DNA of 34,760 nucleotides, taken from positions 1-34,760 of the forward strand of contig JAIXTS010000102.1 of NCBI GenBank assembly GCA_027483805.1, in the 5' to 3' direction. Positions within the stretch are counted from its first letter, which is position 1; each line of letters begins with the position of its first letter. Positions 1 to 34,760 of the stretch are shown here, in pieces. The notes beneath the pieces are model-generated. The model was not told the origin of the DNA, did no database searches, and worked only from the letters and a program-made list of their open reading frames with translations. The position numbers and the translations under genes were made by a program. The stretch is from Azospirillum sp. (GTDB taxonomy: Bacteria > Pseudomonadota > Alphaproteobacteria > Azospirillales > Azospirillaceae).

Positions 1-23
1 AAGATGTTGTGTTCTGTGGTCAG

Positions 24-32
24 TTATCCACA
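24..32 (+). promoter_or_regulatory. Consensus DnaA box TTATCCACA upstream of nrdA
   Basis: Exact TTATCCACA, 31 nt before the nrdA ATG; lies in a dyad CTGTGG-N8-CCACAG (14-33). Confidence 0.6.
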
Positions 33-63
33 GCCGGGGCACTGGGGAAAACGGGGATAAGTC

Positions 64-1920
64 ATGCGCGACGGTGAAGTGAACGAGTGGGCCCCGCAGG
101 GCGCGGACGTGTTCGGCCAGATTCAGATGCGCAAGCATGCGGCCGTGACTGTGGATCATACCCGCAACGAATTGCTGACAACGTTCGGCAAGGCGACGCT
201 GGATGACCGCTACCTGATGCCGGGGGAGACCTACCAGGACCTGTTCGCCCGCGTCGCCAGCTATTATTCCGATGACCACGCGCATGCCCAGCGCCTCTAT
301 GACTATATCTCGCGCCTCTGGTTCATGCCGGCGACGCCCGTCCTTTCCAATGGCGGCACGGCGCGCGGCCTGCCCATTTCTTGCTTCCTGAACGAAGCCA
401 GTGACAGCCTGGAAGGCATTGTCGGCCTATGGAACGAGAATGTCTGGCTGGCCGCCAAGGGCGGCGGCATCGGCTCCTACTGGGGCAATTTGCGCTCCAT
501 CGGTGAGCAGGTGAAGGATAGCGGCAAGACCAGCGGCGTCATCCCCTTCATCCGCGTCATGGACAGCCTCACCCTGGCCATCTCCCAGGGCAGCTTGCGC
601 CGGGGTTCGGCCGCCTGCTACCTGCCGGTCAGCCACCCGGAGATCGAGGAATTCATCGAGATGCGCCGCCCCACGGGCGGTGATCCCAACCGCAAGGCGC
701 TGAACCTGCACCATGGTATCGCCATTCCCGACGCCTTCATGCGCGCGGTTGAGGGTGATGAGGAATGGGCGTTGACCAGCCCGAAGGATGGCAAGATCCT
801 GCGCCGCGTGAAGGCACGCGACCTGTGGATCCGCATCCTGACCGCCCGTATGGAAACGGGCGAGCCCTATATGCTGTTCATCGACCATGTGAACCGGGCC
901 ATCCCGGAACATCACAAGCTGGCCGGCCTGACGGTCAAGATGTCGAACCTGTGCAGCGAGATCACGCTGCCCACCGGCATGGACCCGTGGGGCAAGCAGC
1001 GTACCGCCGTGTGCTGCCTGTCCTCGTTGAACCTGGAAAACTTCCTGGAATGGCAGGACCATCCGACCTTCATCGAGGACGTGATGCGCTTCCTGGATAA
1101 TGTCATGACCGACTTTATCCAGAAGGCCCCCAGCGACATGGAGCGCGCCAAATATTCGGCCATGCGCGAACGGTCGGTGGGTCTGGGCGTCATGGGCTTC
1201 CACAGTTTCCTGCAAAGCCAGATGATCCCGATCGAAGGCGTGATGGCCAAGGTCTGGAACAAGCGCATGTTCGCCCTGATCAAGCGCAAGGCCGACGAAG
1301 CCTCGGTCAAGCTGGCGCATGAGCGCGGGCCTTGCCCCGACGCCGCCGAATATGGCGTGATGGAGCGCTTCTCCAACAAGATCGCCATCGCGCCGACGGC
1401 GTCGATCTCCATCATCACCGGCGGCGCGTCGCCGGGGATCGAACCGGTGGCTGCCAATGCTTATACGCACAAGACCCTGTCGGGCAGCCATTCGGTGCGC
1501 AACCCGTACCTGGAAAAGCTGCTGGCGGAGAAGGGCCGCAATGACGAGGACACCTGGTCGGAGATCACGCTGAACAGCGGGTCGGTCCAGCATCTGGACG
1601 TCCTGACCCAGGATGAGAAGGACGTGTTCAAGACGGCGTTCGAACTGGACCAGCGCTGGTTGATCGAACATGCCGCCGACCGCACGCCGTTTGTCTGCCA
1701 GAGTCAGTCGCTGAATGTCTTCCTGCCGGCTGACGTGCATAAGCGCGACCTGCACCAGATCCACATGATGGCCTGGAAGAAGGGCGTGAAGAGCCTGTAC
1801 TATCTGCGCTCCATGTCGGTGCAGCGTGCCGAGAGCAACGCCACCAAGGAGATCGGCCGCGCCAAGCCGGCACCGGCGGCAGAGACCAACAAGTACGAGG
1901 AATGCCTGGCCTGCCAGTAA
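64..1920 (+). CDS. nrdA: Ribonucleoside-diphosphate reductase, alpha subunit
   Basis: 618-aa ORF with RNR large-subunit motifs (MPATPVLSNGG, KGGGIGSYWG, NLCSEI, APTASISIITG) and C-terminal CLACQ. Confidence 0.93.
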   Translation: MRDGEVNEWAPQGADVFGQIQMRKHAAVTVDHTRNELLTTFGKATLDDRYLMPGETYQDLFARVASYYSDDHAHAQRLYDYISRLWFMPATPVLSNGGTARGLPISCFLNEASDSLEGIVGLWNENVWLAAKGGGIGSYWGNLRSIGEQVKDSGKTSGVIPFIRVMDSLTLAISQGSLRRGSAACYLPVSHPEIEEFIEMRRPTGGDPNRKALNLHHGIAIPDAFMRAVEGDEEWALTSPKDGKILRRVKARDLWIRILTARMETGEPYMLFIDHVNRAIPEHHKLAGLTVKMSNLCSEITLPTGMDPWGKQRTAVCCLSSLNLENFLEWQDHPTFIEDVMRFLDNVMTDFIQKAPSDMERAKYSAMRERSVGLGVMGFHSFLQSQMIPIEGVMAKVWNKRMFALIKRKADEASVKLAHERGPCPDAAEYGVMERFSNKIAIAPTASISIITGGASPGIEPVAANAYTHKTLSGSHSVRNPYLEKLLAEKGRNDEDTWSEITLNSGSVQHLDVLTQDEKDVFKTAFELDQRWLIEHAADRTPFVCQSQSLNVFLPADVHKRDLHQIHMMAWKKGVKSLYYLRSMSVQRAESNATKEIGRAKPAPAAETNKYEECLACQ

Positions 1921-2067
1921 TACCGACGGACAAAATTCTTGACCGTCGGTACGGCGGCGACCGCCGCCGCGCGCCACGTGGCGCGTCGCCAACCCCATGG
2001 ATAGGGGCGCCGGCGATTGAGGGCAGGAAAGATTGACCAACGGTCAAGATTTCATGCCGCCGGTATA
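1921..2067. repeat. Dispersed structured repeat, copy A
   Basis: About 146 bp, about 9 mismatches by eye to the reverse complement of 13667-13812; begins with hairpin TACCGACGGACAA-AATTC-TTGACCGTCGGTA. Confidence 0.85.
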
Positions 2068-2091
2068 AGGCAGATCAGTGACCGAGGAGAC

Positions 2092-2124
2092 AAAAGGCGG
2101 GCCGGTCGGTCCGCCTTTTTCTTT
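2092..2124 (+). terminator. Rho-independent terminator downstream of nrdA
   Basis: AAAAGGCGGGCCGGTCGGTCCGCCTTTTTCTTT: GC stem with one G-U pair followed by a T-run. Confidence 0.75.
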
Positions 2125-2253
2125 ACCTGTCAGGGATGCAGGCGGGCCACCGTGCGCCCCTTCCTGACCATAGATCCCCGAGGCAGGGACATATGGTCAG
2201 GGCGGGGGTGCCACGGCCCTGACCAAACAGGGGACGGGACACTGCCGACAAGG

Positions 2254-2751
2254 TCAGGGCGCGTCGCCCGCCCGCTGCCAGGTCCAGCGGAAGCGGCGGA
2301 TACCGCCATTGCCATCCGGGCCTTCCAGCGCCGCCACCACATTGCCGCCATAGCGGTTGAACACAATGCGCTGTGGATAGGCGATGTCGGTATTGGCGAA
2401 GACCGCCATGTTATCCCCGGATTCAATCAGCTTGTAGGGGATCACGGAATCGCTGCCCATGGGCTGCCCGTAATAGACGACGGAGCCGTCCGGTTCGGCC
2501 ACGATGCGCATGAATTCGGTGTCGGCACCGCGTACCGGCGACATGGACCGGCGCATGCCCAGCATCACACCGTCGCCAGGCTTCATGAAATGCTGTTCGG
2601 TTCGGGTCGGCCCGTCGCGTCCCACCCATTGACCCGCCAGCCAGTTCAGGGATTTCAGCGGATCATTGGCGGCCTGGCCGGCCTGGGGCAGGGCCATCAG
2701 CAGACCCAGCAGCAACAGACCGGAAAGACGGGAGACAGAGAAGGTGAACAT
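2254..2751 (-). CDS. Secreted DUF6265-like protein
   Basis: Signal peptide; SLNWLAGQWVG...E.HFMKPGDGVMLGM pattern; paralog of the adjacent ORF. Confidence 0.75.
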   Translation of the reverse strand: MFTFSVSRLSGLLLLGLLMALPQAGQAANDPLKSLNWLAGQWVGRDGPTRTEQHFMKPGDGVMLGMRRSMSPVRGADTEFMRIVAEPDGSVVYYGQPMGSDSVIPYKLIESGDNMAVFANTDIAYPQRIVFNRYGGNVVAALEGPDGNGGIRRFRWTWQRAGDAP

Positions 2752-2860
2752 TGGCGCTCCTCCGTTGGTTTTTATTCAGACCACGGTACGCCTTAAATGC
2801 CCCGCCGTCCCCAACGGCAATGATTTTGACGATTTTGCAGCAGCCCGGACGGGGCTGGGT

Positions 2861-3337
2861 CTAAGGTGCGGACCCGGTCAGCCGCCAGGACCAGCCGAGG
2901 CGCTTCACACTTCCGTCCCTTCCCGGCCCCTCAATGGTGGCCGTCAGGCTGTCGCCCGCGCGGCGATAGGTGATCTTCTGCGGGAAATCATGCTGCGGAT
3001 TGGCAAAGACCGCCAGGCCCGGCGCAGACTCGACAAGGGCGAAGCTGGCAGGTGACTGGCCCATCGGGTGGGCATGGTAGGCCAGATGACCGTCCGCATC
3101 CGGTCCGATCCGGATAAACTCCACCTGTGCTGGCTTGCCGGGCCGGACGGTCCGGCTCATGCCCAGGATGATGCCACCGGCAGGGCGCATGTAATGTTCT
3201 TCGATCCGGCGATCGCCATCCTGCCCAACCCATTGGCCAGACAGCCAGGACAGATCATCGATCCCGGGATCTGCCGCCCCGGCGGGCCTGGGCAGGAGCA
3301 GCAGCAGGCCAAACAGAAAGGGCAGGGCGGCGCGCAT
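2861..3337 (-). CDS. Secreted DUF6265-like protein (paralog)
   Basis: Signal peptide; DLSWLSGQWVGQDGDRRIEEHYMRPAGGIILGMSR; aligns along its length with 2254..2751. Confidence 0.75.
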   Translation of the reverse strand: MRAALPFLFGLLLLLPRPAGAADPGIDDLSWLSGQWVGQDGDRRIEEHYMRPAGGIILGMSRTVRPGKPAQVEFIRIGPDADGHLAYHAHPMGQSPASFALVESAPGLAVFANPQHDFPQKITYRRAGDSLTATIEGPGRDGSVKRLGWSWRLTGSAP

Positions 3338-3377
3338 GTTGGCTCCGTCAGTGGCGGGCAGGGTGGCAGGATACGCC

Positions 3378-3423
3378 CATAGGGTCCATCAGGTGTTCAT
3401 GGAACCACCTGATGGACCCTATG
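3378..3423. repeat. Large perfect palindrome (18-bp arms), possible terminator or protein-binding site
   Basis: CATAGGGTCCATCAGGTG (3378-3395) / CACCTGATGGACCCTATG (3406-3423), followed on + by TTTTTGTT. Confidence 0.8.
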
Positions 3424-3447
3424 TTTTTGTTGTGTCGTGTGATTCAC

Positions 3448-3471
3448 GGTTTAAATGATTTCATTTAAACC
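3448..3471. repeat. AT-rich perfect palindrome downstream of the GST gene
   Basis: GGTTTAAATGA-TT-TCATTTAAACC, 10 bp past the GST stop codon. Confidence 0.75.
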
Positions 3472-3480
3472 GATCATACT

Positions 3481-4083
3481 CTAACGCGGGTTCGTCGCGC
3501 GGAACGATGGCCGGTCGATGACACCGGCGAACCATGCCGCCAGGCCCGGATGGTCGGCCCGCCAGTCCAGATCATCGTGGCGGAAATCCAGGTAATCCAG
3601 GGCGCAGGCCACCGACAGCCCTCCCAGGCCGACATCGTCCGCCACCAGATCGGCCACTGCCGCCTCCAGCGCCGGCAGGGTGCGGGCGATGGCGGACTTT
3701 TGCCGGACAACCCAGCCGGGGGACCGTTCGCCCGGCGGGCGCCGCCCTTCGATCACCGCGCTGAAGGCGGCGTCCAGCAACCCCTGGGCCAGGGCCGACA
3801 GGCGCAAGGATCGCCAGCGGTCGGGTCCCGCAGGGGGCAGCAGGCGGCGGCCGGGCAGGACGGCATCCAGATAATCGACGATGGCCCAGCTTTCTCCCAG
3901 GCACCAGCCCTCATCCGTCACCAGGGCCGGGACCTTGCCCGATGGCACCGCGGTCAGCAGGTCGGCCGGGTCGGACCAGGGATCGATGGCCACCACCTGC
4001 ACCTTTTCCGTTGCCTGCTTTTCATGCACCAGGGCCAGTACCTTGCGTGCATAGGGGGAGGTCCTGGCGATGTAGAGTTTCAT
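3481..4083 (-). CDS. Glutathione S-transferase family protein
   Basis: MKLYIARTSPYARKVLALVHEK...PSGKVPALVTDEG...ESWAIVDYLD: GST N-terminal thioredoxin-fold motifs. Confidence 0.88.
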   Translation of the reverse strand: MKLYIARTSPYARKVLALVHEKQATEKVQVVAIDPWSDPADLLTAVPSGKVPALVTDEGWCLGESWAIVDYLDAVLPGRRLLPPAGPDRWRSLRLSALAQGLLDAAFSAVIEGRRPPGERSPGWVVRQKSAIARTLPALEAAVADLVADDVGLGGLSVACALDYLDFRHDDLDWRADHPGLAAWFAGVIDRPSFRATNPR

Positions 4084-5249
4084 GGCAAGGCTTCCTTTTT
4101 CAACAGTGACAGGCCGGCCAGACCTGTCAGGGCGCCAAACAGCAGGATGGTCGCGCCCGCCGCGAACAGCGGCAGGTGGCTGCCGCTATGGGTGAACAGC
4201 ATGGTCAGGCCAAATCCGCCGGCCGCCTGGAACAGGGCATAGAGGGCTGTCATCCGGCCCCAGGCTGCCGTATGGCCAGCCGCTCCGGCCAGATGACCCG
4301 CCACGCCCGATGCCAGCGCCACGCAACCGGGGGTGAGCGCACCGACCAGGAAGGCCGACAAGCCCAGCGGCAATGGGGCGGAGGACAGGACCGGCAGGCC
4401 GACGGCCACGGCCTTTACCCCCAGCGCCAGGGTCAGGGCAGGGGCAAAACCCAGCACCCCTGCCAGACGGGCCGCCAGCAATGGTCCCGCCACGGCGCCG
4501 ACGCCAAAGATGAACCAGTAGGCCCCGCCCATGGCAACGCCCAGTCCCAGGCCGCGGGCCACATAATCGGACAGGAACAGCGTATGCGGGACAAACCCCA
4601 GGCCATCGGTCGCATAGGCCAGGGTGAACAGCCAGAGCGGCCATGAACGGTGCGGGCTGGGCACCGCTGCGAAGAGTGGCCGTGCCGCCGCCGGCCACTG
4701 CGCCCAGGCCAGGCCCGTCAGCAGCAGCGACAGCAGACCAACCCCGGCCCAGGCATTGGCGACACCGAATCCGGCCAGCCAGGGCAGCAACGTGCCGCTG
4801 ACCATCACGCCGGCCCCGATCCCGGAAAAGACGATGCCCGCGACCAGGGGCTTCCTCTCCGCCGGGACCTGGGCCATCAGCACAGGGGCGGCCAGGATCA
4901 TCAGCATGGCGCCGGCGACCCCGGCCAGGAAGCGCCAGGCCGCCAGCCAGATCAGCCCGCCATTCCAGGCACAGGCCAGCAGTGACAGCGCCACCAGCAG
5001 CATGGACGCGCGCAGCACCGGCACCGGCCCCAGCAGGTGCCCCGCCCGCGCCGCCGTGATGGCGCCCAGCAGATAGCCGGTCAGGTTGGCGGCCCCCAGC
5101 AACGCGCCGCCGCCGGCATCGACCCAGCCTTCGCCGATCAGGACGGGCAGCAGCGGGGTATAGGCAAAACGGCCCAGCCCAACACCCAGGAGCGTGCCCG
5201 CCAGTCCCGCCGATGCCCACCGCCAGACCTTGTCCATGGATGTTCCCAT
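4080..5249 (-). CDS. YbfB/YjiJ-type MFS transporter (start may be 5237)
   Basis: Multi-TM; GVGLGRFAYTPLLPVLI, LLGAANLTGYLLGA; 4-bp overlap with GST. Confidence 0.85.
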   Translation of the reverse strand: MGTSMDKVWRWASAGLAGTLLGVGLGRFAYTPLLPVLIGEGWVDAGGGALLGAANLTGYLLGAITAARAGHLLGPVPVLRASMLLVALSLLACAWNGGLIWLAAWRFLAGVAGAMLMILAAPVLMAQVPAERKPLVAGIVFSGIGAGVMVSGTLLPWLAGFGVANAWAGVGLLSLLLTGLAWAQWPAAARPLFAAVPSPHRSWPLWLFTLAYATDGLGFVPHTLFLSDYVARGLGLGVAMGGAYWFIFGVGAVAGPLLAARLAGVLGFAPALTLALGVKAVAVGLPVLSSAPLPLGLSAFLVGALTPGCVALASGVAGHLAGAAGHTAAWGRMTALYALFQAAGGFGLTMLFTHSGSHLPLFAAGATILLFGALTGLAGLSLLKKEALP

Positions 5250-5278
5250 TCCACCGCAGAAGCAGAAGGTGCCATGGT

Positions 5279-5320
5279 CTTGACATCAAGAAAAATGAAT
5301 TGTCAGGATATCTAAATTCA
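5279..5320. promoter_or_regulatory. Putative LysR operator / divergent promoter region
   Basis: TTGACA at 5279 and dyad TGAATT-N13-AATTCA (5296-5320) in the divergent intergenic region. Confidence 0.4.
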
Positions 5321-5339
5321 CTTCTGACGATGGGTTTGG

Positions 5340-6221
5340 GTGATGGACAGCACGGACCTCTCCTATTTTCTGGCTGTGGTGGAGGAGGGGGGGATCACCG
5401 CGGCGGCGCGGCGGCTGAATTGTGTGCAGTCGAACGTGACGGCCCGCATTCGCTCGCTGGAGGCCGCACTGGGCGTGGCCCTTTTCCACCGCAATGGGCG
5501 CGGGGTGGTGCCGACGCGGGCAGGCGAACGGCTGCTGCCGCACGCAAGGCAGGTGGCGGCGGCGCTGCGCGCGGCGCGTGACAGCCTTTGGGATCTGCTG
5601 AACCCCGATCGCCCAGGTGGACAATTGGCCATTGGCAGTATGGAGACCACGGCGGCCTGTCGCCTGCCGCCGGTGCTGGCCGCGTATCATGCGGCGTTCC
5701 CCGATGTGGAACTGAGCCTGCGCACCGGCGGTACTGGGGTTCTTGTGGAGGAAGTGCTGGCCTATCGGCTGGATGCCGCCCTGGTCGGCGGCCCGATTGA
5801 GCATCCCGATCTGGTGGCCGCCGATATGGGAGTGGAACGGATGGTGGTGGTGACGGCCCTGGACGCCGACTGGCCGGCATTGCTGCAACGGTCGGGCCTG
5901 TCGGCCTTGTGTTTCCGGCGCGGTTGCGCCTATCGCGAACGGCTGGAAAGCCTGCTGGCGGGGCTGGGGGTACGGCAGCCGCGCCTGCAGGATTTCGGCA
6001 CGTTGGAGGGCATCATCGGTGGCGTGGCCGCCGGGATCGGCATCTCACTGCTGCCGCTGGCCGCGGTTGACCGGTCACCCCTGCGCGCGTCCCTGTCCGT
6101 GCATAGGGTGCCGGACCCATGGGCCGCGGCGCCCACGCAGTTGATCCACCGCCGGGACAGCATCATGACAGCGGCTCTGGCCCGCTTCATCGACCATGCA
6201 CGACGGGGCTGGGCGATCTGA
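5340..6221 (+). CDS. LysR-family transcriptional regulator (GTG 5340 or ATG 5343)
   Basis: N-terminal wHTH DLSYFLAVVEEGGITAAARRLNCVQSNVTARIRSLEAALGVALFHRNGRGV; LysR substrate-binding domain. Confidence 0.92.
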   Translation: MMDSTDLSYFLAVVEEGGITAAARRLNCVQSNVTARIRSLEAALGVALFHRNGRGVVPTRAGERLLPHARQVAAALRAARDSLWDLLNPDRPGGQLAIGSMETTAACRLPPVLAAYHAAFPDVELSLRTGGTGVLVEEVLAYRLDAALVGGPIEHPDLVAADMGVERMVVVTALDADWPALLQRSGLSALCFRRGCAYRERLESLLAGLGVRQPRLQDFGTLEGIIGGVAAGIGISLLPLAAVDRSPLRASLSVHRVPDPWAAAPTQLIHRRDSIMTAALARFIDHARRGWAI

Positions 6222-6222
6222 T

Positions 6223-6251
6223 TTGCATTATGCATTGTTTGCATAATGCAA
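6223..6251. terminator. Perfect hairpin after the lysR stop, likely bidirectional terminator between convergent genes
   Basis: TTGCATTATGCA-TTGTT-TGCATAATGCAA then CTGATTTT. Confidence 0.55.
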
Positions 6252-6257
6252 CTGATT

Positions 6258-6512
6258 TTACCAGACCAGCGAAACGGCTGGGCGATAGGGCGCTTGCTCG
6301 AACATGCCATTGATCAGGCCCTGAAGCTGGACACGCGCAGCTTCCCGCTCGCTGGACGGAACGCTGGCCTTGGACAGGGGCTTGATGACAAAGCCGCTGC
6401 CGCGCAGCCGTTTCAGGGTCACGCGCGCATCATCGGCACGGGACGGATGGATGGCGGCGACGGTGGCGACGCCCTGGGGCGGGCGGACGATGAACAGGCC
6501 GAACTCGATCAT
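6258..6512 (-). CDS. Hypothetical protein, 84 aa
   Basis: Open frame with AGGGGG SD 5 nt before ATG; no family recognised. Confidence 0.6.
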   Translation of the reverse strand: MIEFGLFIVRPPQGVATVAAIHPSRADDARVTLKRLRGSGFVIKPLSKASVPSSEREAARVQLQGLINGMFEQAPYRPAVSLVW

Positions 6513-6516
6513 GGGA

Positions 6517-6542
6517 ACCCCCTATGCCAATGGATAGGGGGT
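6517..6542 (-). promoter_or_regulatory. RBS-sequestering hairpin in the 5' UTR of the 84-aa ORF
   Basis: ACCCCCTAT(6517-6525)/ATAGGGGGT(6534-6542); the AGGGGG arm is the SD of the minus-strand ORF. Confidence 0.55.
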
Positions 6543-6595
6543 GGTGAAGCAACAGTGATGCCAGAGGCTTGTCTGTACTTAAGAGGTAGGGTCCA

Positions 6596-7234
6596 TCACT
6601 CCACAGCCCAGGCGCGCATGGGGCCTTCGGCCTGTTCCATGAATTCAGCCAAGGAGACGGCACCATCGCCATTCTGGTCCATGATGGCATGCCGGCGCGC
6701 GGCCTCTGCCCTCAACTCTTCCGGTGTCACCCGGAAATCGGCATTGCTGTCGGCTGACATGACGGGATCGATGCCCATGCGGTAATCGGCCCGGCCCCGC
6801 CCGTCCACGCGCGCGGTAGCGGCCTCATCCGGGCTCATGTCGATGCGGCCGGGCCGCAGGCGGCGGCCGCTGTCGGCCGGGGCCGTATGGGTGGGCAGGC
6901 CGACACGATATTGCGTCAACTCGTAGGAGGTAACGAACCCGTCGCGGTTGAGGTCATAAAGGGCAAACACGCGGTCTGCCTCGGCCGTGAATTCCGCCAG
7001 GGACAGTTTGCTGTCCTTTTCGGTATCGGTGCGGGCGAACCAGTCGCGCATGGCGGCACGATAGGCGTCGGCATCCCGCGTGGGAGCCGCCAGCGGCTCC
7101 CCCAGCGGGCTGATGGGGTTGTAGCGGATACCGGGTCGGAACTTGTCGCCCCCGCCGCCGCATGCGGCCAGGACCAAGCACAGCCCCGCTAGACCCAGGC
7201 CCAGCCCCGCACGCCGCCAAACCGTCCGCCGCAT
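6596..7234 (-). CDS. EF-hand domain lipoprotein
   Basis: Lipobox LVLAAC; EF loops DLNRDGFVTSYEL, DSNADFRVTPEEL, DQNGDGAVSLAEF. Confidence 0.85.
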   Translation of the reverse strand: MRRTVWRRAGLGLGLAGLCLVLAACGGGGDKFRPGIRYNPISPLGEPLAAPTRDADAYRAAMRDWFARTDTEKDSKLSLAEFTAEADRVFALYDLNRDGFVTSYELTQYRVGLPTHTAPADSGRRLRPGRIDMSPDEAATARVDGRGRADYRMGIDPVMSADSNADFRVTPEELRAEAARRHAIMDQNGDGAVSLAEFMEQAEGPMRAWAVE

Positions 7235-7308
7235 CCGCCGCTCCGTTCGCTGTTCACCTTCTGCTTAGCGATGTCGCGACCCCGGTGCCAGCAGTTTGAT
7301 GTCGCGGC

Positions 7309-8019
7309 TCAGCCCCGCCCGCCACCGGGGGGGCCACCGCCCTGCCGGCCGCCGCCCACGCCACCCCGGGCCGGGCGCTCATTATAGGCCTTGGATCCCG
7401 CGTCGCGGATTTCTTCCAGGCTGGTGCGGCCATCCTGGTTGCTGTCCATGGCGCGCAGCCGGTCCAGGGTCAGTGTTTCCAGTTCCGCCGGGGTTACGCG
7501 GAAATCCAGGTTCCGGTCGGCTTCCATCACCTTATCTGCACCGCCGCCACCGCCCATCATCATGCCGCCGCGCGGTCCGTCGGGACCGGGGCCGCCGGTA
7601 CCGGCGCGGGGCGGGGGTGGGCGGTCCGTGCCGTCTGCTGGCGGTGTACCGTCCGGCGGGGCCGGCGCGCGGTCGCCACCACCCCGCAGGGCAGCCAGCC
7701 GGGTCTGCCGGTAATCACCCAGTTCGCGGGTGTTGATGGCGCCGTCCTTGTCGCTGTCCACCGCCCGGAAGAACCGGGCAATGTCGGGCTTCACCTCCTC
7801 CGGTGACAGGAAACCGTCACGGTTGCTGTCCAGACCTTTGGCCCAATCGACCAGCATATCCGCATAGGCGGCTTCGTCCGGCGCCATGCGGCCCAGCAGC
7901 TCGCCGGCAGGTGACAGGGGAACGCGCCCCATGCTGCGTCCCCCACCCGGCGGGCCATCGGCATGGGAGGCGGAGCAGGCGGACAGCAACAGCAAAGCAA
8001 CGAAAGCGAACGGGCGCAT
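7309..8019 (-). CDS. EF-hand domain lipoprotein with Gly/Pro-rich linker
   Basis: Lipobox LLLSAC; EF loops DSNRDGFLSPEEV, DSDKDGAINTREL, DRNLDFRVTPAEL, DSNQDGRTSLEEI. Confidence 0.85.
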   Translation of the reverse strand: MRPFAFVALLLLSACSASHADGPPGGGRSMGRVPLSPAGELLGRMAPDEAAYADMLVDWAKGLDSNRDGFLSPEEVKPDIARFFRAVDSDKDGAINTRELGDYRQTRLAALRGGGDRAPAPPDGTPPADGTDRPPPPRAGTGGPGPDGPRGGMMMGGGGGADKVMEADRNLDFRVTPAELETLTLDRLRAMDSNQDGRTSLEEIRDAGSKAYNERPARGGVGGGRQGGGPPGGGRG

Positions 8020-8091
8020 GACCGAAACCTTTGTGGTTTCCGATTACACGCGGCTGGAGGGGGGCGGCTGTCGGGCTGGCTTTTGGGGCGA

Positions 8092-9252
8092 TCAGGTGAC
8101 GGCCGGTTCGGCCATCGCGCCCAGGGGCAGGGTGCAGTCCCGCAGTTTCAGGCCCTTCAGCCTGTCCACCGGTATCACAACGCCGGTAAAATCCACCCAT
8201 TCGATGGCCGCGTCGCGCAACCGCACGGGCAAGGCCCCGCCGCCGCGCAATCGCAGATCCCCCATGTTCGCGGCCTCCACCACGGTGTTGCGCAGGGTAG
8301 CCCCTTCGAACCCCGCACCGCGCAAATCGCAGCCCGAGAGGTCGGCATAAGCCAGGCTGGCACCGCCGAAATCACTGGCGGCCAGCTTGGCATGGCTCAA
8401 CTGGGCACCCGACAGGTCGGCACCGCGGAAGGACATGGCCGACAGTTCACGTCCGCGCAGATCCACGCCCTTCATCTTGCGCCCTGTGAAATCGGCCCGC
8501 GCGCCGGCCTGTCCGCCGCTTTCCACCCATTCCTCGTGCTGGGTGACGATACGGTCGATCTCCGCCAGATTCTGCAGATGTTCGGTAAAGGCCGGCAGTC
8601 CCTGGAACAGACGGCGCGTCGTGTCATCCACCGTAAAGGTGGCATCCTTGATATCGGCATGCAGGAAATTGGCGCCCTGCATCTTGGCACCCAACAGCAC
8701 GACGCCCTGCAGGTCGCTTTCGCTGAAATCGGCGTTGGCCAGGTTGGCATTGCGCATGTTGACGCCGCGCAGCCGCACCTTGCGCACCACGGCATCTTCC
8801 AGCGACGCCTCTTCCAGATTGCAGAAGGACAGGTCGGTCACGAACTCCCGGCTGAGCACATCATCCCCCTTGCGGTGCAGGGTGATGTTGCCCATGCGCA
8901 TATCGCTGCCATCCAGCTTGGCCTGGGCAAGGTCGGATTTGTAGAAACGGGCACCGCGCAGGTTGGCGCGGGAGAAGTCGCAATGTTTCAGATTGGCGCC
9001 GATGAACAGGCTGTTCGCCAGATCCGTTTCCCGAAACTTGCAGCCTTCCATGTTTGTTTGTGAAAAGTTGCAGGCCAGCAGTGTTGCCTGCGACAGGTTG
9101 AACCCTTTTAGTTGCAGGCCCTCCATGCTGGCCAGCCGCAATTCAAGGCGCCGACCGCCCTTCCCCTTCAGGAAGAGCGAGTGCATGGCGAGATGTGTTG
9201 TGAGATCGGTGCGCGCAGAACCGGTATCGGTAGATGGAACCGCCATGAACAT
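8092..9252 (-). CDS. Pentapeptide-repeat protein (two repeat blocks)
   Basis: Many A(D/N)LXX repeats (e.g. NLKHCDFSRANLRGARF), split by a HEEWVESGGQAGARADF linker. Confidence 0.9.
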   Translation of the reverse strand: MFMAVPSTDTGSARTDLTTHLAMHSLFLKGKGGRRLELRLASMEGLQLKGFNLSQATLLACNFSQTNMEGCKFRETDLANSLFIGANLKHCDFSRANLRGARFYKSDLAQAKLDGSDMRMGNITLHRKGDDVLSREFVTDLSFCNLEEASLEDAVVRKVRLRGVNMRNANLANADFSESDLQGVVLLGAKMQGANFLHADIKDATFTVDDTTRRLFQGLPAFTEHLQNLAEIDRIVTQHEEWVESGGQAGARADFTGRKMKGVDLRGRELSAMSFRGADLSGAQLSHAKLAASDFGGASLAYADLSGCDLRGAGFEGATLRNTVVEAANMGDLRLRGGGALPVRLRDAAIEWVDFTGVVIPVDRLKGLKLRDCTLPLGAMAEPAVT

Positions 9253-9392
9253 TCAGCCGTATGTTATTTTATTGCGGTGCGGCTGAACAAACAATGCTCA
9301 TGCGCCCGCAAAGGGATATTGGCCTGTCAAATAGCAAAAGAAAATGATTAATAAGTTAATATTGCGCACCCTAACCGAAAGGTCATGGAGTG

Positions 9393-9515
9393 TGATTGTT
9401 GGTCTTTTTGTTTGCCCTCAATCGCCGGGCGCCACATCCGTGGGCTTGGCTTGGTGCCGCAGGGGCGGCGGGCCGCCCGTCGCCGGCCTGCAAGGGTCAT
9501 GGTCCATGACCCTTG
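9393..9515. repeat. Dispersed structured repeat, copy C (divergent, swapped hairpin)
   Basis: Shares GTTGGTC...TGCCCTCAATCGCCGG.GC.CC..ATCC.TGGGCTTGGCT with copy B; ends in perfect hairpin CAAGGGTCATG-GTC-CATGACCCTTG (9491-9515). Confidence 0.7.
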
Positions 9516-9586
9516 CTCACAGGGTGCGGTGAAACCATCTCGCTGCTGCGGTCGGATTAATTCCGGTAATCTCGCGTCAAGCTCTC

Positions 9587-9609
9587 GCAAGATACCAACA
9601 GTATCTTGC
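9587..9609. repeat. Perfect inverted repeat downstream of the second pentapeptide gene
   Basis: GCAAGATAC-CAACA-GTATCTTGC; no T-run, so termination uncertain. Confidence 0.5.
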
Positions 9610-9683
9610 CTCAACCTTTCCTAATCTTGCCGAATGCCTCCCTGCCTCGCGACGCGAAAGCCCTTTCCCGCAACCCTGCTAAA

Positions 9684-10814
9684 TCAAGGTTCTTCCGGCA
9701 TACGGCATTCACGCAGGACCGCACCGGAAAGCTGTTCGGGCGTGATCACACATTGCGTAAAGCTGGTCCATTCGATGGACGCACCCGTAAACCGGATCGC
9801 CATCTTGCCGCCACCGCGCAGTTCCAGATCGCCAAAATTCGCCCCATCGACGCTGGTGTGCAGCAGTCGGGCATTTTCCATGCCGGCACCGCGCAGGTCG
9901 GCATTGGACAATTCGGCATAGGCCAGGGTGGCCCCGTTAAAATCGGCCGCTGCCAGACGGGCATGGGCCAGCTTGGCCCCGGTCAGATCAGCGCCCCGGA
10001 AAGACACGGCTGAGAGTTCCCGCCCACGCAGATCGACACCGCGAAGCGCCATACCGGCGAAATCAGCCCGGGCCCCCGACCGGCCGCCGGAATTCACCCA
10101 TTCCTCATGTGCGGCAACGATGCGGTCGGTTTCCCGCAGATTGGCCAGATGTTCCTCGAAGGCCGGATTGCCGGCAAACAGGCGGCGGGTTTCATCATTT
10201 ACCGTGAAGACGGCGTTCTTGATATTGGCGCCGGTGAACTTTGCCCGCTCCATCTGGGCGCCCAACAGCACCACGCCCTGCATGTCCGCCCCCGACAGGT
10301 CGGCGCCCGACAGGTCGGCATTGCGCATATTGACGCCGCGCAGCCGCACATTGTGCAGCACGGCGTCCTGAAGGGTTGCTTCCTCCATGTTGCAGAAGGA
10401 AAGGTCGGTGGTGAATTCCCGCTGCTTGGCGACACCGCCGCTGTTCAGCGTAATCGACCCGACCCGCATGTCGGACCCGGTCATCTTCGCCTGCTGCAGG
10501 TCGGACTTGTAAAAGCGGGTGCCACGCAGATCGGCGCGGGTGAAATCGCAATGTTTCAGGTTGGCGCCGATGAACAGGCTGTTCGACAGGTTGGCAGCCT
10601 GAAAGCTGCACCCTTCCAGATCCGTATAGGACAGGTTGCAGGCCAGCAGCAGACATTGCGACAGGTCGAAATTGTTCAGCTTGATACCCGACAGGTTCTG
10701 CAGGCGCATCTCCAGCCGCTTGCCCGCATGCCCGCGGGCAAAAAGCGTGTGCTGGGCCAGCATGACCTGCATGTCATGCGACGGCAAGGTGTGGGCGCTT
10801 TGCGGTTTGTTCAT
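9684..10814 (-). CDS. Pentapeptide-repeat protein (paralog; ORF opens at 10940, likely start 10814)
   Basis: Colinear with 8092..9252, including FIGANLKHCDF.RA.LRG.RFYKSDL and HEEWVNSGGRSGARADF. Confidence 0.88.
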   Translation of the reverse strand: MNKPQSAHTLPSHDMQVMLAQHTLFARGHAGKRLEMRLQNLSGIKLNNFDLSQCLLLACNLSYTDLEGCSFQAANLSNSLFIGANLKHCDFTRADLRGTRFYKSDLQQAKMTGSDMRVGSITLNSGGVAKQREFTTDLSFCNMEEATLQDAVLHNVRLRGVNMRNADLSGADLSGADMQGVVLLGAQMERAKFTGANIKNAVFTVNDETRRLFAGNPAFEEHLANLRETDRIVAAHEEWVNSGGRSGARADFAGMALRGVDLRGRELSAVSFRGADLTGAKLAHARLAAADFNGATLAYAELSNADLRGAGMENARLLHTSVDGANFGDLELRGGGKMAIRFTGASIEWTSFTQCVITPEQLSGAVLRECRMPEEP

Positions 10815-10967
10815 CGGGGGGCTGCTTGATCCAACATCAGGTTCAACTATGCCATACACGCAGACCTGGGTAATCCACCAACATCTCCATGTGGTCCTGG
10901 CCAAAAGACATATCCGGCACCGCCAGATACCCCGCGGCACCTGTCAAGACTGTTGACCCATAATAGA

Positions 10968-10998
10968 GGATTATGATCCTATACACAGGATTTTATCC
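10968..10998. promoter_or_regulatory. Paired GGAT/ATCC dyads upstream of the lysozyme gene
   Basis: GGATTATGATCC (10968-10979) and GGATTTTATCC (10988-10998), 15 bp before ATG. Confidence 0.35.
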
Positions 10999-11013
10999 AG
11001 AGGGGGCAACCGG

Positions 11014-11538
11014 ATGAACAGGATAAACAAGGCCACTATCGATCTGGTCAAACGGTTCGAGGGTTTGGGGGACGGTGAGCGGGACAGGCCCGGGCTGCAA
11101 CCCTATCTCTGTCCGGCCGGATACTGGACCATCGGCTACGGCCGTGTGCTGCGCGGACCCGATGGCCGCATGTTCAAGGGCGATGTGGACCGGCAGGCAG
11201 CGACCGCCCTTTACCCGGGCGGTATCAACGAGGCGCAGGCCGCTTCGTTTCTGATCGACGATCTGGCCGATATCGGGCGCCAATTATCGTCCAGGCTGCG
11301 GGTTCTGGTCAGCGACAACCAGTTCGGGGCCTGCATATCCTTTGTCTATAATATCGGCATCGCGGCCTTCACCGCCAGCACCCTGCTGAAGCGGCTGAAT
11401 GCCGGAGACCAGGCCGGGGCGGCCCGGCAGTTCCTGAGCTGGAACAAGGCGACCGACCCGCGCACGGGCCGAAAGGTGGAATTGCCCGGATTGACCCGAC
11501 GACGCGAGGCAGAGCGGGCGCTGTTCCTGATGGGGTAA
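11014..11538 (+). CDS. Phage-type lysozyme, glycoside hydrolase family 24
   Basis: LVKRFEG...LQPYLCPAGYWTIGYGRV...FVYNIGIAAFTASTLLKRLN: GH24 catalytic region. Confidence 0.9.
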   Translation: MNRINKATIDLVKRFEGLGDGERDRPGLQPYLCPAGYWTIGYGRVLRGPDGRMFKGDVDRQAATALYPGGINEAQAASFLIDDLADIGRQLSSRLRVLVSDNQFGACISFVYNIGIAAFTASTLLKRLNAGDQAGAARQFLSWNKATDPRTGRKVELPGLTRRREAERALFLMG

Positions 11539-11650
11539 TCGCACCCCTTCATCACCAGCGGCCTGCATCATGGCATGAGGATCGGTGCCGGCATCAGACG
11601 GCACGACGGGCGGGTCCGTTCCGCCGGCAGGACGGACGGACCCGTCCCTG

Positions 11651-12175
11651 TCAGTTCACGACACTGACCGCGCGGCGGTTCTGGGCCCAGACATCGGCGG
11701 AAGAGCCGGCCACGGCCGGGCGTTCCTTGCCGAAGGACAGGGTCTGCAGGCGGCTATTGTCGATACCGTTGGCGGCCAGATAACGGCGCACGCTGTCGGC
11801 GCGCTTCTGGCCCAGCGCCAGGTTGTACTCGCGGGTCCCGCGCTCGTCGCAATGGCCTTCGATGGTCAGGGTGATGGACGGGTTGGCGCGCAGCCATTCC
11901 GCCTGCTTGTCCAGGGTGGCGGCCGATTCCGGTGACACTTCGAACTGGTCTACGCCAAAGAAGACACGGTCGCCGATCTGTGCCAACTGCTGCTGCGGCG
12001 ACAGGGTCGAATTCAAGTTGGACTGTTCGACCCCGGTGGTGCCGGTGCCCGCGCCGGGGAAGGGCGTGGTATAGCCGCCGCCGGTGCTGGTTGCTTGCTT
12101 GTCGCTGTCGCGGACGGAGGAACAGGCGGCCAGCAGCATCAGCGGTGCCAGCAGCAGAAGATTGGTGCGCTTCAT
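11651..12175 (-). CDS. pal: Peptidoglycan-associated lipoprotein, OmpA C-terminal domain
   Basis: Lipobox LLAAC; ITIEGHCDERGTREYNLALGQKRADSVRRYL; start MKRTNLLLL at 12175. Confidence 0.88.
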   Translation of the reverse strand: MKRTNLLLLAPLMLLAACSSVRDSDKQATSTGGGYTTPFPGAGTGTTGVEQSNLNSTLSPQQQLAQIGDRVFFGVDQFEVSPESAATLDKQAEWLRANPSITLTIEGHCDERGTREYNLALGQKRADSVRRYLAANGIDNSRLQTLSFGKERPAVAGSSADVWAQNRRAVSVVN

Positions 12176-12331
12176 CTCTTGATCTCTCATTCCCAGATGT
12201 TTCCACCGGCATCCAAGGCCGGCGGCCCCACATCATCCAAACCCGCGATTGCGGCGGGACTTGGACCAAAGCCGGGCCTGTGTTGGGCAGCGCCCAGCAT
12301 GACATGGATCGGGGGGTCGGTGACGGCCTGT

Positions 12332-12910
12332 TCAGGCGTGGCCGATATCCGATGACAGCATGGACAGGTTGATGCCCAACGTCGCCAGGGCCCGTTCCCA
12401 TTTGCCGTCCAGGTCGCCGTCGAACAGGATCGCGCTGTCGGCCGGCGCATGCAGCCAGCCATTCTGCTGCATTTCCTGGTCCAACTGTCCGGGACCCCAG
12501 CCGGCATAGCCCAGGGCCAGGATGGCCCGTTCCGGCCCTTGCCCTTCCGCCACGGCGCGCAGGATATCGACCGTGGCGGTCAGCACTACCTGATCACCGA
12601 TGGGCATGCTGCCTTCCTGGCTGTAATCGGGGCTGTGCAGAACGAAGCCACGGCCCGATTCGACCGGCCCGCCGTAATGCACCCGCAATTCCCGCGCCGG
12701 CCGTGTCACATCGATATCCAACTGGTGGAGAAGGCTGGTGAAGCTGATCCCGTCGAACAGCCGGTTGACCACCAGGCCCATAGCCCCGTCGGCATTGTGG
12801 ACGCAGATATAGATCACGGTCTTTTCGAACCGCGGGTCCGGCATCTGCGGCATCGCGATCAGCAGATGGCCGGTGAGCGAGGTCAGGGGCTTTTTCCGGG
12901 ATTGCGGCAT
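12332..12910 (-). CDS. YqgE/AlgH family protein
   Basis: LTGHLLIAMPQMPDPRFEKTVIYICVHNADGAMGLVVNR: YqgE signature. Confidence 0.92.
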   Translation of the reverse strand: MPQSRKKPLTSLTGHLLIAMPQMPDPRFEKTVIYICVHNADGAMGLVVNRLFDGISFTSLLHQLDIDVTRPARELRVHYGGPVESGRGFVLHSPDYSQEGSMPIGDQVVLTATVDILRAVAEGQGPERAILALGYAGWGPGQLDQEMQQNGWLHAPADSAILFDGDLDGKWERALATLGINLSMLSSDIGHA

Positions 12911-13071
12911 TGGGGGAAAACGGGTCTGTCTTGACGGGCCATGATCATAGCAGCCGCCACCGTCCCTGGGGCGGTTTTTCGACATGTGCCCTTTTGCTTG
13001 TCGTGGGGCCGGGCGTAGCCTAGAAACGGCCTATATAGTTCTGGCAACAACCCTCTTGGGAGGACAAGCAG

Positions 13072-13554
13072 ATGAGCGTGAAGGTTGGCGACCGCGTCCC
13101 GTCGGTTACCCTGAAGCACCTGACTGAATCCGGTATGCAGGAGGTCAGCACCGATGACCTGCTGAAGGGCAAGAAGGTCGTCCTGTTCTCTGTGCCCGGT
13201 GCCTTCACCCCCACCTGCTCGGCCAAGCATCTGCCGGGCTTCGTGGATAATGCCGAGTCCATCAAGGCCAAGGGCGTTGAGGATATTGTCTGCCTGGCCG
13301 TGAACGACCCCTTCGTCATGCAGGCCTGGGGCAAGGCCAACAATGTCGCCGGCAAGGTCACCATGCTGCCCGACGGCAATGGCACCCTGACCAAGGCCCT
13401 GGGCCTGGAGATGGACGGCACCGCCTACAATCTGGGTCATCGCAGCCAGCGCTTCGCCCTGGTGGCCGAGGATGGCGTGATCACGCGCCTGGAAGTGGAA
13501 AAGCCCGGTGCCTTCGAAGTATCCAGCGCCGAGTACATTCTGAAGACCCTGTGA
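13072..13554 (+). CDS. Peroxiredoxin (Prx5-like)
   Basis: VVLFSVPGAFTPTCSAKHLPGF and AYNLGHRSQRFALVAEDGVI; SD GGGAGG upstream. Confidence 0.93.
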   Translation: MSVKVGDRVPSVTLKHLTESGMQEVSTDDLLKGKKVVLFSVPGAFTPTCSAKHLPGFVDNAESIKAKGVEDIVCLAVNDPFVMQAWGKANNVAGKVTMLPDGNGTLTKALGLEMDGTAYNLGHRSQRFALVAEDGVITRLEVEKPGAFEVSSAEYILKTL

Positions 13555-13579
13555 TCCTATCGCCATCTGCCTGGATGTG

Positions 13580-13612
13580 ATACCACCGGTCAAAATTCTT
13601 GACCGGTGGTAT
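13580..13612. repeat. Solo hairpin related to the terminal hairpin of the dispersed repeat
   Basis: ATACCACCGGTCAA-AATTC-TTGACCGGTGGTAT: 14-bp perfect arms, same loop as copy A. Confidence 0.8.
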
Positions 13613-13666
13613 TCGCGCCGGCTGGCGCGGTGGCGGCGCATGCCGCCGAAGCTTGAAATGCCAATG

Positions 13667-13812
13667 ATACCAGCGGCATGAAATCTTGACCGTTGGTCAC
13701 TCTTTCCTGCCCTCAATCGCCGGCGCCCCTATCCATGGGCTTGGCTGCGCACCACGTGGCGCGCGGCGGCGGTCGCCGCCCTACCGACGGTCAAGAATGT
13801 TGACCGTCGGTA
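13667..13812. repeat. Dispersed structured repeat, copy B (inverted relative to A)
   Basis: Reverse complement of 1921-2067 with about 9 mismatches. Confidence 0.85.
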
Positions 13813-13842
13813 GGGGTTGGCTTTTCAAGTCGCTGGTATGAG

Positions 13843-13877
13843 AAGGGCTGGGGCGTCACCGCCTCGGCCTTTTTCAT
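13843..13877 (+). terminator. Rho-independent-type terminator downstream of peroxiredoxin and copy B
   Basis: GGCTGGGGCG-TCAC-CGCCTCGGCC with two G-U pairs, then TTTTTC. Confidence 0.6.
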
Positions 13878-13920
13878 TTCCCCGAATGGCCGGATAATGT
13901 TGTGGCACCTTGCGGCTGTC

Positions 13921-14151
13921 TCACGCAGCGCGGGCAGGCGTTTCGCGCAACAGCAGCAGGGCTTCGGCGACAACATCCATGTGACGGCTTGCGTGCTGGA
14001 TATCATACCCAACGATCCGGCCCTTCTCGTCCAGATCAATCACCAGATCGCGCTCATCATCGACGCGCTGGTCATAGGCATCCACATTGTGGAAGCGCAC
14101 ATACATGCTGTCCGTTGAGGGATCATAGAAGATGGGCGACGTAACGGTCAT
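13921..14151 (-). CDS. DUF2283 domain-containing protein
   Basis: IFYDPSTDSMYVRFHN...DLVIDLDEKGRIVGYDIQHAS: DUF2283 pattern. Confidence 0.85.
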   Translation of the reverse strand: MTVTSPIFYDPSTDSMYVRFHNVDAYDQRVDDERDLVIDLDEKGRIVGYDIQHASRHMDVVAEALLLLRETPARAA

Positions 14152-14351
14152 GGCTCGAAGTTCCGGTCCAGGAAGGCGTTATGGACGGTTTCTCCGTCAG
14201 ACAGGGTAACAACACGGATATAGGATTGCAGCTCCCATACCCAACCCCATTATTGCTCACGGCCATCGCCTTGTCTGGCTTTGCGGGCGGGGTTGTTCAG
14301 GACAGCCCGGATCACAAGCGGATCAATCCGTTGACGTTTGGGCTTCCCCAT
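14148..14351 (-). pseudogene. DUF4258-like gene interrupted by one in-frame TAA, coupled to the DUF2283 gene
   Basis: MGKPKRQRIDPLVIRAVLNNPARKARQGDGREQ*WGWVWELQSYIRVVTLSDGETVHNAFLDRNFEP*; TAA at 14250-14252; terminal TGA overlaps the DUF2283 ATG. Confidence 0.65.
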
Positions 14352-14427
14352 AGCGGTCAAAGCAAAATATTGCGTCCTCCGAAGGGCGGCGGGGGTAGGC
14401 GGTCCGGTTCATCCCCATCGCCCATTC

Positions 14428-16104
14428 TCAGCCCTGTCCGGCCAGCAAACTTTCCGCCGCCGCGCGCGCCGCCTGGGTGATCTCTGCACCCGACAGCATA
14501 CGGGCCACCTCTTCCAGACGCTCTTCCCGCGACAGGGCCACCACTTCGGTGGCGGTACGGCCGGCGCTGACCTTCTTGCGGACGTTCCAGTGATGGGCGC
14601 CGCGCGCCGCCACCTGCGGGCTGTGGGTGACGACCAGCACCTGCAGGTCATGCTGGCCCAGCCGGGCCAGACGTTCGCCGATGGCGTCGGCCACGGCCCC
14701 GCCCACGCCCGTATCGACCTCGTCGAACACCAGGGTCGGCACCGTGCCTACCTGGGCCAGCACCACCTTGAGCGCCAGCATGAAACGCGCCAGTTCACCG
14801 CCCGAGGCGATCTTGGCCAGCGGACCGGGGGGGGTGCCGGGGTTGGTGGCGACCTGAAAGGCGATGTCGTCGATGCCCGCCGCACTCCACCCTTCCTCAC
14901 CCACCTGTTCGACCTTGGTGGCGAATCGCGCTTTCTCCAGGCGCAGGGGCTTCAGCTCTGCGGCGACCGCCTGATCCATCTTGCCGGCTGCCTTGGCACG
15001 CGCTGCCGAGAGGGCGCGCGCGGCCTCCAGATAGGTGGCCTTGGCCGTTTCGGCCTGGCCTGCCAGCCTGGACAGAAGGTCGCCCTGATCCTCGATCAGG
15101 TTCAGCTTTGCGGCCATGGCAGCGCGCAGGTTCACGAGACCGTCCACATCGGTCCCGTGCTTGCGGCCGGCGGCACGCAGGGCGAACAGACGCTCCTCGA
15201 TCTTGTCCAGGTTGCCGCCATCGCTGTCCATGTCGGCGGCAAAGCCCTGGATGGCGCGCGATGCCTCGCCCACGTCGCTGGCGGCCTGGTCCAGGACGGA
15301 GATGATGGGGTCCAGCTTGCCGCCGGCCTTGTCCGCGATGCGCGACAGGGTGCGCAGCGCCGAGGCCAGAGCGCGCTCCGCCCCGCGTTCGCCCGACAGT
15401 TCGGTGGAGGCCTGGGTGAGGCTCTCGATCAGCTTCTCGCGGTGCTGAAGCACCACGCGTTGTTCGGCCAGGGTCTTTTCCTCGCCTTCCTCCGGCGAGA
15501 GCTGGTCCAGTTCCTCCACCGCGTGGCGTAGATAATCCTCTTCGGCGCGCGCGCGGTTGGCGTCGGCGGCGGCGGTCAGCCTTGCCTGTTCCACCTGCCG
15601 CCAGGCGCGCCAGGATGCAGCCACCTTCTGCCCCTGCACCGCCAGCTGGGCATAATCGTCCAGAAGATCGCGGTGGGTGCGCGGGTCCAGCAGGCCATGG
15701 GTATCGAACTGCCCATGCACCTCCACCAGCGTTTCGCCCAGCCGGCGCAGCAGGGTGACGCCCACCGGCTGATCATTCACGAAACAGCGTGAGCGGCCGT
15801 CACTGGTCAGGGTGCGGCGGATGACCAGCGTATCCTCCACCTCCAGCTCCTGTTCGCGCAGGATGGCGAAGGCGGGGTGTTCGCCACGGCGACCCAGGTC
15901 AAACTCGGCCGTGACGCTTGCCTGTTCACAGCCATGACGGACCAGGGAACTGTCCCCCCGCGCGCCCAGCGCCAGCCCCAGCGCGTCCAGCAGGATGGAC
16001 TTGCCGGCGCCGGTTTCACCGGTCAGCACACACAGACCCGGGTGGAACGCCAATGTCAGGCGTTCGATCAGGACGACGTCGCGGATCGACAGGGTGACAA
16101 GCAT
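14428..16104 (-). CDS. recN: DNA repair protein RecN
   Basis: MLVTLSIRDVVLIERLTLAFHPGLCVLTGETGAGKSILLDALGLALG; LVFDEVDTGVGG; VTHSPQVAA. Confidence 0.96.
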   Translation of the reverse strand: MLVTLSIRDVVLIERLTLAFHPGLCVLTGETGAGKSILLDALGLALGARGDSSLVRHGCEQASVTAEFDLGRRGEHPAFAILREQELEVEDTLVIRRTLTSDGRSRCFVNDQPVGVTLLRRLGETLVEVHGQFDTHGLLDPRTHRDLLDDYAQLAVQGQKVAASWRAWRQVEQARLTAAADANRARAEEDYLRHAVEELDQLSPEEGEEKTLAEQRVVLQHREKLIESLTQASTELSGERGAERALASALRTLSRIADKAGGKLDPIISVLDQAASDVGEASRAIQGFAADMDSDGGNLDKIEERLFALRAAGRKHGTDVDGLVNLRAAMAAKLNLIEDQGDLLSRLAGQAETAKATYLEAARALSAARAKAAGKMDQAVAAELKPLRLEKARFATKVEQVGEEGWSAAGIDDIAFQVATNPGTPPGPLAKIASGGELARFMLALKVVLAQVGTVPTLVFDEVDTGVGGAVADAIGERLARLGQHDLQVLVVTHSPQVAARGAHHWNVRKKVSAGRTATEVVALSREERLEEVARMLSGAEITQAARAAAESLLAGQG

Positions 16105-16131
16105 GGCGCAGCCGGGGCGTGGTGAAGGGGG

Positions 16132-16962
16132 TCAGAACAGCCAGTCGACAGCCCGCTGGAACAGGGACGGCTTCTCGCCGCGTTCGCTGCGGTTCATCAG
16201 GGCATAGGTGTCCTGGTACCAGACGGAACCGGGATAATTGTGGCCCAGCAGGGCGGCATTGGCCTGCGCCTCTTCCCGGATACCCAGCGCCAGATAGGCT
16301 TCGACCATGCGATGCAGGGCCTCCGGCACATGGCTGGTCGCCTGATACTCGTCGATCACGCGGCGGAAGCGCTTGATGGCGCCCATATATTCGCCGGTGG
16401 CCAGATAGAAGCGCCCAACCTCCATGTCCTTGCCGGCCAGGTGGTCGCGGGTCAGGTCGATCTTCAGGCGCGCATCACGGGCATAGGGGCTGGTCGGGAA
16501 GCGGCGGACCACTTCCTGCAGGTTCTTCAGCGCCTCATACGTCGTATTCTGGTCACGGCGGACATCGCTGATGCGCTCATAATTGCACAAGGCCTTCAGA
16601 TAGAAGGCGTAAGGCGCATTGCGGTTGCCGGGGTGCAGCGCGATGAAACGATCCAGCGTGGTGATCGCGTCGTCATATCTCAGCGCCTGATAGTGCGAAT
16701 AGGCCGCCATCAGCTGCGCGCGCACGGCCCATTGGCTGTAGGGGTGCTGACGCTCGACCTCGTCGAACAGCAGTGCCGCCTTCGTAAAGTTGCGGTTGTC
16801 GATGGCGTTGGACGCCTCGGAATAGATCTGCTCTACCGGCCGCTCCACATAGGGCAGCTCGTCCTTCTTGCCCGAGCAGGCGGCGAGGAACATGAGGGCG
16901 ACCGGCGCCAGATGGCGAAGGACACGGGCGCGGCGGTTCGGACGTTCGGTGCGGAGCATCGG
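16132..16962 (-). CDS. bamD: Outer membrane assembly lipoprotein BamD (start approximate)
   Basis: Lipobox MFLAAC; PVEQIYSEASNAIDNRNFTKAALLFDEVERQHPYSQWAVRAQLMAAYSHYQ. Confidence 0.93.
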   Translation of the reverse strand, partial: PMLRTERPNRRARVLRHLAPVALMFLAACSGKKDELPYVERPVEQIYSEASNAIDNRNFTKAALLFDEVERQHPYSQWAVRAQLMAAYSHYQALRYDDAITTLDRFIALHPGNRNAPYAFYLKALCNYERISDVRRDQNTTYEALKNLQEVVRRFPTSPYARDARLKIDLTRDHLAGKDMEVGRFYLATGEYMGAIKRFRRVIDEYQATSHVPEALHRMVEAYLALGIREEAQANAALLGHNYPGSVWYQDTYALMNRSERGEKPSLFQRAVDWLF

Positions 16963-17121
16963 CAAGGACAACCAAGCAGCAAGCATGAATGCGGGATGCC
17001 TTATAGCACGCACGGGACCGCGACCGCCAAGCGGCAAACGTCACACGCAGGCACCGAAAGGCGCTTTTCGCGGAGGATGGGGGTGAATCCTGGCGGAACC
17101 ATGGCAGGGGTCGCACCGTTT

Positions 17122-17931
17122 TCAGCGTTTGTACGGGAGCCGCGCCGCCTGCAGCGCGGAATCCGGCCGGTCCGCCAACAGGGCCCTGTCGAAGCGACTG
17201 CGCAGGGTCTCCCCAGCCGCGCCCGGCTGGAAACAGACATGCAGGCTCTTATCCTCCAGCAGACGGCCATTGAAGCGCAGGCCCGTGCGCAAGGGTCGCA
17301 GGTCCGGGTCGGTCGATAACAGGTGCGCCAGGACATTGGCGTCGATCACCACCATGTCCAGCCGCCCGGCTGCCAGCTTGCGCAGGTTGGTGGCGTCATC
17401 GACCGCCGGTTCCACCGTCAGGGTGCCGTCGGCGGCGGCACGGTCGAAGGCATCCGTATTGACATACCCACGCACGGTGCCGATGCGCCGCCCGACCAGA
17501 TCGGAAAGGCTGCGCCATTCCACCGGGGCCGCGACACGTTCGGCAAAGCCCAGCGGACTGCTGCCGATGGGGGCGGACAACAGACATTTGGCCTGGCTGG
17601 CCGCCGTCCGGTATTCCGGGAAATAGCCGCTGTAATCCAGCGCCAGCAGCCCGGTGGCCACGGCCCGCTGCCAGGGCAGGAATTCCACGACCAAGACCAG
17701 ACCGGTCCGGGCCAGCGTACGTTCGACAATGGCCGTGGACAGGCCACGGTTGGGCAGGCCTTCGCCGCTGAAAGGGGGCCAGTCAAGGCTGGATAGCCGG
17801 ACGGTGGTGACCGCGCCGTCAGGGGCAATGTCGGCACGGACCATCGTCGTGGCTGCCACGAGCATCAACAAAGCCATGGCCACGCCCTGCAGGGTGGCTA
17901 GCAGCAGGCTGGGAACGGGCCGTTGCAACAT
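17122..17931 (-). CDS. Periplasmic solute-binding protein (SBP_bac_3-like)
   Basis: Signal peptide; LDWPPFSGEGLPNRGLSTAIVERTLARTG; LVGRRIGTVRGYVNTDAF. Confidence 0.82.
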   Translation of the reverse strand: MLQRPVPSLLLATLQGVAMALLMLVAATTMVRADIAPDGAVTTVRLSSLDWPPFSGEGLPNRGLSTAIVERTLARTGLVLVVEFLPWQRAVATGLLALDYSGYFPEYRTAASQAKCLLSAPIGSSPLGFAERVAAPVEWRSLSDLVGRRIGTVRGYVNTDAFDRAAADGTLTVEPAVDDATNLRKLAAGRLDMVVIDANVLAHLLSTDPDLRPLRTGLRFNGRLLEDKSLHVCFQPGAAGETLRSRFDRALLADRPDSALQAARLPYKR

Positions 17932-17996
17932 CGCTCACCCTCGGGACGATGGTGATTGTGCCTGATGATGGCGCAAAGGCCAGTGACAGTCCCATG

Positions 17997-18026
17997 AAAA
18001 AAAGGGCGCCGGCATGGCCGACGCCC
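17997..18026 (-). terminator. Rho-independent terminator of lpxC
   Basis: Minus strand GGGCGTCGGC-CAT-GCCGGCGCCC-TTTTTTT. Confidence 0.85.
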
Positions 18027-18063
18027 CCCTGTTCTTGATGATCTGTAGGCGCCGAAAACAGCT

Positions 18064-18957
18064 TTAAGCCACAGCGGCGCGGTTGTCCCAGACTTCCGCA
18101 TCTTCGCGGCGCCAGGCGGTGGTGTCGGCGAACAGGGTGCGCAGGATGGCATTGTTCATGGCATGGCCGGGACGCAGGCCCTGGTAATGGCCCAGGATCG
18201 GACCGCCCGCCAGGTAGAGATCCCCAACCGCATCCAGGATCTTGTGGCGGATGAACTCATCCGCGTGACGCAGCCCGCCGGGATTCAGGACACGATCACC
18301 ATCGATGACCACGGCGTTATCCAGCGACCCACCCAGGCCCAGACCAGCCTTGCGCATGGCCTCGACCTCATGCGCGAAGCCAAAGGTCCGACAATCGGAG
18401 ACTTCCGCCTTGAAAGCACCGTCGGTCAGACGCAGCGATCCCTCCTGTCGACGGATCAGGGCCGTATTCTCATAGATGATCTCGGCCCGGAAGCTGCTGA
18501 CCGGGGCGGGGGACAGGCTGACGACCTTGTCGCCATCCTGCACACGCACGTCCCGGAGCACACGGATCACCCGGCGCGGCTGGTCCTGCTGCTGGATCCC
18601 CGCGCATTCGATCAGGAACACGAAAGGGGCCGAGCTGCCATCCATGATCGGCAGTTCCGGGGCGTCCACCTCCACCACGGCATTGTCGATGTTCAGCCCG
18701 CGCAGGGCCGCCATCAGATGCTCAATGGTGCCAATGGTGGTTCCCTGCTCATTCTTCAGCAGGGTGCAGAGACGCGTATCTGCCACTAGGTCCCAGCGGG
18801 CCGGAATCACGGCCCTGCCGCCGGGTACATCGGTGCGGACAAAGCTGATACCATGGTCGACCGGGGCAGGCCGCAAGGTCATGCGGACGCGGCGCCCCGA
18901 ATGGAGACCGATACCAGCGCAGTTGATCGTGCTCTTGAGCGTCTGTTGCCAGGACAT
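18064..18957 (-). CDS. lpxC: UDP-3-O-acyl-N-acetylglucosamine deacetylase (start 18957 or 18975)
   Basis: QQTLKSTINCAGIGLHSGRRVRMTLRPAP; HKILDAVGDLYLAGGPILG. Confidence 0.95.
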   Translation of the reverse strand: MSWQQTLKSTINCAGIGLHSGRRVRMTLRPAPVDHGISFVRTDVPGGRAVIPARWDLVADTRLCTLLKNEQGTTIGTIEHLMAALRGLNIDNAVVEVDAPELPIMDGSSAPFVFLIECAGIQQQDQPRRVIRVLRDVRVQDGDKVVSLSPAPVSSFRAEIIYENTALIRRQEGSLRLTDGAFKAEVSDCRTFGFAHEVEAMRKAGLGLGGSLDNAVVIDGDRVLNPGGLRHADEFIRHKILDAVGDLYLAGGPILGHYQGLRPGHAMNNAILRTLFADTTAWRREDAEVWDNRAAVA

Positions 18958-19236
18958 GGGCTTGTCCCTTTCCATCAAATCGACAGTAACGCCCCCTGAT
19001 GCGAAAATCCAGCAGCCGGACCCACATGACCGACCCCTTTTGTCGGGGCCTGAAACGGGGCGCAGCACCATCCCACCTGCGCTGCAATGCGGTACCGCCG
19101 GTTTCCGCAGCCTGAAAATGCCAGAGGTTCTGTCCAGGTACAAATCACTCTTTGTTACCGATTGTTACCGGGTGCATCGGTAAGTGCCTGAAACCTATTC
19201 ATAATTTTGTCTTAAATGTGGCGACACCCAAAAGAG

Positions 19237-19267
19237 AAGGGGCCGGTCCCCGCCGGACCGGCCCCTT
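19237..19267. terminator. Strong GC hairpin between ftsZ and lpxC, probable ftsZ terminator
   Basis: AAGGGGCCGGTCC-CCGCC-GGACCGGCCCCTT; minus strand continues CTCTTTTGGG. Confidence 0.65.
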
Positions 19268-19346
19268 GTGCAGTGCGATAAGTGTTTGAAACTGAACAAA
19301 GTTCACCGGACCATCCCTCCGCCAGGAAGGCCCGGAGCCCCCTGGC

Positions 19347-21014
19347 TCAGTTGGCCTGACGACGCAGGAAGGCGGGGATGTCCAGCATCTCTTCCTCGCT
19401 GGGCGCGGCCTTGGCCCGTGGTGCCGGTTCGGTCTGGGCCGCCGGCTGCGGGGCCGGGGCGGCCGGACGGGCCTGGCTGTGGAACTGCGGGGCCTGTTGC
19501 GGGGCCGGGGCCGGCATGCGCGGGGCGGCCGGGGCCGGCTGCGGGCTGCTGCCACCGAACAGCTTGTTGAAGAAGCCACGCTTTTCCGGCTGCGGGGCCG
19601 GGGGTACGAACCGTTCCGGCGTCGGCTGACCCGTGCGCGGGGCACCTTCGGCCGCGCGCGGCGGGATGAAGGCGTCGTCGCGGCGGGCGGGGGCGACCGG
19701 GCGCATGTCGGACGGGCGCAACTCATGGGCCGGGGCCGGATGCGGTGCCGTGGCTGCGGCCATGGCGGCCGCGACCTGGGTCTCGGCGGCGTGCTGCTCC
19801 TCGGCGGCCGGGGCCTCTGCCACGGCGGCGCCCGGCATCGGGGCCGGCGTCATCGGGGCGAAGGCGGGGGCCGCTGCTGCGACGCCGGGGATGGCGGCAG
19901 GCTGCAGCGCCGGGCGGGCCGGGATCGGGTTGGCCGGGGCGGGCGGGATGCTGGCGGCGGCTGTGGCGGCGGCGGGCGCCGTGGCCACGCGGCGGCCGGA
20001 CACCACCTGCAGCTGCGGCTGGCCCACGGGCGGACGCTGCTGCACGGCATTGTCGATCCCGGTGGCGACGACGGAGACGCGCATCTTGCCGGACATGCTC
20101 TCGTCGAAGGTGGAGCCGAAGATGATGTTGGCTTCGGGGTCCACCTCGTCCCGGATGCGGTTGGCGGCCTCGTCCACCTCGAACAGGGTCATGTCATGAC
20201 CGCCCGTGATGTTGATCAGCACGCCACGTGCGCCCTTCATGCTGATATCGTCCAGCAGCGGGTTGTTGATGGCAGCCTCGGCGGCATCGATGGCGCGGCG
20301 GTCGCTGTCGGACTCGCCCGTGCCCATCATGGCCTTGCCCATCTCGCTCATGACGGTGCGGATATCGGCGAAGTCCAGGTTGATCAATCCCGGCATGACC
20401 ATCAGGTCGGTCACGCCGCGCACACCGGCATGCAGAACATCGTCGGCCATCTTGAAGGCGTCGGCAAACGTCGTCTTCTCGTTGGCGATGCGGAACAGGT
20501 TCTGGTTCGGGATGATCAGCAGCGTGTCGACATATTGCGCCAGTTCGCTGATACCGCTTTCGGCGGTGCGCATGCGGTGCGCGCCTTCAAAATTGAAGGG
20601 CTTGGTCACCACGCCGACGGTCAGGATGCCCTGTTCACGCGCCGCCCGGGCGATGACGGGGGCGGCCCCGGTGCCGGTGCCACCGCCCATGCCGGCGGTG
20701 ATGAAGCACATGTTGGTGCCCGACAGATGGCCCAGAATCTCTTCCAGCTGTTCCTCGGCGGCGGCCCGGCCCACATCGGGGCGGGAACCGGCACCCAGGC
20801 CACGGGTGATGGTGGAGCCAAGCTGCACCCGCTTGGACGCCAGATTGCCCTGAAGGGCCTGCGCGTCGGTGTTGGCCACCACGAACTCGACCCCTTCCAG
20901 CGCGGAACGGATCATGTTGTTGACGGCGTTGCCACCAGCACCGCCGACACCGAAGACGGTGATGCGGGGCTTGGTCTGCACTTCGACGCTGGGGATACCG
21001 AGTTTGATGCTCAT
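19347..21014 (-). CDS. ftsZ: Cell division protein FtsZ
   Basis: [31 protein letters not shown]-terminal peptide [11 protein letters not shown]. Confidence 0.97.
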
Positions 21015-21033
21015 CTGGCGGGACTCCTCTGGC

Positions 21034-21056
21034 GGGGGGAGGGATTTGGGAAAGGG
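21034..21056 (+). other. Canonical G-quadruplex motif in the ftsA-ftsZ spacer
   Basis: GGGGGGAGGGATTTGGGAAAGGG on the strand opposite the ftsZ mRNA sequence. Confidence 0.5.
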
Positions 21057-21134
21057 CGGCGGACGGAGGGGGGCGGGATCAGGCTTTGGCTGCTTATCGG
21101 CGGGCGCTGGGCCTGTGGCCAGGTCTTCGAGGCA

Positions 21135-22415
21135 TCAGAGATTCTCCCGAAGCCAGCCATTGACGCGGCCCCATAATCCCGGTGATTTCTCAGGGATCGG
21201 GGCCAGCGCCGGCATTTCATGGTTCTGCTGCATGGCATAGGCCAGCAGCCCGGCGGCCGATGCGAAGGCGGGGCCGGAAACATTGGTGGCCAGACCGCCG
21301 ATGCGCAACGGGCGGCCCAGGCGGACCTGCTTGTCCAGCACATTGGCGGCCAGATCGCGCACGCCCGACAATTGGCTGGCGCCGCCCGTCAGGACGACGC
21401 GGCGGCCGGCCGCCTTGGCAAAGCCGGAACCGTCCAGGCGGCCATGCACCAGCTCGAAAATCTCTTCCATGCGTGGCTGGATGATGCCGACCAGGAGGGA
21501 TTTCGGCACATGGTTGGTCTGGCCACGCTCCTCCTCGCCCACCTGGGGCACGTCGATCATCTCCCGCTCGTCCGACACGGCGGACACGGCGGAACCGTAA
21601 AGCGTCTTCAGCCGTTCGGCCTGTGCCACCGGCGTGGTCAGGCCGCGGGCAATGTCGTTGGTGACATGGCCGCCGCCCAGGGGGATGCTGTCGCACCAGA
21701 CCATCTTGCCGTCATTGAACACGGCCATGCTGGTGGTGCCGCCGCCCATGTCGATGACGGTGACGCCCAGCTCCATCTCGTCTTCCACCAGACAGGAGAG
21801 GCCGGCGGCATACGGGCTCATGACGAAGCTTTCGACGCCCAGATGGCAGCGGCCGACGCAGGTAGACAGGTTGCGCACCGGGCCGGCGGCGGCCGTCACC
21901 ACATTCATGCGCACGCCCAGGCGTTCGCCCACCATGCCGCGCGGATCGCGGATGCCCTTGGTCCCGTCAATGGCATAGCCGACGGGGATCGAATGGATCA
22001 GTTCGGCGTCGGGCGATACGTCCAGCTTGCGCGCCTCCGCCAGCGCCCGGCGCACATCGCTGTCACCGATCTCCGCCCCGGTCACGGCCGTTTCGGCGAC
22101 CAGGGTCTGGCTTTCCGGCTGCCCGCCCGACAGGCTGACCAGCACCTCGCGGATCTGCTCACCGGCCATGGTTTCGGCAGCATGTACCGTGGTGCCGATG
22201 GCGGTTTCAGCGGCTTCCATATCGACAATGCCGCCCGACCGCACGCCCCGGCTGATCTGGTGGCCGATACCGACCACACGGATGCTGCCGGGGTCGTCGA
22301 CCTTGGCGATGAAGCAGACAACCTTGCTTGACCCCACATCCAGGGCGGCGATGGTGCCGCCGCGCGGGACCTTGCGGGACTTGGTACGGGTGTTGAGGGC
22401 GCCGGGAAATGCCAT
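21135..22415 (-). CDS. ftsA: Cell division protein FtsA
   Basis: IAALDVGSSKVVCFIAKV; VTVIDMGGGTTSMAVF; VLTGGASQLSG. Confidence 0.96.
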   Translation of the reverse strand: MAFPGALNTRTKSRKVPRGGTIAALDVGSSKVVCFIAKVDDPGSIRVVGIGHQISRGVRSGGIVDMEAAETAIGTTVHAAETMAGEQIREVLVSLSGGQPESQTLVAETAVTGAEIGDSDVRRALAEARKLDVSPDAELIHSIPVGYAIDGTKGIRDPRGMVGERLGVRMNVVTAAAGPVRNLSTCVGRCHLGVESFVMSPYAAGLSCLVEDEMELGVTVIDMGGGTTSMAVFNDGKMVWCDSIPLGGGHVTNDIARGLTTPVAQAERLKTLYGSAVSAVSDEREMIDVPQVGEEERGQTNHVPKSLLVGIIQPRMEEIFELVHGRLDGSGFAKAAGRRVVLTGGASQLSGVRDLAANVLDKQVRLGRPLRIGGLATNVSGPAFASAAGLLAYAMQQNHEMPALAPIPEKSPGLWGRVNGWLRENL

Positions 22416-22428
22416 GTTCGCCACTTCC

Positions 22429-23346
22429 TCAGGTCTTCTGCTTTTTTTCGGGGGGCTTGCGGCGCAGATCGGCCGCAGCGGCGGAGGTCTGGATCGACAG
22501 CCGGTCGCGGATGCGCAGGTCGATGGCGACCACATCCTTGTTCAGCACGTCGTTGGTCTGGTGGACCAGGGCCAATTGGTGCAGCGCCTCGGCCACGTCA
22601 TGTTCGGGCAGCTTGATATCCACACCGTTCTTCAGGCGCAGGTCCCAGCGGCGCCCGCCGACCAGAACGGCGGCTTCCACCATCTGGCCGATGCTGGGTT
22701 CCTTGGCCAGGCTGCGCAGCAGGGCGGGCCCGCGCTTGGGCGCGTCGGGACCGACCAGCAGCGGCAGGTTGGGCCATTTCGACAGGTCGCTGGCCGTTAG
22801 CACGATGCCGTCGGCATCGATCAGGCGCATCTGCCGATCCTGCTGCCACAGGGCCATCGGCTCACGCTCGACAATGGTCAGGGCGATGGTGTCGGGCAGG
22901 CGGCGCTCAACGCGGGCCTGTCGGACCCAGGGGATCTGCTCCAGCGCCGTGCGCGCCTGATGCGGGTCGAAGGCCAGGATGGGGGCGCCGCGCTGCACCT
23001 CCAGCGCTGCCAGAAGGTCGGCCGATGCCGCCTTGTCCCGGCCCACGACCGTAATGTCCTGCACGGACAGCCCGGCCTCCACGCTGGCAGCCAGCACCTT
23101 CTCCGTCGCCGTGTGGGTCACCATCTGGGCATAGCCGGTACCCCAGGCCCAGGCGCCCACAGCGGCCAGCACCAGCACCGGTGCTGCGCGGCGGGCGATC
23201 TTCATCGCCGGCTCGGCCCAGCGGGGCAGGGCGCGGCGGCGGTTCGCTTCCTGTGCGGCGCGCAGTGTGGCCCGCTTCTGCGTTTCGGCGAAGCGGGCGC
23301 GCGGATTGTCGGTGGTCGGCGGGGCGGTGGGCGTCACGCGTGGCAT
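22429..23346 (-). CDS. ftsQ: Cell division protein FtsQ
   Basis: Single TM then POTRA (VEAGLSVQDITVVGRDKAASADLLAALEVQRGAPILAFD); syntenic. Confidence 0.94.
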   Translation of the reverse strand: MPRVTPTAPPTTDNPRARFAETQKRATLRAAQEANRRRALPRWAEPAMKIARRAAPVLVLAAVGAWAWGTGYAQMVTHTATEKVLAASVEAGLSVQDITVVGRDKAASADLLAALEVQRGAPILAFDPHQARTALEQIPWVRQARVERRLPDTIALTIVEREPMALWQQDRQMRLIDADGIVLTASDLSKWPNLPLLVGPDAPKRGPALLRSLAKEPSIGQMVEAAVLVGGRRWDLRLKNGVDIKLPEHDVAEALHQLALVHQTNDVLNKDVVAIDLRIRDRLSIQTSAAAADLRRKPPEKKQKT

Positions 23347-24269
23347 CTTGCATGCTCCACTATCCAGGCGCAGAGATCCGCGTAGCTGATGCCCAGCGAA
23401 GCCGCCTGTTCAGGCAGCAGCGATGTCGGCGTAAAGCCGGGCTGTGTATTGGTTTCCAGGAAGCACAGGCCCGTCACGCCCGGCTTGGCATCATCCCAGC
23501 GGAAATCGGTACGCGACACGCCCGAACAGCCCAGCACCTGATGCGCCAGCAGCGCCAGACGCTTGGCCTCTTCCGCCACCGCCGCCGGGATGTCGGCCGG
23601 GCAAACATGCACCGATCCGCCATCGGCGTACTTGGCCTCATAATCATAAAAGGCGGTGCGGGGCACGATTTCCGTGACGGCCAGGGCGCGGTCGCCCATG
23701 ACGCCCACGGTCAGCTCACGGCCAGGAATGAACTTTTCCACCAGCACGCGCCGGCCATAGACCCAGCTGTCTTCTTCCAGCACGGTGAAATTGTCGCTCT
23801 CGCGCACGATGCGTACACCGACGCTGGAGCCTTCATCCACCGGCTTCACCACATAGGGCGGTGCCATGACATGGCCGGCCAGCACCTGCTCCTTGGTGGC
23901 GATGATGCCATCGGCCACGGGCATGCCCACCGTGGCCAGGATACGCTTGGTCAGGGCCTTGTCCATGGCGACCGCGGACGCCATGACACCGGAATGGGTA
24001 TAGGGCACGCCCAGATATTCCAGCACACCCTGGATCAGACCGTCTTCCCCACCCTTGCCATGCAGGGCGTTGAAGATGACGTCGGGATGCGGGGTCAAGG
24101 CTGCGACCAGACCGGCCAGATCGCGCTGCACATCGATGGCCGTGACGGTATAGCCCTTGCTTTCCAGGGCTTCCGCGATGCGGGATCCGCTGACCAGGGA
24201 CACTTCCCGCTCGGCAGACCAACCGCCCAGCAGGACGGCGACATGCTTCGACCGGTTCTCCATGCCCAT
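23334..24269 (-). CDS. ddl: D-alanine--D-alanine ligase (ORF opens to 24512, probable start 24269)
   Basis: KHVAVLLGGWSAEREVSLVSG; FNALHGKGGEDG; PYVVKPVDEGSSVGV; SD GGGGGAA before 24269. Confidence 0.95.
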   Translation of the reverse strand: MGMENRSKHVAVLLGGWSAEREVSLVSGSRIAEALESKGYTVTAIDVQRDLAGLVAALTPHPDVIFNALHGKGGEDGLIQGVLEYLGVPYTHSGVMASAVAMDKALTKRILATVGMPVADGIIATKEQVLAGHVMAPPYVVKPVDEGSSVGVRIVRESDNFTVLEEDSWVYGRRVLVEKFIPGRELTVGVMGDRALAVTEIVPRTAFYDYEAKYADGGSVHVCPADIPAAVAEEAKRLALLAHQVLGCSGVSRTDFRWDDAKPGVTGLCFLETNTQPGFTPTSLLPEQAASLGISYADLCAWIVEHARCHA

Positions 24270-24508
24270 CACAACAGTTCCCCCCTTGGCGGACGCGTGG
24301 TGACGCGTCGCCATCCCTGCCGGCTCGTCCGGCAACTTTCGCGATAACGCAAGATGTGGTGTGAGGCGGCCCCAGCTGTCCCACAAGATTCGGTGTAAGC
24401 GACGGATAAGGGGCCTGCAAGCAGCAAAATCGACGCCTTTTAAAAAAGCGACTCGGGGCTTGGCTACCTGTTGCAGCGGAGACTCACATTTGAAAGTCGT
24501 GGTGGCAT

Positions 24509-25456
24509 TCATGACTCACCCCCGTTCGAACGGGGTAGTCCGATCCGGCGTATTTCCCAGCGCAGATCGATGCCGCTGCCGGCCTTCACGCGGGCCCGGA
24601 CTTCCTCACCCAGCGATTCGATATCATCGGCTGTCGCGTCGCCCAGGTTCAGCAGGAAGTTGCAATGCTTCTCGCTGATCTGCGCCCCGCCGATGGTCAG
24701 CCCGCGGCAACCGGCCGCATCAATCAACTGCCAGGCCTTGTGACCGTCGGGGTTGGCGAAGGTGGAGCCGCCGGTGCGGGCGCGCACGGGCTGGCTGTCG
24801 GCGCGGGCCTGCTGGATGGCGTCGATGCGCGCCTGGATGGCGGCCGGGTCATCGGGCCGGCCCCGCAATGTGGCGCGGGTGAAGATCACATCGTCGGGCA
24901 CGCCGCAATGGCGATAGGTCAGATGCAGGTCGTCACGGGTGTAGGTGCGCTTCACCCCCTGCCGGTCGATACCATCCGCCGACAGGATGACATCCACCGT
25001 CTCCGCGCCATAGGCGCCGCCATTCATGCGCACGGCCCCGCCGATGGTACCCGGAATGCCCGACAGGAATTCCAGCCCGGCCAGCCCGGCACCCTGTGCC
25101 GTCAGGGCTACGTTCAGGTCGAGCGCGCCGGCGCCTGCGATGATCTGCTGCGCTTCGACCGCGACCTCCGCGAAAGGACCGCCCAGGCGGATCACCACAC
25201 CGGGGACGCCGCCGTCCCGGACCAGCAGGTTGCTGGCCACCCCAATCACCGTCACCGGCACATCGGCCGGGCAATGGGCCAGGAAATAGGAGAGATCATC
25301 CTCGTCAGCCGGGCGGAACAGGGCCTCGGCATTACCACCCACGCGGAACCAGGTGCTGGGGCCCAAGGGCGCATCCGGGGTCAGCCGTCCCCGGATCGCG
25401 GGGGCGGCCTCTCGCAACCGGCCGGTCAGCGCCTGTCCATCCAGCACCCGTTCCAT
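24509..25456 (-). CDS. murB: UDP-N-acetylenolpyruvoylglucosamine reductase
   Basis: [58 protein letters not shown]. Confidence 0.95.
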
Positions 25457-25458
25457 GG

Positions 25459-26895
25459 TCAATCGCCTCCCCCAACCGCGGTGGCGTTCAGAGTGGCCAG
25501 CTTGTCCAACTCGCCCGGCAGGGCATTGGCCCATTGCGTGATGGTGCCCGCACCCAGGCAGACCACCATGTCGCCGGGCTTGGCCATGTCACGAATCAGG
25601 CTCGGCAGGGCTGCCGGGCTGGTGAGCGCCGTCACATTGCGATGGCCGCGCACGCGCAAGCCCTCGACCAGATCGTCCCTGGACGCGCCCTCGATCGGCT
25701 GTTCGCCAGCGGCATAGACATCGGCCACGACCACCGCATCGGCGTCGTTGAAACAGGTGCAGAATTCCGCGAACAGGCTTTGCAGGCGGGTATAGCGGTG
25801 CGGTTGCACAACGGCGATGGTGCGCCCCGTGCCGGCCATGCGTGCCGCTTTCAGCACGGCGGCAATTTCCACCGGGTGGTGGCCGTAATCATCAATGACG
25901 ACCACGCCGTTGCTCTGGCCCGTTTTGGTGAAGCGCCGCTTCACGCCCGTAAATTTGGTGTAGGACGAACGGATGCTGTCGTCGCTGATGCCCAGGCTGA
26001 TGGCGACCGCGATCGCGGCCAGCGAATTCTGAACATTGTGCAGGCCATACATGGGCAGATGGATGCCCGTGATGGTCCGCGCCTCGCTGGCCGCGCGGTC
26101 GGTCAGTTCCACGTCATAGTAGCAGCCGGACGTGTTGGTCACGATATTGACGGCGCGCACATCGGCCTGCGGGCTGAACCCATAGGTCACAACGCGGCGA
26201 TCCACCCGGCCCAGCATGGCCTGCACCTCCGGATGGTCGATGCAGAGCGCGGCAAAGCCATAAAAAGGAATGTTTTCGACAAACCGGTCGAAGGCCTTCC
26301 GCTCCTCCTCGAACGTCCCGTAATGGTCCAGATGCTCCGGGTCCATGTTGGTGACGATGCCGATGGTCGATGGCAGCTTGGTGAAGGTGCCATCGCTTTC
26401 ATCGGCCTCCACCACCATCCACTCACCGCTGCCCAGCTTGGCGTTGGTGCCCAGCGAATTGATGATGCCGCCATTGATGATGGTCGGGTCCATGGCCCCG
26501 CCTTCCAGCAATGCGGCAACCATGCTGGTGGTGGTGGTCTTGCCATGCGTCCCGGCCACCGCGATCGACCATTTCAGGCGCATCAGTTCGGCCAGCATTT
26601 CGGCCCGGCGCACCACGGGGATCATGCCGGCTCGGGCCGCCACGACCTCCGGATTGTCCTTCTTCACAGCAGACGAGATGACCAGAACGGCGGCATCGCC
26701 CAGGTTTTCACCCCGATGCCCGATTTCCACCTTGATGCCCAGCTTGCGCAGGCGCTGGACATTGTAATTGTCTGCCATGTCGCTGCCCTGCACGGCATAG
26801 CCCAGATTGTGCAGCACCTCGGCGATGCCGGACATGCCGATGCCGCCGATTCCGACGAAATGCAGGGTTCCGATATTCAGCGGCAAGGCCCGCAT
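25459..26895 (-). CDS. murC: UDP-N-acetylmuramate--L-alanine ligase
   Basis: [23 protein letters not shown]-type start; [32 protein letters not shown]. Confidence 0.97.
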
Positions 26896-26898
26896 GGG

Positions 26899-27102
26899 TT
26901 AAACTCCAAGACGACGGGTGATGGTTGAATAATCATGGTGCAGGCGCGGGGCGATTTTTTGTTCCAGATGTGGAACGAAATCGCCTTTCACAAGGCTCTG
27001 CGGTTGGGCCAGGCTGAAGCGGCGGCGGGTCAGTCCGCCCAGCAATTGCGGAAATTCCCGCTCCAGCTCTGCCAATGTCCGTTCGACCGGGGCTGTGTTC
27101 AT
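26899..27102 (-). CDS. Small protein (67 aa) of unknown function between murG and murC
   Basis: ATGA overlap with the murG stop, 3-nt gap to murC; no family recognised. Confidence 0.65.
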   Translation of the reverse strand: MNTAPVERTLAELEREFPQLLGGLTRRRFSLAQPQSLVKGDFVPHLEQKIAPRLHHDYSTITRRLGV

Positions 27103-28205
27103 GCGGCGTCTCCGTTCACCAGGCTTTCGACGGCATCGGCCAGTCGGTCGGCGGCATCGGGGATGGCCCAGGTGGCGGCAGCCTTCGCGGCCTGGGTCAG
27201 GCGTGACGGATCGGCCAGGAATGCGGCCAATTGTTCCGATACCGCAACAGGTGTGAATTCCTGTTGCGGCAACAGCCAGGCGCCCCCGGCCTCCACCAGC
27301 GATTTTGCGTTCGCGGTCTGGTGGTCATCCATGGCGTACTGATAGGGGACCAGCAGGGACGGGCGGCCGACGACCGACAGTTCCGCCACCGTTCCGGCAC
27401 CGGAACGAGCGATCATCATGTGGCATCCCGCCAGTCTGGCCGGCATATCCTTGAAGAAGCTGGCCAGTTCCGCTTCCACCCCCATCCGGGCATAGGCGGC
27501 GCGCGCGGCCTCGATATTTTCGGCCCGCGCCTGCTGCACGATCTTCAGGCGGTAGCGCACATCCTCGGGCAGCATCTCCACCGCGCGCGGCAGCACGTCC
27601 CCAAAGATCGCGGCCCCCTGGCTGCCGCCGGTGACCAGCAGGTTCAGCGACCCGCCGGCATAGGGCGACGGGTAGGGGGCATCGCGCAGTGCCAGGATAT
27701 CAGGGCGGACCGGATTGCCGGTGCGGATGATACGTTTGCCGTTCACCGCGGCCAGGCCCGAAACGCTGGGGAAGCTGGTGCAGATCATCCGCGCCTTGGC
27801 CGCCAGCAGCCGGTTGGCCCGGCCCAGCACCGCGTTCTGTTCGTGCAGCAGGGTGGGGATGCCCGCCGACTGCGCGGCAAAAACGGTCGGCACCGAGGGA
27901 TAGCCGCCGAATCCGACGACCAGCGCCGGCTTCAACTGTCGCAACAGCGACCGCGCCTGCGCCGTGCCGAACACCAGTTCGATCACCATGCGCAATTTGC
28001 CCATGATGCCGGGCGCAGCGGTCGCGGCGCGGATACGTTCGACCCGCACATCCGGCAGATTGTCGCCAAAGGCCTTGCCGCGCTTGTCGGTCACCAGAAT
28101 GACCGAATGCCCGCGCGCGCAAAGCGTGCGGGCAAGCGCCTCTGCTGGGAACATATGGCCACCGGTCCCCCCGGCCGCCAGGATGATGGGGCGCTGTTCC
28201 GTCAT
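27099..28205 (-). CDS. murG: UDP-N-acetylglucosamine--LPS/lipid I N-acetylglucosaminyltransferase
   Basis: IILAAGGTGGHMFPAEALA; VGFGGYPSVPTVFAA; VTGGSQGAAIFGDVLP; ARSGAGTVAELS. Confidence 0.96.
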   Translation of the reverse strand: MTEQRPIILAAGGTGGHMFPAEALARTLCARGHSVILVTDKRGKAFGDNLPDVRVERIRAATAAPGIMGKLRMVIELVFGTAQARSLLRQLKPALVVGFGGYPSVPTVFAAQSAGIPTLLHEQNAVLGRANRLLAAKARMICTSFPSVSGLAAVNGKRIIRTGNPVRPDILALRDAPYPSPYAGGSLNLLVTGGSQGAAIFGDVLPRAVEMLPEDVRYRLKIVQQARAENIEAARAAYARMGVEAELASFFKDMPARLAGCHMMIARSGAGTVAELSVVGRPSLLVPYQYAMDDHQTANAKSLVEAGGAWLLPQQEFTPVAVSEQLAAFLADPSRLTQAAKAAATWAIPDAADRLADAVESLVNGDAA

Positions 28206-29326
28206 AGCGCCTCCCCCGGTCCGAACCGCTTGCGGGTCAGGGCCAGCACCATGCCCATGCCGATACCCAGCGCGATCAGCGAGGAACCGCCATAGGAAAT
28301 GAAGGGCAGGGTCATGCCCTTGGTCGGCATCAGATGCAGGGCGGAGCCCATGTTGATCAGGGCCTGCAGGCCGAACTGCATGGTCAGGCCGCTGGCCGCC
28401 AGCATCACGAACAGGCTTTGATCGTTCGATGCGCGGGCAAAGCTGCGCAGCACGACAAAGCCGAACAGGCAGATGATGATCATGCAGGTGATCATCCCCA
28501 TCTCTTCGCCCGCGACAGAGAAGATGAAGTCGGCATGGCTGTCGGGGATGGACATTTTGACGGTGCCCTGGCCCGGGCCGGTGCCCCAGATGCCCCCCTT
28601 TTCAAACGCTTCCAGAGAGCGCGCCACCTGATAATTGTCACCGGCGGCGGGGTCCAGGAAGCGGTCGATACGGCTTTGCACATGCGGGAACAGGAAGTAC
28701 GCGCTGACCAAACCGCCCACACCCATCACCACGCAGGATGCCACGAACACGATGGGCAGTCCGGCCAGGAAGAACTGGCCGAAAAAGATGCAGGTGATGA
28801 CGAAGGTCTGGCCCAGATCGGGCTGGCTCATCAGCAGCACGACGATCAGGGCATAAAGGCCGATCACCACCGGAATGCCGGGCACATTCTCCTGCGTGCG
28901 GTGCAGGGCGAACAGCCAGGCGGCCACCACGGCAAAGGCCGGCTTCAGGAATTCCGACGGCTGCACCGAAAGGCCGGGCAATTGCAGCCAGCGCGTGGCG
29001 CCCTTGATCTCCATCCCGATGAACAGGGTGAGGAACACGCCGAAGGTCGCGGCCAGGAACAGGCCCACTGCCAGCCGCCGCACCCCGCGCGGCGACAGAA
29101 GCGACACGCCAAACATCAGACCCAACGACGGGACCAGCACCAGCAGGTGCTTTTCGATGAAGTGGAAACTGTCGGTGCCGATGCGGGTGGCCACGGCGGG
29201 GCTTGCCGCCTGGACCAGCACCACGCCGATGGTGGCGATCAGGATCACCGCGGCCAGCGTCCAGCGGTCGACCGTCCACCACCAGCGGCCAAGAACCGAA
29301 TGATCGGTACGGGAGAAAGACACCAT
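28202..29326 (-). CDS. ftsW: Lipid II polymerase / division protein FtsW
   Basis: SEDS family: QLPGLSVQPSEFLKPAFAVV; LPFISYGGSSLIALGIGMG. Confidence 0.95.
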   Translation of the reverse strand: MVSFSRTDHSVLGRWWWTVDRWTLAAVILIATIGVVLVQAASPAVATRIGTDSFHFIEKHLLVLVPSLGLMFGVSLLSPRGVRRLAVGLFLAATFGVFLTLFIGMEIKGATRWLQLPGLSVQPSEFLKPAFAVVAAWLFALHRTQENVPGIPVVIGLYALIVVLLMSQPDLGQTFVITCIFFGQFFLAGLPIVFVASCVVMGVGGLVSAYFLFPHVQSRIDRFLDPAAGDNYQVARSLEAFEKGGIWGTGPGQGTVKMSIPDSHADFIFSVAGEEMGMITCMIIICLFGFVVLRSFARASNDQSLFVMLAASGLTMQFGLQALINMGSALHLMPTKGMTLPFISYGGSSLIALGIGMGMVLALTRKRFGPGEAL

Positions 29327-29328
29327 GA

Positions 29329-30738
29329 TCAGACAGTCTCCCTATGGGGCAGGGCCCGGACCTGGGCCGCAAAATCATCGCCGCGCACTTCAAAATTCGG
29401 GTACTGGTCAAAACTGGCGCAGGCCGGGGACAGCAGGACAACAGGATGGTCGCGCCCTTCCGACTTGGCCCTCGCAAAGGCGGCCCTGACCGCGACATCC
29501 ATGGTGCTGCAGCGCGTATGGGCGACGCCGCGGGCCAACAGCCAGCGTGAAAAGGCGTCTGTCGCATCCCCGATCAGGAAGGCATGCGCCACGGCCGGCA
29601 TGAATTCATCCAGCCCGTCCAGCCCCGTCTCCTTGGCCTTGCCGCCCAGGATCCAGTAGATGGGGCTGTAACAGGCCAGGGCCTTGGCCGCCGCATCGGC
29701 ATTGGTGGCCTTGCTGTCATTGATGAAGCGCACGCCCTCGATCGTGTCCACCAGGCTCTGGCGATGGGCCAGACCGGGGAAGGTGCGCAGGCCATCCAGA
29801 ATATCGGCATGGTTGATGCCCACCGCCCGCGCCAGGGCATAGGCCGCCGCTGCATTCTGCCAGTTATGGCGACCGGGCAGGGCCGGGAGGGTGCGCAGGT
29901 CGGTGATGGGATGCTGATCACCGTCCCGGTCATCCACCAGCACCCCGTTCTGCACCCCGATGCCACCGCTGACGGGGCCTTCGGCACTGATGCGGATCAC
30001 CTGGCCGGGAAACTCGGCATCCAGTTCCAGCGCCATCTGGGCACAGTGCGGATCGTCGATGCCGATCACGGCCACCTGGTCACCCGTCGCCATCCCCTTC
30101 TGGAAGATCAGCTTTTTGGCCGCGATATAGCCGTCCATGCCGCCATGGCGGTCCAGATGGTCGGGCGTGATGTTCAGCAGGACAGCGGCGTCGAAGCCCA
30201 GCGAGGGCGTGATTTCCAGCTGGTAGCTGGACATTTCCAGAACATAGATGCCGTCCGTCCCCAACGGTTCGAACGACAGGGCGGGAATGCCCAGATTGCC
30301 GCCCACCTGCGTCGGCCGGCCCGTGCCGGCGATGATATGGGCGACCAGCGAGGTGGTGGTGGATTTGCCGTTGGTGCCGGTGATGCCGACGTAAGTTGCG
30401 TCGGGCCGCGCCTGACGCAACAGCTCAATATCGCTGATGATGGGGATGCCGGCGGCCTGGGCCTTGGCGGCAATGGGGTTGGGCGCCGGATGGGTATGCG
30501 GGATGCCGGGCGACAGGACCAGGGCGTCAATGCCGGCGAAATCCGTGTCATGCAGGTTGGTCAGGTCGATCCCCGCCGCAACCGCTGCCTTCTGTCCGGC
30601 GGCGCCATCGTCCCAGGCCAGCAGGATGGCCCCGGCCGCCTTCAGGGCGCGGGCGGCGGTCAGGCCCGACCGGGCCAGCCCCATCACCGCAATCTGGCGA
30701 CCTTTCAGATGGCCAAGATCAATCATTCCAATCCTCAA
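29329..30738 (-). CDS. murD: UDP-N-acetylmuramoyl-L-alanine--D-glutamate ligase
   Basis: [38 protein letters not shown]. Confidence 0.96.
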
Positions 30739-31820
30739 CGCAGCTTCAAGGTGGACAGGCCGACCAGGGCCAGGATGACGGCGATGATCCAGAACCGGAT
30801 AACGACGGTCGGTTCCGACCAGCCTTTCTTTTCAAAATGATGGTGGATCGGCGCCATGCGGAACACACGTTTGCCTGTCAGCTTGAACGACGCCACCTGG
30901 ATCATCACCGACAGCGCCTCCAGAACGAACAGGCCGCCGACAATGGCCAGCACCAACTCATGCTTGGTGATGACGGAGATGGCGCCCAGCGCGCCGCCCA
31001 CTGACAGCGAACCGGTATCGCCCATAAACACCATGGCCGGCGGCGCGTTGAACCACAGGAAGCCCAGGCCCGCCCCGACCAGCGCCCCGCAGAACACGGC
31101 CAGTTCACCGGTGCCCGGCACATGGTGGATGCCCAGATAGTTGGAGAAGATGGCATTGCCCGACAGATAGGCGATCAGGCCGAAGCAGGCCGCCGCGATC
31201 ATGATCGGCACCGTCGCCAAGCCATCCAGCCCGTCCGTCAGGTTCACGGCATGGGAAGAGCCGATAATGACCACGATGGCAAACGGCACATAGAACCAGC
31301 CCAGATGGATCAGCAGATCCTTGAAGAAGGGCAGGGCCAGACCTGTCCCCATCTCCCACGGCGTCACCATCAGGTACCAGCCGGTGGCGACGGCCGCGAC
31401 CACCAGCGTGGCCACCAGCTTCACCTTGGACGACAGGCCCTTGGTGTTGCGCTTGGTCAGCTTCAGATAATCATCGCCGAACCCGACCAGACCGAAGCCG
31501 ACCGTCACCAGCAGCACGATCCAGGTATAGGTATTGGTCAGATCGACCCACAGCAGGGTCGAGACGATGACGGCGATCATGATCATCAGGCCGCCCATGG
31601 TGGGCGTGCCCTTCTTTTTCAGATGCGTTTCCGGCCCGTCGGTGCGGATCGGCTGACCTTCGCCCTGCTTGGATTTCAGCCAGCGGATGACGCGCGGCCC
31701 GATGACGAAGCTGATGATCAGCGCCGTCATCACGGCCCCGCCTGTCCGGAACGTGATGTACCGGAACAGGTTGAAGATCTGGAATTCGTCCGCCAGGGGA
31801 TAGAGCAGGTTATACAGCAT
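30735..31820 (-). CDS. mraY: Phospho-N-acetylmuramoyl-pentapeptide-transferase
   Basis: [55 protein letters not shown]. Confidence 0.97.
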
Positions 31821-33288
31821 CGTTATCTCTCGGTTTCCCCGCCTTGTTGCCGGCGGTCGTCCCTTGCGGGTTGTTATCCTGTTGTGCGCGGTCCAGCGCC
31901 TTCAGCGCCTCCACCACCAGCGCCATACGGCTGCCGGCGGACCCCTTCACCATCACCGCGTCGCCGGGCTTCACGGCGGCGGTGACGATGGGGGCCAGTG
32001 TGGCGCTGTCGGGCGTGTGCGCGCCGCGCTTGTCGGCGGGCAATGCGTCAAACAGATGGCGCATATTGGGACCGCAGCAGAAAACCAGATCGGTGCCAGC
32101 CTGCACGAAAGGGTCGGCCAGACCGGCATGCAGGACGGGCGCATGGTCGCCCAACTCCCGCATGTCGCCCAGAACGGCGATGCGCCGACCACCGGTCCCC
32201 AGGTCAGCGGCCCCCAGAACGCCGGCGGCGGCAGCCACGGAGACGGGCGACGCGTTGTAGCTTTCATCGATCAGGGTAAAGGCGCCACCCGCGACTTCCA
32301 CCGCCCGACGCTGTCCGCGCCCCTTGATGGGGGCAAGCCCGGCCAGGGCTTCGGCCGCATTCTCCACATCTCCGCCGGCCGCCTTCACGGCCAGCAGGAC
32401 AGCCAGCGAATTGACGGCATGGTGCCGGCCCGGCAGGGGGATGGTGTAGGTAACGTCGACGCCATCAATGCGGGCCGTGACGACGCCATGGTCGGCGTGC
32501 GGCTCGTAATTCAGCAGCCGGCCGTCCGCCCCCTCATGCGTCCCAAACGACTGGATGCGCGTCAGGCCCTGGGTCCGGGCGGCAGCCAGCAGGCGGGCAT
32601 AATGGGCATTGTCGCGCGGCAGGATGGCGGTGCCGGAAATATCCATGCCTTCGAAAATCTCGGCCTTGGCGTCGGCGATGTGCTCGACACTGGCAAAGAA
32701 CTCGATATGCACCGCCTCCACCGTCGTGATGATGGCGATGTCGGGACGGACCATGCGCGACAGGGGACCGATTTCGCCGGCATGGTTCATGCCCAGCTCA
32801 AACACCCCGTACCGGCTGTCGGCGGGAAAGCGCGACAGGGACAGGGGCACGCCCCAATGATTGTTGAGGGACCCGACGGTGGCGAAGGTCTTGCCCTGGC
32901 TGTCCAGCGCGACCTTCAGCGCCTCCTTGGTGCCCGTCTTGCCGACCGACCCGGTGACGCCGATGATCTTGCCGCCCGCCCGCACCCGGCCCATGCGGCC
33001 CAGATCCTGCAACGCCAGCATCGTGTCATCCACCTTGATCAGGCGGGCATCACCCTCCAGACCGGCGGGAATGTCGGCAACGATGGCGCCGGCAGCGCCC
33101 TGGTTCAGGGCCTGCGCGACAAAGGCATGGCCGTCGAAATTCGGCCCCTTCAGGGGAATGAACAGGTCGCCCCTGGCGATGGTGCGGCTATCAATGGACA
33201 CGCCCGTGACGGTCCAGACAGCATCGCCCAGCGCCCTGCCATTGCAGGCCGCTGCCACTTCATTGCCCGTCCACAGGATGTCAACCAT
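31810..33288 (-). CDS. murF: UDP-MurNAc-tripeptide--D-Ala-D-Ala ligase (ORF opens to 33351; ATG 33288 has an SD and a typical N terminus)
   Basis: [46 protein letters not shown]. Confidence 0.95.
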
Positions 33289-33347
33289 CCGACCCACTCC
33301 ACCCAAAAAATCAGACCCGCTTTCCACGTCCCGGTGATCGGGACCGA

Positions 33348-34760
33348 TCATCGGGCCTCAGTCGCCACCACCTGACGGGCCACACTGGCATCATCGAAGG
33401 GACGGACCTCCGTGCCCACGATCTGCCCCTGCTCATGCCCCTTGCCGGCGATGATCAGCACGTCGCCGGGGCCAAGCCCTTCAATCGCCACCGCGATGGC
33501 CTGGGCCCGGTCGTCCACTTCCAGGGCGCCGGGGCAGGCTTCCATGATCGCGGCACGGATCGTGGCCGCCACCTCGCTGCGCGGATTGTCGTCGGTGACA
33601 ATGCAGCGGTCGGCCAGTCGCGCCGCGATGGCGCCCATCATGGGCCGCTTGCCCTTGTCCCGGTCGCCGCCACAGCCGAACACCACGGACAGCTTCCCCT
33701 GCGTATGCGGCCGGGCCGCGTGCAGCACCGTATCCAACCCGTCCGGCGTATGGGCGTAATCCACATAGACCGCCGCACCGTTCCTGAGGGTTGCAACCAT
33801 CTCAAGCCGGCCGCGCACGCCGGCCAGGGCCGACAGTTGATCAGCGGCCTTTTCCGCATCCTCGCCGGTGCCGATGGCCAGACCCAGGGCGCACAGCGCG
33901 TTCCACACCTGGAACCGCCCGACCAGCGGCATCTCCACGGTGCGGCGACGTCCGAAAATCTCCAGCGCCAGACGCTGGCCATGCGGCAGGGGTGTCACAT
34001 CGATGACGCGCAACTCCCGGCCGGCCTGACCAAAGCCGATCACATTCTGCTTGCGCGCATGGGCGGTCGCCGCGATCTGGTCGAATTCCGGGATGTCGGC
34101 ATTGATGATCGCGGTCGCCCCCTTGGGCATCACGCGGTCGAACAGCATCAGCTTGGCCTTCAGATAGGCCTCCATGGTGCCGTGATAATCCAGATGGTCG
34201 CGCGTCAGGTTGGTGAAACCGGCCGCCGACACCAGCACCCCGTCCAGGCGGAACTGATCCAACCCATGGCTGGAGGCTTCCAGGGCCAGATGCGTGACAC
34301 CGGCCTTGGCGACATCGGCCAGGGTGGCGTGCAGGGCCACCGGGTCGGGCGTGGTCAGGCTGTCGCTGGCCGGGAAACCGGGGGCGATCAGACCCAGCGT
34401 GCCCATGGCCCCGGCCTTATGGCCCAGGCCGGCCCAGATCTGGCGGGTGAACTGCGCCGTGCTGGTCTTGCCATTGGTGCCCGTGACGGCGGCGATCCTT
34501 GAAGGCTGTTCGCCGCTGAAGGACGCGGCCAGCAGCGCCAGACGGCGGCGGGGATTGGCATCCTCGATCAAGGTCACATGCTCGGCGCCCGCGGGCAGGC
34601 TGGTGCCCTTGGGTGCCAGGATGGCGACGGCGCCGGATGCGATGGCCTGGGGAATGAAATCACGCCCATCACGCAGCGTGCCCGGCAACGCGGCGAACAG
34701 CGTTCCGGGCACGACCTTGCGGCTATCCGCCGTCAGGTTGGTGATGGGTGGGTCGCGTTC
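33348..34760 (-). CDS. murE: UDP-MurNAc-L-Ala-D-Glu--2,6-diaminopimelate ligase, 5' end truncated at the window edge
   Basis: ITNLTADSRKVVPGTLFAALPG; AVTGTNGKTSTAQFTRQ; frame open to the window edge; DNPRSE motif. Confidence 0.95.
   Translation of the reverse strand, partial: ERDPPITNLTADSRKVVPGTLFAALPGTLRDGRDFIPQAIASGAVAILAPKGTSLPAGAEHVTLIEDANPRRRLALLAASFSGEQPSRIAAVTGTNGKTSTAQFTRQIWAGLGHKAGAMGTLGLIAPGFPASDSLTTPDPVALHATLADVAKAGVTHLALEASSHGLDQFRLDGVLVSAAGFTNLTRDHLDYHGTMEAYLKAKLMLFDRVMPKGATAIINADIPEFDQIAATAHARKQNVIGFGQAGRELRVIDVTPLPHGQRLALEIFGRRRTVEMPLVGRFQVWNALCALGLAIGTGEDAEKAADQLSALAGVRGRLEMVATLRNGAAVYVDYAHTPDGLDTVLHAARPHTQGKLSVVFGCGGDRDKGKRPMMGAIAARLADRCIVTDDNPRSEVAATIRAAIMEACPGALEVDDRAQAIAVAIEGLGPGDVLIIAGKGHEQGQIVGTEVRPFDDASVARQVVATEAR

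What the first reader, a model, noticed from the sequence alone, without database searches (positions are those of the whole stretch)
9393..9515. Third repeat copy keeps the scaffold but carries a different, perfectly self-complementary hairpin
Copy C shares the TGCCCTCAATCGCCGG...ATCC.TGGGCTTGGCT half with A and B. Where they have TACCGACGGTCAA-loop-TTGACCGTCGGTA, it has CAAGGGTCATG-GTC-CATGACCCTTG, unrelated in sequence but perfectly paired. A conserved core with a replaced yet fully compensated hairpin suggests selection on structure or a variable recognition module, such as RAYT-type REP specificity, a structured RNA or a protein-binding cassette.
Basis: partly seen in the sequence, partly recalled or inferred. 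Interest (0 to 1): 0.72.

Follow-up and report, generated by a model that had tools for sequence, protein, structure and literature searches.

The report
Hairpin-ended mobile repeat in alphaproteobacteria
The odd repeat copy is an old, slightly decayed member of a large family of tiny non-coding jumping DNA elements found across the alphaproteobacteria, in which the interior stays the same while the hairpins at the ends come in many versions, the reverse of what is usual for such elements.

Summary
Copy C (core 9415-9488) carries a perfect 12-bp hairpin (9490-9516) unlike that of A and B, on the same core. The core is not local: 44 exact copies in this genome, and a covariance model finds the family in 26 of 289 sampled alphaproteobacterial genomes. 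Among 161 copies the terminal hairpin falls into about 31 sequence classes (own arms 96% paired, arms of different classes 28%); C's class has five known members. The decisive finding: complete copies (about 145 bp) begin TACC, end GGTA and are flanked by an exact 3-bp TNA duplication (41 of 60; 17 of 17 in recently amplified lineages). It is therefore a miniature inverted-repeat transposable element whose terminal repeats are themselves hairpins. Copy A duplicates the TAA stop codon of its neighbour gene. Four relatives lack the core at C's site. RAYT is rejected: no Y1 transposase in this genome or in 17 of 18 carriers of its family. Three internal stems covary strongly with almost no G-U, so pairing looks kept at DNA rather than sense-RNA level. 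The transposase was not found; an IS5-type enzyme is inferred from TNA only. No Rfam match and no paper describing the family was found.

The parts
9372..9516 (+). Copy C, whole decayed element (about 145 bp); ends no longer intact, no duplication recognisable
   Evidence: aligned with class members L203, L172 and L057; CM hit; absent at the orthologous spacer of four relatives
9372..9408 (+). eroded left terminal hairpin of C (TAACCGAAAGGTCATGG...TTGGTCTTT)
   Evidence: alignment with TACCAAGAGCCATGGATCATGACTCTTGG of L203
9415..9488 (+). conserved core of C: CCCTCAATCGCCGGGCG, stem 1, CTTGGCT, stem 2, stem 3
   Evidence: CM R1, 64.2 bits, E 1.5e-11
9490..9516 (+). right terminal hairpin of C, 12 bp perfect, loop GTC
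   Evidence: class shared with L057, L172, L203, L380
1921..2065 (-). Copy A, complete 145-bp element TACC...GGTA
   Evidence: L023; CM core 1952-2023
1918..1920 (.). 3-bp target duplication TAA of copy A; also the stop codon of ORF 64-1920
2066..2068 (.). second copy of the TAA duplication of copy A
13668..13812 (+). Copy B, 145-bp element TACC...GGTA; TGA on the left only
   Evidence: L025; CM core 13710-13781
13581..13611 (+). solo terminal palindrome TACCACCGGTCA..TGACCGGTGGTA without core (possible end remnant or minimal derivative)
   Evidence: other core-less palindromes in the genome

Best explanation
Copies A, B and C are members of one family of short non-autonomous DNA transposons (MITEs) of alphaproteobacteria. 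A complete element is about 145 bp: TACC, a left hairpin, an invariant motif (CCCTCA-NN-CGCCGG), three short stems separated by fixed motifs (CTTGGCT), a right hairpin, GGTA. The terminal inverted repeats are themselves hairpins and differ by subfamily; the interior is kept. SHOWN: the ends, an exact 3-bp TNA target duplication, class-wide distribution, recent amplification in some genomes, absence of C at the orthologous site of relatives, lack of coding sequence. INFERRED: a DDE transposase acting in trans, of the IS5 kind by its TNA target, recognises the terminal repeat and inserts the element at TNA (which includes TAA and TGA stop codons). The hairpin classes would then reflect different transposases or transposase variants acting on one shared interior. 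Copy C is an old insertion of the class TACCAAGGG(N)CATGG whose ends have decayed.
For: TSD: 28 of 48 copies have identical 3-bp flanks, all TNA; with right flanks shuffled mean 8.0, maximum 17 in 5000 shuffles; 0 of 48 share 4 bp. With further loci 41 of 60, and 17 of 17 in the recently amplified lineages. Left and right terminal repeats of the same copy match better than those of different copies (0.56 against 0.38, 0 of 2000 permutations). 44 exact cores in this genome, reversed control 0; one 3.4-Mb genome has 256 end motifs (control 0) and at least 40 near-identical copies. Orthologous spacers at C are 10-16 bp in three relatives against 324 bp here. Class-wide hits. L203, a member of C's class with intact ends, has TGA/TGA.
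Against: No transposase gene with TACC...GGTA ends was found: not among PF01609 or PF13340 loci of carrier genomes, nor by end-sharing in the amplified genome. Many copies lack the left hairpin and TACC end (for example those directly after stop codons in Nitrospirillum), which a simple MITE does not explain. C itself shows no target duplication. Interior conservation across a class is unusual for MITEs.
Confidence: 0.85

Rival explanations
1. REP/BIME-like element moved by a RAYT (Y1, single-strand transposase), the hairpin giving RAYT specificity.
For: Intergenic palindromes, hairpin classes, solo hairpins, some tandem arrays.
Against: No PF01797 in the own genome although five control genomes ring; 17 of 18 genomes of the two carrier genera lack it, genomes with strong Y1 hits mostly lack the element. 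An exact 3-bp target duplication is not expected of Y1 transposition (own knowledge).
Confidence: 0.03
2. A structured non-coding RNA (or 3'-UTR/leader element) dispersed by duplication; stems conserved by RNA function, mobility incidental.
For: Three stems with strong covariation across a class; invariant motifs; copies often right after stop codons or before start codons. The invariant GCCGG and TTGGC could pair with two fixed G-U.
Against: In about 5,700 stem positions G-T mispairs number 41 and A-C mispairs 81, so there is no sense-RNA wobble excess (copies are related, so only indicative). No consistent strand relative to genes. No Rfam family. No promoter- or terminator-like site at C.
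Confidence: 0.12
3. The perfect hairpins, internal stems included, are kept perfect by template-switch correction of quasi-palindromes during replication, not by selection; hairpin variety is then a mutational by-product. This could act on top of transposition.
For: Near absence of any mispair, symmetrical lack of wobble, stems swap whole sequences without intermediates.
Against: Does not explain the invariant flanking motifs and similar spacing across families, the matching of left and right ends of one copy, or the target duplications. Old copies such as C do decay in stems 1 and 3.
Confidence: 0.25

Closest known systems
Bacterial MITEs with internal secondary structure (ERIC/IRU, Correia/NEMIS, RUP, QMITE of Coxiella)
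   Same: 100-200 bp, no coding sequence, terminal inverted repeats, high copy number in intergenic DNA, stem-loop rich.
   Different: Those have mostly TA termini/duplications (PMC5896051 says so for most bacterial MITEs) and one terminal repeat per family; here TNA, hairpin-shaped variable terminal repeats and an interior conserved across a class.
IS5 family (IS1031 group) and the eukaryotic PIF/Harbinger-Tourist relatives
   Same: 3-bp target duplication; TNA for IS1031 from own knowledge, TWA for PIF/Harbinger and TNA for NuwaII from PMC4482050.
   Different: No transposase with these ends found; PMC4482050 gives ANT for bacterial IS5; the assignment is inference.
REP/BIME with RAYT
   Same: Intergenic palindromes, hairpin classes.
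   Different: No Y1 transposase; target duplication present; much longer composite.
IS200/IS605 ends and integron attC sites
   Same: Possible work-alike only: stems with free sequence beside invariant motifs, as in single-strand DNA recognition.
   Different: Those lack such target duplications (own knowledge); no tyrosine transposase or integrase link was sought beyond PF01797.

Membership tests
MITE (non-autonomous DNA transposon) | terminal inverted repeats | tested here: met
   TACC...GGTA; left and right ends of a copy match above permutation
MITE (non-autonomous DNA transposon) | target-site duplication of fixed length | tested here: met
   exactly 3 bp, TNA, 41 of 60 copies; 0 of 48 at 4 bp
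MITE (non-autonomous DNA transposon) | short, multi-copy, no transposase inside | tested here: met
   about 145 bp; 44 exact cores in this genome, at least 40 near-identical copies in another
MITE (non-autonomous DNA transposon) | insertion shown by empty orthologous site | tested here: met
   C-site spacer 10-16 bp in L275, L277, L278 and core-free in L276; exact junction not recoverable because spacers have diverged
MITE (non-autonomous DNA transposon) | autonomous relative with the same ends | tested here: inconclusive
   none among PF01609 or PF13340 loci; other transposase families not searched
IS5/IS1031-mobilised element | TNA target duplication | tested here: met
   but other DDE groups may share it
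IS5/IS1031-mobilised element | ends shared with an IS5-family insertion sequence | tested here: not met
   limited to the loci fetched
REP/RAYT | Y1 (PF01797) transposase in the genome | tested here: not met
REP/RAYT | GTAG or CGTC tetranucleotide tag beside the hairpin | not tested
   not scanned systematically
Known structured RNA (Rfam) | match to a curated covariance model | tested here: not met
Structured RNA, unknown | wobble-tolerant covariation on the transcribed strand | tested here: not met
   G-T 41, A-C 81
Structured RNA, unknown | expression as a discrete transcript | not testable with these tools
   no RNA-seq

The most novel reading that the evidence does not exclude
The conserved three-stem interior is the real replicating unit: a DNA structure recognised in single-stranded or cruciform form, acting like a parasite that swaps terminal hairpins and so borrows different transposases, which has kept one interior mobile across the alphaproteobacteria while the ends turned over.
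Probability: 0.25. Interest if true: 0.8.

Novelty: new variant of a known kind. Interest (0 to 1): 0.58.

Why it matters
It defines an apparently undescribed, class-wide family of miniature transposons (matches in about 18 or more family-level groups of alphaproteobacteria in a small sample) that makes up many intergenic repeats now annotated as nothing. Ordinary MITEs keep their ends and vary inside; this one keeps its inside and varies its ends, with each end a hairpin. That gives a natural data set for asking how transposase specificity changes and whether DNA secondary structure is part of recognition. The preference for TNA also explains how copies can land on a stop codon and restore it, as copy A does.

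Tried and rejected
RAYT/REP. Known RNA families. Literature: no held paper contains the core string, and searches for alphaproteobacterial MITEs or dispersed repeats did not turn up a description of this family; absence from an open-access library is weak evidence. Autonomous partner: PF01609 in the own genome gave two loci, one of which (L334) is an insertion sequence lying beside a terminal hairpin of this family; PF13340 in 12 carriers; end-sharing in the most amplified genome gave only further miniature copies of 103-201 bp. Plasmid and phage collections: only Niveispirillum cyanobacteriorum plasmids, no match in plasmids or phages for the amplified form, two viral contigs (not examined). 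Alignments A2 and A3 contained a few sequences I had typed inexactly and are not used as evidence; A4 is built from locus references only. L253 is a chance match inside a gene and was left out. Single-linkage clustering of hairpins chained nearly everything into one group and was replaced by average linkage. A strand bias as for a 3'-UTR element: none clear (heuristic gene calls).

Full report
Observation. Copy C is as described. The shared half TGCCCTCAATCGCCGG...ATCC.TGGGCTTGGCT stands at about 9413-9450, and the hairpin GCAAGGGTCATG-GTC-CATGACCCTTGC at 9490-9516. Copies A (minus strand, 1921-2065) and B (plus, 13668-13812) carry TACCGACGGTCAA...TTGACCGTCGGTA at the same place.

Scale. The 14-base core occurs 44 times exactly in this genome, against 0 for the reversed pattern. 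Lining the copies up shows one architecture: optional left hairpin, CCCTCAATCGCCGG(G)CG, stem 1 with an ATCC-type loop, CTTGGCT, stem 2, stem 3, right hairpin. In the family 18 of 83 genomes carry the core-plus-CTTGGC pattern, all but one of them in two genera, which named records point to as Niveispirillum and Nitrospirillum. A pattern scan of public genomes adds Magnetospirillum, Telmatospirillum, Roseomonas and sphingomonad records. A covariance model finds it in 26 of 289 alphaproteobacterial genomes, and 9 of the 10 positive genomes of a phylum-wide sample lie in the class (the number of candidates scored per genome is capped, so copy counts are lower bounds). The one outside hit is in a fragmented, 88% complete assembly and may be contamination.

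Structure. On 49 distinct sequences of stem 1, 94% of cells pair and 83 cells carry a change on both sides, against at most 21 for slid controls. On 20 complete cores all three stems covary: 13 of 19 pairs with two-sided changes, 72 cells against at most 12. G-U is nearly missing: 1 of 380 cells. Counting stem 1 and both terminal hairpins over all copies, G-T mispairs (41) do not exceed A-C mispairs (81). A sense RNA should tolerate G-U; the lack points to DNA-level pairing or to template-switch correction. One caveat: the invariant GCCGG and TTGGC can pair through two fixed G-U, and since they never vary this cannot be tested by covariation.

Hairpin classes. In 161 copies with a right hairpin, average-linkage clustering gives about 31 classes; own arms are 96% complementary, arms of different classes 28%. 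C's class contains L057, L172, L203 and L380, from Niveispirillum genomes and the record named Azospirillum sp. RU38E. So C's hairpin is not a private invention but one of many versions in circulation.

Transposition. Intact copies begin TACC and end GGTA. Flanking trinucleotides are identical in 28 of 48 copies and then always TNA; shuffling gives 8 on average and never more than 17 in 5000; no copy shares four bases. With loci from the recently amplified genomes the figure is 41 of 60, and 17 of 17 in those lineages. In one 3.4-Mb genome the end motif occurs 256 times with no control match, in size classes from 103 to 201 bp. The left and right ends of one copy resemble each other more than ends of different copies do, as terminal inverted repeats should. 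Copy A sits exactly between two TAA, the first of which is the stop codon of ORF 64-1920. At C, three relatives have a spacer of 10-16 bp between the aligned flanks where this genome has 324 bp, and a fourth has a spacer of about 107 bp without the core; flanks there have diverged too far to read C's exact junctions.

What C is. Aligned to class members, C keeps core and right hairpin, has lost the outer TACC and GGTA, carries a one-base deletion in stem 1 and mispairs in stem 3, and has an eroded left hairpin. It is an old copy. Its perfect right hairpin stands out because the rest has decayed.

Mechanism. Shown: a mobile element with hairpin-shaped terminal repeats, a 3-bp TNA duplication and no coding capacity. 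Inferred: movement in trans by a DDE transposase, by target preference like IS5/IS1031 (own knowledge; PMC4482050 gives TWA and TNA for eukaryotic relatives of IS5, but ANT for bacterial IS5). No partner gene was found in the families searched. Many copies lack the left end; whether these are one-ended products, old deletions or an independent form of the core is open.

Alternatives. RAYT is contradicted by the absence of Y1 genes in 17 of 18 genomes of the two carrier genera and by the target duplication. A structured RNA is possible but lacks support from wobble pairs, strand bias, Rfam or local signals. Template-switch correction may well help keep stems perfect and is compatible with transposition.

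Novelty. By kind it is a MITE; as a family it appears undescribed in the sources searched, and its conservation pattern (interior fixed, ends variable) is unusual. I therefore call it a new variant of a known kind.

Noticed in passing
window 13581-13611 and 13613-13659: A core-less terminal palindrome TACCACCGGTCA..TGACCGGTGGTA, next to two GC-rich stems that give a weak minus-strand model hit (E 0.058). Similar sequence occurs in relatives. Possibly a second, core-less element type using the same ends.
   Followed up: partly
window 9517-9683: The rest of the C spacer is also absent from three relatives; it holds another hairpin, GCAAGATAC-CAACA-GTATCTTGC.
   Followed up: no
window 8092-9252 and 9684-10940: Copy C separates two tandem pentapeptide-repeat-like genes that are 70-80% alike over long stretches; the pair without the insertion is conserved in four relatives.
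   Followed up: partly
G124 (loci L318-L323, L360-L379): A 3.4-Mb alphaproteobacterial genome with about 128 elements of this family (256 end motifs) in several size classes (103, 145-148, 172-174, 197-201 bp): a good system for studying recent amplification.
   Followed up: partly
L334 (own genome, C204): An insertion sequence of about 1.5 kb with GGGCCTGTTGAAAAAGCC ends lies directly beside CTGACCGTCGGTATCA, that is, inside or next to a terminal hairpin of this family.
   Followed up: no
L018, L034, L240, L273, L300: Tandem copies, some sharing or fusing a terminal hairpin (right hairpin of one copy joined to the left hairpin of the next).
   Followed up: no
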